DNA from: Muribaculaceae bacterium
GTDB taxonomy: Bacteria > Bacteroidota > Bacteroidia > Bacteroidales > Muribaculaceae
DNA: 64,000 nt
Direction: 5' to 3'
Assembly: GCA_017557665.1 (NCBI GenBank)
Contig: JAFYYI010000003.1
Span: 1 to 64,000, forward strand
Below the pieces are notes generated by a model that saw only the letters and a program-made list of their open reading frames with translations, was not told the DNA's origin and did no database searches. The translations under genes and the position numbers were made by a program. Shown here piece by piece: positions 1 to 64,000 of this stretch (within the stretch, counting starts at the first letter, position 1; every line of letters begins with the position of its first letter).

Positions 1-267
1 ACCTGCTCTTGCCAGATTTTGACCATCGTAGCATTGTTTCAATCCACGCGCCCGCGGGAGGCGCGACGCCTCGTAAGCGTCGCATACATCGGCAAAGAGA
101 AGTTTCAATCCACGCGCCCGCGGGAGGCGCGACATGAGGCTGCTTATCGTTGGCGTTATATAACTAATGTTTCAATCCACGCGCCCGCGGGAGGCGCGAC
201 AGGGCAAACTTTTCCTCAACATAATCACCAAAATCGTTTCAATCCACGCGCCCGCGGGAGGCGCGAC
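1..267 (-). CRISPR. Type I-C CRISPR array, leader-proximal end (truncated by window edge)
   Basis: Four identical 32-base repeats lie at 36-67, 102-133, 169-200 and 236-267, separated by spacers of 34-35 bases. Bases 1-35 are a further complete spacer length, so the array continues beyond the left edge. On the minus strand the repeat begins GTCGCGCC and ends ATTGAAAC, the usual type I-C form, with a GC-rich internal palindrome. The cas operon runs leftward into the array, so the crRNA strand is minus and the repeat at 236-267 is next to the leader. The spacer at 201-235 should be the newest. Identical repeats suggest an active or recently active array. Confidence 0.97.
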
Positions 268-433
268 TGTTTATTTATAGAATTGCTGATAGACAATCAA
301 TTATCGGCAATTTTCTGCGAAATTAGTCAAAAAAGTTTTATTTTAGATCTAAATTTGCTAAAAAATGCCTTTTTCTCTGTATTTCAAGGGTTGCGAACCT
401 TTTGGTTCTTTGCTCTTCACTAGAGGTTCGCAA
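268..433 (-). promoter_or_regulatory. CRISPR leader
   Basis: This AT-rich stretch lies between the cas2 stop codon and the first repeat and contains no gene. By position and orientation it is the array leader, where new spacers would be inserted. I see no exact TAnnTTTG box on the minus strand here, so the array may be transcribed from a divergent promoter or by read-through from the cas operon. Confidence 0.8.
391..433 (-). repeat. 10-bp inverted repeat at the cas2 end of the leader
   Basis: TTGCGAACCT at 391-400 is matched exactly by AGGTTCGCAA at 424-433, with a 23-base loop. The stem starts at the base immediately after the cas2 stop codon. No T-tract follows on the minus strand, so a simple intrinsic terminator is not well supported. 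It could be a leader motif or an RNA hairpin separating cas2 from the array. Confidence 0.6.
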
Positions 434-724
434 TTAGATAATTAATTCTCCTTGAATATTGATCTCCTGTTTCAATCCCAATGTTTCAACTTTTGTTTCA
501 TAATTATTTCCCATATTATAAAACCTTATAGAATCCATACTTTCTGAAATTATTTCCTTAAGATGTATTTTCAGTTGGGTATATTGCGTGAAGTCCACCA
601 CGCATTCAAACACCGAATTTTGAACACGTTGACCATAATTCATGCACTCCTTTGCCACTCGCCTCAACCGACGCTGCCCTTCGAGGCTTGTTGTATCAAC
701 ATCGTATGTTACTAATATAAGCAT
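434..724 (-). CDS. cas2: CRISPR-associated endonuclease Cas2 (type I-C)
   Basis: This 96-residue protein begins MLILVTYDVDTTS, the ferredoxin-like beta strand with the conserved Asp (D9) of Cas2, and has the family region RRLRRVAKECMNYGQRVQNS. Cas2 dimers bridge two Cas1 dimers in the spacer-integration complex. It is the last gene of the operon, starts 4 bases after the cas1 stop and is next to the array leader, the normal I-C place. Length is typical. Confidence 0.96.
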   Translation of the reverse strand: MLILVTYDVDTTSLEGQRRLRRVAKECMNYGQRVQNSVFECVVDFTQYTQLKIHLKEIISESMDSIRFYNMGNNYETKVETLGLKQEINIQGELII

Positions 725-728
725 CGCA

Positions 729-1763
729 TTACTGTATTAAGAAAACTGGATAATTGTCTAAATCTCCTCGCAGGAAACGAGCCATCAACATAGCTTGAAT
801 AAAAGGCAGTAGTCCAATTGGCACACTCTCTTTGAGAAATGGATGAGCCATTGTATCCTTTTTCCTTTTCTGCCAAGCAGCTATAACAGTTTTCTTACAA
901 TTATCATTCATGATGATATTGTCTGTTCCATTTTCGATGAAATCTTCAGCACACACCTGTTTTCGGTTAATGAGCGACAGGACAAACCTATCAACCAAAT
1001 ATGCACGCAATTCTTCCATCATGTCAAGTGCCAACCCTGCACGACCAGGTCGATCAGTATGAAGAAACCCGACATAGGGATCCAGACCCACTGTTTCGAG
1101 AGCTGATTGCACCTCATGAGCCAATAAAGTATAAACAAACGAGAGCAAGCAATTTGTTCGATCTTTAGGCGGCCTGCGATTCCTTCCGACAAAAGTGAAT
1201 GCAGACTTCTGTGAAACAATCATGTCATCAAAAATTGAGAAATAATTGACTGCGGCATCACCCTCAATTCCACGCAACTCATTTGCAGTTTGAGTGTTCA
1301 ATACCTGTCGCATATTAACTTTTAGGGCATTTGAGACGCTTTCAACCCTTGAGACTTCCTCGACAGACGAGGCATGATCCCTCTTGAACCGTTCAACGAC
1401 CTTACGCGAGTTGTGAATTTTTCCTCTTATCATGATTTTACTGATTATCAAGGCTTCCTCTTTGTCATCTGCTACCCTGTACTGCTTGCGTCGTAATAGC
1501 ACATTACCATTGGTCCTTCCTGTAACACGAGCCAAAAAACGGCCATTGGAAGTTAAAAAGCAGAGGCTTATATTGCGCTCGGCACACATGGCCATCAAGT
1601 ACTTGGATGCGCCTATGTTATTAAAGCACACAATCCCCTCAAGATTGATAACAGGGAGCCTCATGACTTCATGATTCTCAATCTTTGCGACAATATTATC
1701 TCCATCCTTTGATAAATACACATCAGGATTTGTCACATACAAGGTATTCAATAATTTCCTCAT
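729..1763 (-). CDS. cas1: CRISPR-associated integrase Cas1 (type I-C)
   Basis: Cas1 integrates new spacers at the leader-repeat junction. The ATG at 1763 overlaps the cas4 stop (ATGA) and begins MRKLLNTLYV, a good Cas1 start; a longer reading frame beginning at 1829 would run through the end of cas4 and is not preferred. The protein is 344 residues. The metal-binding residues expected of the family are visible: E167 (RGIEGDA), H235 (VGFLHTD) and D247 in ALDMMEE. The N-terminal part contains the characteristic EGIVCFNNIGASKYLM stretch. All parts look intact. Confidence 0.96.
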   Translation of the reverse strand: MRKLLNTLYVTNPDVYLSKDGDNIVAKIENHEVMRLPVINLEGIVCFNNIGASKYLMAMCAERNISLCFLTSNGRFLARVTGRTNGNVLLRRKQYRVADDKEEALIISKIMIRGKIHNSRKVVERFKRDHASSVEEVSRVESVSNALKVNMRQVLNTQTANELRGIEGDAAVNYFSIFDDMIVSQKSAFTFVGRNRRPPKDRTNCLLSFVYTLLAHEVQSALETVGLDPYVGFLHTDRPGRAGLALDMMEELRAYLVDRFVLSLINRKQVCAEDFIENGTDNIIMNDNCKKTVIAAWQKRKKDTMAHPFLKESVPIGLLPFIQAMLMARFLRGDLDNYPVFLIQ

Positions 1764-2443
1764 TCTACATCCATTTGTTTTAGATAGTGATTTACACTCG
1801 TCATTCTTTTCATTGATTTGACAAAGCATTTATCATTCAATGAGCATGAGCGACAATAGCTGTGATACTCTGCTTGTGGAGTAATGCCTGCATCAAATAT
1901 CTCATGCATGATGGCCGAGTAGTGCTTTACTTGTTTCCGCAATTCACGTGTGAACATGACAGGAAAACGCCTCCTGATTGACTCATAGAAAAAAGCGCCT
2001 TCTTGAATTTCAATGCCATACATTTCCTCAAGGCACATGGCCTGGGCACACAACTGCACCTCGTCAACTTCGTCATGTTTAGGCTTGCCGTGTTTATATT
2101 CAATGGGATAAACCGTCCATCTTCCTGGATATTTAGGAACCTCGATAGTGTTGTTGTCTTGGCCTTGGACTGCTGTGAGCTCAAGCAAATCAGCAATACC
2201 GCTAAAACCCAGTTCATGAGAAACGAGCGCAACAGAACGCAGGTATACTACATTCTTGTTGCGCTCTATAGCATGAGGATTATCTACTTTCCTGTGGAGC
2301 CATCGCCCCTCAACGGTTAAGTGGTTTTCTTCCCACTGTTGTTCAATGTGAATTAAGCCCCATTGCCGCGGGCAAAAGGCAAAATGCTGTATTCCAGACA
2401 ACATCAGCAGGTCGTCATCCTCATAGTAGGCCATTCTTCTCAC
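1760..2443 (-). CDS. cas4: CRISPR-associated exonuclease Cas4 (type I-C)
   Basis: Cas4 trims prespacers and sets PAM choice during adaptation in type I-C systems. This 227-residue protein has the four Fe-S cysteines expected: C24 (FCPRQW) and C197, C200 and C206 (CRSCSLNDKC). The RecB-type nuclease core shows D85 and the E115-x-K117 pair (PIEYKHGK). The gene starts 5 bases after cas7 and overlaps cas1 by 4 bases, which suggests translational coupling. A start three codons in (MAYYEDDD) is also possible. Confidence 0.95.
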   Translation of the reverse strand: MRRMAYYEDDDLLMLSGIQHFAFCPRQWGLIHIEQQWEENHLTVEGRWLHRKVDNPHAIERNKNVVYLRSVALVSHELGFSGIADLLELTAVQGQDNNTIEVPKYPGRWTVYPIEYKHGKPKHDEVDEVQLCAQAMCLEEMYGIEIQEGAFFYESIRRRFPVMFTRELRKQVKHYSAIMHEIFDAGITPQAEYHSYCRSCSLNDKCFVKSMKRMTSVNHYLKQMDVE

Positions 2444-2448
2444 GCTTG

Positions 2449-3297
2449 TTAGATGAGTTCCTCAATCGTTACACCAGTGGGCAGGTGCTCTTTGTCGATT
2501 GTAACCTCATAGTCGGCAAACGAGCGTGCCGGGGCGGTTTTATCCGTGCGCTGCACCCTGACGAGGTCAAACAACTTGTTGGCGGGTGCATTGCCCAGCA
2601 CTGAATCATGCTTGAACACAATCAGCCGTTGGGCGCTCATCAAGCCGCGTGCAGCCGAACGATCAACGTCAAACATGTTCTTCAACGCATCAAAGAACAA
2701 GTCAAGGTCTTCTTCGCTAAACCCCGTCTGCTTCGCGAGATTGGCCGAAATGAATCCGTGGCAAACGTACAGGCCATAAGGGATGGTTGCCTTGCGACCC
2801 ATAGTGCGTTCTTTTTCAAGATCTGCTTCCTTCGTAACGGCCATACGTGTTATCGAGTGTTCAAGAGTTGCAACCGGGTCGATTGATCGTGCAAAGGTCA
2901 TCTGGATTGGACCACGAACTTGATCTTGTTTACCACTGGTGGCAATCACTGCGCCAAAGGTGCGAATGTCATAGTAGTTTCGGCACATGACCTTTTTTGC
3001 AATTGCCCTTCGTTCATCTTGTGGGGCTTGCGTTATTTCTGATAGATCATAAGTTTGATTAACAATACTATCAAGCACAGCCTTCTCCTTGATGAAGATA
3101 TCGTAGCCATCAGCCAATTGCCTTGCTACCTGCACATAGTTGCGCACTTTGCGCTTAAGGCAAACGTCGGTAACAAGTCCCATACCAGTCTCAGCATCCA
3201 CGCGGGGCAGGTTTCCTGCATCGGGGTCACCATTGGGATTACCATCCTGCACATCAAAGATGTACACAAAATCGATTCTGTTTTTTAATGTTGACAT
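2449..3297 (-). CDS. cas7: Cascade backbone protein Cas7 (type I-C, Csd2)
   Basis: Cas7 forms the helical backbone of the type I-C Cascade along the crRNA spacer. The 282-residue protein starts with [14 protein letters not shown] and carries the Csd2 signature [15 protein letters not shown] near residues 18-32. It sits between cas8c (12-base gap) and cas4 (5-base gap) in the operon. Length and order are typical, and no defect is seen. Confidence 0.95.
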
Positions 3298-3309
3298 AGT
3301 TGTAATGTA

Positions 3310-5079
3310 TTATTGGTTATTGTTTTCTTCTTTCTCGTTCTTGATGAAAAATGCCTGGCGCTGATGATAGTAGCCGACGAAGAATCGTCCCTGGTCCTGA
3401 AGGTCAAGATGAGCGGGGAAACCATCAGCGTCAAGTTTCTCAATAATCTCTTGCTTGAGTTTCTCAAAGAAGACATTTCTTCCCTCATTCAGTTTCTCGG
3501 AATGATGAGACGAGAGATTGAGAATTGTGGCAAACACGGCTGATGGAGTCGCACTTGCCGAATTCATGTACCGTTCACGAATGGTGTGTTGATTGTTCGC
3601 GTCCTCTTGAATCTTGTCAAGCACGGCAAACAAGCGACCACACAGATAACCTGGGTTGGTGTTGTTCTTGTCTAACATAACATTTATTTTTTGTTCATTA
3701 ATATTGTATTGTCTATTTAAATATGCCTTGATAATTGCGACTCGGGTAATGATAAAGCCTTTTCGAGAAGCTTCTTCATATTTGTCTTTAGCTGTTTCAG
3801 ATCGCATACGCCTAATACATGACGTAAAGAGTATTTGTGGGTATGGAGTGCCCTGAAAAATGCTTTTCATTACAGCTTCTGGCAAATTTGGCTGAAGTTT
3901 TGAATCATTTCCCGAAATAACCCCTTTCAAAGTCACTGCTTTCAATATTGAATAAAGACCCACATATGGTCTCTGGAACTTTCGAGTATCTTCTATTTCC
4001 ATATCTTCAAAATGGCGATTGATGCGTTCGGCAAATTCCTTCAAGGGGATTTCTGCCCAATAGACTACTGCGATACGAGCAGAGTTTGGCGCTAATCCCA
4101 AGATATAGAACTTGTCATCGAGGGAGGTGTTTAGTTCTCCAGAATAAATGGCCTTAAACACCTTCCTCACCTGCTCAATCCTAGCATTAGGGTCATCTTC
4201 ATCGGCATCCGAGAAGCCAAACAGGTCAAAGATGCCTTTCTCGGCTTGATTACCAGCCTCGTTATCTTTTGAAGCCCAAAAGAGAAATGTTCGATTCCCT
4301 ATGAGAAATTTATTCCGGGAATCAGACCTCAGCAAGTGTTTCAAAGCCGTGGAGTAAGCAAACTCGGATTCTTCGCTGATAGGGGCATTTGCTCCTTGCT
4401 CCTTTCCGTAGGAATCATACCCTGATTTTACTTGGAATGAAACAATCTTGGCTACAGCCTGACTGCCCTGAATCATCGTGGCAGTTGTCACGTCAACAAT
4501 CTTCCCTTTTTTGCCAGAGACAAGGCAGACTTTCTCGTTATCGTGATTATCTCCATCTAAAAGGTCAAGCAATTCTTCTTTCTCGGCAACTATTTGTGTA
4601 TCACCATTAATCAGAAAAGAGAAAAAGGAATACTTTTTATTCAGATTCTTCTCGATTTCGGGCCATAAGGTGTCAGCCTTCATTTTAGTGAGTGTTGCTT
4701 GAGCGTCATGCTGATAAAAACGATGCACTGCCATAATATCAGCATTATCTGGAGCCGCTTTATATATCTCTTCTACTTTTTTCTTGAAAGTTTCAAGATA
4801 CTTTCGGCAACCATCAAAATCTTTCTTGTCAGAGAAGCCAAACACATAGGCACTGCTATCATATAGGTAGTTAGCCAATGGTGCGCTTGTCCTACCTAAT
4901 TGCTTTTTTACAATAAAAGTCTGGGCCTGCTTATTGTTTATGCGACGATCTTCAAACCGCAAGAAGTTTCCATCACGGTCTATTACAACCAGGAAACCAA
5001 TCTCTTTAAGTTCCCTGCCAAAAGCAGGCAAAGTCCCTTTGCACCTGTCATAGTAGTCATATAGTGCTTTAAGTATCAT
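3310..5079 (-). CDS. cas8c: Cascade large subunit Cas8c (type I-C, Csd1)
   Basis: This 589-residue protein is the type I-C large subunit, which recognises the PAM and recruits Cas3. In many I-C systems an internal start in this gene also yields a small Cas11c subunit; I did not identify that start here. The N-terminus MILKALYDYYDRCKG and the later RPYVGLYSILKAV and NPGYLCGRLFAVLD stretches are family-like. Its start overlaps the cas5 stop by 4 bases (ATGA), a coupling that fits fixed stoichiometry. Confidence 0.94.
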   Translation of the reverse strand: MILKALYDYYDRCKGTLPAFGRELKEIGFLVVIDRDGNFLRFEDRRINNKQAQTFIVKKQLGRTSAPLANYLYDSSAYVFGFSDKKDFDGCRKYLETFKKKVEEIYKAAPDNADIMAVHRFYQHDAQATLTKMKADTLWPEIEKNLNKKYSFFSFLINGDTQIVAEKEELLDLLDGDNHDNEKVCLVSGKKGKIVDVTTATMIQGSQAVAKIVSFQVKSGYDSYGKEQGANAPISEESEFAYSTALKHLLRSDSRNKFLIGNRTFLFWASKDNEAGNQAEKGIFDLFGFSDADEDDPNARIEQVRKVFKAIYSGELNTSLDDKFYILGLAPNSARIAVVYWAEIPLKEFAERINRHFEDMEIEDTRKFQRPYVGLYSILKAVTLKGVISGNDSKLQPNLPEAVMKSIFQGTPYPQILFTSCIRRMRSETAKDKYEEASRKGFIITRVAIIKAYLNRQYNINEQKINVMLDKNNTNPGYLCGRLFAVLDKIQEDANNQHTIRERYMNSASATPSAVFATILNLSSHHSEKLNEGRNVFFEKLKQEIIEKLDADGFPAHLDLQDQGRFFVGYYHQRQAFFIKNEKEENNNQ

Positions 5080-5771
5080 TTCAACACCTCCTTACTGTCT
5101 CTAGTTGGAACCATAATCACTCCTTTTTCCATGATGGCATGATAGAACATGGCATCGGGCTTTTTAAGATTTCCTTCAAAGTCCATGTCATAAAGCATCA
5201 AACCCAGGTCGCGGTTCTCGTTAATTGGAGCACTCAATTTCTCTTGTTCTGGATTGACAAGGCGGAATGATGCAGAACACTCTCGGGTGCCGAGATAAGG
5301 CTGGTTAAAGCATTGCCCTTTACTTGCCCTACGCTCAAACATAGCATTGTACTTGCCGGGGTTCTCATCCTTGTGAAGGAATTCTTTTTCTTCCTTGTCA
5401 ATCGATGGGTTCTTGCTCTCAGCACGTTTCCACATTGGGATAAACTCCAATTTAGCCCAGATACGGTAACGCACATCCTGCAGCATCAAGGTGTTCTTCT
5501 GCTGTCGTTTTTCCTCAATGAAAACAGGCTTGGATGAAACTGCGCCCACCTCGTTACGACGGATTGACGTCCACTTGATGGGGTTCAGTACCTCAATCTT
5601 GGTCACCTGCCAACGAATGGCCGGTTTCCAAAAAATCGCCTCAAAGATGGCGCGCGCCGCTGATGGCGTGATGACATCGTAACTCACTCGCTCCACCTTG
5701 AGTTCTGGTCGGGTAAAGCAGGCGATTGGCCCCCATACCTCCAGACAAAATTCTTTATCAAAATATTCCAT
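5076..5771 (-). CDS. cas5: Cas5 crRNA-processing subunit (type I-C, Cas5d)
   Basis: In type I-C systems Cas5 takes the role of Cas6: it cuts the pre-crRNA in the repeat and stays bound to the 5' handle. This 231-residue protein has the family segment YDVITPSAARAIFEAIFW near residues 31-48. No cas6 gene is present in the operon, as expected for I-C. It begins 7 bases after cas3 and overlaps cas8c. Confidence 0.94.
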   Translation of the reverse strand: MEYFDKEFCLEVWGPIACFTRPELKVERVSYDVITPSAARAIFEAIFWKPAIRWQVTKIEVLNPIKWTSIRRNEVGAVSSKPVFIEEKRQQKNTLMLQDVRYRIWAKLEFIPMWKRAESKNPSIDKEEKEFLHKDENPGKYNAMFERRASKGQCFNQPYLGTRECSASFRLVNPEQEKLSAPINENRDLGLMLYDMDFEGNLKKPDAMFYHAIMEKGVIMVPTRDSKEVLK

Positions 5772-5778
5772 ATCGATA

Positions 5779-7959
5779 TTATATGATTAATGTTTCTTCT
5801 AACCATTGATTATCGGTGATTAAACCGACTTTATCATGATACATTGATTCATTCTCAAGGACATAAATCCCTTCTTGGTACTCAATTATAGCACCCGATT
5901 CATTCAATGCTTTGAAATCTTTTTGCCTCACACTTACGGCATATTGTGATAATTTCTTCAAAACAGGATAGGACGGGCCATGGTGCATCAGTTCATCAAG
6001 GAGATACTTGCTGCCAGCACATTGAATGAAAATGCTTGTGGTCTCATCCTCAATCAACCGGAATTGGGCGGCTGCTTCCTGGAACTGCATCTCAGTTGGT
6101 TTATAAAGCATATTTCCTATCTGCTTCTTATCAAAACTTTGGGTGCGGGCTAACAGTTGACTAAAATAAGCCCGCATTGCCTCGGGGGCAAACCAATCAA
6201 AATCTCCCACCATGTTCTGACGAGCATAATTGGCTTGAGAAATATAGCCAGGTGGCAATTGATGTTCTGCTCCAAGGCTGAAAACGTGCGTCGTGCAGAT
6301 GTCCAGTTTCCCCTCACGGTTGCAGCGACCAGCCGCTTGCAAGATTGAGTCAAGACCAGCCTCCTGACGATAAACGATAGGAAAATCGATGTCCACACCT
6401 GCCTCAATCAGTTGGGTGGCCACTACGCGGATGATTCGCTGATTATCGTCCTTGAGGGCTGCCTTAATTGTCTCGATGGTTTCACGCACATGTGCGGGAT
6501 ACATCATTCGTGACAGGTGTAGGGTCAAACCCTCCTGTGGTAATCGCTCAAATAATTCCTTGGCATCCTTGCGGGTGTTCACGATACACAACACCCGATC
6601 ATGCTGAGCAATCTGCCGTGCAATTTCATCATAAGTTTGCGGAGCGTTGTTGATATCAAGTTTCACTCGTCTCAGTTTGTCATGTAAATTGGCTTCGGCT
6701 GGTATGATTTCATGAATGTGCGGTAATGCCTCAAATTGGTTTAACCTGTTTGTTCCCCTGATTGTGCCGTCAAGAATGGGCTGGCTTGCCGTCGTGAACA
6801 GGAATGATGTGCCAAAGACGTTTTTCAATGACTTGAACGAGTTGATGATTGGTTGAAGGAATTCCAATGGCAACGTCTGTACCTCATCAAGAATGACCAC
6901 ACTCTTGGCTATATTGTGCAGTTTGCGGCATTGTGACGGCTTGTTGCTGAACAGGGATTCAAAAAAACGAACGTTGGTTGTCACTACAATCGGGTAATCC
7001 CAGTTCTCGGTCGCAAGTTGCAGTTGCTTTGTAACCTCATTCTTGCCATCGCCATCATACTCAACATTGGAGTGGTGCTCCAACACATTTTCTTCTCCAA
7101 AGATTGCCTTCAGTGTCGCTGCGGTTTGAACAATGATACTGGTATAGGGAATGGCTATGATAATGCGTTGCAAGTCGTTTCTCACTGCATGACGTAATGC
7201 CCACAACAACGAGGACAACGTTTTGCCACCACCCGTAGGAACCGTGAGGCTATAATAATCAACATCGCCATCACTGCTGTTTTTACAACACTCCTGCACG
7301 TAACGCCTAATGCGGTTTACCTCGGTATCAGGAGCACTTTTACTGAGTTTCTCAAGATGCGATTCAAGTTTTGAGCACAATTCGCTCATGGTGGTTTTAG
7401 AGCCTCGCAATTCCGCTTGCTCTGGAGCCATAAAAGCCTCGGTATCTAGATAGTCCGCGTCAACGAGACAACTATAAAGCATCCGCACAAGGAGATGAAC
7501 ATCCTCTCGTGCCATCGCACATCGTGGCATTGATAAGTGTGCTTTGACATCAGGAATCGTCACCTCATCAGGGATTTCTTGCTTAATAAGTTCTTTCCAA
7601 TCTCCATCATCATAGAGGCCACGGTGATGACCCATTATAATATTGGATAGAATGGGCGTAACTTGGGGAAATAACTTATGCGCAACAAGACCTCCTACAA
7701 AAGCATGGCTATAATCACCTTCTACTCTTGTATTGGGTTGATAGCCGCTCTCTTTCATGATATGCTGCTGAAAAGCATGCTTTTCTTTCCCGATGTCATG
7801 CAGAAGTCCGAGAACCTTTCCCCACTCACTCATGTTGAAGGAGTCGGAAAATCTTGCAGTTAGTATAGCCACTCCTTGCTGGTGCTCATCGTTTGATTGA
7901 ATCAACCATTTACCGGACGATTCCTTGATGTGTGAGATGATTTTCTCTGGATGATTCAT
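5779..7959 (-). CDS. cas3: CRISPR-associated nuclease/helicase Cas3 (type I-C)
   Basis: Cas3 is recruited to the Cascade R-loop and unwinds and degrades target DNA. The 726-residue protein has an N-terminal HD nuclease domain (H54-D55 in LLHDIGK, H85, H111-H112, D167 region) and an SF2 helicase: Walker A PTGGGKT at 241-247, DEVQ box at 358-361, FTTASQP near 387 and motif VI QAAGRCNREG near 540-549. All key motifs are present, so interference should be functional. It is the first gene of the operon, about 50 bases downstream of a clear promoter. Confidence 0.96.
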   Translation of the reverse strand: MNHPEKIISHIKESSGKWLIQSNDEHQQGVAILTARFSDSFNMSEWGKVLGLLHDIGKEKHAFQQHIMKESGYQPNTRVEGDYSHAFVGGLVAHKLFPQVTPILSNIIMGHHRGLYDDGDWKELIKQEIPDEVTIPDVKAHLSMPRCAMAREDVHLLVRMLYSCLVDADYLDTEAFMAPEQAELRGSKTTMSELCSKLESHLEKLSKSAPDTEVNRIRRYVQECCKNSSDGDVDYYSLTVPTGGGKTLSSLLWALRHAVRNDLQRIIIAIPYTSIIVQTAATLKAIFGEENVLEHHSNVEYDGDGKNEVTKQLQLATENWDYPIVVTTNVRFFESLFSNKPSQCRKLHNIAKSVVILDEVQTLPLEFLQPIINSFKSLKNVFGTSFLFTTASQPILDGTIRGTNRLNQFEALPHIHEIIPAEANLHDKLRRVKLDINNAPQTYDEIARQIAQHDRVLCIVNTRKDAKELFERLPQEGLTLHLSRMMYPAHVRETIETIKAALKDDNQRIIRVVATQLIEAGVDIDFPIVYRQEAGLDSILQAAGRCNREGKLDICTTHVFSLGAEHQLPPGYISQANYARQNMVGDFDWFAPEAMRAYFSQLLARTQSFDKKQIGNMLYKPTEMQFQEAAAQFRLIEDETTSIFIQCAGSKYLLDELMHHGPSYPVLKKLSQYAVSVRQKDFKALNESGAIIEYQEGIYVLENESMYHDKVGLITDNQWLEETLII

Positions 7960-8009
7960 CTTATTAAAGATTAATTTAATGTGCGTTTCAATGATTATCG
8001 TTGAATACG

Positions 8010-8040
8010 CAAATATACTAATTTATACCCATTGAACAAA
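8010..8040 (-). promoter_or_regulatory. Promoter of the cas operon
   Basis: On the minus strand TTTG (8040-8037) and TATATTTG (8017-8010) are separated by 19 bases and match the Bacteroidetes primary sigma consensus TTTG/TAnnTTTG. Cas3 starts at 7959. No other promoter is evident within the tightly packed operon. Confidence 0.8.
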
Positions 8041-8080
8041 ATAAAGTTATTACAATATTTTTGATTTTGCAAAAATAAGG

Positions 8081-8111
8081 CATAGCAGTGTCAAATCTTG
8101 GCACTGCTATG
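8081..8111 (-). terminator. Hairpin terminator upstream of the cas promoter
   Basis: CATAGCAGTG at 8081-8090 pairs perfectly with CACTGCTATG at 8102-8111 around an 11-base loop. On the minus strand a T-rich run (CCTTATTTTTGC) follows, so it would stop transcripts coming leftward from the 8.4-9.7 kb genes before the cas promoter. A weaker T-rich run also follows on the plus strand. Confidence 0.65.
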
Positions 8112-8136
8112 TTGTTTTATATTAAAGGGGCTTGTG

Positions 8137-8284
8137 GGGTTTGACTATCCCTAAGAATACTTGACAGATTTGAGAGCGATTAACTAAGTTGGTTTACACT
8201 AATTTTATCGTTCGCCTAAACAGGGTTGACAGTTTGGCGGTTTTATCACTGAATGGGTTTACAGATTGAGGTGGTTTTGACAGT
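8137..8284. repeat. Iterated short motifs, possible mobile-element end remnant
   Basis: On the plus strand, variants of GGTTTGACAG or GGTTTACA recur at 8137, 8161, 8191, 8223, 8255 and 8273, interleaved with GGTTTTATC-type motifs at 8203 and 8239. Several are spaced 18-32 bases apart. The last copy touches the point where the neighbouring truncated gene loses its family sequence. Read on the minus strand the junction starts with TGTCAA. Multiple terminal repeats beginning with TG are a habit of IS21-type elements, but no transposase gene remains, so the identity is inference. Confidence 0.4.
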
Positions 8285-8417
8285 ACTGGGTGCGGTCGCC
8301 CTTTGCCAGGAAATGATGAGCGAAGTAGTAGGTGATGTCGTAGAGGCATTCGGCCTTCTGGTAGGCGATGAGGTTGCGGTGGTTTCCTCGCTGTGGGAGG
8401 AAACCATTGTCGCTCAT
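8259..8417 (-). pseudogene. Truncated four-helix-bundle suffix domain protein
   Basis: A 52-codon frame starts at 8417 with MSDNGFLPQRGNHRN and continues LIAYQKAECLYDITYYFAHH to GDRT, which closely resembles the start of the Bacteroidetes four-helix-bundle (23S rRNA intervening-sequence-like) proteins, normally near 190 residues. After GDRT, at about 8288, the family sequence stops. Nine unrelated codons and a stop follow, reading into the iterated motifs at 8137-8284. The rest of the gene is absent, so it is a remnant, most simply cut by insertion and deletion of a mobile element. Confidence 0.75.
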
Positions 8418-8471
8418 GGTTGCAGTGACGTTTTGGTCGCTTGGGTTAATTGGACCAATTTGACTAATTGG

Positions 8472-9668
8472 TTACTTGTAGCGGTCGCTGATGTTGTAGA
8501 TGGCCTTGTAGATGTCGCGGTCGACGTCAGTCAGGGCGATGTTGCGGCGCGCCATGACGCGCTCGGCAATGGTGAAGAAGGTCTCGAGGGGGACGTTCTT
8601 GAAGCCTGCCGTGGCACTGCCCTCCTGGAAGGAGGCGACGAAGTTGCGGGGGAAGCCGGAACCGTGGATGTTGACACCGACACCCAGGACGGTGGCGGTG
8701 TTGATCATGCCGTTGACACCGATTTTGCTGTGGTCGCCCATGAACAGGCCGCAGAACTGCAGCCCGGTGCGCTCAAAGCGCTTGCTGGCATAGTTCCACA
8801 ACTTGATTTCGCCGTAGTCGTTCTTGAGGTTGCTGGCCGTTGTGCCGCCGCCGATGTTGCACCACTCGCCGATGACAGCGTCGCCCAGGAATCCGTCATG
8901 GGCCTTGTTGCTGTAGCCGATGAAGACGGTGTTCTCGACCTCACCGCCGATCTTGACGTGCGGGCCCAGCGTGGTCGCGCCATAGACCTTGGCGCCGATG
9001 CGCACCTTGGCATCATGGCAGGCGGCGAATCCGCCGCGGATGCAGGCACCCTCCATGATTTCCACATCCTTGCCGATGTAGATGGGACCGCCGTTGGTGT
9101 TGAGAACGGCTCCCTCGACATAGGCGCCCTCCTCGACGAAGATGCGCGTGGGGTCGCCGATGATGGTGTTGGTAGACGACAGGGGCTGTGACTCGCGGCC
9201 CGCGGTGAGGCGCTCGAAGTCCTGTTCCAGCACGGCACCGTTGAACTCAAAGATGTCATACAGGTGCTTGATGATGAGCGGCAGATGCTTGGGGAAGTGC
9301 ACGCGTGTGTAATGACGGGCATCGTAGTCGTGGGCCGTGCCGTTGAAGGCGATGAGTTCCTCGCCCACCATCAAGGCCTCACCCACCTCAAGGGCTAGCA
9401 CCTGCTTGGCCAGCTCGGGGGTGGGGATGACGTGGCCGGCCACCATGAGGTTGGTGGTGCGGCGCACGTGCAGCGGGAATTTCTTCTTGAGGTAGCGCAC
9501 CGTGAGGTAGCTGTAGTTGGCCTCGCCGAGCATGGACTGCCACTTTTCGCTGATGGTTGTGATACCCACGCGCAGCAAGGCGGTGGGACGTGTGTAGGTA
9601 AACGGCATCAGGTGTTTTCTCACCTCGTTGTCGTCAAACAGGATGATGTTGCGTGCTGTCTTCTTCAT
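8472..9668 (-). CDS. GlmU-like sugar nucleotidyltransferase family protein
   Basis: This 398-residue protein begins MKKTARNIILFDDNEVRKHL and has the N-terminal NTP_transf_4-like domain common in Bacteroidetes, followed by a left-handed beta-helix of hexapeptide repeats (for example IIGDPTRIFVEEGAYVEG, MEGACIRGGFA and EWCNIGGGTTASNLKNDYG). The architecture resembles UDP-N-acetylglucosamine pyrophosphorylase/acetyltransferase (GlmU), but the N-terminal domain lacks a classic GlmU Gly-rich loop. A cytoplasmic role in making an activated sugar is likely; the exact substrate cannot be read. A promoter box lies at 9703-9710. Confidence 0.85.
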   Translation of the reverse strand: MKKTARNIILFDDNEVRKHLMPFTYTRPTALLRVGITTISEKWQSMLGEANYSYLTVRYLKKKFPLHVRRTTNLMVAGHVIPTPELAKQVLALEVGEALMVGEELIAFNGTAHDYDARHYTRVHFPKHLPLIIKHLYDIFEFNGAVLEQDFERLTAGRESQPLSSTNTIIGDPTRIFVEEGAYVEGAVLNTNGGPIYIGKDVEIMEGACIRGGFAACHDAKVRIGAKVYGATTLGPHVKIGGEVENTVFIGYSNKAHDGFLGDAVIGEWCNIGGGTTASNLKNDYGEIKLWNYASKRFERTGLQFCGLFMGDHSKIGVNGMINTATVLGVGVNIHGSGFPRNFVASFQEGSATAGFKNVPLETFFTIAERVMARRNIALTDVDRDIYKAIYNISDRYK

Positions 9669-9702
9669 AATGTATTGGCCCTGTCACTGTTGTACTTGAC
9701 GA

Positions 9703-9710
9703 CAAAAGTA
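9703..9710 (-). promoter_or_regulatory. -7 box for the 8472-9668 gene
   Basis: TACTTTTG on the minus strand, 34 bases upstream of the start codon at 9668, matches TAnnTTTG. No clear TTTG upstream element was found. Confidence 0.5.
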
Positions 9711-9754
9711 CTGGTTTTTTCTTGAATATTGTTGCGATGATGGCTAAAAATGAC

Positions 9755-9762
9755 TAATTTTG
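9755..9762 (+). promoter_or_regulatory. -7 box for rfbC
   Basis: TAATTTTG matches TAnnTTTG and ends 25 bases before the ATG at 9787. This argues against a translation start at 9760, which would lie inside the box. Confidence 0.6.
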
Positions 9763-9786
9763 CAGTTGTTTCATCACAATAGCAGT

Positions 9787-10350
9787 ATGGCAATGAATTT
9801 CATCGAGCAAGAGATCACTGGCGTCTGGGTCATTGAGCCGCAGCGTTTCGGTGACAGGCGTGGATACTTCAGCGAGGTGTTTAAGCAGGCAGAGTTTGAC
9901 GCACACGTGGGACATGTGGACTTCGTGCAGGACAACGAGTCGTTCTCGAGCAAAGGCGTCCTTAGGGGACTGCACTTCCAACGCGGCGAGTTTAGCCAGG
10001 CCAAACTGGTGCGCGTTTCCCAGGGCACAGTGCTCGACGTGGTGGTCGACCTGCGCCACGGCAGCCCCACATGGGGCCGGCACATCGCCGTTGAGCTCAG
10101 TGCCGAGACGGGGCGTCAAATGTTCGTCCCGCGAGGCTTTGCCCACGGCTATGTGGTGTTGAGCGACGTGGCCCAGTTCCAGTACAAGGTGGACAACATC
10201 TATGCCCCCCAGAGCGAGGCCACCCTGCGCTTCGACGATCCCGGTCTGGCCATCGACTGGCGCATTCCCTCATCCGAAATGATCCTGAGCGACAAGGATC
10301 TGAAAGGCCTCATGATCAACGAGATGACCCCCGACTTCCTGGGCTTCTAA
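9787..10350 (+). CDS. rfbC: dTDP-4-dehydrorhamnose 3,5-epimerase
   Basis: RfbC/RmlC epimerises C3 and C5 of dTDP-4-keto-6-deoxyglucose in dTDP-L-rhamnose synthesis. The 187-residue protein is a single cupin domain with RGYFSEVFKQ, the RGLHFQ motif (H63, catalytic base), FVPRGFAHG (H120) and Y133 in FQYKV. The start at 9787 (MAMNFIEQE) is chosen because a promoter box occupies 9755-9762. The other rfb genes are not in the window. A strong terminator follows. Confidence 0.94.
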   Translation: MAMNFIEQEITGVWVIEPQRFGDRRGYFSEVFKQAEFDAHVGHVDFVQDNESFSSKGVLRGLHFQRGEFSQAKLVRVSQGTVLDVVVDLRHGSPTWGRHIAVELSAETGRQMFVPRGFAHGYVVLSDVAQFQYKVDNIYAPQSEATLRFDDPGLAIDWRIPSSEMILSDKDLKGLMINEMTPDFLGF

Positions 10351-10372
10351 ACGGTTAACGACAGAGAAACAA

Positions 10373-10412
10373 AACACGAGGGCAGCAGTGTGATCACTGT
10401 CGCCCTCGTGTT
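10373..10412. terminator. Bidirectional terminator between rfbC and clpB
   Basis: A long stem pairs AACACGAGGGC (from 10373) with GCCCTCGTGTT (ending 10412), continuing through CAGTG/CACTG to a short TGAT loop. A run of T follows on the plus strand (10421-10429). It lies between two convergent genes. Confidence 0.9.
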
Positions 10413-10427
10413 ATTGATTATTTTTTT

Positions 10428-13016
10428 TTAGTTCTTGAAGACAAGCTCGCCGTCTTGGGCATCGATGATGATGGGACGGTCGCGGTTGACCTTCATGGCA
10501 ATGATGTCCTTGCTCAACTGGTTGAGCACCATGCTCTGGATGGCACGCTTGACAGGTCGTGCACCGAACTCGGGATTATAGCCGGCCTTGCCGAGCAGGC
10601 CGATGGCGGCCTCGGTGGTCTCAAGGGTGATGCCGCCCTTGGCCAGCATCTTCTTCACACCCTTAAGCTGCATGGTGACAATCTGGCGAATCTGCTCCTC
10701 GTTGAGCGGCGTGAACATGATGATCTCGTCGATACGGTTGAGGAACTCGGGACGGATGGTCTGCTTCAACATTCCCATCACGTCGTCGCGGGTGCGGCCG
10801 ATGACTTCGTCACGGTTGGCGTCGGTCAGGTGCTCGAAGCGCTCGCGGATGAGGCTAGAACCCAGGTTGCTTGTCATGATGATGATGGTGTTCTTGAAGT
10901 TGACGGTGCGGCCCTTGTTATCGGTCAGGCGACCGTCGTCGAGCACTTGCAGCAGCACGTTGAACACGTCGGGGTTGGCTTTCTCGATCTCGTCGAACAG
11001 GACGACCGAATAGGGTTTGCGCCTGACGGCCTCGGTCAACTGACCACCTTCGTCATAGCCCACGTAACCAGGAGGTGAACCGATGAGCCTGGTGACCGAG
11101 AATTTCTCCTGATACTCGCTCATGTCGATGCGCGTCATCATGTTCTCGTCGTTGAACATGTAGTCGGCTAATGCCTTGGCTAACTCGGTCTTGCCCACAC
11201 CGGTGGTGCCCAGGAAGATGAAAGAGCCGATGGGCCGGCGAGGGTCGTTCAGGCCGGCACGGCTGCGGCGCACGGCGTCACTGATGGCCTTGATGGCATC
11301 GTCCTGGCCGACGACACGCTTGTGCAGTTCCTCCTCGAGGTGCAACAGTTTCTCTTTCTCGCTTTGGAGCATCTTGGTCACCGGGATGCCCGTCCAGCGC
11401 GACACGATTTCGGCGATGTCGTCACTGTCGACTTCTTCCTTGATGAGCGCCTTGTCGCCCTGCATATCGCGCAGGCGGTCTTGAATCTGTCGGTTCTCGT
11501 CCTCCTTCTGCTTGATGAGCGAGTAACGGATTTCGGCTACTCGGCCGTAGTCGCCGTTGCGCTCGGCACGTTCGGCCTCAAAGTTGAGTTGCTCGATGTC
11601 GATTTTGTTCTGCTGAATTTTGTTGATCAGCTCTTTCTCGCTCTTCCACTTGGCGTTGTAGTCGCTCTCGCGGTCCTTCATCTCGGCAATCTGCTTGTCC
11701 AGGTCGGCGATGCGTGCCTCGTCGCCATCGCGTTTGATGGCGGCACGCTCAATCTCGAGCTGGGAAATCTTGCGGGAAATCTCATCGAGGCCTTGCGGCA
11801 CACTGTCCATCTCGATGCGCAGTTTGGCGGCAGCCTCATCGATGAGGTCAATTGCCTTGTCGGGTAGGAAGCGGTCGCTGATGTAGCGCTGGCTCAGTTG
11901 TACTGCGGCGATGATGGCGTCGTCCTTGATGCGCACCTTGTGGTGGTTCTCGTATTTCTCCTTTAGACCTCTCAGGATGGCGATACTGCTCTCCTCGTCG
12001 GGCTCATCGACCATGACAATCTGGAAACGGCGTTCCAGGGCCTTGTCTTTCTCGAAGTATTTCTGGTACTCGTCAAGGGTTGTGGCGCCGATGCTGCGCA
12101 GGTCGCCTCGTGCCAGTGCTGGCTTGAGGATGTTGGCGGCATCCATTGCACCGCTGGTCTTGCCAGCACCAACAAGAGTGTGGATCTCGTCAATGAAGAG
12201 GATAATCTCGCCGTTGGCCTGGGTGATTTCGTTGATGACCGACTTGAGGCGTTCCTCAAATTCGCCCTGATACTTGGCTCCGGCAATCAGTGAACCCATG
12301 TCGAGCGAATAGACCTGCTTCATTTTCAGGTTTTCGGGCACGTCGCCGCGCACGATACGCTGTGCCAGCCCCTCGACGATAGCCGTTTTTCCGGTTCCCG
12401 GCTCACCGATGAGGATGGGGTTGTTCTTGGTGCGGCGGCTCAAGATTTGCAGCACGCGGCGAATCTCGTCGTCGCGGCCGATAACAGGATCAAGCTTGCC
12501 TTGGCGGGCACGCTCGTTAAGGTTGACGGCATACTTGTTCAAGGCGTTGTACTGCTCTTCGGCACTTTGCGAGGTGGCGTTCTTGCCCTTGCGCAACTCG
12601 TCGATGGCAGCCTTGAGGTCGTCACGAGTCATCCCTGCATCCTTGAGGATGGATGAAACCGACGTCTTGGCTTCGAACAGTGCCATCAGCAGGGCCTCAA
12701 CGGTCACATATTGGTCACCGTTCTTGCTGGCGATGTCATTGGCCTTGTCCAGCACCTGACTGGCACCGTTACTCAGGTAAGGTTCACCGCCGCTCACGCG
12801 CGGCAGCTTCTGCAGGGCGGCCTCCAAGGGACGCTCCACGTTAGCCGGGTTGATGTCCAGCTTCTGGAAAATGAAGCGTACCACGGCATCCCCCTCCGTC
12901 ATGACAGCCTTGAGCAGATGCTCAGGCTCGACAGCCTGGTTGCCGCTCATGCGGGTGAGCTGTACGGCCTTCTGGATAACTTCTTGTGCTTTGATTGTAA
13001 AATTGTTAAAATTCAT
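10428..13016 (-). CDS. clpB: ATP-dependent disaggregase ClpB
   Basis: ClpB is a hexameric AAA+ chaperone that, with DnaK, pulls proteins out of aggregates. The 862-residue protein has the Clp N-domain (1-145), a first AAA+ domain with Walker A GEPGTGKT at 204-211 and DEIHTL, a middle coiled-coil domain (about 410-530, many charged heptads) and a second AAA+ domain with GTTGVGKTE and the C-terminal D2-small domain. Length is typical. The middle domain separates it from ClpA or ClpC. I saw no exact TAnnTTTG box upstream, so regulation may use another sigma factor. Confidence 0.97.
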
Positions 13017-13131
13017 ATCGTTGTTTCTCCTTTCATTCGTTTATTCGGGTCGCTTTGAAGCGACATCTATAGACCCTCAACACTTGTGCCATGCGCCCCA
13101 AACTGCCATTTTGTCAGTTTTGACAACAAAT

Positions 13132-13162
13132 AAGCGGCTCCCCTTGACAAAGGAAGCCGCTT
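13132..13162 (-). terminator. Terminator of the polysaccharide export gene
   Basis: AAGCGGCT (13132-13139) pairs with AGCCGCTT (13155-13162); the inner bases also pair partly. The minus-strand exit is T-rich (TTATTTGTTG). It lies downstream of the stop at 13187 and upstream of clpB. Confidence 0.75.
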
Positions 13163-13186
13163 TGGCATACATTATATAAAAATGTC

Positions 13187-13996
13187 TTATTTCTTGGCCA
13201 TCACTGTGATGAATGTGATGAGCGACATGGCGGTACCCAGCATGCTGACACCGAAATTGAACGTCGGGGGCATGCTCCAGATGCTGCGCTTCTTGTACTT
13301 TGTGGGCAGAACATAAAGGATGTCGTTCTGCTGCAACTCAAACTCGGGTGATGAGATGAAGCTGGCATCATTCAGGTTGATGCGTTTCACGCTGCGTTGT
13401 CCACTGACGTCGGTGCGGATAAGCATCATGTTGTCGCGCAGACCCTGGACAGTCAAGTCACCGCTCAAGGCAATGGCCTCAATCAGGTTGAGACGGCCGT
13501 TCTCGGCATGGATAACACCGGGATGGTTAAACTCACCGATGCAGAAGATGCGGAAGTTCTGGATACGGCACTCCACACTGGGCCTCTCGGTCAGATAGCG
13601 GGGATAGATGAGCGATGTGATATAATCCTCGAGGCTCTGCTTGGTCATGCCTCCGATGTGTAACTTACCGAGCACGGGAAAATCAATGTTACCCCTGTCG
13701 TCAACAAGATAGAACACCGTGGTGCGGTCACCTATGTAGTAATTGCTGGTACCGGTTGCCGTTACATATTGCATCTTGTTGAAGGGCTTGACAGCATCAT
13801 CGTTAGAGCCCGAAACGGAGATATGGAGCATGTCGCCGGCCTTGATGGTGAAATCACCAGCCTGGGTAGTGGCGGCAGCAAGGGCAGCCGATGGGATGTT
13901 GTCAATATTGTTCATGTAGGTGATATCCTCGGCCGGATTACATGCGGCAAGCAGTACTGATGCCGCAGCAAGCAAAAGCAGATTTTTGATGTTCAT
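13187..13996 (-). CDS. Polysaccharide biosynthesis/export lipoprotein (Wza-like)
   Basis: This 269-residue protein has a lipoprotein signal (LLAAC, lipid Cys at 19), a Poly_export domain (AGDMLHISVSGSNDD near 53-67, then the GNIDFPVLGKLHIGG strand-turn) and an SLBB-type region containing CIGEFNHPGVIHAENGRLNL. The C-terminal 30 residues are a hydrophobic segment (FNFGVSMLGTAMSLITFITV), as in Wza-type outer-membrane channels. It probably exports capsule or exopolysaccharide, yet no glycosyltransferase or Wzc gene is next to it here. Confidence 0.88.
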   Translation of the reverse strand: MNIKNLLLLAAASVLLAACNPAEDITYMNNIDNIPSAALAAATTQAGDFTIKAGDMLHISVSGSNDDAVKPFNKMQYVTATGTSNYYIGDRTTVFYLVDDRGNIDFPVLGKLHIGGMTKQSLEDYITSLIYPRYLTERPSVECRIQNFRIFCIGEFNHPGVIHAENGRLNLIEAIALSGDLTVQGLRDNMMLIRTDVSGQRSVKRINLNDASFISSPEFELQQNDILYVLPTKYKKRSIWSMPPTFNFGVSMLGTAMSLITFITVMAKK

Positions 13997-14034
13997 ATTC
14001 TTTGATTTTTAGTGATTGTTATTCTTCTAACTTG

Positions 14035-14042
14035 CAAAGTTA
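14035..14042 (-). promoter_or_regulatory. -7 box for the polysaccharide export gene
   Basis: TAACTTTG on the minus strand, 38 bases upstream of the start at 13996, matches TAnnTTTG. Confidence 0.6.
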
Positions 14043-14118
14043 GTAAAAATTGCAATATTTGCGGCTTTTTTCGGGAAAAACATGGTTCAGAGCCCTTTTT
14101 TTCGTTTTCTTTGCAGTC

Positions 14119-14697
14119 ATGGAAAGCAATCAACCTGCCATTGAGCGGCATCCCTGGCCGCCTTATGTGCCCACAGGGGCGCGTTATCTGTTCCTCGGCA
14201 CGTTTCCACCCAAGCCCGAGCGCTGGTCCATGCCGTTCTTCTACCCGAACAAGATCAACGACTTCTGGCGCGTGATGGGCCTCATTTTCTTTGACAACCG
14301 CGATGCCTTGTGGAACAGCAATCTGAAACGTTTTGACTTGCAGTCTATTAAATCGTTTCTTGACCGTGAAGGCATCGCCTTGTGGGACACCGCGATGGCG
14401 GTCAGGCGCCTCAAGGACAATGCCAGCGACAAGTTCCTGGAGATTGTCGAGCCGATTGACTTGGCCGGTTTGCTGGATGCTCATCCCACGATCTCTCGGG
14501 TCATCTCTACCGGCGAGAAAGCAACAAGCGTGATTGCAACACAGGCCGGTATTGAGGTCCCTGCCATCGGGGTCCCGGTGGCTTGCCGCGTCGGTAGTCA
14601 CGACTTCATACTTTGGCGCATGCCTTCAACCTCAAGGGCTTATCCATTGGCTTTGGATAAGAAAGCGGCAGCCTATCGCAAGGTTTTTGAGCGTTGA
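14119..14697 (+). CDS. Uracil-DNA glycosylase family protein (MUG/TDG type)
   Basis: This 192-residue protein has the two short motifs of mismatch-type uracil-DNA glycosylases: LFLGTFPP near residues 24-31 (the position of the GINPG-like loop) and MPSTSRAYP near 168-176. Such enzymes remove uracil or thymine from G:U/G:T mismatches, or hypoxanthine. The ATG at 14119 is preferred because the frame upstream (from 14050) translates to a hydrophobic stretch unlike the family. No operon partner is seen. Confidence 0.82.
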   Translation: MESNQPAIERHPWPPYVPTGARYLFLGTFPPKPERWSMPFFYPNKINDFWRVMGLIFFDNRDALWNSNLKRFDLQSIKSFLDREGIALWDTAMAVRRLKDNASDKFLEIVEPIDLAGLLDAHPTISRVISTGEKATSVIATQAGIEVPAIGVPVACRVGSHDFILWRMPSTSRAYPLALDKKAAAYRKVFER

Positions 14698-14753
14698 CGA
14701 GGGGCTTGCGGCGCCATGTAAATAACTTTTTTATGGCGTTTTCACGTCAAATT

Positions 14754-14785
14754 CTTTGCCGTTATCGGTAAAGTCCGTACCTTTG
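14754..14785 (+). promoter_or_regulatory. Promoter of the HU/SPOR gene, nearly touching the start codon
   Basis: TTTG (14754-14757) and TACCTTTG (14778-14785) are exactly 20 bases apart. The ATG is at 14790, only 5 bases downstream, so the transcript may have almost no leader. Confidence 0.75.
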
Positions 14786-14789
14786 TGTG

Positions 14790-15725
14790 ATGTTTTCGAT
14801 AATTGAACATATAGAATACCTGGTGTCTCGCCACGACTGCGTGACGATTCCTGGTTGGGGCGCATTCATTGCACAGTACAGTGGCGCCTGCTACGACGAG
14901 GACCGTTCATCGTTGGCTTGCCCTAGGCGCACCATCAGCTTCAATGCCAAGCTGGACCATAACGACGGTTTGCTGGCGCAATCACTGATGCGCTATGAGG
15001 GCGTGAGCTATGACGAGGCGATGAGGATGATTGCTGCAGGCGTGAAATCCTTTGCCGATCAGTTGTCCGCTGGCTGCGAGGTGTCGATGGGACGTTTGGG
15101 CCGTTTCCTCCGCAACGAGGACGATTTCAATGAGTTTGTGCCTGCGAGAGGTGACGCGCTGATTGACGGCTACTTTGGCCTGAAAGATGTGAAGGTTCTC
15201 ACCGTCGAGGCGCTTGAAAATGCTGCCCACGAGGAAACACAACGCGCCGCTGTTCCCAGTCGTCGCAACTTGTTCATTCGCAAGGCCACGCAGGTTGCTG
15301 CTTCGGTAGTGGCTCTGGTGGGATTGAGTGTGCTGCTCACAACCCCCATTGTCGTCAACCGCGACAATTTGGACCAAGCCAGTATGGCTCCCACGGTGAC
15401 CGCTCCGCAGCAACAGTATCTGGAAGTTACTGTCAATGAGAACCTTGCGGCACAGAATGAAGTAACAGTACCTGGGCCTTATCAGGGTATTAAAGCCACC
15501 GGTAGCACGTCGGGCAAGTATTATATGGTTATTGCCACCTTGCGCAATCAGAAGGAACTGGATGCTTTCAAGAACAAGTATCCCGACCTGGTGCCCTTGA
15601 TGAAGACGCTCGACTACAAGGGACTGATGTGTGTCTATGTGGCTCGCAGCAACGACTACGGCACCTTATTGGACTTGCGTAGCGAATTGCCTGAGCCGAT
15701 TCAGAACGCTTGGATTTATAACTGA
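14790..15725 (+). CDS. HU-CCDC81 and SPOR domain membrane protein
   Basis: The 311-residue protein starts MFSIIEHIEYLVSRHDCV and follows the Bacteroidetes pattern of two HU-CCDC81-type domains (about 1-55 and 58-120), one membrane segment (about 174-195, VAASVVALVGLSVLLTTPIV) and a C-terminal SPOR domain (about 240-311, KYYMVIATLRNQKELDAF). SPOR domains bind denuded peptidoglycan at division sites, so a role in septal cell-wall work is likely. ATG 14790 is chosen over a GTG one codon upstream. The C-terminal 60 bases overlap the convergent gene on the other strand. Confidence 0.87.
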   Translation: MFSIIEHIEYLVSRHDCVTIPGWGAFIAQYSGACYDEDRSSLACPRRTISFNAKLDHNDGLLAQSLMRYEGVSYDEAMRMIAAGVKSFADQLSAGCEVSMGRLGRFLRNEDDFNEFVPARGDALIDGYFGLKDVKVLTVEALENAAHEETQRAAVPSRRNLFIRKATQVAASVVALVGLSVLLTTPIVVNRDNLDQASMAPTVTAPQQQYLEVTVNENLAAQNEVTVPGPYQGIKATGSTSGKYYMVIATLRNQKELDAFKNKYPDLVPLMKTLDYKGLMCVYVARSNDYGTLLDLRSELPEPIQNAWIYN

Positions 15726-16136
15726 TGCAGGCAACATCAGGCAGGTGTAGCGCTTGCCCTTGAGCATCAGCAGCAACGCATCATCCTTTTCAATGATATG
15801 GCGCACGTCATCCCACCCGATGACGTGCTTTTTCATGCGCTCATCGGTGAACGACAGGGTGATGCCGTCCTCGTCGATGGTCGCGCTCTTCTCCATGATG
15901 GACCATCGGGCCTCAGGCGAGAAACCGTAGTAGAAATAAAGCAGAGACAGAATCATGGGGAGAACGATAAACAGCACCATCAAGGCCACAATAACAAAAC
16001 GCACATCAATCCACGCAGCCAGCATGCCGCACACAGCCACTGGAGCCACCATCCATAGCCAGTTGTCGGCGAGGAACATGACGCACAGATGCCGCATGTA
16101 GGTGTTTGACGGGATGCTGCAGCTTTCGAGGGTCAT
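15666..16136 (-). CDS. YcxB-like membrane protein
   Basis: This 156-residue protein has two hydrophobic segments (about 22-43 and 45-70) followed by a soluble C-terminal domain with TIDEDGITLSF, IGWDDVRHIIEKDDALLL and NRLRQF, typical of YcxB-like proteins. Function is unknown. Its 3' end overlaps the end of the convergent HU/SPOR gene by 60 bases with no terminator between them. An internal start at MRHLCVMF is possible. Confidence 0.75.
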   Translation of the reverse strand: MTLESCSIPSNTYMRHLCVMFLADNWLWMVAPVAVCGMLAAWIDVRFVIVALMVLFIVLPMILSLLYFYYGFSPEARWSIMEKSATIDEDGITLSFTDERMKKHVIGWDDVRHIIEKDDALLLMLKGKRYTCLMLPASVINPSVLNRLRQFATQVQ

Positions 16137-16204
16137 TGTCTGATTAGCGTTGGCGACAGGCTTTCAGGAAGCGGATGCCCCCTCTTTGCCCTTAATCATG
16201 TAGG

Positions 16205-17347
16205 CTATTTCTTCTTTCCTTTCTTACTTTTGTTATACGCGGCGCGACGGCGGGCAATCTCTTCATAACCGCGCTTGTAGGCCATGCGATTCTTCTGCTT
16301 GAGAGTCTGGCAATAGCCCGTTCCATCATTGTTGTAGAGTTTGGAAAGGTTCAGGTACTGTTTGCCATTACCGCGAACGACGGGGAATACCTCCTCTTTG
16401 CGCTTGTTCACCTTGTCACATTGTACCGAGTGGTTCTCGGCAGTGGTTCCGGTGAGTTCGGGGGCAACACCGCCTTCTCCTATCCACACGGGGTAAACCT
16501 CGGCGCAAGGTGGATAACCCAGGGCAATCCACATGGTGGTCAGGCGCGGATTCTCACCAGGCAGCACACCCTCAATGACCACGCTGGCGCTGGAGAGGCG
16601 CCGCGGAATGAAGTCCTGGTCCACGATCCAGGTATCTCCGCTACGTGTGAAGTCTTTGCCTAACAGTGAGTTATAGAATGTTCGGGATAGCTCTTCGGTA
16701 AATACGGCCGGTGTGATATCTTGGGCTTCGATATGCGGTGCCAGCAGGGCTTTCTCGTTTTTCTCGCGCACGTAGCCCATTCCTTTGTCTTTCGCGCCGC
16801 TATAGGAATAGTTGGTACGCGTGAGAATCCCGTCCTGAGCGTCTGCCAGGTCATATTTCACATATTTGTAATTGCCTGTCTCAAAGTAGGCTCCGTTACC
16901 TTGGGCATCAATGACACCGAAGTTGGCTTCCACGCCCAGAGGCTTGGGGCGCGTTTTGAGCAGGTTTTCAAAGTCGTCAACAGTCTTGCAGCGCTCCAGC
17001 GCGTAGCGCATCAGCTCTCCCTCGCGGTCCATGTTTTTCACGCCATCGTTGCCGTTCAGGTTATAGGATGCTGTGTTCATGATAGCGAAGCCGACCTCGT
17101 TAAAACCCATCCAGGCCGCGGTGTCTCGCAGGTCGCGGGCATCGAACAAAGCCACGAATTCCATCAGCCCGTCGTGGGCCACTATACGTTCAACGCGGTT
17201 GTTCAGGTCGTTGGTGTCGCGGTTCTTCCACATCATGGGCCTGCCGTTGGCAGTCAGTTTCCCACTCACGATGGCCGACGTGCAGGCGTCTGCCGCCATC
17301 ACTACGGCAAGCGCTGCCACAAGTGCTGTCAATAGTCTCTTTTTCAT
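16205..17347 (-). CDS. Secreted Ntn-hydrolase, C45/linear amide C-N hydrolase family
   Basis: The 380-residue protein has a signal peptide (MKKRLLTALVAALAVVMAA) ending just before CTSAIVSGK. Cys22 at the new N-terminus is the expected Ntn-hydrolase nucleophile. The following PMMWKNRDTND and GVIDAQGNGAYFETGNY segments resemble acyltransferase/choloylglycine-hydrolase relatives. It probably cleaves a linear amide bond in the periplasm. The substrate is not readable: bile-salt hydrolase is possible but not supported. The C-terminus is very basic (KSKKGKKK). Confidence 0.8.
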   Translation of the reverse strand: MKKRLLTALVAALAVVMAADACTSAIVSGKLTANGRPMMWKNRDTNDLNNRVERIVAHDGLMEFVALFDARDLRDTAAWMGFNEVGFAIMNTASYNLNGNDGVKNMDREGELMRYALERCKTVDDFENLLKTRPKPLGVEANFGVIDAQGNGAYFETGNYKYVKYDLADAQDGILTRTNYSYSGAKDKGMGYVREKNEKALLAPHIEAQDITPAVFTEELSRTFYNSLLGKDFTRSGDTWIVDQDFIPRRLSSASVVIEGVLPGENPRLTTMWIALGYPPCAEVYPVWIGEGGVAPELTGTTAENHSVQCDKVNKRKEEVFPVVRGNGKQYLNLSKLYNNDGTGYCQTLKQKNRMAYKRGYEEIARRRAAYNKSKKGKKK

Positions 17348-17374
17348 TGTGCGATGATTTTAGTTGTTTGGGAG

Positions 17375-17382
17375 CAAAGATA
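17375..17382 (-). promoter_or_regulatory. -7 box for the Ntn-hydrolase gene
   Basis: TATCTTTG on the minus strand, 27 bases upstream of the start at 17347, matches TAnnTTTG. The rest of 17383-17611 is AT-rich with no gene seen. Confidence 0.6.
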
Positions 17383-17611
17383 CACAGAAAATCTTGATTT
17401 CTTCTCCTTTTTGACTTCTCTTGTGCGCCGATTACCGTAAAAAGTATTGACTGGAGACTGATTATTGCTCGACACCTGCTTCTCCAGATATGTAATCGCT
17501 TTAGATTTTAATGGTAAAGAGGTTTATTTAAATTGGTGAAAATTATATGTTTACCAATATAAATCGGTTAGATTTTTTGTTTGAAGTGATAGATGAAAGG
17601 AATAATATGAG

Positions 17612-17619
17612 TAACTTTG
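17612..17619 (+). promoter_or_regulatory. -7 box for the amylase gene
   Basis: TAACTTTG lies 27 bases before the ATG at 17647, which supports that start over a TTG inside the box at 17617. Confidence 0.6.
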
Positions 17620-17646
17620 CAAAAACGAACTAAAAATATTGACATC

Positions 17647-19563
17647 ATGGCAACCAGAATTCTACGTTTATTGACTCTTGTGATCTTGCTGATGCCCACT
17701 ATGCGAATGCAGGCATCCGTTTATGAACCCTCGTTGTCCAGCGACAGCGAGATCTGCGTCTTCTTTGAAGCCAATAGCTCGGTGACCGACTCCCCTAAAA
17801 TCTGGACATGGGCCGGCAATACCGACGGTCGTGACTATGTGGGTACGGCTTGGCCGGGCGCTGCAATGACCTACATGGGTGACACTCAGAGCGGCAACAA
17901 GATTTACAAGTGGACTTATACAGGTACCCTCGCTATGCCTACGGGCCTGATTTTCACCTGGAACAACCAGAGTGGACGTGTTGACGGCTCGTTCACCAAT
18001 CACGGTTACTATGTGATGGGGCAGTTGTCCAAGATTATCGGAGCCGGCGAAAGTACATTTGAGCCGAACCAGAATGTGATTTATGAGCTTGACCTCTATA
18101 ATTTCACCAGTGCCGGCACTCTTGCAGCTGCACGCCAGCGTCTTGACTACCTTAAGGATTTGGGCGTTGACATCGTGTGGCTGATGCCGATTCATCCGCG
18201 TGGCGTTCAAGGCCGCATCGGCTCCTTGGGTAGCCCCTACGCACCGCGAGACTATTATGCGGTTAACAGCGATTTTGGAACTCTGAATGATTTGAAGGCC
18301 TTTGTCAATGATGCCCATCAGCGTGGCATGCAGGTGTGGCTCGACTGGGTGGCCAACCACACCGCCAAGGATAACGTGTGGATCTCCCAACATCGTGAAT
18401 ATTACAACTCTACGCTTACCAGTCCTAACGGCTATGGCGACGTCTATCAGCTGGACTACAGCAAGGAAGCCACCCAGGTGGCCATGATCGATGCCATGAA
18501 GTACTGGATTGATGCAGCCGACATCGATGGTTTCCGCTGTGACTACATCAGCAGCAATACGATTCCCACTGCTTTCTGGACACGTGCCATCAAGGCCTTG
18601 AAGGAGTATAAACCCGGCAAGACAATCACCATGCTGGGCGAGGGTGACATGGCCAACAGTGTTCAGCGCTTGCTCGTGTGTGGTTGGGACTATGACTACG
18701 CATGGGGTTTCCAGTCGGCGTTGTCCAATAATAAGAATAATCCTGCCGGTGTCCTCAACCAGTGCCGCAACCTGGTGGGCGATCTGCGTTTCATCGATAT
18801 CAGCCGAATGGTCTACCTCACCAACCACGACCAGAACTACAGCAACACGATGAACACTCAGTATGGCAACAATGCCTATGCCTTCACTGTGCTGACCTTC
18901 ACCCTCTATGGCATGCCCATGCTGTACAACGGACAGGAAACGGGCTACCTGATGAATCGCAAACTTGACTATTTCAACCGCACTCCCATCAACTGGAACA
19001 GTGTTGACAACAAGATGCTCAACACCGTGAAGGCTTTGACCGCACTGAAGCACAGCTGCGATGCGCTCATTGATAATGGCGATCGTGCCAGCGAAGTGAC
19101 TTTCCTGAACACGGGTAATACCAATCTCATTGCCTACACGCGCCACCACAACAGTCAGACGGCACTCGTGGTTCTCAATTTGGGTACCAGCGCGGTGACT
19201 TCGACGGTTTCGGGCCTGGAGGCCGGTGAGTGGAAACGCGCTATCGACGTCAACAACATCGCCGACGGCTTGACCGCTGTTCCTGTAACCCTGAATGCGA
19301 CGCAGAGCTTTACGCTTCCTGCCGGTGGTTATCAGGTGTATGTCAAGGGTAATCCCGAAACCTATCTCTTGGGTGACGTGAACAATGACGGCGAGGTGAA
19401 TATCAGCGACGTGAACTACATCATCAACGTGATATTGAACGGTTGGGAGAACCAAGTGGAAAAGAAGCGTTCCGACATGAATGGCGACAACGAGATCAAT
19501 ATCAGCGATGTCAATGTGCTGATTAATATCATCTTGACCTCGGTTAAGCATTGGGTTTATTGA
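17647..19563 (+). CDS. Secreted GH13 alpha-amylase with CBM26-like and dockerin domains
   Basis: The 638-residue protein has a signal peptide (1-23), an N-terminal starch-binding-like module (about 34-130, EICVFFEANSS and WTWAGNTDGRDYVG) and a GH13 barrel. The four GH13 regions are present: WLDWVANHT (D233, H238), GFRCDY (nucleophile D299), GEGD (acid/base E332) and LTNHDQ (H394-D395). Residues 577-638 form a type I dockerin-like pair of calcium repeats (DVNNDGEVNISDVN and DMNGDNEINISDVN). It should cut starch outside the cell and feed the SusC/D system downstream. Confidence 0.93.
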   Translation: MATRILRLLTLVILLMPTMRMQASVYEPSLSSDSEICVFFEANSSVTDSPKIWTWAGNTDGRDYVGTAWPGAAMTYMGDTQSGNKIYKWTYTGTLAMPTGLIFTWNNQSGRVDGSFTNHGYYVMGQLSKIIGAGESTFEPNQNVIYELDLYNFTSAGTLAAARQRLDYLKDLGVDIVWLMPIHPRGVQGRIGSLGSPYAPRDYYAVNSDFGTLNDLKAFVNDAHQRGMQVWLDWVANHTAKDNVWISQHREYYNSTLTSPNGYGDVYQLDYSKEATQVAMIDAMKYWIDAADIDGFRCDYISSNTIPTAFWTRAIKALKEYKPGKTITMLGEGDMANSVQRLLVCGWDYDYAWGFQSALSNNKNNPAGVLNQCRNLVGDLRFIDISRMVYLTNHDQNYSNTMNTQYGNNAYAFTVLTFTLYGMPMLYNGQETGYLMNRKLDYFNRTPINWNSVDNKMLNTVKALTALKHSCDALIDNGDRASEVTFLNTGNTNLIAYTRHHNSQTALVVLNLGTSAVTSTVSGLEAGEWKRAIDVNNIADGLTAVPVTLNATQSFTLPAGGYQVYVKGNPETYLLGDVNNDGEVNISDVNYIINVILNGWENQVEKKRSDMNGDNEINISDVNVLINIILTSVKHWVY

Positions 19564-19596
19564 ACGACTGATCAGGGCCTTACTTTTTTGTAGCGT

Positions 19597-21246
19597 ATGG
19601 TGAGAGGGTGGCGACAGTTAATCATTGCGTTGATGCTGCTGGCTGGATGCTTGTCGGCAACCGCCGAACGTGGTCCGTTCCAGCGACTTGACAGCTTAAT
19701 TGTCACTCAGCCGCAAATCGTTGCCGCCAAGGAAACTCGCCTCGCACAGTTGAAGGACGATTTGGCCCACTCATCATCGCCGGCTGCTCGTTATCGGGCG
19801 TTGGAGCGTCTCTATGACGAGTACGCCGCCTATCAGTATGACTCGGCCTATACTTATGTGAGTGCGTGCATCAACTTGGCTCAATCAATGGGTGATGAGG
19901 GATTGTTGAATGACAGCCGACTGAATCTGGCTCACATCCTGTCCACCGCTTGCCTGATGGACGAGGCCCATCGGACACTGAACCAGATTGACACCACCAG
20001 CCTGACGCCAGGCCAACTCATCCGCTATTACCGCACGCAGACCGACCTGCTCATCTATCAGGCCGAATACATGCAGGGCACGAAGTATGCCGATGAATGT
20101 GTGCGCAGGCTCATAGACATGCGGCGACGCATCAATTCCATTGAGGGACCTCGTGATGATGTGAATTATCAGATTACCGTGGCCGAGGGCCTGGCAGACA
20201 GTGGCCATCCCGATCAAGCCATCAATCTGTTGTCCCGCTTGATGGGTGACTACAGGAGCGGTGACCGCATGTACTCCATCATCGCCAGCACAATGGCGTT
20301 CCATTATTCACAAATGGGTGACAATCAGCGACAGATGGAGTACCTCATTAAGAGCGCCGAGAGTGACCTTGAGGGCAGCATCCGTGAGAACACCGCTCTC
20401 AGGATGATTGCCGACCGCCTGTTCGACGAGGGAGATATCGACCGTGCCTACCGCTACATGCGCGTTGCCGTTGACGATGCCAACTTCTACGGTACGCGCC
20501 TGCGCAACATTCAGTCGTCGCGCATCGTTCCCAAAATCTTGAGTGCCTACCAGACCAAGCAGGAACGCAACCATCGCAACATGATGTGGCTCTTAGGCAT
20601 CATCTCGCTCATCGCACTGCTGCTGGTGGGTGGCGTCATCGCTATTTATCAGCTCTTGAAGCGCTACCGCCGGCTGAACAAGCAGAAGAAGGCCATGAAC
20701 GAACAGTTGCGCCAGGTCAACGCCCAGTTGGGTGACACGGTCGAGCAGCTGCACTTGAGCAATGGCCTGTTGCAGGAGCGCGAGAAGCTCAAGGAGGAGT
20801 ATATCGCCCGCTTCCTGGCCCTGTCAAGCAAGTTCATCGACCGTGGCGAGGAGCAACGCAAGGCGCTCTACAGGCTTCATCGTGACCGCAAGACCGACGA
20901 ACTCGTGCGCGAGTTGAAAAGCACCCACTTTGGCAACGAGAATGCCCGGCTGTTCTACGAGGACTTTGACAACGCGTTCCTGAACATTTACCCGAACTTC
21001 GTCGACGAGGTCAACAAGCTGCTGCAGGAGGACGGCAAGATTGAGGTTAAGCATGGCAAACGCCTCACGACCGAGTCTCGAGTGCTGGCACTCATCCGCA
21101 TCGGCATCACCGACAACCAGAGCATTGCCAACATCCTGCGCGCCAGCTTGACCACCATCTACACCTACCGTTCCAAGCTCAAGGCCCGTGCCATCAACAA
21201 GGAGGACTTCGAGGCCCAAGTGAAATTGATAGATTCTGACATTTAA
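19597..21246 (+). CDS. DUF6377 membrane-bound TPR/HTH regulator
   Basis: The 549-residue protein has a signal peptide, TPR-like helices (about 60-310), one membrane span (about 328-353, WLLGIISLIALLLVGGVIAI), a coiled coil (about 355-400) and a C-terminal LuxR-like HTH (ESRVLALIRIGITDNQSIAN to TTIYTYRSKLKAR, about 495-530). This is the DUF6377 layout of Bacteroidetes, a likely membrane-bound transcription factor with a periplasmic sensor. It lies between the amylase and GH97 genes, so it is a reasonable candidate for the locus regulator, in the role SusR plays in the classical sus system. Confidence 0.85.
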   Translation: MVRGWRQLIIALMLLAGCLSATAERGPFQRLDSLIVTQPQIVAAKETRLAQLKDDLAHSSSPAARYRALERLYDEYAAYQYDSAYTYVSACINLAQSMGDEGLLNDSRLNLAHILSTACLMDEAHRTLNQIDTTSLTPGQLIRYYRTQTDLLIYQAEYMQGTKYADECVRRLIDMRRRINSIEGPRDDVNYQITVAEGLADSGHPDQAINLLSRLMGDYRSGDRMYSIIASTMAFHYSQMGDNQRQMEYLIKSAESDLEGSIRENTALRMIADRLFDEGDIDRAYRYMRVAVDDANFYGTRLRNIQSSRIVPKILSAYQTKQERNHRNMMWLLGIISLIALLLVGGVIAIYQLLKRYRRLNKQKKAMNEQLRQVNAQLGDTVEQLHLSNGLLQEREKLKEEYIARFLALSSKFIDRGEEQRKALYRLHRDRKTDELVRELKSTHFGNENARLFYEDFDNAFLNIYPNFVDEVNKLLQEDGKIEVKHGKRLTTESRVLALIRIGITDNQSIANILRASLTTIYTYRSKLKARAINKEDFEAQVKLIDSDI

Positions 21247-21264
21247 ACAATTAACATATCAATC

Positions 21265-23247
21265 ATGAAAAGAGTTAGTATTTTAACCGCTATTTTGTTG
21301 ATGCTGAGCGCTGTGGCCTTAGCCAAGGACGCGAAAGTTACCTCACCCGATGGGGCGCTGACGGTGACTGTCGGTGTTGACGGCGGCAAGGCCTGGTACC
21401 AGGTCATGCGTGGCGCTGAGGCTGTTATCAATCGTTCAGAGCTGGGCTTTGTGCTCAAGGATGGTGACTTTAAGGGCAATTTCAAGATGGGCAAGGTAAC
21501 TCGCTCATCGCTCGACGAGACGTGGAGCCAGCCTTGGGGCGAGGATGCCCAGGTGCGCAACCATTACAACGAGATGACGGTGCGATTGCAGGAGAAGGGA
21601 GGCAAAAAACGTCAACTGGACGTGGTCTTCCGTGCTTATGACGACGGTGTAGCCTTCCGCTATGCCTATCCCCGTCAAACCGGTCTTCAGGAGTTTGTCA
21701 TCATGGACGAGGCGACCGAGTTTGCACTGCCCAGTGATGCCCAAGCGTGGTCGATTCCGGCCTTGACGCCATACTATGAGGGCATCTACACCTGTGAGCC
21801 CGTGAGCAAGAAGAACAACATGTCGGGACCTGTCGCCCTGGAGGTGAACGATGGACTCTACATGGCTATCATGGACGCCAATCTCACCGACTACTCGACG
21901 ATGAATTTCTCGCATCAGGGAACAACGCTCAAGGCCGACCTCGTGCCTTGGAAAAATGGTGATAAAGTGAGGGTGGGGGACACCCGTGTGTCGCCGTGGC
22001 GTGCCGTCATCATCGGTCGTACGGCTGCCGACATCCTGCTCTCGCGCATGCCCCTGAACCTCAACGACCCGTGCAAAATCGGGGACACCTCATGGATCAA
22101 GCCCACGAAGTATGTAGGCATCTGGTGGGCATTGCAGAAGCAGCGCTGGACCTGGTCACAGGGTGAGCGTCATGGTGCCACCACCGAGAATACCATGCGC
22201 TACATCGACTTTGCCGCTAAGCACGGCTTGGGCGGCGTGTTGGTTGAGGGCTGGAACTACGGCTGGGATACCGACTGGACCAAGCACGGTGACGGCTTCA
22301 GCTTCACCAAGGCTTATCCCGACTACGACCTGCAGGGCCTGTGCCGCTATGCTGCCGAGCGTGGCGTGCGCATTATCGCCCACAACGAAACCGGCGGTGC
22401 AGCCCAGAACTACGAGAACCAGCTCGAGGACGCTTACCGCCTCTATGAGTCGCTGGGCATCAACACTGTCAAGACGGGTTATGTCAATTCCCATTTCTAT
22501 AACGGCGAGCTGCAGCACTCCCAGTGGGGCGTGCAGCATTTCCGCAAGGTCATCGAGACCGCGGCACGCTATCACCTGATGATTGTCAACCACGAGGGCG
22601 CCATCCCCAGCGGCATCCAGCGCACATGGCCCAACCTCATCGCTACCGAGAGCATGCGCGGCCAGGAGTACAACGCCTTTGACCGCAGGGGCGGCAATCC
22701 TCCTTACCACGAGTGCATCCTGCCGTTCACGCGCGGCTTGGGCGGCCCGATGGACTTCACGCCCGGCATCTTTGAGTACCGCAACGACTCGGTGCCCGGC
22801 ACGCGTCCTCAGAACACCCTGGCCCATCAGTTGGCCGAGTACATCGTCATCTACAGCCCCGGCCACATGGCAGCCGACCAGATCGAGAACTACGAGCATC
22901 AGCCCGCCTTCAAGTTCATTGAGGAAGTGCCCACCAACTGGGAGCGCACCCTTGTGCCTCATGCTGCGATGGGTAAATACGTGACCTATGTGCGTCAGCA
23001 GCGCGGCACCGACAATTGGTATGTCGGCAGCGTTACCGATGCCCAGGCTCGTGACCTGGATCTGCCGCTCGACTTCCTGGGTGAGGGCGAGTACACCGCC
23101 ATCATCTACGAGGACGGTCCCGATGCCGACTATCGCACCAATCCCTATCCCATGACCATCCGTCGTGTGGATGTGGACAAGACCAAAGCTTTGCATCTGC
23201 ACCTCGCTCCCGGCGGCGGTGCCGCAATCCAGATTCTGAAGCGTTAG
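21265..23247 (+). CDS. GH97 alpha-glucosidase (SusB-like)
   Basis: The 660-residue protein has a signal peptide (MKRVSILTAILLMLSAVALA), an N-terminal GH97 beta domain and a barrel containing WIKPTKYVGIWWALQ, VEGWNYGWD and RIIAHNETGG. Glu375 (HNE), Glu444 (VNHE) and Glu468 (RGQE) are present. The spacing of the last two (24) equals that of E508/E532 in SusB, which fits the inverting subgroup. It should release glucose from malto-oligosaccharides in the periplasm. It starts 18 bases after the regulator gene and is followed by a terminator. Confidence 0.94.
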   Translation: MKRVSILTAILLMLSAVALAKDAKVTSPDGALTVTVGVDGGKAWYQVMRGAEAVINRSELGFVLKDGDFKGNFKMGKVTRSSLDETWSQPWGEDAQVRNHYNEMTVRLQEKGGKKRQLDVVFRAYDDGVAFRYAYPRQTGLQEFVIMDEATEFALPSDAQAWSIPALTPYYEGIYTCEPVSKKNNMSGPVALEVNDGLYMAIMDANLTDYSTMNFSHQGTTLKADLVPWKNGDKVRVGDTRVSPWRAVIIGRTAADILLSRMPLNLNDPCKIGDTSWIKPTKYVGIWWALQKQRWTWSQGERHGATTENTMRYIDFAAKHGLGGVLVEGWNYGWDTDWTKHGDGFSFTKAYPDYDLQGLCRYAAERGVRIIAHNETGGAAQNYENQLEDAYRLYESLGINTVKTGYVNSHFYNGELQHSQWGVQHFRKVIETAARYHLMIVNHEGAIPSGIQRTWPNLIATESMRGQEYNAFDRRGGNPPYHECILPFTRGLGGPMDFTPGIFEYRNDSVPGTRPQNTLAHQLAEYIVIYSPGHMAADQIENYEHQPAFKFIEEVPTNWERTLVPHAAMGKYVTYVRQQRGTDNWYVGSVTDAQARDLDLPLDFLGEGEYTAIIYEDGPDADYRTNPYPMTIRRVDVDKTKALHLHLAPGGGAAIQILKR

Positions 23248-23303
23248 GCAACTCCTTCAAGCCCTCTTTCAACTTGCTGGAATCTCATCCCTGTTGAAGG
23301 GTT

Positions 23304-23333
23304 AAGGCCACGGATTTCTGATTCCGTGGCCTT
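23304..23333 (+). terminator. Terminator after the GH97 gene
   Basis: AAGGCCACGGA pairs perfectly with TCCGTGGCCTT around an 8-base loop, followed by AATAATTCCATTTTG. It separates the amylase-regulator-GH97 group from the susC unit. Confidence 0.8.
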
Positions 23334-23477
23334 AATAATTCCATTTTGTTAATATAGCTTAATAGAACTTGAGTGAGATATTGTTATTTCTTCAGGTCGA
23401 AAACCCCTTTATTATCGAAGATATGGACGTTTTATGGCAGAAAATGTGAGTTTTTTTTGATTTTTTATAAATAAATC

Positions 23478-23507
23478 ATTGCTTGAGTGAAAAAATGTTT
23501 ATCTTTG
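23478..23507 (+). promoter_or_regulatory. Promoter of the susC-susD operon
   Basis: TATCTTTG (23500-23507) is preceded by ATTG at 23478-23481, 18 bases away, close to the TTTG/TAnnTTTG consensus. It implies a leader of about 320 bases before the susC ATG. Confidence 0.65.
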
Positions 23508-23832
23508 CAAGTCTCTTGAATCGTCAGATGAGAGGGGTTTGCATATATTTTAAGTTTTTGCGGCTAAAAATACAATAAATATAAAGCAGACAAAGGGTTA
23601 TGATTGGAAAGACACAAACACAATCAGGCTGTGGGCTACTGGTAACAATAAGTTGCCATCCTCACGCGTGTGTGGCCATGATACCTCCCTTATCCATGAA
23701 GGAAACAAAAATCAGTAAGCAGAGCGCACTTGCTGTTTCACAATACCTTAGAGATAATCAACATCAATCCACTGGCATGTTTAGGTAAGCGCTCGCCTGG
23801 GCATGCCGATGGGTTAACTAATTGTTTACTGT
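23508..23832 (+). promoter_or_regulatory. Long structured 5' leader of susC
   Basis: This 325-base stretch between the promoter and the susC ATG has no recognised gene. It contains a stem-loop GGTAAC/GTTGCC (about 23641-23657) and a strong 12-bp hairpin, arms 23774-23785 and 23796-23807, that includes three G-U pairs. A small frame begins at 23696 (MKETKISKQSALAVSQYLRD) and stops at 23788, in the first bases of the hairpin loop. No known riboswitch was recognised. Confidence 0.55.
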
Positions 23833-26800
23833 ATGAAGAGACTTTTATCAACTCTCATGGTTATATGCCTCATTGCAATGAGTGCATATGCCAACAAGAC
23901 CGTGAACGGTAAGGTCGTCAGTGCAAGTGACAATGAGCCGTTGATAGGCGCAACTGTGCAAGCCATCGGCTCATCACAGGGTACGTCTACCGACCTTGAC
24001 GGTCAATTCACAGTATCCGTGAACGACAACGTGACGCAGCTACGTATCAGTTGCGTGGGTTACAAGACCAAAGTTGTTGCGGTTTCGAGTTACGTAACAG
24101 TAGTCCTGGAGGAAGACAACACCGCCCTCGATGAGGTGGTTGTTACCGCTATGGGCATTAAACGTGAGGCCAAGGCGCTGGGTGTGTCGGCAACTCCCAT
24201 CAAGGGTGACGTCATCGCACAGGCTCGCACCAACGACGTCATGTCGAGTCTTGCCGGTAAGGTGGCTGGTGTCCAGATTGCTGAGACATCTTCCGACCCC
24301 GGTACCTCCAAGTCAGTTATCATTCGTGGTGTGAGCTCCCTCTCGGGCAGCAACCAGCCGCTGTATGTAGTGGATGGTGTGCCCCTGAACAACTCGGCAA
24401 CCTACAGTAGTGATGGTCTGAACAGCGGTTACGACTTCGGTAACGGTGCAAGCGCCGTTAACCCCAACGACGTTGAGAGCATGACCATTCTTAAGGGTGC
24501 TGCCGCTACCGCACTGTACGGTAGCCGCGCCGGCGCAGGTGTCATCCTGATCACCACCAAGAAAGGTTCCAAGCAGAACCGTGGCGTGGGCATCGAGTAC
24601 AACGGTGGCCTCCAGTGGGAGTCGGTAATGCGCCTGCCTCAGATGCAGAACCAGTTCGGTATGGGTTGGTATGGCGACCACACCGAGATTGAGAATGGTT
24701 CTTGGGGTCCTGCCTTTGACGGTTCTCAGCAACTTTATGGTTGGGTTTACAACAACAGCCAGAATATGAAGTCCTTCCTTCCCATCAAGAATAACGTGAA
24801 GGACTTCTTCGCCACCGGTTTCCGTTACAACAACAGCATCTCGTTCAACGGTGCAACCGACAGGAGCACCTACTTCGTATCGCTGTCGCAAATCAACGAT
24901 AACGGTATCATCCCCAAGGATGCTGACACCTATACCAAATACACGGTATCGGCCCGCGGTAGCCATCGTGAGGGCAACTTCACCTTCAGCACCTCGTTGA
25001 ACTATGCCTTCCAGCGCAACCACTTCGTGACCACCGGTCAGAAGACGGGTTCGATGTACAACAGCATCATGCAGACTCCGCGTGACATCTCCATCGTCGA
25101 GATGAAGGATCTGGACAACCCGTTCAATACCCCGGGTTACTACTACACCCCCTACGGTGTGACCAACCCGTACTACATTATTGAAAACTACCAGAACGAG
25201 TACGAGCAGGAGCGCTTCTACGGTAACCTGCAGCTCGATTATGCATTCCTGAAATACTTCACGGCTACCTACCGCTTCGGTTTGGATACTAACACGGGTC
25301 ACCACAACTATGGTTCGCCCAACATGGCCGCCTTGTTCCAGGATACCCCCAACTACGAGGACGCCTTGAAGGACCTCACCGGTGAGGTGTCGCAGAGCAT
25401 CACCCGTCGTCGTGAGATTGACCAGAACTTCATGTTGACCTACGACCAGCAGATCCTGCAAGACTGGCACGTGAATGCTCAGCTCGGTTTCAACGGCAAT
25501 GAGCGCACCTACAAGTATCTGGGCTCATCGGTGACCAACCTGACCATCCCCATGTGGTATAACCTGTCGAACAGCGCCGAGATTCCCTCGACTTCACAGT
25601 CTGAGTGGAAACGCCGTTATCTGGCCGTATTCGGCAGTGCTGAGTTCGCTTGGAGGAACATGGTTTACTTGACCCTCCAGGGACGTAACGACTGGTCGTC
25701 AACCCTTCCCAAGGACAATCGCTCCTACTTCTATCCTGGTGTGAGCTTGTCATTCCTGTTCAGCGAGCTGCTCAAGCCCGAACAGCGCAACATCATCACC
25801 TTCGGTAAGTTCCGCGTGGCTTGGGGTCGCACTGGTAATGACGCCGGCGTTTACATGACCAACTCTGTATATGCACAGGCTGCCGCCGCAACCAGTGGTT
25901 TCGGTAACGGTAGCTCGTTCCCCTTCACCAAGGTGGGCGTGAATGCCTACTCGATGGGCAATGTGCTGGGTAGCCAGAACCTGAGTCCTGAGATGACCAC
26001 CGAGTTTGAGGTTGGTCTGAACATGGCTTTCTTCCAGAACCGCTTCAGCTTCGATGCTGCTTACTACGATCGCAATACCGACAAGCAGATCTTCTCGTTG
26101 AACATGGATCCCGCCACCGGTTACACTGCCCAGAACATGAACCTGGGTAAAATCCGCAACCGTGGTGTCGAGTTGTTGGTTAACGTGACTCCCGTCAAGA
26201 TTGGCGACTTCCAGTGGGATGTGACTTGGAACTACACCAAGAACTGGAGTAAGGTTATCAAGCTGCCCGATGAGCTGGGCGGCATTGCTACCATCTACGG
26301 TCTGAGCGGTGGTACGAGCCTGTATGCCATCGAGGGTGAACCTCTTGGTGTATTCAAGGCTTATGTTCCCCAGATGACTGAGGACGGCAAGATTATCTGT
26401 GACGGCGAGGGTCAGCCCCTGGTTAACCCCGAGCAGCAGATTGTCGGCAGCATGAACTACAAGTATTTGATGGGCTTCGGTACCACGCTGAGCTACAAGG
26501 GCGTTAGCCTGACCGCCAACCTCGACATTCGTCACGGCGGTATGCTCTACTCGCGCACCAAGGACATCACCTACTTCACCGGTAACGCTATCCAGACGGC
26601 CTTCAACAGCCGCAACCCGTTCATCGTGCCCAACTCTGTACAGCAAGTCCTTGACGATGATGATAACGTGATCGGCTATACCGAGAACACCACGCCCCTC
26701 GACGAGACGGGTATCTTCACCTACTGGGATGCCGGTGGTGCCGATTTGGACCGTGCATTCCTCGTTGACAAGAGCTACGTGAAGCTGCGTAATGTAATCC

Positions 26801-27021
26801 TCTCCTGGCAGATGCCCACCAAGTGGTTTGCTAACTGCTTCATCACGGGTGTGAACCTGTCGATCTTCGGTAACAACCTGTTCTTGTGGACTCCCAAGAG
26901 CAACACCTTTATCGATCCCGAGACTTCTACCTTCGGTAATGACCTCGAGGGTAACTACGGTGAGTTCTCAGCCAACCCGAGTTCACGCAAGTTTGGTTTC
27001 AATGTACAGGTTAAATTCTAA
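23833..27021 (+). CDS. SusC/RagA-type TonB-linked outer-membrane transporter
   Basis: The 1062-residue protein has a signal peptide (about 1-20), a carboxypeptidase-D-regulatory-like domain (VNGKVVSASDNEPLIGATVQ), a DEVVVTAMG segment, a plug (SSLAGKVAGVQI, IIRGVSSLSGSNQPLYVVDG) and a long beta-barrel ending in Phe (FNVQVKF). It imports oligosaccharide across the outer membrane with the SusD partner encoded 18 bases downstream. The adjacent amylase and GH97 genes suggest malto-oligosaccharides as substrate. Confidence 0.95.
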   Translation: MKRLLSTLMVICLIAMSAYANKTVNGKVVSASDNEPLIGATVQAIGSSQGTSTDLDGQFTVSVNDNVTQLRISCVGYKTKVVAVSSYVTVVLEEDNTALDEVVVTAMGIKREAKALGVSATPIKGDVIAQARTNDVMSSLAGKVAGVQIAETSSDPGTSKSVIIRGVSSLSGSNQPLYVVDGVPLNNSATYSSDGLNSGYDFGNGASAVNPNDVESMTILKGAAATALYGSRAGAGVILITTKKGSKQNRGVGIEYNGGLQWESVMRLPQMQNQFGMGWYGDHTEIENGSWGPAFDGSQQLYGWVYNNSQNMKSFLPIKNNVKDFFATGFRYNNSISFNGATDRSTYFVSLSQINDNGIIPKDADTYTKYTVSARGSHREGNFTFSTSLNYAFQRNHFVTTGQKTGSMYNSIMQTPRDISIVEMKDLDNPFNTPGYYYTPYGVTNPYYIIENYQNEYEQERFYGNLQLDYAFLKYFTATYRFGLDTNTGHHNYGSPNMAALFQDTPNYEDALKDLTGEVSQSITRRREIDQNFMLTYDQQILQDWHVNAQLGFNGNERTYKYLGSSVTNLTIPMWYNLSNSAEIPSTSQSEWKRRYLAVFGSAEFAWRNMVYLTLQGRNDWSSTLPKDNRSYFYPGVSLSFLFSELLKPEQRNIITFGKFRVAWGRTGNDAGVYMTNSVYAQAAAATSGFGNGSSFPFTKVGVNAYSMGNVLGSQNLSPEMTTEFEVGLNMAFFQNRFSFDAAYYDRNTDKQIFSLNMDPATGYTAQNMNLGKIRNRGVELLVNVTPVKIGDFQWDVTWNYTKNWSKVIKLPDELGGIATIYGLSGGTSLYAIEGEPLGVFKAYVPQMTEDGKIICDGEGQPLVNPEQQIVGSMNYKYLMGFGTTLSYKGVSLTANLDIRHGGMLYSRTKDITYFTGNAIQTAFNSRNPFIVPNSVQQVLDDDDNVIGYTENTTPLDETGIFTYWDAGGADLDRAFLVDKSYVKLRNVILSWQMPTKWFANCFITGVNLSIFGNNLFLWTPKSNTFIDPETSTFGNDLEGNYGEFSANPSSRKFGFNVQVKF

Positions 27022-27039
27022 TCAAAAACTGAAACAGAC

Positions 27040-28521
27040 ATGAAAAAGATATATTTATTTCTGACCATTGCAGCAGTGTTGAGCCTGTCGTCATGTAATC
27101 TTGACATCAACGACGACCCCAACTACCCGTCGAGTAGCGACGTAACGCCCGACCTGGTATTCCCTGCTGCTGAGAATGCTGTCGCTGCAGCTGTGGGCGA
27201 TGCTATGTTCAACTATAGCGGCTTCTTTGCCCAGTACTTTGAGCAGCGTCCCGAGGCCAACCAGTACAACAATGAGGCCGAGCTTAATATTGACGAGTCG
27301 ACCAACCTGTTTGACCGTTGCTACCGCACCCTCTATGCCGGCGCTCTCGCCGACATCAAGGACGTGATGGATCGCACCGAGAACAAGAGCGACCTGTTTG
27401 CATGCACCGTCTTGCGCGCTTATGCCTTCCAACTTCTGGTGGACAACTTGGATCAGGTGCCCTATACAGAGGCTCTGCAGGGTAGCGCCAACACCAATCC
27501 CGTTTGGGACATGGGTGAGGATGTTTATAAGGGTGTACTTGCCGAGATGGATGCCGCCGAGGCTGCTCTCGAGGGTGACCCCATGACACTTACCGACCCG
27601 CTGCTCAGCAAGAGCGTGAGCCAGTGGCGTGGCTTTGCCAACGCGCTGCGTCTGCGCATGTACCTGCGTCTGATCGACGGTGGTATCAATGCCGGCGAAT
27701 ATCAGAACAAGGCTATGGCCCTGGTCAATGCCGACGATTTCTTCAGCGGCGATGTGGCTTGGAACGTTTACAGCAACGCCGAGGGTCAGTACAATCCCTG
27801 GTATGATGTTGCCCGCGCCCTGGGTACCAAGAACCATGTGGCTTCCTATCCCATTGTGAGTTACTACATGGGTACCAACGACCCGCGCATCGAATACGCT
27901 ATCATGAAGAATGACGCTGGTGAGTATGTAGGTCAGATTCCCGGTGCCAAGACCGTCTATAAGTCTTGGGGCGTTGATTGGAAGAACAAGGACGTGAGCG
28001 CCATCGACTATGCGCCCGCAACCTTCGCTCCCATCTATTTCTTCACCCAGAGTGAACTCCAGTTCCTCATCGCCGAGACGCAGTTGCGTTGGGGTAACAA
28101 GGCTGCTGCCAAGACCGCTTATGAGGCTGGTGTGGCTGCCGACTTCGCTTCGCGTGGTATGAGCGTTGGTTCTTACCTGAACGGCAACCGCGTCAACTGG
28201 GATGCCCAGGCAAGCGATGCCAACCGCTTGAACCTGATTTACATGCAGAAGTGGGCTGCCCTCTTCTATCGTGATCACATGGAGGCATGGAGTGAGGTTC
28301 GCCGCACCGACGTGCCTACTACCTGCTCGGCTGCTGCAAGGCAGATCTTTGAGGATCCCACTGTTTACAGTGCTGGCCAAATGATTGTTCCTGCCTTGAA
28401 CTATATCCAGGCTGGTGGCCTGTGCAAGCGCGTGCCTTATCCCAGCACTGCTCGTCAGTTGAACAAGAATACCCCTGCGTCCAAGTTGCTCAGCGACCGC
28501 GTATTCTGGGATGCCAGATAA
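27040..28521 (+). CDS. SusD/RagB-type nutrient-binding lipoprotein
   Basis: The 493-residue protein has lipobox LSSC (C19) and the SusD-like_2 pattern: NYSGFFAQYFEQRPEANQYN, then LRAYAFQLLVDNLDQVPY and ALRLRMYLRLID. SusD caps the SusC barrel at the surface and binds glycan. Its first seven codons are nearly the same as those of the lipoprotein gene at 28568, probably a shared signal-sequence habit or a small duplication. Confidence 0.94.
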   Translation: MKKIYLFLTIAAVLSLSSCNLDINDDPNYPSSSDVTPDLVFPAAENAVAAAVGDAMFNYSGFFAQYFEQRPEANQYNNEAELNIDESTNLFDRCYRTLYAGALADIKDVMDRTENKSDLFACTVLRAYAFQLLVDNLDQVPYTEALQGSANTNPVWDMGEDVYKGVLAEMDAAEAALEGDPMTLTDPLLSKSVSQWRGFANALRLRMYLRLIDGGINAGEYQNKAMALVNADDFFSGDVAWNVYSNAEGQYNPWYDVARALGTKNHVASYPIVSYYMGTNDPRIEYAIMKNDAGEYVGQIPGAKTVYKSWGVDWKNKDVSAIDYAPATFAPIYFFTQSELQFLIAETQLRWGNKAAAKTAYEAGVAADFASRGMSVGSYLNGNRVNWDAQASDANRLNLIYMQKWAALFYRDHMEAWSEVRRTDVPTTCSAAARQIFEDPTVYSAGQMIVPALNYIQAGGLCKRVPYPSTARQLNKNTPASKLLSDRVFWDAR

Positions 28522-28567
28522 TTGTGAACTACCTTATAAATGTAGAACAACATAAAATCGATTAAAT

Positions 28568-29284
28568 ATGAAAAAGATATATTTATTTGGCTTATTGATG
28601 GCGGGTGTGCTGCTTGGCTTGACATCATGTAACGATGACAACGACGAGCTGACTGATTCTCGCTTGACTTACTATGCCGACCTTCAACTACAGGGTGACG
28701 AATTCATGCTGGTGCCTATTGGCAGCAATTTTGTTGACCCTGGTTGCATCGGAACCCTCGCTGGCGAGGATATCACCGACAAGATTGTTATTGAAGGTGC
28801 CGATGAGGTTGATCCCAATAGCCCGGGATTCTATTACATTACTTATTCGGCAGTGGGCAGTGATGGATATCCTGCTTCGGTTGAGCGCACGGTGTGCGTC
28901 TATGACCCGAGTGTGACCACCGACATGTCTGGTGACTATACTGTTCAGGAAGGCTCTTTCCGCTATTGGTTCTCCAGCGGTGCTACTGTACCGTTCTCAG
29001 GTTATCCTGTCACCATCGAAAGAGTCGTTCCGGGTATCTTCTCTATTACTGATATGATGGGTGGTTACTATGACCAGCGTGCCGGCTACGGCCCAAAATA
29101 TGCCATGAATGGCTACCTCCAGCTCACTCCCGACAACGAGATTTTGGCCCTTTCGGGTATTGTTCCTGGTTGGAGTGATTCTTACGACGAGTTCTATAAT
29201 GGTTCGTATGATCCCGAAACCCAGACTGTGACCTTCGACCTTGATTATGCGGGACAGATGCAGTTCCACATCATTCTCAACTAA
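28568..29284 (+). CDS. Surface lipoprotein of the SusC/D locus (DUF5012-like)
   Basis: The 238-residue protein has lipobox LTSC (C21) followed by an acidic stretch (NDDNDE), a mark of surface export in Bacteroidetes. The N-terminal half contains a bacterial Ig-like fold pattern (VDPGCIGTLAGEDIT and then PGFYYITYSAVGSDG). It follows susD by 46 bases and is likely an accessory glycan-binding protein like SusE or SusF. Assignment to DUF5012 is from the overall pattern and needs a profile search. Confidence 0.75.
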   Translation: MKKIYLFGLLMAGVLLGLTSCNDDNDELTDSRLTYYADLQLQGDEFMLVPIGSNFVDPGCIGTLAGEDITDKIVIEGADEVDPNSPGFYYITYSAVGSDGYPASVERTVCVYDPSVTTDMSGDYTVQEGSFRYWFSSGATVPFSGYPVTIERVVPGIFSITDMMGGYYDQRAGYGPKYAMNGYLQLTPDNEILALSGIVPGWSDSYDEFYNGSYDPETQTVTFDLDYAGQMQFHIILN

Positions 29285-29308
29285 CACTAATTCTTAATAT
29301 TGAAGATT

Positions 29309-29821
29309 ATGAAGAAATATATTTCAATTTTTGCTTTGACCCTCGGGTTGTGCCTCGGCTTCGCTTCGTGCAGTACCGAGACCAACGAGCCCGCTGGCGG
29401 AACGGCTGTTGAGAAGATGGCTGGCCATTGGGTGGTCAATACCGATCTCATAGATGGAACTGATACAATTCCTAATGTATATGCCGATTATGGAATTGTT
29501 GATTGGGACATGACCACTTATAACACTGCCAACGACGATAAAGACCTGATGTGGCTGAGTGACAACGACAACTTCTGGGGCTACACCATTAAGGTCAACG
29601 TAGACGTGAACGCTTTGACTTTCAACTGCAAGGACCTGTACATCTACTCCGACGATGATGGCAATCCCGTCACTTGCACAATCACCAATGGTAGAGTCGT
29701 TCCTAATGGTGGCTTGAATGTCAATGGCAAACCGACTGACGCTATCATGTACAATATCGAGTTCTCGGATGATCCCGGCTCGATCTATTATGTGCATGGT
29801 GTACGCTATGCCGGATTCTAA
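29309..29821 (+). CDS. Surface lipoprotein, lipid-binding/SusE-like, last gene of the SusC/D locus
   Basis: The 170-residue protein has lipobox FASC (C21) and an acidic, serine-rich start (STETNEPAGG). The segment VEKMAGHWVVNTDL resembles the start of small Bacteroidetes calycin-like (Lipid_bd) lipoproteins. ATG 29309 is used; a TTG at 29300 is less likely. It is co-directional with the preceding gene and ends before a strong terminator. The ligand is unknown. Confidence 0.7.
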   Translation: MKKYISIFALTLGLCLGFASCSTETNEPAGGTAVEKMAGHWVVNTDLIDGTDTIPNVYADYGIVDWDMTTYNTANDDKDLMWLSDNDNFWGYTIKVNVDVNALTFNCKDLYIYSDDDGNPVTCTITNGRVVPNGGLNVNGKPTDAIMYNIEFSDDPGSIYYVHGVRYAGF

Positions 29822-29851
29822 TCCGCGTTTAGCATAATACACTGAACGATT

Positions 29852-29882
29852 TAGGGGGATGTGCCAAATGGCGCATCCCCCT
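29852..29882. terminator. Terminator ending the SusC/D locus
   Basis: TAGGGGGATG pairs with CATCCCCCTA, and the inner GCC/GGC also pairs; TTGTTTTG follows. It lies between convergent genes and can serve both. Confidence 0.85.
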
Positions 29883-29909
29883 ATTGTTTTGTTAGTGGTT
29901 GGTTGTCGG

Positions 29910-31196
29910 TTACTCCTTGCCGGTCATGATGTCAAGGACCATCTGGTCGGTGGCACACATGGCGTCGGCTCCGATGATGGTGAGGTTGCGGATGCTGCGG
30001 TCCACGTCTTTGTCGATGATGCCCTCGGCACTGGTGACGTGGCGGCCCTCCATCGCGAGAACGGCACTCAGCAGGGCGGTGGAGACGCCCGAGGCAATCT
30101 TGAGCGCGCAACTGGGCTTGGCGCCGTCACAAATCATTCCCGTCAGGTTGGCAATCATGTTCTTCACAGCATAGCAGATGCGTTCAAAACTGCCGCCCAT
30201 CAGGTAGGTGATGCCGCACGAACTGCCGATGGAAGCCACGACACAACCGCACAGGGCACTCAGTTTGCCCAGGCTCTGCTTGATGTAGATGGCAGTCAGG
30301 TGGCTCAAGGTGAGGGCGCGGATGAGCTCCTCCTCGGTGTTCTCGTTCTCCATCGCATAGACGGCAACGGGATTGGTGGCACAGATGCCTTGGTTACCGG
30401 AGCCGCTGTTGCTCATCACGGGAATCAACGCGCCGCCCATGCGGGCATCGGTGGCCAATGCGGTCTTGGAAAGAATGCGAGAGAAGATGGTGTTGCCGAA
30501 GATGCCGTGGCTCAGCGGTCTGTCCATCGTCTTGCCCAGGCAGTGGCCGTAGTTGCCCTTGAGCGACTCTTGGGCGGCTTTGAGGTTGTAGTCACGGGTC
30601 TCGAGGATGAACTTGATTTCGTCGAGCGGAGCCTGCATGGCAAAGTCATAGACAAGGCGCAGATTGAGTGCGATTTCATCTTCGTTTTCACAACTGCTGC
30701 TGCCCGCCTGCTCATCAAGCAGGACCTCATCATCGCGAGTGACGCGGACAAACCGGGTGTGTGACCCCTGGATAATAGCTGTGGCAGTGTGTCCGTCTCC
30801 TTCGGCAATGACTTCGACATAGAGTTTGTCGCAGCAGTTCTCCTTCAGCTGGATGTTGATGCGGCCCTCATCGATGTACTGTTTGCCTTGCTCCAGCGAT
30901 TTTGGGGTGATATCCTTGAGCACTTCGAGTTGGTACTCACTCTTGCCGACGATGGCGCCCAGTGCGATGGCGATGGGAAGCCCGATCATACCCGTGCCGG
31001 GAATGCCCACGCCCATGGCGTTCTTCAGGATGTTGGCACTCAACAGGGTGGTAATCTTTTCGGGACAGCAGCCGAGTGCCTCGGTTGCGCGGCTCACACA
31101 CAAGGCCACAGCCATGGGCTCAGTGCAGCCCACGGCAGGAACCACCTCACGCTTCATCAACGCGATAATCTGCTCTCTAACGTTCTTCTCAATCAT
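29910..31196 (-). CDS. UPF0597 family protein (cysteine desulfidase/serine dehydratase-like)
   Basis: The 428-residue protein has the family start VPAVGCTEPMAVAL (C24), then NAMGVGIPGTGMIGLPIA, NSGSGNQGICATNPV and a cysteine-rich region (KLSALCGCVVASIGSSCG). Relatives (YhaM/CdsB) are Fe-S enzymes that degrade L-cysteine to sulfide, pyruvate and ammonia, or resemble serine dehydratase. The conserved cysteines are consistent with a 4Fe-4S cluster. No clear promoter box was found. Confidence 0.87.
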   Translation of the reverse strand: MIEKNVREQIIALMKREVVPAVGCTEPMAVALCVSRATEALGCCPEKITTLLSANILKNAMGVGIPGTGMIGLPIAIALGAIVGKSEYQLEVLKDITPKSLEQGKQYIDEGRINIQLKENCCDKLYVEVIAEGDGHTATAIIQGSHTRFVRVTRDDEVLLDEQAGSSSCENEDEIALNLRLVYDFAMQAPLDEIKFILETRDYNLKAAQESLKGNYGHCLGKTMDRPLSHGIFGNTIFSRILSKTALATDARMGGALIPVMSNSGSGNQGICATNPVAVYAMENENTEEELIRALTLSHLTAIYIKQSLGKLSALCGCVVASIGSSCGITYLMGGSFERICYAVKNMIANLTGMICDGAKPSCALKIASGVSTALLSAVLAMEGRHVTSAEGIIDKDVDRSIRNLTIIGADAMCATDQMVLDIMTGKE

Positions 31197-31218
31197 TCTA
31201 TCTCAGTTTTTCTAAAAA

Positions 31219-31282
31219 GAAAACAATAAGTACAACAAATACAATGATTGATGAAATTGTTTTTATTGTATTTATTGTTTTC
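31219..31282 (-). terminator. AT-rich hairpin downstream of dsbD
   Basis: GAAAACAATAA (31219-31229) pairs with TTATTGTTTTC (31272-31282), and AATACAAT (31238-31245) with ATTGTATT (31265-31272). On the minus strand it follows the dsbD stop and leads into TTTTCTTTTTAG. Part of the left arm is a dispersed repeat, seen again at 41513-41534. Confidence 0.6.
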
Positions 31283-31292
31283 CTTTTTTAGT

Positions 31293-33368
31293 TTATTCTT
31301 TGAATTTGCTCAGGCCGCCGTTCAGGAATTCGAGGAAGGCGGGAACGTCCTCCTTGTAACTGAACGAGCCGCTCAAGGCGTTGCCCTGCGGATCCACGCA
31401 CACATAGAACGGCTGCGTGTTGCTGCCGAACTTGTAGCGTTGCAGGTAACTCCACTTGTCGCCGATGGTGCGCAGCGTGCGCTTCTCGCCGGTCGCCTCG
31501 GTCACCTCAATGGGCTCGGGCAACGGGCGCTTGTCGTCGACAAAGAGGGAAATCAACACATAGTCCTTGTTCAACTTGTCGGCCACGCTGGGGTCGGTCC
31601 ACACGGCAGCCTCCATCTTGCGGCAGTTCACGCAGCCAAAGCCGGTAAAGTCCAGGAAGACGGGTTTACCCGAGGCGGCGGCTGCGGCCATGCCTTGCTC
31701 ATAGTCGGTATAGGCGGCGCGCACCTCCTTGGTGTTGAGGTTGAAGTCCTGAGTGTTCATCGGCGGTGCGAAGGCGCTCACGGCCTTGCACGGTGCGCCC
31801 CACAGGCCCGGCAGCATGTAGATGGCAAAGGCGATGGAAATCAGTCCGCCCATGATGCACACGACAGGCATGGGCTTGGTCTCGTCACCAGGCTCGACGA
31901 CGTCACTCTTGAATTTGAGTTTGCCGATGAGGTAGAGGCCCAGCAGGCCGAAGATGGCAATCCACAGGCACAGGAATACCTCGCGGTCCATCAGGTGCCA
32001 ACCGTAGGCAAGGTCGGCCACCGAGAAGAACTTGCAGGCAAAGGCCAACTCGATGAAACCGAGCACCACCTTGAGCACGTTCATCCAGCCGCCCGACTTG
32101 GGAGCCGACTTCAACCACGAGGGGAAGAGGGCGAACAGCGTGAACGGCAACGCCAGTGCCAGGGCGAAGCCCAGCATGCCGATGGCGGGACCCCAGAAGT
32201 TGCCGCTGGTGGCGAAGTCTACCAGCAGGAAGCCGATGATGGGACCCGTGCATGAGAAGGATACCAGCGCCAGCGTGAAGGCCATCAGGAAAATCGACAG
32301 CAGGCCGCTGGTGTTGCTGGCCTTGTTATCGACAGCGTTGGACCACTTGCTGGGCAGTTTGATCTCGAACATACCGAAGAACGACAGCGCGAACACTACC
32401 AGCAGCAGGCACAGGAAGATGTTGAACACCGCATTGGTCGAGAGCGCGTTCAGCGCGCTGGGACCGAAGATGGCGGTCACGATGAGTCCTAAAGCCAGAT
32501 AGATGACGACAATCGAGATGCCGTAGGTGATGGCGTCCTTGATACCTTTCTTCTTGTCATTCTTGGCGCGCTTGAGGAAGAAACTCACGGTCATGGGGAT
32601 GATGGGCCACACGCAGGGTGTGAACAGCGCCACCAGACCGCCCAGCAGACCCAGCAGGAAGATATACCACAGTGAACGGCCGCTGTCGCTGCTGGTGCCG
32701 TCGATTGCTTGGATGTCACCCACTACAGGCTTCCACAACGCATCGTGGTCGAGGGCGGCCAGCGCTGCGCTATCCACGGGCGCTCCCATTGCCGCGCTGT
32801 CGGCAGCGGCGGCAGCAAGGGCGGCAAGCGAGTCGGCCTTGGCCTTGGCAAGTGCTTCGGCATCAGCTTTTTCCTGCTCTTCCTTGTTCTTGTCGGCCTC
32901 GCCGTCAACAGCGGGCGATTTGCCGGCCTTCTTCAGGCTCACGCTCGACGGTGGCAGGCACGACTGGTCGTTGCAAGCGCCATACTCCAGGTCGCAGTCG
33001 ATATCATAGTTGGGTTTGGTGAATTTCACCTTTTGCACAAACTGCACGTTGTTCTCAAAGAAACGCAGCTTGGCGCCGAATAACTCGTCGAACTGTGAGA
33101 TCTCTTTGCCCACGGGTTTGAGTTTGCCCACGGGCTCCACACCGTCCTTCTTGTGAAAGGTGATGCTGGCTTCGGTGGGACCCGCATCGCCCAGGTTGGT
33201 CGAGTACACGTGCCAGCCCTTGTCGATTTTGCCCGTGAAGACAATCTCGCCCTCGCTGGAACCATTGGAAGTTTTAAGTTGGGAAGTGAACGTGACGGGA
33301 TTGGCCATCTGGGCGACAGCCATCATCGCTACCGTCAACATAGTCAACAATGTCGCAATCTTCTTCAT
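31293..33368 (-). CDS. dsbD: Thiol:disulfide interchange protein DsbD
   Basis: DsbD moves electrons from cytoplasmic thioredoxin to periplasmic reductases. The 691-residue protein has a signal peptide, an N-terminal DsbD-alpha domain (C131 and C137 region, LEYGACNDQSCLPP), an Ala-rich linker (about 170-210), about eight membrane spans (starting WYIFLLGLLGGLVALFTPCVW) and a C-terminal thioredoxin domain with CVNC (C579, C582). The cysteine in LFTPCVWP and the one in SCTGP are the usual membrane pair. TrxB is encoded nearby. Confidence 0.93.
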   Translation of the reverse strand: MKKIATLLTMLTVAMMAVAQMANPVTFTSQLKTSNGSSEGEIVFTGKIDKGWHVYSTNLGDAGPTEASITFHKKDGVEPVGKLKPVGKEISQFDELFGAKLRFFENNVQFVQKVKFTKPNYDIDCDLEYGACNDQSCLPPSSVSLKKAGKSPAVDGEADKNKEEQEKADAEALAKAKADSLAALAAAAADSAAMGAPVDSAALAALDHDALWKPVVGDIQAIDGTSSDSGRSLWYIFLLGLLGGLVALFTPCVWPIIPMTVSFFLKRAKNDKKKGIKDAITYGISIVVIYLALGLIVTAIFGPSALNALSTNAVFNIFLCLLLVVFALSFFGMFEIKLPSKWSNAVDNKASNTSGLLSIFLMAFTLALVSFSCTGPIIGFLLVDFATSGNFWGPAIGMLGFALALALPFTLFALFPSWLKSAPKSGGWMNVLKVVLGFIELAFACKFFSVADLAYGWHLMDREVFLCLWIAIFGLLGLYLIGKLKFKSDVVEPGDETKPMPVVCIMGGLISIAFAIYMLPGLWGAPCKAVSAFAPPMNTQDFNLNTKEVRAAYTDYEQGMAAAAASGKPVFLDFTGFGCVNCRKMEAAVWTDPSVADKLNKDYVLISLFVDDKRPLPEPIEVTEATGEKRTLRTIGDKWSYLQRYKFGSNTQPFYVCVDPQGNALSGSFSYKEDVPAFLEFLNGGLSKFKE

Positions 33369-33399
33369 CTGCTTTGATCTTTGGTTATAGTTTAATCTG

Positions 33400-33407
33400 C
33401 AAAAATA
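33400..33407 (-). promoter_or_regulatory. -7 box for dsbD
   Basis: TATTTTTG on the minus strand, 31 bases upstream of the start at 33368, matches TAnnTTTG. Confidence 0.55.
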
Positions 33408-33481
33408 AGAAAAATTATTATTCTGATACCAATTTTATGTGCATTTTGGCTTCGGAAATGTGTTTTTCATTGTCTTTATAT

Positions 33482-33489
33482 TATCTTTG
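33482..33489 (+). promoter_or_regulatory. -7 box for the first TlpA-like gene
   Basis: TATCTTTG lies 34 bases before the ATG at 33524. Confidence 0.6.
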
Positions 33490-33523
33490 CCGCTAGAATA
33501 GTATACTACATAATCAAAACAAA

Positions 33524-34654
33524 ATGAAGAAGATTCTCATTTCCATGCTCATGGGCATGATGACGCTGGGCGCTATGGCCCAGAGCGGTAAATTAACGGT
33601 CAGTGGCTCCTATAAGGGGTTGGGCGACTCGGTGCGCGTTTTTCTCGTTGGTAGCAGCGGTGAAATGCTGCTTCAGGAGAGCCGTGCCATCGCTGGTGAC
33701 AAGCTTGACATGACGTTTGACCTGGATGATGCAGCGATGCTCTATGTGTTCGGCCTGAAAGATGGCCAATTGAGTCCTGACAATGGGTTTGCCATTCCTG
33801 CTTTACCTGGTGAGCATGCGGTCATCGAGGGTGCAGGCGAAGATTACACCATGGGCGGCTCACAGTTCTATCGCGACTATGAGGAGGCCTCCAATCTGAT
33901 CAAGGCCCCTCAAGAAGCGGCTCGAGCCTTCGTGAAGGAGTGCCAGAACAAGTATATGGCAGGTGTCCCCGAGGAGGAGATAGACAAAGAGTATAAGGAG
34001 AAATATCCTGCACTGGAACAGGCCCTGGCCGATGCTGTACTGGGTTATGTCAAGACTCATCCCGATGCTGATGCATCGGCGATGCTGCTCTCCGATTTGG
34101 GCAGTGACGACGAGCACATCAAGGAGGGTGCAGCGTTGCTGACCGAGCGTGCCCGTAACAGCGTTGCCGCCAACATGTACAAGGGCATTCTTGCCGCTAT
34201 CGAGAAGGAAAAAGCCAATCAGGCACTCCAAGAGGGACTAGAGGGTAATTTGGCCCCTGACTTCACGCTCAACGACATCAACGGCAAGCCACTGGCATTG
34301 AGTTCGTTGCGTGGCAAGTGGGTAATCCTTGACTTCTGGGGCTCATGGTGCAGTTGGTGCATCAAGGGCATGCCCAAGATGAAGGAATACTACGCCAAGT
34401 ATCAGGACAAACTCGAAATCCTGGGCGTGGACTGCAACGACACGGTCGAGAAGTGGAAAGCCGCTGTTGCCAAGCACGAGATACCCTGGCTCCATGTCTA
34501 TTGGGACAAGGAGAAGGGTGACAATCCTGTGGAGATGTATGCTGTGCGCGGATTTCCCACCAAGGTCGTCATTGACCCCCAAGGCAAGGTGGCCAAGACC
34601 ATCGTGGGCGAGGACCCTGCCTTCTACGACTACCTCGACGAGGTGCTTAAGTGA
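33524..34654 (+). CDS. TlpA-like thiol-disulfide oxidoreductase with DUF4369-type N-domain (copy 1)
   Basis: The 376-residue protein has a signal peptide, an N-terminal DUF4369-like beta domain (about 22-110), a helical linker and a TlpA/ResA-type thioredoxin domain: NLAPDFTLNDINGKPLALSS, WCSWC (C276, C279) and GFPTKVVIDPQG. It likely reduces periplasmic disulfides, with electrons from DsbD on the opposite strand upstream. It is a tandem paralog of the gene at 34839, identical over stretches such as WIKGMPKMKEYY-type motifs. Confidence 0.88.
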   Translation: MKKILISMLMGMMTLGAMAQSGKLTVSGSYKGLGDSVRVFLVGSSGEMLLQESRAIAGDKLDMTFDLDDAAMLYVFGLKDGQLSPDNGFAIPALPGEHAVIEGAGEDYTMGGSQFYRDYEEASNLIKAPQEAARAFVKECQNKYMAGVPEEEIDKEYKEKYPALEQALADAVLGYVKTHPDADASAMLLSDLGSDDEHIKEGAALLTERARNSVAANMYKGILAAIEKEKANQALQEGLEGNLAPDFTLNDINGKPLALSSLRGKWVILDFWGSWCSWCIKGMPKMKEYYAKYQDKLEILGVDCNDTVEKWKAAVAKHEIPWLHVYWDKEKGDNPVEMYAVRGFPTKVVIDPQGKVAKTIVGEDPAFYDYLDEVLK

Positions 34655-34770
34655 ATCTGACGTGAGTCCGTTGAACCTGCAGCTTGGCGAAGCCGGAATT
34701 TACGCTGATAAAATACGTTAGCTACTCCTCTCTAAAGACTGGAGTGGGTACAGACTATTATATGAATTGA

Positions 34771-34802
34771 TTTGTATTTCAAATTGATTCTGTTTATCTT
34801 TG
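34771..34802 (+). promoter_or_regulatory. Promoter of the second TlpA-like gene
   Basis: TTTG (34771-34774) and TATCTTTG (34795-34802) are exactly 20 bases apart; the ATG is at 34839. The duplicate thus has its own promoter and can be regulated separately from copy 1. Confidence 0.8.
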
Positions 34803-34838
34803 CAGCAAGATAATAACTATCATAACAAGATGTGAGAT

Positions 34839-35963
34839 ATGAAAAAAATGCTATTGACCATGCTCATGGGCATGATGATGGTGGGTGCCGCGGCACAGGA
34901 AGGTAAATTCACGGTAAAGGGAACCTTTGAATATCTCGGTGACTCGGTACATTTCTACATCCCGAGTATTCAACAGGGAGAGTTTCGTGCCGTCACTGGC
35001 GAAATGATGGAGGTGACATTTGACCTCAAGGATGCGGGCGATATCATAATAGAACGCTGGTTCACAGGGCGCTCGCCTAACGAAGAAGATGATTTTAGAC
35101 TTCCTGCCATCCCGGGCGAGACGCTCGTTGTCACCAAGGATGAAAATGGCGACATACGTTTTGGCGGCTCACAATTCTATGTGGATTTTTACGAGGCCAG
35201 CAATTACATCAAGCCGGCAATTGATGCTTTCAATGGATTTCTGGTTAGTCTCCGGGAGAGAATGGATGCTGGTGTCCCCGATGAACAACTGATGGAAGAG
35301 TTCAATGAAAAGATGCCGTTGATGACCCAGGGCATCGTTGACGCTGTGATGGACTATATCAAGGTTCATCCCGACCAGGATGCCTCGGCGGCGCTGATTG
35401 CTGAATTGCCCGGCGACCTCAAGTATATGGAGCCTGCCATTGCCCTGTTGACTGATCGCGTCCGTAACAGTGCGGCTGCCAATCTGTACAAGGAGAACCT
35501 GGAGAAGGCCCAAAAAGAGGCCGAAGAAGAAGCCAAGAAGCATGCACTGGAGGGAAAGAAGGCGCCCGACTTCACGCTTAATGACATTAATGGCAACCCC
35601 TTGGCGCTGAAGTCGCTGCGCGGCAAGTGGGTGGTTCTTGATTTCTGGGGCTCGTGGTGCGTCTGGTGCATCAAGGGCATGCCCAAAATGAAGGAATATT
35701 ACAACAAGTATGCCGGCAAATTCGAAATCCTTGGTGTGGACTGCAACGACACGGTCGAGAAGTGGAAAGCCGCGGTCGCCGAGAACGAGTTGCCCTGGCT
35801 GCATGTGTATTGTGATCCAATGACGGGTGACAATCCGGTGTGGTATTATGGCGTGCAAAGTTTCCCCACCAAGATTGTCGTCAATCCCGAGGGCCAGGTT
35901 GCCAAGGTCATCATCGGCGAGGATCCTTCCTTCTATAACTACCTCGACGAAATCATGAAGTAG
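34839..35963 (+). CDS. TlpA-like thiol-disulfide oxidoreductase with DUF4369-type N-domain (copy 2)
   Basis: The 374-residue paralog of the 33524 gene has the same layout: signal peptide, DUF4369-like N-domain and thioredoxin domain with KKAPDFTLNDINGNPLAL and WCVWC (C274, C277). The C-terminal domains are closely alike (ILGVDCNDTVEKWKAAVA in both), while the N-domains have diverged, which suggests a duplication followed by change in partner or ligand. The stop codon lies in a 21-bp tandem repeat. Confidence 0.88.
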   Translation: MKKMLLTMLMGMMMVGAAAQEGKFTVKGTFEYLGDSVHFYIPSIQQGEFRAVTGEMMEVTFDLKDAGDIIIERWFTGRSPNEEDDFRLPAIPGETLVVTKDENGDIRFGGSQFYVDFYEASNYIKPAIDAFNGFLVSLRERMDAGVPDEQLMEEFNEKMPLMTQGIVDAVMDYIKVHPDQDASAALIAELPGDLKYMEPAIALLTDRVRNSAAANLYKENLEKAQKEAEEEAKKHALEGKKAPDFTLNDINGNPLALKSLRGKWVVLDFWGSWCVWCIKGMPKMKEYYNKYAGKFEILGVDCNDTVEKWKAAVAENELPWLHVYCDPMTGDNPVWYYGVQSFPTKIVVNPEGQVAKVIIGEDPSFYNYLDEIMK

Positions 35964-36024
35964 TGAACAGTTAATAGTTAATAGTGAACAGTTAATAGTT
36001 AATAGTGAACAGTTAATAGATAAC
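35962..36024. repeat. Tandem repeat, 21-bp unit, three copies
   Basis: The unit AGTGAACAGTTAATAGTTAA plus one base repeats at 35962, 35983 and 36004 (the last copy diverges). It starts at the stop codon of the second TlpA-like gene. Confidence 0.9.
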
Positions 36025-36037
36025 AGTGGGTACTGTC

Positions 36038-36106
36038 AATTCCTAATTCCTCATTCCTAATTCCTCATTCCTAATTCCTCATTCCTAATTCCTAATTCCT
36101 AATTAA
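36038..36106. repeat. Tandem CTAATTC/CTCATTC repeat before trxB
   Basis: Seven-base units TCCTAAT and TCCTCAT alternate up to the base before the trxB ATG. Similar pyrimidine-rich simple repeats occur in several other gaps of this window. Confidence 0.9.
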
Positions 36107-36107
36107 A

Positions 36108-37034
36108 ATGAACCATACACAGTGTTTAATTATCGGCTCCGGCCCTGCCGGTTACACAGCCGCGATTTATCTGGTGCGTTCCGCCATCGATTGCTTGCTC
36201 ATCGAGGGCCTGCAGGTGGGCGGACAGTTGACCCAGACGACTACTATAGAGAACTTCCCGGGCTTCCCCGAGGGCATCGACGGTTTCCAGTTGATGGACA
36301 ACATGCGTCAGCAGGCCGTGAACTTGGGAGTAAAGATGAAATCGGGCCTCGTGGCTGGCATTGATATGAGCCAGCGCCCGTTCTTGGTAACCCTTGACGG
36401 CGGCGAGCAACTCACTGCCGACACCATCATCGTGGCCACTGGCGCCACGGCCAAGTACCTGGGCTTGCCCGACGAGACGAAGTACGCGGGTCAGGGTGTT
36501 TCGGCCTGCGCCACTTGTGACGGCTTCTTCTACCGCAAGAAGGTCGTTGCTGTCGTGGGCGGTGGTGACACCGCTTGTGAGGAGGCCGACTACTTGAGCC
36601 ATCTCGCCAACAAGGTATACCTCATCGTGCGCAAGGACTACCTGCGTGCCAGCGAGGCGATGCAGCAACGCGTCAAGGAGAACGAGAAGATTGAAATCCT
36701 GTTCAACACCAACACCGTGGGCCTCTTTGGCGACAATGGTGTTGAGGGCGCTCATCTGGTGCGCTTCAAGGGCACCGATAAGGAGGAGTTCTTTGATATT
36801 GCTATCGACGGCTTCTTCCTCGCCATCGGTCACCGTCCCAACACCGACTTTCTGGGTGGCCAGGTTGACCTTGACGAGCAAGGCTACATCAAGCTCACGG
36901 GTCACAACACCGCGACCAACGTCGAGGGCGTCTTTGCCGCTGGCGATGTCGCCGACCCGCACTACCGCCAGGCCATCGTTGCTGCCGCAGGAGGCTGCCG
37001 CGCCGCCATCGACGTCAAGCAATACCTGTCCTAA
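36108..37034 (+). CDS. trxB: Thioredoxin-disulfide reductase
   Basis: TrxB passes NADPH electrons to thioredoxin. The 308-residue flavoprotein shows the FAD motif GSGPAG (10-15), redox pair CATC (C134, C137) followed by DGF, the NADPH motif GGGDTA (151-156) and the C-terminal FAAGDVAD. Length is typical. It lies close to DsbD and the two TlpA-like genes, the cytoplasmic end of the same electron path. The gap upstream is made of simple repeats and I see no standard promoter box in it. Confidence 0.96.
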   Translation: MNHTQCLIIGSGPAGYTAAIYLVRSAIDCLLIEGLQVGGQLTQTTTIENFPGFPEGIDGFQLMDNMRQQAVNLGVKMKSGLVAGIDMSQRPFLVTLDGGEQLTADTIIVATGATAKYLGLPDETKYAGQGVSACATCDGFFYRKKVVAVVGGGDTACEEADYLSHLANKVYLIVRKDYLRASEAMQQRVKENEKIEILFNTNTVGLFGDNGVEGAHLVRFKGTDKEEFFDIAIDGFFLAIGHRPNTDFLGGQVDLDEQGYIKLTGHNTATNVEGVFAAGDVADPHYRQAIVAAAGGCRAAIDVKQYLS

Positions 37035-37046
37035 ATCTGTGTCCCT

Positions 37047-37361
37047 ATGGACACCGCGTTGGTTTTCATATTATCGGCAATTAGCCTGATAATGATCATC
37101 TTGGCCATTGTTATCTTGACGGGAAGGGGTGATGGGCTGATTGCCGGTTACAACACGGCTAGAGAAGAAGAACGCAACCGGTTCAACACTAAGCGGTTGA
37201 GGGCGGTTACCGCAGCCATGATATTGTTCACTCTGGCTTTTGTCTGGCTGGTGGCTCTGATTGATTCTCCTGTAGTCATTTTTCTGGTGTGTCTGCCGGT
37301 CCTGTTTGGCTTCTACATCGTTTGTGTCGTCATCGTCGACAAATGGTGCAAGAAGAAATAG
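37047..37361 (+). CDS. Small membrane protein, DUF3784-like
   Basis: The 104-residue protein has three hydrophobic segments (about 5-25, 54-72 and 77-98) with GLIAGYNTAREEERNRFNTKR between the first two, a pattern of DUF3784 proteins. Function is unknown. It begins 12 bases after trxB and probably shares its transcript. A strong terminator follows. Confidence 0.75.
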   Translation: MDTALVFILSAISLIMIILAIVILTGRGDGLIAGYNTAREEERNRFNTKRLRAVTAAMILFTLAFVWLVALIDSPVVIFLVCLPVLFGFYIVCVVIVDKWCKKK

Positions 37362-37392
37362 TGGATTTGCATTAAGAATAAGGCTTAAAATG

Positions 37393-37425
37393 AAGTGGGC
37401 TGTATCATCGTGATACAGCCCACTT
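37393..37425. terminator. Terminator between the DUF3784 gene and capA
   Basis: AAGTGGGCTGTATCA pairs perfectly with TGATACAGCCCACTT around a 3-base loop, followed by ATGTTTTTGG. Convergent genes lie on both sides. Confidence 0.92.
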
Positions 37426-37447
37426 ATGTTTTTGGAAAATCAGAAAT

Positions 37448-38509
37448 CTACTCTTCGGCAGGGACGTCGATGTTATTGCTCATCACCAGGTCGTGGGTGC
37501 GTGTCATGAAGCGGGTGAAGTCGCTCTTGCAGTCTGAGCGCAGCAGGTCGGGACGAGCCTCGGGGATGAGGACATAATTATCGCCTCGGCTGGCGGGTTT
37601 CTGCACAAAGAACAGTTTATAGCGCGGACTTTCCACCACGGGACGCCCGTTCTCCATCCTCAGTGTGACCTTGACCATGGCACCGCCACGGCAGTCGATG
37701 TCACTCATGTTGCTGATGAAGTTGCCCAGGCTATAGACGAGCAGCACATTCTTGTCATATTCCTTGCTGTAACGCATCTCCATCGGCTCCACCACGTGAG
37801 GATGTCCACCGATGATGAGGTCCACGCCTTGGGCGACAAGGAAGTCGGCCAGGGTACGTTGCTCGGCCACTGGCTTCAGTGTGTATTCAATGCCCCAATG
37901 CATGTTCACGCAGATGGCGTCGGCGCCACGTTGGCGAGCCAGGGCGATGTCTTCGGCAATGCGTTGCTGGTCAATGAAATCGACCACGACCTCACCTTGG
38001 ATGCGGATGCCATTGGTGCCGTAGGTGTAATCCAGAAAAGCGATTTTGATGCCCTTGATGTTGACGATGTAGGGCAGGCGCTGGTTGCGTTCCTGCGCGT
38101 CACGGTAGGTGCCGATGTGGGCAATATTCATCGAATCCAGAGCCTGACACGTACGCACCAAACCTTTATCACGGCGGTCCAGACAGTGGTTATTGGCTGT
38201 TAGGAACAGGTCGAAGCCCACGTCGCGCAGGCGCTCGGCATAGCTGTCGGGCGCGCTGAAGCACGGATAACCCGTGTAGGGCTTGCCGCCCAGGGGGCAC
38301 TCCAGGTTGACAACGGCCAGGTCGGCCCAGCGGACGTCGTCCTCGATATATTGGAAACACGGCGTGTAGTCATAGGTACCGCCGGGTTGTTCGGCTGCAG
38401 TGATTTGCGGCGCATGCTGCATGGCATCGCCCACAAACATCAGGTTAACCGTGTGGTTGCTTTGCAGCAGCGACACGACCGACAGTATCAAGATGGAGAG
38501 CAGTTTCAT
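37448..38509 (-). CDS. CapA family protein (metallophosphatase-like)
   Basis: The 353-residue secreted protein has a signal sequence and the CapA/PgsA core: MFVGDAM (25-30), the VVNLECPLGG segment, DLFLTANNHCLDR, then CVNMHWGIEY and IIGGHPHVVEPME. The Asp and His residues fit a calcineurin-like metal site. Relatives act in poly-gamma-glutamate or capsule synthesis in some bacteria, but the role of Bacteroidetes homologues is not fixed. No pgs partner genes are here. Confidence 0.86.
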   Translation of the reverse strand: MKLLSILILSVVSLLQSNHTVNLMFVGDAMQHAPQITAAEQPGGTYDYTPCFQYIEDDVRWADLAVVNLECPLGGKPYTGYPCFSAPDSYAERLRDVGFDLFLTANNHCLDRRDKGLVRTCQALDSMNIAHIGTYRDAQERNQRLPYIVNIKGIKIAFLDYTYGTNGIRIQGEVVVDFIDQQRIAEDIALARQRGADAICVNMHWGIEYTLKPVAEQRTLADFLVAQGVDLIIGGHPHVVEPMEMRYSKEYDKNVLLVYSLGNFISNMSDIDCRGGAMVKVTLRMENGRPVVESPRYKLFFVQKPASRGDNYVLIPEARPDLLRSDCKSDFTRFMTRTHDLVMSNNIDVPAEE

Positions 38510-38544
38510 AATTAGTTTCTGGTTTTTTAGTCCCCGATAAGAGT

Positions 38545-38576
38545 CCCTCTAAACTCTAACCTCTAACCTCTAAACT
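38545..38576. repeat. CTCTAAC simple repeat
   Basis: CTCTAAACTCTAACCTCTAA-type units lie just before the ffh terminator hairpin, another member of the pyrimidine-rich gap repeats. Confidence 0.7.
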
Positions 38577-38602
38577 TCAAGTGGGCAAGCTTGCCCACTT
38601 GA
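38577..38602 (-). terminator. Perfect 26-bp palindrome downstream of ffh
   Basis: The sequence from 38577 to 38602 is its own reverse complement, centred on an AAGCTT. It starts 4 bases after the ffh stop codon. As RNA it would form a hairpin. No strong T-run follows on the minus strand. Confidence 0.65.
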
Positions 38603-38606
38603 ATAA

Positions 38607-39956
38607 TTACCTTCCACGCTTGGCGGCCTTGGCTTGCGCCTTGGCGTTACGCATCATCTGCATGGGATTGGTTGACACCTGGTGCATAACCTTGCGCATC
38701 TGCAGGAACTGCTTCAGCAGACGGTTCACCTCCTCGACACTGGTGCCACTGCCCTTGGCAATGCGTTTGCGGCGGCTGGCATCAATAATGTCGGGATTGG
38801 AACGCTCTTGAGGCGTCATCGAGCTGATGATGGCCTCCACGCCCTTGAAGGCGTCGTCGGGAATATCAATGTCCTTGATGGCCTTGCCAACGCCGGGAAT
38901 CATCGAAGCCAGGCTCTTGAGGTTACCCATCTTCTTGATTTGCTTGATTTGCTTGATGAAGTCGTCGAAGTCGAACTTGTTCTGCTTGATCTTCTTCTCC
39001 AGCTTCTCGGCCTCGGCCTCGTCATATTGCTGCTGCATGCGGTCCACAAACGACACGATGTCGCCCATGCCCAGGATGCGGTCGGCCATACCTGCGGGAC
39101 GGAAGGGATCCAGGTCGGTCATCTTCTCGCCGATACCCACAAACTTGATGGGCTTGTCGACGACGGCACGGATTGACAGGGCGGCACCGCCGCGGGTATC
39201 ACCGTCGAGCTTGGTGAGCACGACGCCGTCAAAGTCCAGACGCTCGTTGAACGCCTTGGCGGTATTCACGGCATCCTGACCGGTCATCGAGTCCACGACA
39301 AACAGGGTCTCGTTGGGGTGGATGGCATCCTTGATGGCTTTGATTTCGACCATCATGGCCTCGTCGACGGCCAAACGTCCGGCAGTATCGACGATGACCA
39401 GGTCGTAGCCTTGTTGCTTGGCGTGGTCGATGGCATGGAGCGCAATGGCCACGGGATCCTTGCTCTCGGGCTCGCTATAGACGGGCACCTCAATCTGCTC
39501 GGCGATGGTCTTCAGCTGGTCGATGGCAGCAGGGCGGTAAACGTCACAGGCCACAAGCAGCGGTTTGCGCTTCTCCTTGCCGTTTTTCAGGCGGTTGGCG
39601 AGTTTTCCAGTAAAGGTGGTCTTACCGGAACCCTGCAGACCCGACATCAGGATGACAGCAGGGTTGCCCTCAATGCTGAAAGAGGCTTCCTGACCTCCCA
39701 TGAGTTCTGCCAGCTCGTCATGGACGATCTTGACCATCAACTGGCTCGGATTCACCGAGTTGATGACGTTCTGGCCCATGGCTTTCTCCTTGACGTCATC
39801 GACGAACTTCTTGGCGACAGGATAGCTCACGTCGGCGTCAACCAACGCCCTGCGCACTTCCTTCAGGGTTGATGCTACATTGATTTCTGTGATGCGGCCT
39901 TGTCCTTTGAGGACCTTGAATGACCGTTCGAGTTTCTCAGATAAATTTTCAAACAT
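38607..39956 (-). CDS. ffh: Signal recognition particle protein Ffh
   Basis: Ffh binds 4.5S RNA and signal sequences and targets membrane proteins through FtsY. The 449-residue protein has the N domain, a GTPase domain with GLQGSGKTT (106-114), DTAGRL and TKLDGDTRGGAALS, and a Met-rich M domain (about 295-430: SMIPGVGKA, RRKRIAKGSGTS, RLLKQFLQMRKVM, NPMQMM). The start at 39956 (MFENLSEKLERSF) matches the family; an upstream ATG at 39998 is less likely. It follows panD at 68 bases. Confidence 0.96.
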   Translation of the reverse strand: MFENLSEKLERSFKVLKGQGRITEINVASTLKEVRRALVDADVSYPVAKKFVDDVKEKAMGQNVINSVNPSQLMVKIVHDELAELMGGQEASFSIEGNPAVILMSGLQGSGKTTFTGKLANRLKNGKEKRKPLLVACDVYRPAAIDQLKTIAEQIEVPVYSEPESKDPVAIALHAIDHAKQQGYDLVIVDTAGRLAVDEAMMVEIKAIKDAIHPNETLFVVDSMTGQDAVNTAKAFNERLDFDGVVLTKLDGDTRGGAALSIRAVVDKPIKFVGIGEKMTDLDPFRPAGMADRILGMGDIVSFVDRMQQQYDEAEAEKLEKKIKQNKFDFDDFIKQIKQIKKMGNLKSLASMIPGVGKAIKDIDIPDDAFKGVEAIISSMTPQERSNPDIIDASRRKRIAKGSGTSVEEVNRLLKQFLQMRKVMHQVSTNPMQMMRNAKAQAKAAKRGR

Positions 39957-40024
39957 ATTGTATGTGAGGTTTTTATGATAGCGTGATAACTCTTCCAAGG
40001 GTGGGGCGGAAGAGTTAAAATATG

Positions 40025-40390
40025 TTATTTCTTTTTCTTCTTGATCAAGCGGTTGGTGGCAGTGTCGGGGAAGATGACCTGCGGCTTGAATTCGCGGCCT
40101 TCCTCGGGAGTGACGATGGCATAGGCCATGATAATGACGATGTCGCCCACTTCGACCTTGCGTGCAGCCGCCCCGTTCAGGCAGATGGTGCCACTGCCGC
40201 GTTCTCCGGCGATGGTGTAGGTGTCCAGTCTTTCACCGTTGTTCACGTCAACGATATACACGCGCTCGCCCTCGATGATGCCGGCGGCATCCATGAGGTC
40301 CTGGTCAATGGTGATGCTACCGATGTAGTTGAGGTTGGCATCAGTCACCGTTACGCGGTGAATCTTGGATTTCATGACTTGGATATACAT
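40025..40390 (-). CDS. panD: Aspartate 1-decarboxylase
   Basis: PanD makes beta-alanine for pantothenate. It is a self-processing pyruvoyl enzyme. The 121-residue protein has the cleavage site G24-S25 in YIGSITID at exactly the numbering of the E. coli enzyme, which supports the start MYIQVMKSK at 40390. The fold segment [17 protein letters not shown] and the NGAAAR motif are present. The C-terminus ends with a lysine run. It lies downstream of panC in the same direction. Confidence 0.94.
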
Positions 40391-40404
40391 ATCTTTTTTG
40401 TTTT

Positions 40405-40500
40405 TAGTTTCTAGTCCCTAGTCCCTAGTTTCTAGATTTTGTTGAAATTTAAAGTACAATAACTATCACCTAACACCTAAAGCCTAACACCTAAAGCCTA
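40405..40500. repeat. Pyrimidine-rich simple repeats between panC and panD
   Basis: CTAGTCCCTAGTCCCTAG near 40409-40432 and CACCTAAAGCCTAACACCTA near 40470-40500 form two short direct-repeat runs. The second runs into the panC stop codon. Confidence 0.8.
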
Positions 40501-41346
40501 AAGCCTCTTATAAGTAATATTGTCGATCTCGCGCACGTCGCCGCAATAGACGGTGATGCAGCCCACGATGTAGTCGCTGTCGTCCCAATTGGTCACGGGC
40601 TGCAAGGTGATGCCGTCACAGATCGAGAAATACTCCGTTTCCATCTCGGGCCAAGCGTTGATAGTGGCCACTACCCAGTCGTGGGTCTGCTCCACGGTGT
40701 GATCCTTGGCGAACTCCAGACTGCGCTGCAGGGTGGCATAGATCTGCGGGGCAACCTTGCGCACCTCGGGGGTGAGGCGCACGTTGCGGCTGCTCTTGGC
40801 CAGGCCGTCTTCTTCACGGATGCAGGGACACTGCACGATATCGATGTCAAATTCCAGTTGCTTGATCATCGCGCGGATGACGGCAATCTGCTGGAAGTCC
40901 TTCTCGCCGAAGTAGGCGCGGTCGGGCATCACCCAGGAGAAGAGTTTGCTCACGATTTGGCACACGCCGTTGAAGTGTCCGGGACGCATGGCGCCTTCCA
41001 TCACTTGCTGGACGGGACCGAGGTCAAACACGCGGGTGTCGGGTTCGGGATAGATTTCCTCGACGGTGGGCATGAATGCCACATCGACACCACAACCCTC
41101 AAGCATCGCGGCGTCGCGCTCGGCGGTGCGGGGATAGGTGCGCAGGTCTTCCTTGTTGTTGAACTGCGTGGGGTTCAGGAAACAGCTCACCACGAGGGCG
41201 TCATTCTCCTTGCGGGCACGATCGATCAGCGACTTGTGACCCTCGTGCAGGGCACCCATCGTGGGCACCAAACCTACTGACTTACCTGCCTGGCGAAAGG
41301 CCTGAACGGCCTCGCGCAACTCATTGACCTTGCTGATAATCTTCAT
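40498..41346 (-). CDS. panC: Pantothenate synthetase
   Basis: PanC joins pantoate and beta-alanine with ATP. The 282-residue protein has [14 protein letters not shown] (H34, H37), [41 protein letters not shown] and the KMSKS-like KSSRNVRL. The next gene is panD, which supplies beta-alanine. panB is not in the window. Its promoter at 41380-41411 is well formed. Confidence 0.96.
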
Positions 41347-41379
41347 TCTTCTTTAATTATAAGATGTGAATTCAAACTG

Positions 41380-41411
41380 CAAAATTACTACTCTTCACGC
41401 ATTTAGGCAAA
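41380..41411 (-). promoter_or_regulatory. Promoter of panC-panD
   Basis: On the minus strand TTTG (41411-41408) and TAATTTTG (41387-41380) are exactly 20 bases apart. The panC start is 34 bases downstream. Confidence 0.8.
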
Positions 41412-41744
41412 AAACGTGCCAACTTTTTATTTTCTCAGACAACTTTGACAACTATTATAGACAACAATGACAACAACAATACGTTTGAGCCTCATGGTCC
41501 ACAAAGCAACAACAATAAGTACAATAAATACAAATTATTGTGCCACAATTAAATAAAGACAACTCAAACAACTTGAACAACTATTTGGGCTATCTCGCTT
41601 GTGTTGGCGTCAAAAAGCAATTGAGCCATTTTGTGTCCAATTATCATAATCCACTGGTTAACAGCCTGATGTATTGTCTTCGCTAAAAACATACATGTGC
41701 GGGGGGATTGTTAAAAGCAAAAATTGCCTATTCTCCCCACGCTA

Positions 41745-41776
41745 CAAAGATACGTTCCAGCCACAACCTTAACAAT
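41745..41776 (-). promoter_or_regulatory. Orphan promoter-like site in the gap
   Basis: TATCTTTG on the minus strand (41752-41745) with ATTG at 41776-41773, 20 bases away. No gene starts within 390 bases downstream. The region just downstream has complementary G and C runs (GGGGAGAA and CAATCCCCCC on the minus strand), so a small RNA is possible. Confidence 0.4.
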
Positions 41777-41825
41777 GACAAAAAGCAGGTACAAAAATAA
41801 CCCACTCAAGAGTTTTTTATATTTC

Positions 41826-41907
41826 ACACGAATGCCCATCAATGTTCATGAATGCTCATAAATAAATATTTTTATGGTAATTCGTGGTCATTTTTGGCCA
41901 TTCGTGT
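41826..41907 (-). terminator. Inverted repeat downstream of the ATPase-TOPRIM gene
   Basis: ACACGAATGCCCA (41826-41838) and TGGCCATTCGTGT (41895-41907) pair with one mismatch; additional CATGAATG/ATTCGTGG-type words lie in the loop. Repeats built on ATTCGTG are common in Bacteroidetes gaps. It may end the defence operon transcript. Confidence 0.5.
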
Positions 41908-41948
41908 TTTTTACATTAAGAAGAAATTTTCCTAATTACTTGCCTTAA

Positions 41949-43559
41949 TTATTGCCTTTTGAAAATGCAATCTTCTAGTTCTTTATACACTTTAGTATCT
42001 TGTGTAACATATTGTGATAATTGTTTCTTAAACGTTTCTGCGTTAACTGAAATTTTCATATTGCAGAAATTTTTAATTCTACCTGTTTCATCTTTTAAAT
42101 GTTGATTATTAATGTCTGTTACATAGGCATCATAATCTGATTCTGAGAAGATTAAGCCATTTGACTGGCAATAGCGCATTAAAACCTCTTTATCATACAA
42201 ATAATTCTCTAACTCCCAACGCTTAATCACCCTATGATTATCTGGATTATTTTTTAAATATAGAATACGATCATTTTCTTCATTCAAAGCACCGGAAGAC
42301 ATGTCTCTATCTTTACAAACCCAAATTTCCAAATCTGGAAAAACTTTTCCTAATATTGCAAGAGCAATATTGCTTCTTTGATCTAGTTCAGTGTTGCCAC
42401 CACTCGAAACAAATAATGTGTCTGGATATGCTTCCCCAAATATAGTATTATATACCTGGGCATCCATTCCTTTTTCTTGTCCTAATGCTCCTGGTTTGTC
42501 TTTTCCTTCGCAATATACAATACGCTTAGGAGATACTAGTCCTGTCAAATCATCAAGAGCTGTAGAAAAAATACGGCTCCATTGATTTCGATTCTTTTGA
42601 ATTGGCGTCAATACTTGTTCAGTAGTAGCCCATGGGACATCTGCACGAAATTCTATTATTTGGCATTCATCTTTTAATTCGTCTTGAAGTGCACGCAAAA
42701 AGCCAATGCTATGTGTGGCAACCCATAATTGACAATTATTGCCAATTAATTTATTTATCTCAATGAGTAGTTTTCTTTGAATAGCTGTGTTTATATGAAG
42801 CTCAGGCTCGTCGATTAAAAAAACTGTATCATTGTATTCATCTTGCCTTAAATATAAATCAAGAAGAATATCAACGACTTCTTTTTCACCAGAAGAAAGG
42901 ACATTGAACTCAAATTCTTTTCCATCATAGTCTGACTTGCTAAAGAACAGAGACCCTTTATTTTCTTCAATACTTCCAATGCTTGTAATGTACAAGTCAA
43001 GACACTTGCTTAATGATCTATTCAATTCTCCAATAATATAATTCTTTGCTTCCGATGGCTTACAATCCTGCTCGTATAAATATTTATTAAACTTAATATA
43101 TAAACGTCGATAATTACTCTCCATCTTATCATCAATATCAACAGAAAGGCTGGCTCCGTAATTATTTAAGCGTAGCTCGGGAACGGCCTTGCTCTCAGCG
43201 ACTTTCAAATTGCTATTATATCTATACGGGCTCCTAAAAGAAAATATTGTATTCTCTTTTCCCTCTGTTCGTTTTCTTGAATATACATCCCTAAAAGTAC
43301 CATTAATAAAGTCAATGCTGATTCTTTCATAATTATATGAAGGATTTTGCTCAATTGAATGGTAATGATAGTCCTTATGCTTTTTGTCTCCCAACTTTGA
43401 ATAAGAATTGTTTAGAAAAAGTAATCCATCAAATACACTGCTCTTTCCACAACCATTGGGGCCAACTAATGCAACTATTCTTTTGGGATTTTCGCCTAAG
43501 TCTATTGTTAAAGACTTAAATCTTTTATAACCGTCTAATTTTATTTTTTTTATATACAT
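41949..43559 (-). CDS. AAA ATPase fused to a TOPRIM/DUF4435-like domain (AriA-AriB-like)
   Basis: The 536-residue protein has an SMC/ABC-type ATPase: Walker A GPNGCGKS (33-40), signature LSSGEKE (221-227), Walker B VFLIDEPELH (246-255) and H283 in VATHS. The C-terminal part carries TOPRIM-like acidic residues E351 (YCEGKDKPG) and D417/D419 (CKDRDM), followed by KRWELENYLYD (446-456), typical of DUF4435 nucleases. This is OLD-like, and the pairing resembles the PARIS proteins AriA and AriB joined in one chain. It starts 15 bases after the specificity-subunit gene. It is visibly AT-rich compared with housekeeping neighbours. A defence effector role is inferred. Confidence 0.75.
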   Translation of the reverse strand: MYIKKIKLDGYKRFKSLTIDLGENPKRIVALVGPNGCGKSSVFDGLLFLNNSYSKLGDKKHKDYHYHSIEQNPSYNYERISIDFINGTFRDVYSRKRTEGKENTIFSFRSPYRYNSNLKVAESKAVPELRLNNYGASLSVDIDDKMESNYRRLYIKFNKYLYEQDCKPSEAKNYIIGELNRSLSKCLDLYITSIGSIEENKGSLFFSKSDYDGKEFEFNVLSSGEKEVVDILLDLYLRQDEYNDTVFLIDEPELHINTAIQRKLLIEINKLIGNNCQLWVATHSIGFLRALQDELKDECQIIEFRADVPWATTEQVLTPIQKNRNQWSRIFSTALDDLTGLVSPKRIVYCEGKDKPGALGQEKGMDAQVYNTIFGEAYPDTLFVSSGGNTELDQRSNIALAILGKVFPDLEIWVCKDRDMSSGALNEENDRILYLKNNPDNHRVIKRWELENYLYDKEVLMRYCQSNGLIFSESDYDAYVTDINNQHLKDETGRIKNFCNMKISVNAETFKKQLSQYVTQDTKVYKELEDCIFKRQ

Positions 43560-43574
43560 TGTTTTATCTATATT

Positions 43575-44936
43575 CTAAAGTAAGGTATTTTCAAATTCTT
43601 TTATAGCTGCTTCTCTCATTGCCTGAGCTTTCTGTTTAAGCTCTTTTGCTTTGGATTTTTGTTGTTCAATATGAGTAGCAATCTCATTTTGAATGGCTAA
43701 TGGCGGAATGACCACATCGTAATTCTTTATTTTTCCAGCATTCAAATTGGGTTGATTATTACCGCTCGCTAAGGAACGCAAATCATGATATCTACTTTGA
43801 AGATAGTACCATAGATAATCGGTTGTAACAATACTATTGTCAATATCATACAGCACAGCACATGCTTGATTAGTCGTGGCATCTATGCCCAACTTCGCCG
43901 TTCGACCTCTTGTGTCTCCTTGTCCATACATAGCGATAATAAGAGAGCCTTTAGGATAAAGTTTTGCTGAACTATTTGCAATAGCTTCCTTTGTGATATG
44001 TTCTTCGGTGTCGAGGATCACATCATTAATGACTTCGCCAGTTTTGATCCAAGGGATGGTACCACTGTAGTATTGTGATTTAGAGCGAGATGGAGTTCCT
44101 CCACTCCCCGAATGACACAAGTCTTTTATCTTAACAATAGGGTATTTAAATGAGTCCTGTTTCTGTCTATTCTGAATGATGTCTATTCCCCATTCTGCAA
44201 TTGAACGATAATTAACAAAACGCAACAAGTAGTTTCCGCTATTGTTTTCTTTTACTTGAGCAGTTTTAACACCCAACATATTGGTTATGTAAGCTTCGAT
44301 GCTTTCTTCTATTTTGTCTGCTTTCTGCCCTAAATTGCATGCCTCTTGAATTTTTGCATTGTATTCTGAAACAATCTTCTCTTGTTTTTTAATTGAGGGG
44401 AGAGGAATCTGCTGCTGCAAAAACATCTGAACATCAATACGTTGTCTGTTTGTTGTTCCACTACTGCATGATTGTGCAAATTCCACAAATGCTTTTGTTG
44501 TGGTAACAAGTAGCAAGAATGATGGATTTATCATTGTTTCATCAATGTGGAAAACAGGGAAATCATTTGTAACTATGGCTCCTTCCAACTCATCTGGAAT
44601 GATACCAAAAGCCCCATTACGGGCATCTATTTTTGAGAATACAAATTGACCTTTCCGGACAACCGTTTGTTTTTTGGTCCCGATATCTAAGCCTCTTTTC
44701 TTCCCTCTTTCAACAACACCACCATTATTGGTCTTTAATGTTATTTGGGTATAAATGGTACTGTCATCTAATTCAATAACATCAGTATTTTTGGCTAGAA
44801 ATGAGCCTATTGGACTTAATTTATAACTTTGATTATATGTGATACTTCGTGCAACTATACCAGCTACACTCCAATTAACTAACCTTTTGAAGTGTTCAAA
44901 GTGTAATATGTTTGACTTGCCCTCGGTCATAATCAT
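43575..44936 (-). CDS. hsdS: Type I restriction-modification specificity subunit (HsdS)
   Basis: The 453-residue protein has two target-recognition halves, each followed by a conserved helix: IPLPSIKKQEKIVSEYNA (middle) and IPPLAIQNEIATHIEQQKS (end). The second half contains SGSGGTPSRSKSQYYSG and GSLIIAMYGQGDTRGR, frequent in HsdS. It should set the DNA target of the upstream methyltransferase. It overlaps that gene by 4 bases (ATGA). Both halves seem full, so a bipartite target site is likely. Confidence 0.9.
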   Translation of the reverse strand: MIMTEGKSNILHFEHFKRLVNWSVAGIVARSITYNQSYKLSPIGSFLAKNTDVIELDDSTIYTQITLKTNNGGVVERGKKRGLDIGTKKQTVVRKGQFVFSKIDARNGAFGIIPDELEGAIVTNDFPVFHIDETMINPSFLLLVTTTKAFVEFAQSCSSGTTNRQRIDVQMFLQQQIPLPSIKKQEKIVSEYNAKIQEACNLGQKADKIEESIEAYITNMLGVKTAQVKENNSGNYLLRFVNYRSIAEWGIDIIQNRQKQDSFKYPIVKIKDLCHSGSGGTPSRSKSQYYSGTIPWIKTGEVINDVILDTEEHITKEAIANSSAKLYPKGSLIIAMYGQGDTRGRTAKLGIDATTNQACAVLYDIDNSIVTTDYLWYYLQSRYHDLRSLASGNNQPNLNAGKIKNYDVVIPPLAIQNEIATHIEQQKSKAKELKQKAQAMREAAIKEFENTLL

Positions 44937-47200
44937 ATAGAATAAAAGATTTCAGGTTCACTAGCGACACCATTAGTTATAAATTGGCGATACAAATTGC
45001 CTTCACTGTCTGAATCATACTGCGAGACTTTTGTTATTATTTCCCACATGGCATGCACCTCCCGATAGGCTTTGAACTCTTCTGCTAACGGAATGAGCTC
45101 ATTCTCAATCTCGGCGCCGGTTGTGCTGATACCCGCCTTTTTGACCTCGGCAATCGGTATCTCGTAGTCAAATTTCTCTTTGACAATAGCTTTTACCTCT
45201 ATGTCAATCCTTTCATGCAATGCTTTAAGCTTCGCCTTGCAAGCCTTTTTCTCTTCCTTGGAAAGAGCTTCTTTTCCTCTTTTCTTCAATTGTTCTTCAA
45301 GGTCCTTGATGTCATCCTTGTATTTAGATTCTACATTCACTCGTGCCTGGTGCCTAATCTGATTATAGGTGTTCTCTTCATCTTGAGTGAACTTTTTAAA
45401 GAAGAGAAGACTTGGTTTGACGGTCGCGCCAGATGCAATGAACACATCTTGCGGGATGGAAACAATCAACAAGATTTTTGCCCGCCCCTCTACGAATTCA
45501 CGTGCCTTTTGCAGATTCGTGTTGTTCAGTACGCCCTCAGGTAAGACGATGCCCATGCGGCCACCTGGCTTCAAAAGATTCAGGCAGCGCTCAATAAACA
45601 AGACTTCGGTCAATCCGCTATCTATCTTATAAAGCTTTAATAGCGATTTGTCCACATTGTCATTTACTTGCCGCAGAGCTCTTTCGTATTCATCGCCATA
45701 TCTCTTTTTGTACTCAGCTATTTTAACTTCATCGGTAAATCTGTCGGCCTCGGTGATTTTCAAATCTTTTTCCACACGAGATCCAAAAGGAGGATTGGTG
45801 AGAATCACATCGAAACGGTTCTCAAAAATGCCGTTGACATTCAGCAATCCATCATGATGGTGAACACCACCATGCCCGTCGCCATGCATAATCATATTCA
45901 TTTTGGCTGTGCGTGCCATTCGGGGATTAGCATCGGTTCCATAGATGCAGTCAAATGATAATTCTCGTAAGCGCCCCTTTGCATTATTGATGTTTAACTC
46001 CTCATTCATGTATGAGAACATCTGCGAAACTTTTCCATCTATTTCAAGTTTCTTTTCGGTGGGCATCTTGTCGTAATCATCACCATAGTATTGGGCTTTA
46101 ATGGCATCCTTTTGGCTCTCGACATCTCTCTCAATCTTCTCACGCACATATTCGAAAGCTTTGATTAAGAAACCTCCACTGCCACAGCACGGGTCACAAA
46201 CCAATTCGCCCTCTTGAGGATCAAGCACAGAAACCATAAAATCCACAATTGTTCTAGGTGTGAAGAATTGTCCCAACTCACCACGGAATGTCTTTCCCAA
46301 GAATTTCTCAAAGGCGATGCCCTTCACGTCATCGGAGGTCGTTGAGAGGTTGTAAACTTCCAGTTCTTTTACGATTTGCTCAAAACTGTTCTCTCGTATT
46401 CTGATAATCTCATTTTCTTCGAACAAATGGTCACCTGCAAACTCTTGTTTTGTTAAATCGAAAAGATGTTGATAAAAGGGCTTCTCATCCTTTATTTTCA
46501 ATTCTTTGTTATAATCTTCTCTGCTTTTCTTAAGTGCTTGGAACCGTTCTGCTGAGAAAATTTGTGAATCAGAGTTGCTTCTTTCGTAACGTATCTTGAT
46601 GAAAAGGATTTTGCTGATTTCATCAAAGGCTGCTTCGGGCGAAAGTTTGTCATTGTTGCGAATAATGTTGTGGCATTTGAACAACAGTCTTGAGAACTCA
46701 TCGCGAGTGAAGGCTTTTGTCTGGTTCAACAATTTTTTCACCTTCTTTTCATCTGTTGCTACCTCAGCGGTAGGAATATCAACAATTTCCTCAAGTTTCT
46801 TGGGCAGCTCTCCTTTAACGACTTTAAAGACACGAGTTTCCTTTAGGTTGGTGGTCACAAAGAAATCTGCACCAGCCCATGCCGCATAGTTATAGCCTTG
46901 ATAGTAATCTTCCTTGCGGATTGTAACATTTTCCGCTTTACATTCAACCACAATAAAGGCACTTTTACTATCTACTTTATCTTTAGTTGATCTCCAAATA
47001 ACAATATCTGCTCGGGCTGCTCCTTGGCCCCGCTGAGAGTTGGTCACTTGCACCTCTTGGTCCATTTGATCTTTAGAATAGCCGTAACTATTGACAAGGC
47101 GACAAATGTATTGTTGGCGCACTTCTTCCTCTGGTTTCAGCACAAACCAATCATCTTTTAGTGGAGCGTATATTTTGTTGTTTTTAATCTGGACTTCCAT
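44933..47200 (-). CDS. Nuclease-methyltransferase fusion of a type I-like RM system (HsdM with HsdR-N-like domain)
   Basis: The 755-residue protein begins with a PD-(D/E)xK-like domain: D65 in ARADIVIW, E86-x-K88 in VECKAE, and a following Q101. Then comes an N6-adenine methyltransferase with the helical bundle, GQFFTPRTIVDFM, SAM motif DPCCGSGGF (336-344) and NPPF (469-472). The C-terminal 150 residues include a charged coiled coil (DIKDLEEQLKKRGKEALSKE). No helicase HsdR gene is in the cluster, so cutting might rely on this domain (type IIG-like) or be absent. It is the first of three tightly spaced RM-island genes. Confidence 0.88.
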   Translation of the reverse strand: MEVQIKNNKIYAPLKDDWFVLKPEEEVRQQYICRLVNSYGYSKDQMDQEVQVTNSQRGQGAARADIVIWRSTKDKVDSKSAFIVVECKAENVTIRKEDYYQGYNYAAWAGADFFVTTNLKETRVFKVVKGELPKKLEEIVDIPTAEVATDEKKVKKLLNQTKAFTRDEFSRLLFKCHNIIRNNDKLSPEAAFDEISKILFIKIRYERSNSDSQIFSAERFQALKKSREDYNKELKIKDEKPFYQHLFDLTKQEFAGDHLFEENEIIRIRENSFEQIVKELEVYNLSTTSDDVKGIAFEKFLGKTFRGELGQFFTPRTIVDFMVSVLDPQEGELVCDPCCGSGGFLIKAFEYVREKIERDVESQKDAIKAQYYGDDYDKMPTEKKLEIDGKVSQMFSYMNEELNINNAKGRLRELSFDCIYGTDANPRMARTAKMNMIMHGDGHGGVHHHDGLLNVNGIFENRFDVILTNPPFGSRVEKDLKITEADRFTDEVKIAEYKKRYGDEYERALRQVNDNVDKSLLKLYKIDSGLTEVLFIERCLNLLKPGGRMGIVLPEGVLNNTNLQKAREFVEGRAKILLIVSIPQDVFIASGATVKPSLLFFKKFTQDEENTYNQIRHQARVNVESKYKDDIKDLEEQLKKRGKEALSKEEKKACKAKLKALHERIDIEVKAIVKEKFDYEIPIAEVKKAGISTTGAEIENELIPLAEEFKAYREVHAMWEIITKVSQYDSDSEGNLYRQFITNGVASEPEIFYSI

Positions 47201-47244
47201 ATTCTAAGGAGGTTTATATTAGGTGATTAATGACGGTTGGGGAA

Positions 47245-47652
47245 TTAAAAGCATGCGGCGGTTAGTTCTTTGCCGAGTTTGTGGATGTGGTCGAGGATTT
47301 TCTGTTCGCGTTCGACAGATGGTTTCTTGAAGCCGTTGATGTAGTTGCGTAGCAGGGTGGCGTTCATGCCGATTGAGCGGGCAAATTCGGCGACGTTGAT
47401 TTCCTTGTGGGTCAAGAAAAAACGTTGCATCGGTGTGGGTTCAGCGTCATCATAGGTGAAACTCTCAAAACTGATGTCCTCGTCGAGGACTCGCCAGTGG
47501 ATGCCGCCGAGGCCGAAGGTATATTCGGCTCGTTGCTCATCGCTGGCGGTTCTCAGTTTTGGATACCAAAGCAATGACTGGCGGTATTCATTCCCGCTTT
47601 CATCTGCGCCATAGATGTAGTCGGTATCAAACCAAATTTTTATAATTTTCAT
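47245..47652 (-). CDS. DUF2442 domain protein with C-terminal HTH
   Basis: The 135-residue protein has an N-terminal DUF2442 region (IWFDTDYIYGADESGNEY to VLDEDISFESF) and a C-terminal XRE-like helix-turn-helix (NVAEFARSIGMNATLLRNYI, about 86-105). DUF2442 occurs in antitoxin-like proteins. It ends 45 bases before the methyltransferase gene and is first in the operon, so it could be its control protein. This role is inferred from position. Confidence 0.75.
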   Translation of the reverse strand: MKIIKIWFDTDYIYGADESGNEYRQSLLWYPKLRTASDEQRAEYTFGLGGIHWRVLDEDISFESFTYDDAEPTPMQRFFLTHKEINVAEFARSIGMNATLLRNYINGFKKPSVEREQKILDHIHKLGKELTAACF

Positions 47653-47680
47653 AGTGGCATGAAACTTATAATTGCAGAGG

Positions 47681-47688
47681 CAAAGATA
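47681..47688 (-). promoter_or_regulatory. -7 box for the RM operon
   Basis: TATCTTTG on the minus strand, 28 bases upstream of the start at 47652, matches TAnnTTTG. It would drive the four-gene defence operon. Confidence 0.6.
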
Positions 47689-47730
47689 GGAATTATTTTT
47701 AATACCATCTAGTTTTTTATTTGTTTTTTA

Positions 47731-47747
47731 TTATTTTTGTGTGATTT
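47731..47747 (+). repeat. 17-base direct repeat, copy 1
   Basis: TTATTTTTGTGTGATTT is identical to 48112-48128. The two copies flank the antitoxin/toxin remnant. Each contains TATTTTTG, a plus-strand -7 box. Confidence 0.75.
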
Positions 47748-47766
47748 CTTGGGAGGTGGGTATCGG

Positions 47767-47835
47767 TTATCCTCTCTTGAGGCAACGCTTCAAAGAGCGT
47801 TTAAATTCGCCAGTGAACTTGAGCGAATATTTCAT
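47767..47835 (-). pseudogene. Truncated YafQ/RelE-like toxin
   Basis: A 22-codon frame starts at 47835 with ATG overlapping the antitoxin stop (ATGA), the usual toxin position. It reads MKYSLKFTGEFKRSLKRCLK, then RG and stop, matching the first residues of YafQ-type mRNA-interferase toxins, normally near 90 residues. The catalytic part is missing. The DNA after the stop is AT-rich and unlike the family, so the toxin is dead. Confidence 0.72.
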
Positions 47836-48035
47836 GCTTTACATTGGTTGATGAGGTCTTCCACGCTATTTGCCTCATAGACACGTCCTTCTTCAATGTC
47901 TTCTATCGCCCGTTCCATTCCTGTCTTGGGCTTGCGTTTTAACGTGACAGACGACACTCCCTTGAGCATACTAATAGCCTGCTTGATTTGTTCAAGCATG
48001 GAAACATCCTCAATCGATACTGTCAGCTGTGTCAT
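47832..48035 (-). CDS. Orphan antitoxin-like protein
   Basis: The 67-residue protein begins MTQLTVSIEDVSMLEQIKQA and ends with the antitoxin-like tail GRVYEANSVEDLINQCKA, which wraps toxins in RelB/DinJ-like pairs. ATG 48035 is chosen because the promoter box at 48072-48079 lies across the longer frame's start at 48074. The partner toxin immediately downstream is truncated, so the antitoxin is orphaned; it may still repress its own promoter or counter related toxins. Confidence 0.72.
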   Translation of the reverse strand: MTQLTVSIEDVSMLEQIKQAISMLKGVSSVTLKRKPKTGMERAIEDIEEGRVYEANSVEDLINQCKA

Positions 48036-48071
48036 AATCCTTAAAGTGTTTATTCTAATGTCTTTGCAATG

Positions 48072-48079
48072 CAAAGATA
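48072..48079 (-). promoter_or_regulatory. -7 box for the antitoxin gene
   Basis: TATCTTTG on the minus strand, 36 bases upstream of ATG 48035. It includes part of an inverted repeat (CTTTGCAATGCAAAG, 48062-48076), a possible operator. Confidence 0.55.
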
Positions 48080-48111
48080 GCAGATTTTATCAAGATAGTT
48101 AGAAAGTTTTT

Positions 48112-48128
48112 TTATTTTTGTGTGATTT
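48112..48128 (+). promoter_or_regulatory. -7 box for the ECF sigma gene; direct repeat copy 2
   Basis: TATTTTTG at 48113-48120 fits TAnnTTTG and lies about 60 bases before the ATG at 48182. The 17-base stretch is identical to 47731-47747. Confidence 0.5.
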
Positions 48129-48181
48129 TTTTGAGTGCCGTGCGTCAAAGGGTCAAAAGAAAGTTTTAAAACGCTAGAAAA

Positions 48182-48658
48182 ATGAACGAACTGGAAAGCA
48201 AATTTGCACAAACCATCAAGCAGAACAAGAGCACCATCTATACCGTGTGCTACATGTTCTCGAAAGATGCCGACGAGGTGAACGACCTCTTCCAAGAGGC
48301 GATCATCAACCTGTGGCGGGGCTTTGAGGGTTTTGAGAACCGCAGCAACGTGAAGACGTGGATCTACCGCGTGGCGCTGAACACCTGTATATCCCAGGAG
48401 CGCAAGAAGCGCCGCTCGGTCGCCGAGCCGCTGTCGATGAACATCAACCTGTTTGAGGACCACGACGAGGATACCCGCCAGGTGGGCATGCTGCACAAGC
48501 GCATCAGCCGCTTACAGCCCTTTGACCGCGCCATCGTACTGCTGTGGCTGGAAAATATGCCCTACGATGAAATCGGCCAAGTGGTGGGCATCTCGACGAC
48601 AGCCGTGGCAACCCGCCTGTACCGCATTAAAGAACAACTCAAAAAAATGAACGATTAA
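48182..48658 (+). CDS. ECF-type RNA polymerase sigma factor
   Basis: The 158-residue protein has sigma region 2 (YTVCYMFSKDADEVNDLFQE, WRGFEGFENRSNVKTWIYRV) and region 4 (RLQPFDRAIVLLWLENMPYD, GISTTAVATRLYRIKEQL). It lacks regions 1 and 3, so it is an ECF sigma factor. The next gene encodes a membrane protein that starts 17 bases downstream and may be its regulator. The target regulon is unknown. Confidence 0.9.
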   Translation: MNELESKFAQTIKQNKSTIYTVCYMFSKDADEVNDLFQEAIINLWRGFEGFENRSNVKTWIYRVALNTCISQERKKRRSVAEPLSMNINLFEDHDEDTRQVGMLHKRISRLQPFDRAIVLLWLENMPYDEIGQVVGISTTAVATRLYRIKEQLKKMND

Positions 48659-48675
48659 AAAACAGCTTTAAGATT

Positions 48676-49251
48676 ATGGATTACGAACTTGACGAAATGC
48701 GCCAGCAAATGGCGATATTGAAAGATAAACTCGAGAACCAGACGATAGTGAACGACCGCTTCATCCGCCGCTCCATCAAGCGTGGCGTGAGCACAATCAA
48801 CAAGCGCTATCTCGTTTTGGGGATTGTCGCCCTGGCTATGATTCCCTACGGCTATTGGGCCTTTGTGATGCTGAATGGACTCTCGGTTGCCCTGTGGCTC
48901 ACAATGTGCGCGCTGATGCTTATTGTGGTGGGGTTCATGTATTTTAACAGCCGCGACCTGCGCAACAACGACTTGATGGGCGGCAACCTGCTGGATGTCA
49001 AGCGCAAGGTGACCCTCGCCAAGAAACGCGATGCCAATTGGCTCTGGTTTGGCATACCTGCTGGAGTGTTGTGGTTCGGGTGGTTCATGTATGAGGAGTC
49101 ACAGAAGGTGGGATTCTCCCAGGGCATACTCTTCTTCTTCATCATTTGTATGTTAGCCGGATTGCTCGGAGGTCTGATGGTACACTTCAAGACGCAACGT
49201 CATTACCGCGACACTATTGAACAGATTGAGGACTTGGAAGACACCAAGTGA
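48676..49251 (+). CDS. Membrane protein, possible ECF sigma regulator
   Basis: The 191-residue protein has an N-terminal charged helix (DEMRQQMAILKDKLENQTIV) and four hydrophobic segments in two pairs (about 40-57, 62-85, 117-135 and 144-167). No classic anti-sigma zinc motif is seen. Position directly after an ECF sigma gene suggests an anti-sigma role, which is inference. I do not recognise a family. Confidence 0.65.
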   Translation: MDYELDEMRQQMAILKDKLENQTIVNDRFIRRSIKRGVSTINKRYLVLGIVALAMIPYGYWAFVMLNGLSVALWLTMCALMLIVVGFMYFNSRDLRNNDLMGGNLLDVKRKVTLAKKRDANWLWFGIPAGVLWFGWFMYEESQKVGFSQGILFFFIICMLAGLLGGLMVHFKTQRHYRDTIEQIEDLEDTK

Positions 49252-49271
49252 CCTTGTCGCTGATAAGAATT

Positions 49272-49305
49272 GCCGCCCGAGGAACAAGCTCGTTCTTCGG
49301 GCGGC
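49272..49305. terminator. Terminator between the membrane protein and GH10-like genes
   Basis: GCCGCCCGAGGAAC pairs with GTTCTTCGGGCGGC around a 6-base loop. It lies between convergent genes. Confidence 0.85.
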
Positions 49306-49329
49306 GATTCGTTTGCGTCACAATCGGTG

Positions 49330-51996
49330 TTACTCGGGCCAGGTGTTGTTCAGGACGTAGTTGATCAGCGTGATGGCATCACTGATGTTGACCTCTTCGT
49401 CAAGATTGCAGTTGGCATTCTCCATATTGATGCCTTCACTGTCGTTGTTGAGCAGGCAGGTGATGAGGAGGATGGCATCACTGATGTTCACTTCGCCGTC
49501 ATCGTTGACGTCGCCGCGCAGGTAGCCGCCCTGCTTGGTCAGGCTCCACACGGTGATGTGTCCGCCAGGGAAGTACTGGTAGATGGTGACATGACGCGAG
49601 TCAACGACCTCGGCATTAAGCCAGTCGGCTTGATATTCATTGGCCTTGACCGAGACGCTCTCGGGCACAGACACGAGCGGCGTGCCGGCGTTGGCCTGGG
49701 CCACAGCGAAGCCGTCGAAGTAGTTGTTGAGGGTGGGGTAGAGGATGTACTCCACACCGTTCCACACGAAGGGGAAGGCTCCGTTGGTGGCCCCCTTGTT
49801 GGGCAGCGAGAATGCTGTGCCGGTGAAGTTGTCGCCGTCGGGTAGCATCTTGACGGGAGTACTGTTGCGGGTCACGTAGAGTATCGCCTCGTCACCGTTG
49901 ACATCGGTGTAAGCGTTGAGCACCGTGCCGCTGTTGGGGTTCACACCGTCGCAGTTGGCCAGGTAGGACTCGTCGGTGGCAATCTCGCCGCCGGTGAACT
50001 TGATGCGGCTGATGTTGGTGCCGCTATTGGCACCCACCAGGTAGAGTTCGCCGTCTTCCAGCAGATTGCCTCGGGCGAAGCCCATATTATCGCTGCGTCC
50101 GAAGTTGGTGAGATCGGCTGGCAGCACGTGGGTTGTCACCTCTCCGGTAGTGGGGTTGATGATTTTGAGGCGTGGGCTGCTGGTGTTCCATGGGTCAGGG
50201 AATTGGGCGTCGCTGACGACGAGGTTTCCGGCCTCATCTCGGGTGAATCCCACATTGTGGCCGCCCTCATAGGTGGTGCCCGTCAAGCCGTTCCTGTCCA
50301 GAACCAGGATAGTGCTGCTGCCCTTGTCATTGATGTAGAACTTGCCGTCCATACCGAAACCTTGGCGAACATCGGGGGTGTTCATGAAACTGAGGTTGTT
50401 GATTTCCCACACCTTCTCGATGCAGTAGGTCACAGGGGTGGGCTGGAACGGGTCATCGTTGATGCCCAGATAAGCGGGCTCGCTCTCGTTGCCGTAACCG
50501 TCGATGACACACACGGCATACCAGTAGCCGTCTTGATAGGCGCTGGGCAAAGTGAAGGACGGGCTGTAGGTGACCCCCAGCAGATAGTCGCCGCGGATGC
50601 CGTCATAGGTGCTGCTCGCACTTTGCTCAACGGTGACCTCGGCAGGGATGGCATAGACCGAATACTTGACCAAAGTGCCCTCTTGGGGTGCCCAAGTGAG
50701 ATTGGCCCCGTTCTGGGCAAGGTCAGCGGGAGCGCTGTAGTTTGGTCTTTCCTTCCAGGTCACGGCAGGAATCATGGCCGGGAGTTGGAAGGCATTGGCG
50801 AGCAGGTAGTTGCCCAGGCCGCCCACACCGCCATTGTTGCCGTTGATGTTCTTGGCGCTATAGAGCACAACACCGGGGCAATTATCCTCGGTGTACTGGC
50901 GCGAGTAGTTGATTTGTTTGACCACTTCGGCCCAGTCGCTGGTCGTGTTGCTCGACGAGGCCAGGAACGAGATGCTGTGGCTGGCATAATGGTGACGGCC
51001 AAAGTGCTTGGCAATGTAACTCCACCAGTCGGTGATGGGGCCGAAGGGGTTGGAGGAGTGATTCGTCTTCCAGTAAATCTGCGGCGAGATGTAGTCGATG
51101 GTGCCCTGCTCGAGCCAGGCCAACGGGTCGCTGAAGATGCCGTTGTACTGCCAGTCGCTGCCCTTGGGGCATGGCGTCACGCCGTGTTGGCTGGCCGACG
51201 TGGAGGCTGTGCCGGCGACACCGGCCGGGGAGATGCCGAAGCGCACCTCGGGCTTCACCTCCTGTATCATGTTATAGACATCGGCGACCATCATGTTGAC
51301 GTTGTTGCGGCGCCAGTCGGCAAAGGTCATGTCCACGTTGGAGTCGTTCCAAAGGTTATAGTCGCCGGCACTGCTGTTGGTCGGGATGCCATTGGGATAG
51401 AAATAGTCATCAAACACGATGCCGTCCACGTCATAGTTGGTGATGATTTCCTGGATGACGTTGACGATGCGTTGGCGTGTGGCGGGCAGACCGGGATTGA
51501 GGATGGTGGTCGTTGTGGAGCCGCTGGTGTAGGAGAGCAGCATCCCTGAATTTTTCAGCTGCTGGTCTTGGGCGGTATTCCAGTTGGAGCCCGTGCTGAA
51601 GCGGTAGGGATTCACCCAGGCGTGACACTCGATGCCGCGGGCATGGCACTGCTCGACGGCATAGGCCAACGGGTCGTAGCCAGGATTTCTGCCGCGGGTG
51701 CCGGTCAGGTAGCTGGACCAGGGCTCATAACTCGACTGGTACATCGCGTCACACATCGAGCGCACCTGGAAGAAGATAGCATTGAAATTCTGGGCCTTGA
51801 GGTTGTCCAGGTAGCTGTCAAGTTCTGCCTTTTGGGCAGCAGCGTTATTCTGTGTCGAGGGCCAGTCAATGGCCCAGACGGTGGCAATCCACGCGGCGCG
51901 CATCTCGCGTTTGCGGGCCTCGTCGGCGTTGACAGTAACGCCAGCTGCCATACCGAAGGCGATAAGCAGCAAGAGGACTCGATTGATTGTTTTCAT
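49330..51996 (-). CDS. Secreted GH10-like glycoside hydrolase (GHL10) with dockerin
   Basis: The 888-residue protein starts MKTINRVLLLLIAFGMAAG (signal peptide). It has a GHL10/DUF187 barrel (about 27-340: MRAAWIATVWAIDWPS, GIECHAWVNPYRF, DGIVFDDYFYP), an FN3-like part (about 425-510), a beta-propeller-like part and a C-terminal dockerin (827-888: GDVNDDGEVNISDA and NLDEEVNISDA). GHL10 members act on cell-wall or surface glycans; the substrate is not known. ATG 51996 is preferred over 52047, whose first residues are not signal-like and which lies on the promoter box. Confidence 0.88.
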   Translation of the reverse strand: MKTINRVLLLLIAFGMAAGVTVNADEARKREMRAAWIATVWAIDWPSTQNNAAAQKAELDSYLDNLKAQNFNAIFFQVRSMCDAMYQSSYEPWSSYLTGTRGRNPGYDPLAYAVEQCHARGIECHAWVNPYRFSTGSNWNTAQDQQLKNSGMLLSYTSGSTTTTILNPGLPATRQRIVNVIQEIITNYDVDGIVFDDYFYPNGIPTNSSAGDYNLWNDSNVDMTFADWRRNNVNMMVADVYNMIQEVKPEVRFGISPAGVAGTASTSASQHGVTPCPKGSDWQYNGIFSDPLAWLEQGTIDYISPQIYWKTNHSSNPFGPITDWWSYIAKHFGRHHYASHSISFLASSSNTTSDWAEVVKQINYSRQYTEDNCPGVVLYSAKNINGNNGGVGGLGNYLLANAFQLPAMIPAVTWKERPNYSAPADLAQNGANLTWAPQEGTLVKYSVYAIPAEVTVEQSASSTYDGIRGDYLLGVTYSPSFTLPSAYQDGYWYAVCVIDGYGNESEPAYLGINDDPFQPTPVTYCIEKVWEINNLSFMNTPDVRQGFGMDGKFYINDKGSSTILVLDRNGLTGTTYEGGHNVGFTRDEAGNLVVSDAQFPDPWNTSSPRLKIINPTTGEVTTHVLPADLTNFGRSDNMGFARGNLLEDGELYLVGANSGTNISRIKFTGGEIATDESYLANCDGVNPNSGTVLNAYTDVNGDEAILYVTRNSTPVKMLPDGDNFTGTAFSLPNKGATNGAFPFVWNGVEYILYPTLNNYFDGFAVAQANAGTPLVSVPESVSVKANEYQADWLNAEVVDSRHVTIYQYFPGGHITVWSLTKQGGYLRGDVNDDGEVNISDAILLITCLLNNDSEGINMENANCNLDEEVNISDAITLINYVLNNTWPE

Positions 51997-52046
51997 AATG
52001 ATGATGAATTTAAAATGGTTGGAAGATATTTTTCGCTTATTAGCCA

Positions 52047-52054
52047 CAAAGTTA
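52047..52054 (-). promoter_or_regulatory. -7 box for the GH10-like gene
   Basis: TAACTTTG on the minus strand, 50 bases upstream of ATG 51996, matches TAnnTTTG. Confidence 0.55.
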
Positions 52055-52060
52055 GCGTTT

Positions 52061-52096
52061 TTCCCAAAATTTTTTCACCTTTGTGCAACTTTTTTG
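52061..52096 (+). repeat. 36-base direct repeat, copy 1 (flanks the RAYT region)
   Basis: This stretch, starting TTCCCAAAATTTTTTCACCT and ending GCAACTTTTTTG, recurs at 53166-53202 with one extra T. The two copies bracket the tandem array and RAYT element. Confidence 0.9.
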
Positions 52097-52135
52097 TTGA
52101 CATTGCTTGAAAAACACATTCAAGCCAAACCACTT

Positions 52136-52390
52136 GCGGCACTTTTTCGCAAGGTTGCCTCGAAGAGGCTTAACGGGTCGAAAGTTCGAAGAGGCTCGTA
52201 AGCGTCGGCACTTTTCCGCAGGGTCGCCTCGAAGAGGCCTAACGGGTCGAAAGTTCGATGAGGCCCGTAAGCGTCGGCACTTTTCCGCAGGGTCGCCTCG
52301 AAGAGGCCTAACGGGTCGAAAGTTAGATGAGGTCCGCAAGCATCGGCATTTTTCCGCAGGTTCGCCTCGAAGAGGCCTAACGGGTCGAAG
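52136..52390 (+). repeat. 69-bp tandem array, three full units and a partial fourth
   Basis: Units repeat at exactly 69 bases (reference points 52155, 52224, 52293 and 52362). Each contains GCCTCGAAGAGGC, AACGGGTCGAA and CGTAAGCGTCGGCA or close variants. The fourth unit runs into the left inverted repeat of the RAYT element. Because 69 is a multiple of three, reading frames stay open on both strands; I do not regard these as genes. Confidence 0.92.
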
Positions 52391-52446
52391 ACCCGGTTTC
52401 AATGAGAAACACCATGCAAGACCCTCGAAGAGGGTCGCAGCTTGGT
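52382..52446 (+). repeat. RAYT element, left inverted repeat (REP-like)
   Basis: This arm contains hairpin GGGTCGAAGACCC (52382-52394), the shared word GAGAAACACCATGCAAG (52404-52420), hairpin GACCCTCGAAGAGGGTC (52420-52436) and GCAGCTTGGT (52437-52446). It is the imperfect reverse complement of 53041-53105 beyond the transposase gene. Confidence 0.88.
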
Positions 52447-52499
52447 GCTGAAGATAGCAAAGAAAGTGCGTCGAAGACGAACTTCTTCCCTCTCACAGA

Positions 52500-52529
52500 T
52501 TGCGACATCAAGAGTTTTCCTTACCTTTG
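52500..52529 (+). promoter_or_regulatory. Promoter of the RAYT transposase gene
   Basis: TACCTTTG (52522-52529) is preceded by TTG at 52500-52502, 19 bases away. The transposase ATG is at 52558, so the gene has its own host-type promoter. Confidence 0.6.
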
Positions 52530-52557
52530 CATCTCAATCCATTTACTCAGATTTGTT

Positions 52558-53001
52558 ATGAGCGCAGTCAGTTCGATGTATCATGTTGTCATCAACACTT
52601 ATCGTCGCCAGATGACCATTCCCGATGAGACGAGCGAGCATCTGTATCGTTACATTTGGTCAATTGTCAAGAGCCGTGGTTGCCGCCTTTATCGCATCAA
52701 TGGCATTGCTAACCATGTTCACATGCTCATTGAGTTGGCCCCGACAGTCGCATTGAGCGACTTAGTGCGTGATATCAAACAGGGTAGCAGCAAATGGGCT
52801 AAACAACAAGTCTATTTCCCGCAATTCAGTGGATGGGGCAAGGAGTATGGTGCTTTTTCATGCAGCAGCCGAGATAAGGACAGGATTGCCGGTTACATCA
52901 TTAATCAGCGGGAACACCACAAGGCGAGTTCGTTTGAGGAGGAGTACAGACAGATGATTGAGCTATCGGGAATAGAATGGAACGATAATCGCCTGACCTG
53001 A
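52558..53001 (+). CDS. REP-associated tyrosine transposase (IS200/IS605 TnpA family)
   Basis: The 147-residue protein is a Y1 transposase: MYHVVINTYRRQ at the start, the HUH metal motif H53-V-H55 in GIANHVHMLIEL and the likely nucleophile Y113 in AGYIINQREHH. Such enzymes cut single-stranded DNA at hairpins. ATG 52558 is chosen from the promoter box at 52522 and homology; the frame upstream is unrelated. The flanking inverted hairpin repeats and the lack of a TnpB gene suggest a RAYT. The gene appears intact. Confidence 0.88.
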   Translation: MSAVSSMYHVVINTYRRQMTIPDETSEHLYRYIWSIVKSRGCRLYRINGIANHVHMLIELAPTVALSDLVRDIKQGSSKWAKQQVYFPQFSGWGKEYGAFSCSSRDKDRIAGYIINQREHHKASSFEEEYRQMIELSGIEWNDNRLT

Positions 53002-53040
53002 AGTTCCTCTTCGAGGCACCTGCTGACCCATATGACTGTC

Positions 53041-53105
53041 ACCAAGCTGCGTGGGTCTGCGACCCACTTGCATGGTGTTTCTCAACAAAGCTGGGTCTTC
53101 GACCC
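53041..53105 (-). repeat. RAYT element, right inverted repeat (REP-like)
   Basis: This arm holds ACCAAGCTGC (53041-53050), hairpin GTGGGTCTGCGACCCAC (53051-53067), CTTGCATGGTGTTTCTC (53067-53083) and hairpin GGGTCTTCGACCC (53093-53105). CCTCTTCGAGG (53111-53121) continues the similarity outward. It mirrors 52382-52446. Confidence 0.88.
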
Positions 53106-53165
53106 ATCTCCCTCTTCGAGGTCACCTGATGGCAAGCCATGCCAATTCTGACTTTTTTGAGGTGA

Positions 53166-53202
53166 TTCCCAAAATTTTTTTCACCTTTGTGCAACTTTTT
53201 TG
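53166..53202 (+). repeat. 36-base direct repeat, copy 2; possible promoter of the next gene
   Basis: It is a near-identical copy of 52061-52096. It contains CACCTTTG (53182-53189), one base from TAnnTTTG, with TTTG 22 bases upstream (53156-53159), so it may drive the gene at 53279. Confidence 0.8.
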
Positions 53203-53278
53203 AGAAGATGCTGCGTCTAATGCATGAAAACGGCTTATAGCCACCAACAATTAACAACAATTTAAAAAAGATAAAACA

Positions 53279-54193
53279 ATGAGAAAGACGATTTTAACAT
53301 TAGCAATGACGCTCACGATGGCCTTTGCCGCAATAGCGGAACCAGCCATCACGGCGACGCCCGCCAGCAAGCCTGGTGTGGAACTGAAGGGCGACTCGGT
53401 GACCGTGACGAGCGGTGACAAGTCGATCACCATCCCCAAAATGGACCTGGAAAAGGTGAATGAAAAGATTAACAAGGCACTTGACGACACCCTCACTTCA
53501 GGTAATGGTACAACGGTGGAAATCGGTGACCACAGGGGCGAACTCTCACCCGAGGACATCAAGGTGATTAGTGGCCAGTGGGCTGTGACCTCCCAGGTAA
53601 TCGCCTGCGTTTCGATTCTGGGCTTGCTGATCATCGTGCTGCTGGTACTATTCTTCCGGTTCCTGAACCGTCGCAACAAGTATCGTGTCATCGAGAAGGC
53701 CATCGAGAACAACTATCCGCTTAACGAGCTGTCGCTCAACGACGTCAAGCGCAGCGCCATCTATATTCAGCAGCCTGTGGTGGCAGCGCCTCCTGTGGTC
53801 AATGCTGCCGCACCCCAGCAGCCGGGTGGGGTACCCGTGGGCACTCCCATCCAGGGAACTATTGCCGCCAATCCCATCGTGATGACCGATATGGTCAACT
53901 GGCGCGCCCTGATGCCTGCCGTCAAGTGGATAGGGTGGGGAGCACTATTAGTTCTCTTCAGCGTAGCCATCGGCGACTTTGAAAATCCGTTCTGGCCCGT
54001 CGGTTTGGCCCTGATGTTCGTGGGTGTGTGCAAGGGCTTTATCCTCTACAAGGAGCAGAAGGCATTGCAGGAGGCTTGGAAACGCGGCCAGCAGATGCAG
54101 CCCAGTGAGCCCATGCGTGAAGGTACACCCGTGCCGCCCCCCTTCGACGAGGACTATAAAGAGGACGATAACAATACCTATCAGCCTTACTAA
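53279..54193 (+). CDS. DUF6249-like membrane protein
   Basis: The 304-residue protein has a signal peptide, a soluble part (about 22-105), a membrane span (about 107-130, VIACVSILGLLIIVLLVLFF), an NRRNKYRVIEKAIENNYPLN segment, a Pro/Ala-rich linker and two more hydrophobic stretches (about 222-255). The RVIEKAIENNYPL pattern is typical of DUF6249. Function is unknown. The sigma factor gene follows after 12 bases, so they probably share an operon. Confidence 0.75.
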   Translation: MRKTILTLAMTLTMAFAAIAEPAITATPASKPGVELKGDSVTVTSGDKSITIPKMDLEKVNEKINKALDDTLTSGNGTTVEIGDHRGELSPEDIKVISGQWAVTSQVIACVSILGLLIIVLLVLFFRFLNRRNKYRVIEKAIENNYPLNELSLNDVKRSAIYIQQPVVAAPPVVNAAAPQQPGGVPVGTPIQGTIAANPIVMTDMVNWRALMPAVKWIGWGALLVLFSVAIGDFENPFWPVGLALMFVGVCKGFILYKEQKALQEAWKRGQQMQPSEPMREGTPVPPPFDEDYKEDDNNTYQPY

Positions 54194-54205
54194 TCATCTG
54201 TCCTG

Positions 54206-54736
54206 ATGTTATCCAAGCTTGATGAAATAAGACTGCTGTCACAATGCGCCTTGGCCGACAACCGGGACGCATTTGGCAGGCTCGTCGAGGCCTATCAGCC
54301 GCGCGTGCGCCGGTTCCTGCTGAACCTGACCATGGGCGACGATATGCTCACCGACGACCTGGCGCAGGAGACTTTCATCAAGGCTTATGTGGGCATACGC
54401 AGTTTCAAGGGGCTTTCGTCTTTCGGCACCTGGCTGTACCGCATTGCCTACAACGAATTCTACAACCACACTCGCCGTCACCACGAGGATCACGTTGACG
54501 ATATGGCTCGCATTGGCGATGTCAGTACCGCCGCCACCGATGCCATCGACGCCTCGATGACAGTTCAGGAGGCGCTGACACGTCTCAACGACAACGAGCG
54601 CGTTGCCATTACCCTGTTCTATATCGAGGACCAACCCCTCAAGCAGGTTTCCAAAATCATGCAGCTGCCCGAGGGCTCGGTCAAGTCCCTCATCCACCGT
54701 GCCAAGGGCAAAATGAGACAATTTATCGACAATTAA
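54206..54736 (+). CDS. ECF-type RNA polymerase sigma factor
   Basis: The 176-residue protein has region 2 (LTDDLAQETFIKAYVGIRSF, FGTWLYRIAYNEFYNHTRR) and region 4 (RLNDNERVAITLFYIEDQPL, MQLPEGSVKSLIHRAKGKMR). It belongs to a different ECF branch from the 48182 gene. It lies between the DUF6249-like gene and a small membrane protein gene, a common membrane-stress arrangement in Bacteroidetes. Confidence 0.9.
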   Translation: MLSKLDEIRLLSQCALADNRDAFGRLVEAYQPRVRRFLLNLTMGDDMLTDDLAQETFIKAYVGIRSFKGLSSFGTWLYRIAYNEFYNHTRRHHEDHVDDMARIGDVSTAATDAIDASMTVQEALTRLNDNERVAITLFYIEDQPLKQVSKIMQLPEGSVKSLIHRAKGKMRQFIDN

Positions 54737-54751
54737 ACCGTTATCAAAGAT

Positions 54752-55069
54752 ATGAATACCAACGAAGAAGACAAGAAATTGGCGCAGATGCTCAAGCAGG
54801 GCGCACATGACCCGGGCGAGAACCCCTGGTTCACCCGTCGTGTGCTCAACAAGCTGCCCGAAAAGCAACCGCGCGGCTCATGGGCCACGACGGTCGTTTA
54901 TGCTATCGCTCTGGTGGTGTGTGTCGTGTGCTGGCTCGTGATGTGGCGAGGCCAGGATTGGGGCGCTATCACCGTGCGTGATCTGCTGTACAATGCCACG
55001 ATGGGTATTGTGACGCTCACTGTCCTCTGGCAGACCATCGCCTCGGCACTCCATGCCGCCGACGTCTAA
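54752..55069 (+). CDS. Small membrane protein after the sigma gene, putative anti-sigma factor
   Basis: The 105-residue protein has a soluble N-terminus (KKLAQMLKQGAHDPGENPWF, FTRRVLNKLPEK) and two hydrophobic segments (about 45-65 and 78-100). The ENPWFTRRVLNKLP pattern resembles the cytoplasmic part of small Bacteroidetes anti-sigma proteins. It starts 15 bases after the sigma gene. The role is inferred from position. Confidence 0.65.
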   Translation: MNTNEEDKKLAQMLKQGAHDPGENPWFTRRVLNKLPEKQPRGSWATTVVYAIALVVCVVCWLVMWRGQDWGAITVRDLLYNATMGIVTLTVLWQTIASALHAADV

Positions 55070-55115
55070 CCAGCCCAAGCAATAAAGCAACTCCCCAATA
55101 TTGGAGAATACCAGA

Positions 55116-55157
55116 AACGGGAGAAACGGAGTCTATAAATCATCCGTTTCTCCCGTT
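55116..55157. terminator. Terminator with CCGTTA repeats
   Basis: AACGGGAGAAACGGA pairs perfectly with TCCGTTTCTCCCGTT around a 12-base loop. CCGTTATGT-type units follow up to 55195. Convergent genes lie on both sides. Confidence 0.82.
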
Positions 55158-55198
55158 ATGTCCGTTACATCCGTTATGTCTGTTCTCTCCGTTCCAGG

Positions 55199-56209
55199 CT
55201 ATTTCAGCCCCCAGAGTTGCTTGGCTTGTTGCTGCAGCTGGGGGTCCTTGATTCTCTTGAGTTGGATTGATAGCCACTCGAGGTCCACCTCTTTGTAATG
55301 AATCACCATGCCCTTTGTCAACTGGCTGTCAGGGTGTTCACAGCACCACCGCATGAATCTCTCGGTGTCACGATAGAAGAACCCATCCACCAGCATACCG
55401 AAGTCGCCAAGCAGTTGCTTGGGCTCGGTGATGGTGCCTTTGGCTCCCTCAAGGAAAGTGTTCAAGCGGTCATACACGGTCGTGTCGCTCAATGGAGTCC
55501 ATGAGAACACTTCCAGTTGTCGCTTGCTGCGCCAGTAATTGTTGAGGACGGTGGTGTCGGCACTGTAGACGGTGCCAATCTTGCCGATGGTGAAGTTGCC
55601 GTTCTTGCCGATGGTGACCGGTAACTCATGATGGATGAACCACAGTGTGGAATCGGTCTCCACGCCGTCGCGTTCCTCGTTGTAGGATATCCAACGGCTC
55701 AGTTGCATCGGCTTGCCGAACTTGTCGGGCAAGACCAGACGCATCGAGTCGATGCCCCTCAGGCGGGTGTGCTCGTCGGGGTCGTCCCAGTAGAGTTTGT
55801 TCAGGCCGCCACATTCGCCCAGGCGCATGAAGTCGATCATGCCATCCTTGCCGTATGAGGCCATCCAGCAAATGCGCAAATCGTCAGTGGCTTGACCAAA
55901 CAACAGCGAGATACCCTTCTCCGGGTAGTCTATAATGCCCCATACGCGCACAACAACTGAGTTGGTGTCCACGCCGATCATTTTGTCAAGACCGATGGCT
56001 TGGCAGGTAGCGAGATCAAGGATGCGATGCGACAGTTTCTCTCCATCGTTGTCAAAGTTGAACTCATTGCCGCTCAGCACCAGTGAGTCCTCGTTAATGC
56101 CGGCGTTGGCAAGGAAATCGTGGCCGTTCTTGATACTGTCGCCCGGCTGCCACTTACCGGTGCACGATACAATGGCCAGCGCCAATAGGATGATTACCAG
56201 ATGTCTCAT
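55199..56209 (-). CDS. Hypothetical lipoprotein
   Basis: The 336-residue protein has lipobox IVSC (C16). I do not recognise a domain. It has a C-terminal helical part (ERFMRWCCEHPDSQL, DLEWLSIQLKRIKDPQLQQQ) and shares an overall plan (lipobox, beta-rich middle and RF(M/L)RW helix near the end) with the lipoprotein at 58095-59135, so the two may be distant paralogs flanking ettA. Function is unknown. Confidence 0.75.
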   Translation of the reverse strand: MRHLVIILLALAIVSCTGKWQPGDSIKNGHDFLANAGINEDSLVLSGNEFNFDNDGEKLSHRILDLATCQAIGLDKMIGVDTNSVVVRVWGIIDYPEKGISLLFGQATDDLRICWMASYGKDGMIDFMRLGECGGLNKLYWDDPDEHTRLRGIDSMRLVLPDKFGKPMQLSRWISYNEERDGVETDSTLWFIHHELPVTIGKNGNFTIGKIGTVYSADTTVLNNYWRSKRQLEVFSWTPLSDTTVYDRLNTFLEGAKGTITEPKQLLGDFGMLVDGFFYRDTERFMRWCCEHPDSQLTKGMVIHYKEVDLEWLSIQLKRIKDPQLQQQAKQLWGLK

Positions 56210-56228
56210 AACTCCTAATTTCTAATTC

Positions 56229-57923
<1,695 letters not shown>

Positions 57924-57949
57924 ATTTATCGTCTTTTTGTTACTGCTCG

Positions 57950-57981
57950 CAAAGATACTGTCTTTTTTTCACTTGTGCAAG
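57950..57981 (-). promoter_or_regulatory. Promoter of ettA
   Basis: On the minus strand CTTG (57981-57978) and TATCTTTG (57957-57950) are 20 bases apart. The start codon is 26 bases downstream. Confidence 0.65.
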
Positions 57982-58049
57982 TCCATAGATGTGTCGTGTC
58001 TTGATAGCCAGTTGAGGTATTGCGAGCCATAGGCTCGTAAAAGTTCATC

Positions 58050-58094
58050 CTAACTCCTCATTCCTCATTTCTCATTTCTCATTCCTCATTTTTC
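58050..58094. repeat. CTCATTC/CTCATTT simple repeat
   Basis: Seven-base units TCCTCAT and TTCTCAT run to the stop codon of the lipoprotein gene. They resemble the array before trxB. Confidence 0.85.
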
Positions 58095-59135
58095 CTAACG
58101 ATGTCGTGTCAATGGCTTATCGTCCCAGCTGTTGACGATAGAGGTGAGCCACTGGCGGGCAGACTTGTCGTCAAGACGGCCGATTTCCTCAAGCAGTGCG
58201 GGACGGTCATCGGGCATCAGCTTGAAGCAGGGTAGCAGCCGGTTGTCTTGGCCTCGATGAATCGCCATCCAACGCAGGAAACGCTGGGGATTCATCTGGT
58301 AGAGTTGCGCCACGTCCCAGGGGAAGGGGTTGTACTCGTAGTCGGGGTCGTAGGTGGAGTTAACCAGCTCCGAGTATTCATTCCAGGTGTCCATGATACC
58401 AGCATCGTGCATGGAGCAAATCAGCATGTCCCACGACTTGAAATCGAGTGCAGCATAGTGGTCCACTTTGCCTTTTTCCATGACCACCTGTTGGCCCTGC
58501 AGCACGAAGTGGCCCTTGGCATTGATGATGTATTCCTGGTCCCACTGCTGTTGCCAGATGGGAGCACCCTTGAGGTCGCCCTCAAAGTCCATCACGCAGC
58601 GTCCCATCATGCGGTGCAGCGTCACGCGGTCGCCATTGAATGTGAGGTGGCTGTCGAGCGTGAAGACGGTGTCGTTGTTGATGTCATTCAGGTAGATGCG
58701 CCACAGCAAGTGCTGTTCGCGTGTGTTGATGGCATCAAGGAGGTGCCCTTGACGGTCATAGGTCATCAGGTCCACGCAATAGCCGATGCCGTTGCCGTTA
58801 TAGAATGCCGCAAGAGTCACACCGCTACCCATGTCGCGCACACCCATCAGCTTCCAATTGCTCATCTCGTCGGTAAAGCGCTTGCCAGCAGGTACGACCA
58901 GCGCCTCATATTGTTTGCGCTCAAGTTGTTGACCATCAACATCGTTATGTTGCTGACTCGGGTCGCCGCAGTAGATATCGGGCAGGGTGAGGGTGTCACC
59001 CAGCATCAGCTTGTCGTTAACGGTGATGCCTAAACTGTCCAGAAAGGCAAACTGCCTGTTCGTGCTTTTGTTTTCACTGTTACAGGCCGTCATGACAATC
59101 AAGATGGCGATGATACAGATGTTTATCGTCTTCAT
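58095..59135 (-). CDS. Hypothetical lipoprotein, possible paralog of the 55199 gene
   Basis: The 346-residue protein has lipobox MTAC (C18). No domain is recognised. The middle is beta-rich (GVTLAAFYNGNGIGYCVDLM, LDSHLTFNGDRVTLH) and the C-terminal part is helical (PQRFLRWMAIHRGQDNRLLP, LDDKSARQWLTSIVNSW). It resembles the 55199-56209 protein in plan. The two lie on either side of ettA on the same strand. Confidence 0.75.
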   Translation of the reverse strand: MKTINICIIAILIVMTACNSENKSTNRQFAFLDSLGITVNDKLMLGDTLTLPDIYCGDPSQQHNDVDGQQLERKQYEALVVPAGKRFTDEMSNWKLMGVRDMGSGVTLAAFYNGNGIGYCVDLMTYDRQGHLLDAINTREQHLLWRIYLNDINNDTVFTLDSHLTFNGDRVTLHRMMGRCVMDFEGDLKGAPIWQQQWDQEYIINAKGHFVLQGQQVVMEKGKVDHYAALDFKSWDMLICSMHDAGIMDTWNEYSELVNSTYDPDYEYNPFPWDVAQLYQMNPQRFLRWMAIHRGQDNRLLPCFKLMPDDRPALLEEIGRLDDKSARQWLTSIVNSWDDKPLTRHR

Positions 59136-59159
59136 GTCGTTATTCTTCCATTATCTCCG

Positions 59160-59167
59160 CAAAGTTA
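59160..59167 (-). promoter_or_regulatory. -7 box for the 58095-59135 lipoprotein gene
   Basis: TAACTTTG on the minus strand, 24 bases upstream of the start at 59135. Confidence 0.55.
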
Positions 59168-59250
59168 GCAATAAAAAATGAGTTTTGGCCAATTTGGGCT
59201 GCGCTTGATTTGGATGAGGGGGAAAAACGGTTGTTCCATCATAGTGGTCG

Positions 59251-59400
59251 GGCCAAGATAGGCTGCGGTTCGGAAATGCTCAAATAAATTTGGCATTTCG
59301 CTCACCTTGCACTACGTTGCCTTGCGGCCAAGATAGGCAGCGGCTCGGAAATGCTTAAATAAATTTGGCATTTCGCTCACCTTGCACTATCTTTGCACCA
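59251..59400 (+). repeat. 75-bp tandem duplication carrying a promoter
   Basis: Two copies (59251-59325 and 59326-59400) differ at few positions; each begins GGCCAAGATAGGC. Copy 2 ends with an intact promoter. In copy 1 the matching -7 position reads TACGTTGC, so that promoter is broken. Confidence 0.92.
59364..59395 (+). promoter_or_regulatory. Promoter of the DUF3822-rsmD-susC operon
   Basis: TTTG (59364-59367) and TATCTTTG (59388-59395) are exactly 20 bases apart. The ATG at 59403 is only 8 bases downstream, so the leader must be very short. Confidence 0.8.
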
Positions 59401-59402
59401 CA

Positions 59403-60209
59403 ATGAAAGGTAACAACAAGATAGATATCCAGCATCCCGAGGCTTGGGATTTGCTTGTAGCCATCAACGGCAAGCGCCTCGATTACATCCTGTACACACC
59501 CACGGTTGCCAACTCGCTCATCGTGGGCGAGGTGACCTGTGCCGACGACAAGTTGCAATCGCTGGAAGATACTGTCTATGAGACTCCCGTGCTGTTGGGC
59601 GACTACCATCGCGTGAGGGTACTGGTCCATTCCTCTCATTTCGTGTTGTTGCCGGCCGAGACGGGTGACGACGATTGTGAGTCGCTGGTGCGTCAAGCCT
59701 TTCCTAACGACGACGGAGATGCCGTAGTGAGCACCCTGAAGGGCAACGGTGTGAAAATCGCATATCTGTTGCCGCGTGGAATGCGCGCTTTCCTGGGACG
59801 CACGTTCAACTACCCCGAGACCTGTCATCACCTGCTGCCGTTGTGTGAACACTACATCGGGCAGTGTGGGAGCGGACTCAACAAGATGTTCATGAACTTG
59901 AGTGCCGACAGCTTGGATATTGTCGTTTATAATGACCAAATGTTGCAGTTTGCCAATACCTATCCTTACACTGGTGCCCAGGATGCCGTCTACTATGCGA
60001 TGAACGCGTGGCGCGCTTGTGGCTTGGACCAGTTGACCGACGAACTGCTGCTCACGGGTGACAACGAGCTGCGAGCCGCGCTGACCCCCGAATTAAGGAA
60101 ATATGTTAAATCGGTGATGCCTGCCGCATTTCCCGCTGCTGCGATGCAGCTGGGGCGCAATGCGATGCAGGCGCCATTTGAATTAATATTGCTTGCCCTA
60201 TGCGAATAA
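59403..60209 (+). CDS. DUF3822 family protein
   Basis: The 268-residue protein has no signal peptide. It shows the DUF3822 pattern: HSSHFVLLPAETGDD in the first half, then DIVVYNDQMLQFANTYPY and AVYYAMNAWRACGLDQ. The family looks distantly like ASKHA ATPases but its function is not known; it is commonly encoded beside rsmD in Bacteroidetes, as here, with a 10-base overlap. ATG 59403 is chosen over an upstream ATG at 59382, which lies before the -7 box. Confidence 0.85.
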   Translation: MKGNNKIDIQHPEAWDLLVAINGKRLDYILYTPTVANSLIVGEVTCADDKLQSLEDTVYETPVLLGDYHRVRVLVHSSHFVLLPAETGDDDCESLVRQAFPNDDGDAVVSTLKGNGVKIAYLLPRGMRAFLGRTFNYPETCHHLLPLCEHYIGQCGSGLNKMFMNLSADSLDIVVYNDQMLQFANTYPYTGAQDAVYYAMNAWRACGLDQLTDELLLTGDNELRAALTPELRKYVKSVMPAAFPAAAMQLGRNAMQAPFELILLALCE

Positions 60210-60757
60210 TCAGTGGAAAATACGGGCGCCGTCGCTTTGACGTGCCCACCAATATCACCGCGCGCCCCACGACCGACATGGCGCGCGAGAACTTGTTCAA
60301 CGTGTTGGGCAATATTATCGACCTGGAAGACAAGACGGTGCTCGACCTGTTTGCCGGCACGGGGGCGATGAGCTTTGAGTTCCTTTCTCGAGGCGCTGCC
60401 CATGTCACGGCAGTCGAGAAGGCACGCACCCAGGCCGAGTTCATCAAGCGGGTGCAACAGCAACTGGGAGACCCCAACTTGACGCTTGTCCGTGGCGACG
60501 TGTTCAAGTTCGTGGCTTCGTGCCGCCAGTCCTTTGACGTGATTTTTGCCGACCCACCTTACGACCTGCCCCGTTTTGCCGACATTCCCAAGTTGGTGCT
60601 CGACTCGCCGCTTGTTCACGACGGCACCCTGTTCATCATGGAACATCCGCGGGAGCATGACTTCAGCGCTATGCCCCATTTCTCGCAGCAACGCGTGTAC
60701 GGCAAGGTCAACTTCACGTTGTTTAATATCAACAAAACCGGTGACGATGATGAGTAG
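60200..60757 (+). CDS. rsmD: 16S rRNA (guanine(966)-N2)-methyltransferase RsmD
   Basis: RsmD methylates G966 of 16S rRNA in the small subunit. The 185-residue protein begins MRIISGKYGRRRFDVP and has the SAM motif DLFAGTGAMSFE (49-60) and DPPY (116-119). It overlaps the DUF3822 gene upstream by 10 bases and the SusC-like gene downstream by about 11 bases, so all three are probably translated in a coupled way. Confidence 0.93.
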   Translation: MRIISGKYGRRRFDVPTNITARPTTDMARENLFNVLGNIIDLEDKTVLDLFAGTGAMSFEFLSRGAAHVTAVEKARTQAEFIKRVQQQLGDPNLTLVRGDVFKFVASCRQSFDVIFADPPYDLPRFADIPKLVLDSPLVHDGTLFIMEHPREHDFSAMPHFSQQRVYGKVNFTLFNINKTGDDDE

Positions 60758-63452
60758 ACTGCAGTTTTTGCGTGCGTCCATCGCTGTGATATTAGCAGTT
60801 CTGACACTGCCCTTGTCGGCCCAACTTACCATTCCGGCCGATACGACTTCGCGCCTTGCTTTGCAAGATGTCGTCACTGCCGATCAGATGAGCCAGCAAC
60901 AAGTGACGAATCCGTTGGAAGCCATTAACGGCCGTGTTGCCGGTGTGACTATCCAGAAGAGCAATAACGGCGCTGCAGCTATGAATGCGGTGCGAGTGCG
61001 TGGCACAACCTCGGTGACTGGCGGTAACGACCCTTTGATTATCATCGACGGTGTGTTTGGTGACCTGAGTACCTTGTCATCGATTTATCCGTCTGACATT
61101 GAGAGTTTCACCATCTTGAAGGACGCCAGCGAGACCGCACAATATGGTTCCCGTGGTGCGTCGGGCGTCATCGAGGTGACCACCAAGAAAGGGTCGGCTC
61201 ACCGCACCACAGTAACCTATAACGGCAGTATCGGATTATCTCATGTGACCAGAAACCTGAAGATGCTCGATGCCAACGGTTACACCAGCGCTGTGAGAGC
61301 CCTGGGACTTGCTCCAATCGACAAGGGCTACAACACCAATTGGCAGGAAGCCATAGAACAGACCGCTTTCATGCAGGATCATCACATTGCCTTCATGGGT
61401 GGCGGTGACCGTTCGGGTTACCGCGTTTCATTGGGCTACATGAACCACACGGGCGTTATTCTGCATGACAAGTTGAGCAATTTTACCAGCAATCTGAATA
61501 TGCACCAACGGATGTTCGGCGACCTGCTGACCATCGAAGTGGGCATGTTCGGAAACGTGCAGAAGAATCAAACTGCAGTCTATGACGTGCAGAAGACCTT
61601 CTATTCGGCCCAAGCGTTCAATCCCACCTTCGGCACCTCACGCAACGCCAATGGTGGCTGGGACGGTTTTACTGATGCCAACCAGATCAATCATCCGCTT
61701 GCTCTGATGGACAGCCGGACCCATGACAAAACCACCCACTTGAGTACTCATGCCAAACTCACGTTCCGCCTTACCAAGGAGTGGACGGTGGCATTGTTCG
61801 GCGCCTACAGCCATAACGAGGTGGAAATCGCCCAATTTCTGCCCACAAGCATTTGGAGCGGAGGCAAGGGCTATCGCAGCAGTGCCAAGACCGAGTCGTG
61901 GTTGGGAACAGCGACTGCCACATGGGATAAGACCATGGACAAGCATCATCTCAACGTGATGGGACTGGCCGAGGTTGAGCGAGACACCCACACGGGCTTT
62001 TATACGACCACAACAGGTTATTCGACCAATGCTGTCGGCATTGATGCCATCCAGTCGGGTTCGGTGACCTTGTGGGATGGCACCGGCAGCTATCGCAACG
62101 CGCCGTCACTCGCCTCGTTCATGGCAAGGGCTTCATATGACTTTGATAATCGCTACTCGCTCGTCTTGACTGCACGCGCCGATGGCACGAGTAAATTCGG
62201 TAAAAATAATAAGTGGGGCTTTTTCCCCTCGGTTTCAGCTTCATGGAACTTGGGTAATGAGGCTTTCCTGAGCGGTTGTCAGTGGCTGGAAGACTTGAGG
62301 TGGAGTATCGGATACGGTTTGGCAGGTAACCTGGGTGGCGCCGACAGTTACATGACTCAGCATTTGCTGTCTCCTGCAGGCATTGTTCCGGTGGGAGAGA
62401 ATCTTGTCGTCACCTTTGATGAGTTGCGCAACGCCAATCCTGATCTCAAGTGGGAGGTGAAACACAGTTTCAACACGGGTGTGACCGCAGCCTTTCTGGC
62501 CAACCACATCATCGCTTCACTCGACTTCTATACGTCCAAGACCACCGACATGCTCTACCTCTACAACGTGGGCGTGCCGCCATTTGTTTATAACAAACTG
62601 CTCGACAATTTGGGCTCAATGCGTAATAGTGGTGTCGAACTGGCTTTGGGCGTCACACCGTTCAACACGCGCGACATGGAATTGAACATCAATGCCAATA
62701 TCGCCTATCAGTACAATAAGTTGCTGTCATTGAGCGGTTACTATAATGACTACTGGCTGGAGGCTCCAGGAGAGGTGGACATGGTCAACCTCAACGGTGC
62801 TGGATTTCATGGTGGAAATAACCACATTGTCTATCAAATTGTGGGACAGCCGTTAGGTGTCTTCTATCTGCCGCATTGCACGGGCCTCAAGAGCGATGGC
62901 GTGGGTGGACAGGTATATGATATCGCCGACCTTGACGGCTCGGGCGACATCGACATCGCCAACGGCAAGGACAGGCGCATCTGTGGGCAGGCGATGCCCA
63001 AGGTGCTGTTGGGCAGCAACATCAACTTCCGTTACAGGCAGTGGGACGTGGCGCTGCAGGTCAATGGAGCCTTTGGCCACAAGATCTACAACGGCACGGC
63101 ACTCACCTATATGAACATAAACAGTCTGCCGGGCTACAACGTTCTGGCCGATGCGCCCCAGCGCAATATCAAGGACCAGACTGCAACCGACTATTGGCTG
63201 GAACGAGGCGACTATGTTCATTTCGACTACTTGACGTTAGGCTGGAATGTGCCGCTGAGTCAAAGAGCGCAACGCGTTATCAGAAGTATGCGTTTGGCAT
63301 TCACTATCAACGATTTGGGGACTATTACCGCCTACAGCGGAGCCACCCCCATGATCAACAGTTCATCGGCTGGCGGTACGCTGGGCGTCGACGACAAGAA
63401 CGTCTATCCTGTCACCCGTTCCTATTATCTTGGTGTTACCGTCACGTTCTAA
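60747..63452 (+). CDS. SusC-like TonB-linked outer-membrane protein lacking the N-terminal CarboxypepD_reg domain
   Basis: The 901-residue protein starts MMSRLQFLRASIAVILAVLT (signal peptide to about 28) and goes almost directly into the plug: NPLEAINGRVAGVTIQ, VRVRGTTSVTGGNDPLIIID and QYGSRGASGVIEVTTKKG. The CarboxypepD_reg-like domain of normal SusC proteins is absent, and the protein is shorter than most. The barrel ends in Phe (YLGVTVTF). ATG 60747 or 60750 both overlap the rsmD stop. A SusD gene follows after 12 bases. The substrate is unknown. Confidence 0.85.
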   Translation: MMSRLQFLRASIAVILAVLTLPLSAQLTIPADTTSRLALQDVVTADQMSQQQVTNPLEAINGRVAGVTIQKSNNGAAAMNAVRVRGTTSVTGGNDPLIIIDGVFGDLSTLSSIYPSDIESFTILKDASETAQYGSRGASGVIEVTTKKGSAHRTTVTYNGSIGLSHVTRNLKMLDANGYTSAVRALGLAPIDKGYNTNWQEAIEQTAFMQDHHIAFMGGGDRSGYRVSLGYMNHTGVILHDKLSNFTSNLNMHQRMFGDLLTIEVGMFGNVQKNQTAVYDVQKTFYSAQAFNPTFGTSRNANGGWDGFTDANQINHPLALMDSRTHDKTTHLSTHAKLTFRLTKEWTVALFGAYSHNEVEIAQFLPTSIWSGGKGYRSSAKTESWLGTATATWDKTMDKHHLNVMGLAEVERDTHTGFYTTTTGYSTNAVGIDAIQSGSVTLWDGTGSYRNAPSLASFMARASYDFDNRYSLVLTARADGTSKFGKNNKWGFFPSVSASWNLGNEAFLSGCQWLEDLRWSIGYGLAGNLGGADSYMTQHLLSPAGIVPVGENLVVTFDELRNANPDLKWEVKHSFNTGVTAAFLANHIIASLDFYTSKTTDMLYLYNVGVPPFVYNKLLDNLGSMRNSGVELALGVTPFNTRDMELNINANIAYQYNKLLSLSGYYNDYWLEAPGEVDMVNLNGAGFHGGNNHIVYQIVGQPLGVFYLPHCTGLKSDGVGGQVYDIADLDGSGDIDIANGKDRRICGQAMPKVLLGSNINFRYRQWDVALQVNGAFGHKIYNGTALTYMNINSLPGYNVLADAPQRNIKDQTATDYWLERGDYVHFDYLTLGWNVPLSQRAQRVIRSMRLAFTINDLGTITAYSGATPMINSSSAGGTLGVDDKNVYPVTRSYYLGVTVTF

Positions 63453-63464
63453 AAAGAAACAGTT

Positions 63465-64000
63465 ATGAAGCGAATTATCATCGATATCCTGCTGATAACC
63501 ACCATAGTGGCCCTTGGCTCGTGTAACAAGTTTCTTGAAGATGAGCCCACAGATCGCATTCCAGACGATGAAGCCTACAATACAGTCAATGACCTGTGGC
63601 TCAATGCTGTGGGAAGCATCTACAACAACATCGGAGGCAGCGAACCCTCTCAAGGTTTGCAGGGAACAGCACGCGGTGTGTGGGACCTGAACACTTTCTC
63701 GACCGATGAGGCCATTATCCCCACACGAGGCGCTGACTGGTATGACGGCGGCATCTGGCAGAACCTGTTCCTGCACCGCTTTGGCAACGTCGATTTCACG
63801 GGTGACACATGGAATTATCTGTTCAAGCAGGTGTATGCCTGCAACAGGGCTTTGGAACGCATTGATGCCTTCGAGGTGAAGAATCCCGATGTGGATATAG
63901 TCAGCATGCGCGCCGAGGTAAGGGCCCTCAGGGCGATGTTCCTGTTTTATGCCATGGACCTGTATGGACGAGTGCCATTATTCATGAACACCCAACCAAC
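63465..64000 (+). CDS. SusD/RagB family lipoprotein (partial, runs off the window)
   Basis: The frame begins MKRIIIDILLITTIVALGSC (lipid Cys at 20), followed by NKFLEDEPTDRIPDDEAYNT, the SusD start pattern. Later YACNRALERIDAF and EVRALRAMFLFYAMDLYGRV match the helical SusD core. The remaining two thirds lie beyond the right edge. It pairs with the SusC-like gene 12 bases upstream. Confidence 0.92.
   Translation, partial: MKRIIIDILLITTIVALGSCNKFLEDEPTDRIPDDEAYNTVNDLWLNAVGSIYNNIGGSEPSQGLQGTARGVWDLNTFSTDEAIIPTRGADWYDGGIWQNLFLHRFGNVDFTGDTWNYLFKQVYACNRALERIDAFEVKNPDVDIVSMRAEVRALRAMFLFYAMDLYGRVPLFMNTQP

Follow-up and report, generated by a model that had tools for sequence, protein, structure and literature searches.

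A Type IIB-like restriction-modification operon of a Muribaculaceae bacterium with a candidate PARIS-like ATPase-TOPRIM effector behind hsdS

Background

What does a single-chain protein, made of an ATPase and a TOPRIM nuclease domain, do at the end of a restriction-modification (RM) operon? The question is raised by four leftward genes of a Muribaculaceae bacterium, whose initial annotation likened this protein to a one-gene PARIS, possibly acting either when a phage blocks the RM complex or as the missing effector of a system without HsdR. Single-gene PARIS, in which AriA and AriB are fused, is already known (Rousset et al. 2022, PMC9122126), and the AriB component of PARIS is described as a tRNase (PMC12409363). 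In this work, we describe the operon within the window, that is the whole 64 kb stretch of DNA analysed, and the neighbourhoods in which relatives of its genes are found.

Results

Operon layout and base composition

The four minus-strand ORFs at 41949..47652 (Table 1) were confirmed as first annotated, including the 4-base overlap between the RM fusion and HsdS genes and the 15-base gap between HsdS and ATPase; the first gap, between the DUF2442-HTH and RM fusion genes, is of 44 bases, not 45. The DUF2442-HTH protein at the operon front is likely a regulator; tblastn with its sequence gave no match across the locus sets searched. The site listed ahead of it fits TAnnTTTG, the -7 promoter motif of Bacteroidota. 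The 7 kb scanned contain 7 matches to this motif, where the density on the minus strand of the window would predict 2.4, which makes the site weak evidence by itself.

Table 1. Features of the operon and of its immediate surroundings
Feature	Positions	Strand	Evidence or remarks
Sigma-factor-like ORF	48182-48658		identity by eye; flanks the operon on the other side
Promoter-like site, TATCTTTG	47681..47688	-	fits TAnnTTTG; ~30 bases before the start of the DUF2442-HTH gene
DUF2442 + HTH protein, 135 aa	47245..47652	-	DUF2442 3e-9; HTH_3 0.014, under cut-off
Nuclease-methyltransferase (RM) fusion, 755 aa	44933..47200	-	HSDR_N_2 5.8e-26; N6_Mtase 1e-38
HsdS-type specificity subunit, 453 aa	43575..44936	-	two Methylase_S stretches, 2.3e-30; PADLOC Specificity_I
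ABC/AAA_21 ATPase-TOPRIM fusion, 536 aa	41949..43559	-	AAA_21 E 6e-21, 76 bits; AAA_15 E 1.5e-15, 58 bits
ATPase part of the fusion	residues ~1-330		Walker A G33..G38KS40; signature S222-G224-E225; Walker B D250E251; H283
TOPRIM part of the fusion	residues ~345-536		E351, D417, D419; KRWELENYLYD 446-456
Pantothenate synthetase ORF	40498-41346		identity by eye; downstream neighbour of the operon

GC content falls stepwise from the operon front to its end, being 0.49 in the DUF2442-HTH gene, 0.42 in the RM fusion, 0.37 in HsdS and 0.33 in the ATPase, with a GC3 of 0.26 in the ATPase versus 0.44 in the RM fusion. Five of the six neighbouring genes lie between 0.51 and 0.585, while the sixth, an 80-aa ORF, is at 0.42. 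This gradient looks as if the operon had been assembled from differently sourced parts, and the DUF2442-HTH gene, because of its GC of 0.49, possibly comes from another source than the three genes behind it. Close named relatives belong to Bacteroidota: 79% for the RM fusion, to Prevotella intermedia, and 77% for the ATPase, to a Salinivirgaceae MAG. A tRNA-anchored island was considered and discarded, there being no tRNA in the 64 kb window. A phage or plasmid element was similarly discarded, the ATPase having no match in 50,697 phage records; six weak matches, the best at 32% identity, were found in plasmids, and a single viral contig (L064) gave a match.

A Type IIB-like enzyme with a predicted nuclease of its own

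A tblastn search with four HsdR queries, covering the 64 kb of the window, found no HsdR relative. Absence of HsdR from the window thus stands, but not that of a nuclease: judging by its sequence, the RM fusion brings its own, as an N-terminal HSDR_N_2 domain (residues 23-143) with an intact PD-(D/E)XK-like motif (D65, E86xK88), besides the N6-methyltransferase motifs D336PCCGSGG and N469PPF. The motif residues of both activities are invariant in all 9 aligned rows, window included.

Single RM chain, separate S and no HsdR is the layout of BcgI-like Type IIB enzymes, such as BcgI, described in these terms in PMC3874165, and BsaXI. An active nuclease of this type cuts DNA on both sides of its site. 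The methyltransferase part matches RM.BsaXI (8w0p) with an E of 6.6e-24; no solved structure, BsaXI included, matches the N-terminal nuclease of the HSDR_N_2 family in sequence, so that BcgI-like cutting by RM fusion and HsdS is predicted from the architecture. A further difference from these enzymes is the attached ATPase effector. The RM fusion family is large, with at least 7,998 proteins at E <= 1e-60. Under PADLOC models, operons of this kind come out as a type I methyltransferase with a specificity subunit and a PtuA or AriAB match, and carry no single-system label.

An ATPase-TOPRIM protein resembling PARIS

The acidic residues and the KRWELENYLYD stretch, on which the likeness to PARIS had been based, are present; E351, D417, D419 and E449/Y453 of the stretch are invariant in 42 out of 42 aligned rows, window included, with identity down to 49%, which argues against a chance occurrence of the TOPRIM motif. 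Both AAA_21 and AAA_15 score above cut-off, as expected of a PARIS ATPase, and AriAB is the best PADLOC model. The likeness to a one-gene PARIS is nevertheless partial: Pfam DUF4435 missed the window protein, matching just 2 of 36 TOPRIM segments (best E 0.02), and the ATPase half is nearer to PtuA than to AriA. By itself, the window TOPRIM segment matched no PADLOC model.

Comparison of the DUF4435/AriB and OLD types, proposed at the outset as a check, gave a mixed outcome. In hhalign the TOPRIM part reached a probability of 14% versus DUF4435, and less than 2% versus either OLD or the RM-linked TOPRIMs, which is weak support. PF20469 (OLD-like_TOPRIM) is absent both from the Pfam scan of the window proteins and from the 20 Pfam families reached by the 36 segments when E values up to 1 are allowed; fold by itself is not decisive on this point. 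Searching PDB sequences with a profile of the TOPRIM part returned chance matches only (E 0.18 and above). At the level of predicted structure, Foldseek ranked the C-terminal region of OLD 6nk8 first, with an E of 2.8e-4, above AriB, whereas VIA-align suggests AriB as the better fit; because of the latter, OLD is kept as a rival rather than as the main identity.

Relatives of the ATPase-TOPRIM protein

Related ATPase-TOPRIM loci were collected from 63 genomic and 1 viral sequence; 46 of these 64 show at least 4 kb upstream, where RM fusion and HsdS would be expected, and 32 show 4 kb upstream along with 3.5 kb downstream. None of the 64 contains the RM fusion, HsdS or DUF2442 gene of the window, and weak HsdM-like matches occur in three. 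The survey of other genomes, suggested in order to see whether the ATPase is consistently next to the fusion methyltransferase and HsdS, thus went against a fixed partnership, and a fixed four-gene system was rejected. In the genomes holding the ATPase, a search for the RM fusion gave partial methyltransferase matches in 4 out of 10 (E <= 1e-10), and none in 7 of a second set at E <= 1e-60.

The family is mostly stand-alone, with variable neighbours. At least 7 of the 64 loci, however, have type I hsd genes as neighbours, in several cases with gaps of 2-15 bases or 4-base overlaps; this figure is a lower bound, because few Hsd queries were used and some contigs end nearby. The ATPase is found between hsdS and hsdR, either directly (hsdM, x, hsdS, ATPase, hsdR in L044) or with an intervening nucleotidyltransferase-TIR gene (hsdM, hsdM, x, hsdS, ATPase, nucleotidyltransferase-TIR, hsdR in L001), at the end of an hsdR, x, hsdM, hsdS-like series (L017), or ahead of hsdR sequence (L030, L034, L056) or of a 66-residue hsdR piece (L046). 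Taken together, the prevalence of stand-alone genes and the repeated hsd neighbours suggest a self-sufficient family that restriction operons have taken up on several occasions.

The slot behind RM fusion and HsdS

The RM fusion was searched for in groups of genomes, with E limits from 1e-60 to 1e-150, the taxon names being inferred from the loci that supplied the search centres. It was found in the order Bacteroidales (G001; 8 of 393 genomes), the order of Empedobacter (G003; 2 of 246), the phylum of Succiniclasticum (G007; 3 of 398), the family of G325 (2 of 71, one already counted) and plasmid records (3 of 72,556); the 349 genomes of the phylum of Marinomonas (G800, Pseudomonadota), searched without a positive control, gave none.

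Ten Bacteroidota loci are informative as to what lies behind RM fusion and HsdS, and 9 of these 10 have an ABC-ATPase nuclease there, either as PtuA and PtuB (L093, L113) or as an ATPase-TOPRIM with a PtuA-like ATPase (L091, L094, L096, L097, L108, L112, L115). This exceeds what is expected from the AAA_21 background of the ten genomes with an RM fusion, 102 stretches in 34.7 Mb, or about 3 per Mb. Loci ending at a contig edge (L080, L092, L095) were left out of the count; the tenth informative locus, L098 of Bacteroidales, and an Acidithiobacillus plasmid (L109) carry an RM fusion without separate S or ATPase. Beyond Bacteroidota most slots are empty: in L104 and L106, from the phylum of Succiniclasticum, RM fusion and HsdS are followed by no ATPase. 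Viral contigs may hold PtuA-PtuB (L079, L086) or an ATPase-TOPRIM (L118); no ATPase was found behind RM fusion and HsdS in L116 and L117, and none was evident by eye in L081-L085 and L087-L090 (31-48% identity). The slot genes of L115 and L118 were identified by tblastn to other ATPase-TOPRIMs, not by family scan. The slot of L105, likewise outside Bacteroidota, is occupied, but a TIR effector there was not counted, since it had one weak PADLOC match (1.2e-8) and nothing in Pfam.

The ATPase tree places the window protein in the stand-alone family (100/99) and gathers the ATPases of the other RM operons in a separate clade (96/90, or 97/94 when long branches are left out); a constraint that moves the window protein into this clade is rejected (p-AU 0.0014). 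By sequence, then, the slot holds a different ATPase clade in the window than in the other RM operons. The RM-linked clade was found in a single plasmid record at E <= 1e-30, located beside RM fusion and HsdS (the already-found Flammeovirga operon), and once at full length in viral contigs (L118), where five partial matches, among them the PtuA of L079, also appeared. No member was detected in 95 Bacteroidales genomes (order of G001), in a search without a positive control.

Discussion

The explanation we prefer, and regard as somewhat probable, is that of a horizontally acquired two-layer defence operon, in which a Type IIB-like module carries a slot for exchangeable effectors, occupied in this operon by a single-chain effector of PARIS-like type. 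Horizontal origin is suggested by GC content and patchy spread. As a first layer, RM fusion and HsdS would act as a BcgI-like enzyme, methylating adenine in a two-part site and cutting or nicking unmodified DNA by the N-terminal nuclease, with no need for HsdR. The second layer would be the ATPase-TOPRIM protein, with an AriA-AriB-like architecture in one chain and kept inactive by its ATPase part until infection is sensed, most likely, by analogy with PARIS, through a phage anti-restriction or DNA-mimic protein; the TOPRIM part would then cut nucleic acid, again by analogy most likely tRNA, and stop the cell. The slot after HsdS would be open to exchange, as PtuA-PtuB or a different ATPase-TOPRIM takes this place in other Bacteroidota. 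A family that mostly occurs alone should have a sensor of its own, and this speaks for a PARIS-like second line rather than for an effector obligatorily driven by the RM proteins. The two layers may cooperate; a PARIS pair embedded in a Salmonella BREX locus is, however, described as not responding to Ocr (PMC11341690), so that co-location does not guarantee a trigger and is suggestive only.

Three other readings have to be weighed. The ATPase-TOPRIM might be a dedicated effector arm, switched on directly by RM fusion and HsdS meeting unmodified foreign DNA, with HSDR_N as a coupling or nicking part, in a reduced relative of MADS, a system reportedly due to Maestri et al. in 2024. MADS likewise brings together an HSDR_N-methyltransferase, an S subunit and an AAA/ABC ATPase, and is counted among ABC-ATPase/TOPRIM systems (PMC12409363); MAD2 does match the RM fusion (best stretch residues 7-369) and MAD5 the HsdS, and the usual ATPase clade of the slot was met only next to RM fusion and HsdS. 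Yet the scores of MAD2 (306 of 720 bits), MAD3 (29.8 of 420) and MAD5 (57.9 of 400) are all below the NCBIfam cut-offs, by which membership in MADS was rejected, the window operon has four genes, as opposed to the five or more subunits of the systems among which MADS is listed (PMC12904381), and a family standing alone in most of 64 loci should work without RM proteins; we therefore regard direct activation as unlikely. Much the same low probability is assigned to a mere passenger, a stand-alone defence gene that came to lie behind hsdS by chance and has only the transcript in common with it. The lack of RM fusion and HsdS at all 64 related loci and the low GC and GC3 of the ATPase would fit it, and defence genes cluster in genomes in any case, but the tightly spaced hsd neighbours of some relatives and the occupancy of the slot, well above background, speak against chance.

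A more serious, though still doubtful, alternative concerns the target: the TOPRIM part may cut DNA rather than tRNA, like OLD, Gabija and Retron-Eco8. The top rank of OLD in Foldseek points this way, as does the one-chain ATPase-TOPRIM arrangement, mostly a single gene, which is the layout described for class 1 OLD (PMC10568477); the VIA-align comparison, in turn, favours AriB.

Returning to the two-layer reading, the window protein shares with fused PARIS an AAA_15/AAA_21 ATPase joined to a TOPRIM whose predicted fold is, by VIA-align, nearest AriB, and differs from it in the points of DUF4435 and ATPase relationship noted above and in sitting inside an RM operon; its trigger and tRNA cutting are put forward by analogy. 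Septu (PtuA-PtuB) has a related ATPase fold, and Septu pairs occupy the same slot in four of the loci described above (L079, L086, L093, L113), but the window has no PtuB/HNH gene, positions 41347 to 41948 being without a further minus-strand ORF of at least 80 aa, and the nuclease is the fused TOPRIM. Accessory genes within type I hsd regions have been described, namely PrrC (PMC3874165) and the R-linked ORFs rloA/rloB (PMC2928727); these, however, are of other families or split genes, and accompany a complete type I system including HsdR. OLD-ABC proteins with TOPRIM or HNH are reported in BREX (PMC12839542).

It is conceivable, and we propose it tentatively, that these operons represent a distinct, unnamed Bacteroidota system, in which a BcgI-like HSDR_N-methyltransferase and HsdS are followed by a near-obligatory, interchangeable slot, holding PtuA-PtuB, the RM-specific ATPase-TOPRIM clade or a PARIS-like one-chain gene from the stand-alone family. 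Among the matches listed from the open-access literature there is no description of a BcgI-like RM fusion and HsdS with such a recurrent slot, which does not by itself prove novelty. Under this proposal, the modification module would serve as a shared front end for various suicide back ends. Should the slot prove functional, swaps of the third gene between natural operons would show directly whether restriction modules and effectors of abortive infection communicate or only act in sequence, a question that applies equally to PARIS in BREX, PrrC and the rlo genes.

Some variation in layout is seen among the RM operons. A small HTH_3 gene precedes the RM fusion in six loci (L086, L093, L108, L112, L113, L118), at the place taken in the window by the DUF2442-HTH gene. 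In L096 a 200-base gap lies before the slot gene, and the RM chain of L097 carries half an S as a fusion.

Additional genes and repeats around the restriction operons

Some of the related restriction operons carry additional genes (coordinates in the Table). The nucleotidyltransferase-TIR fusion of L001, a locus containing a relative of the window ATPase-TOPRIM beside type I hsd genes, is a possible further effector. In L105, one of the loci with a relative of the RM fusion, the protein encoded behind HsdS gave a weak match to a TIR effector in PADLOC (1.2e-8), for which Pfam gives no support. The second ATPase-like protein of L094, also an RM fusion locus, was judged by eye to be PrrC/RloC-like.

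Features identified in the window and in related loci
Feature	Location	Details
IS200-like transposase	window 52402-53001	Y1_Tnp, 2.6e-21; about 5 kb from the operon
ORF with repeated segments	window 52107-52451	adjoins the IS200-like transposase
Imperfect 37-base inverted repeat	window 41826-41907	76% complementary; immediately downstream of the ATPase gene
Nucleotidyltransferase fused to CAP12/Pycsar-type TIR	L001:11689-12591	between ATPase-TOPRIM and hsdR, type I operon
530-aa protein	L105:6539-8131	one base behind HsdS; genome from the phylum of G007, outside Bacteroidota
871-aa second ATPase-like protein	L094:3624-6239	RM operon; gene overlaps the ATPase-TOPRIM gene
HsdS-like piece	L092:10483-10710	strand opposite to the RM fusion, behind it, at contig end

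In the window itself, the inverted repeat is possibly a terminator. The HsdS-like piece of L092, another RM fusion locus, is arranged in the pattern that invertible specificity genes would produce.

On four viral contigs (L081, L083, L085 and L087), RM fusion (about 45% identity) and S genes are perhaps a prophage-borne methylation module; by eye, phage portal-like proteins were recognized near them in all four, protease/capsid-like genes only in L083 and L087.

At L119 and L121, two copies within one genome, the gene immediately behind an AriA-like ATPase and DUF4435 pair is GmrSD-like (DUF262); both the AriA-like ATPase and GmrSD were assigned by eye. In L091, an RM fusion locus, GmrSD lies two genes behind the ATPase-TOPRIM.
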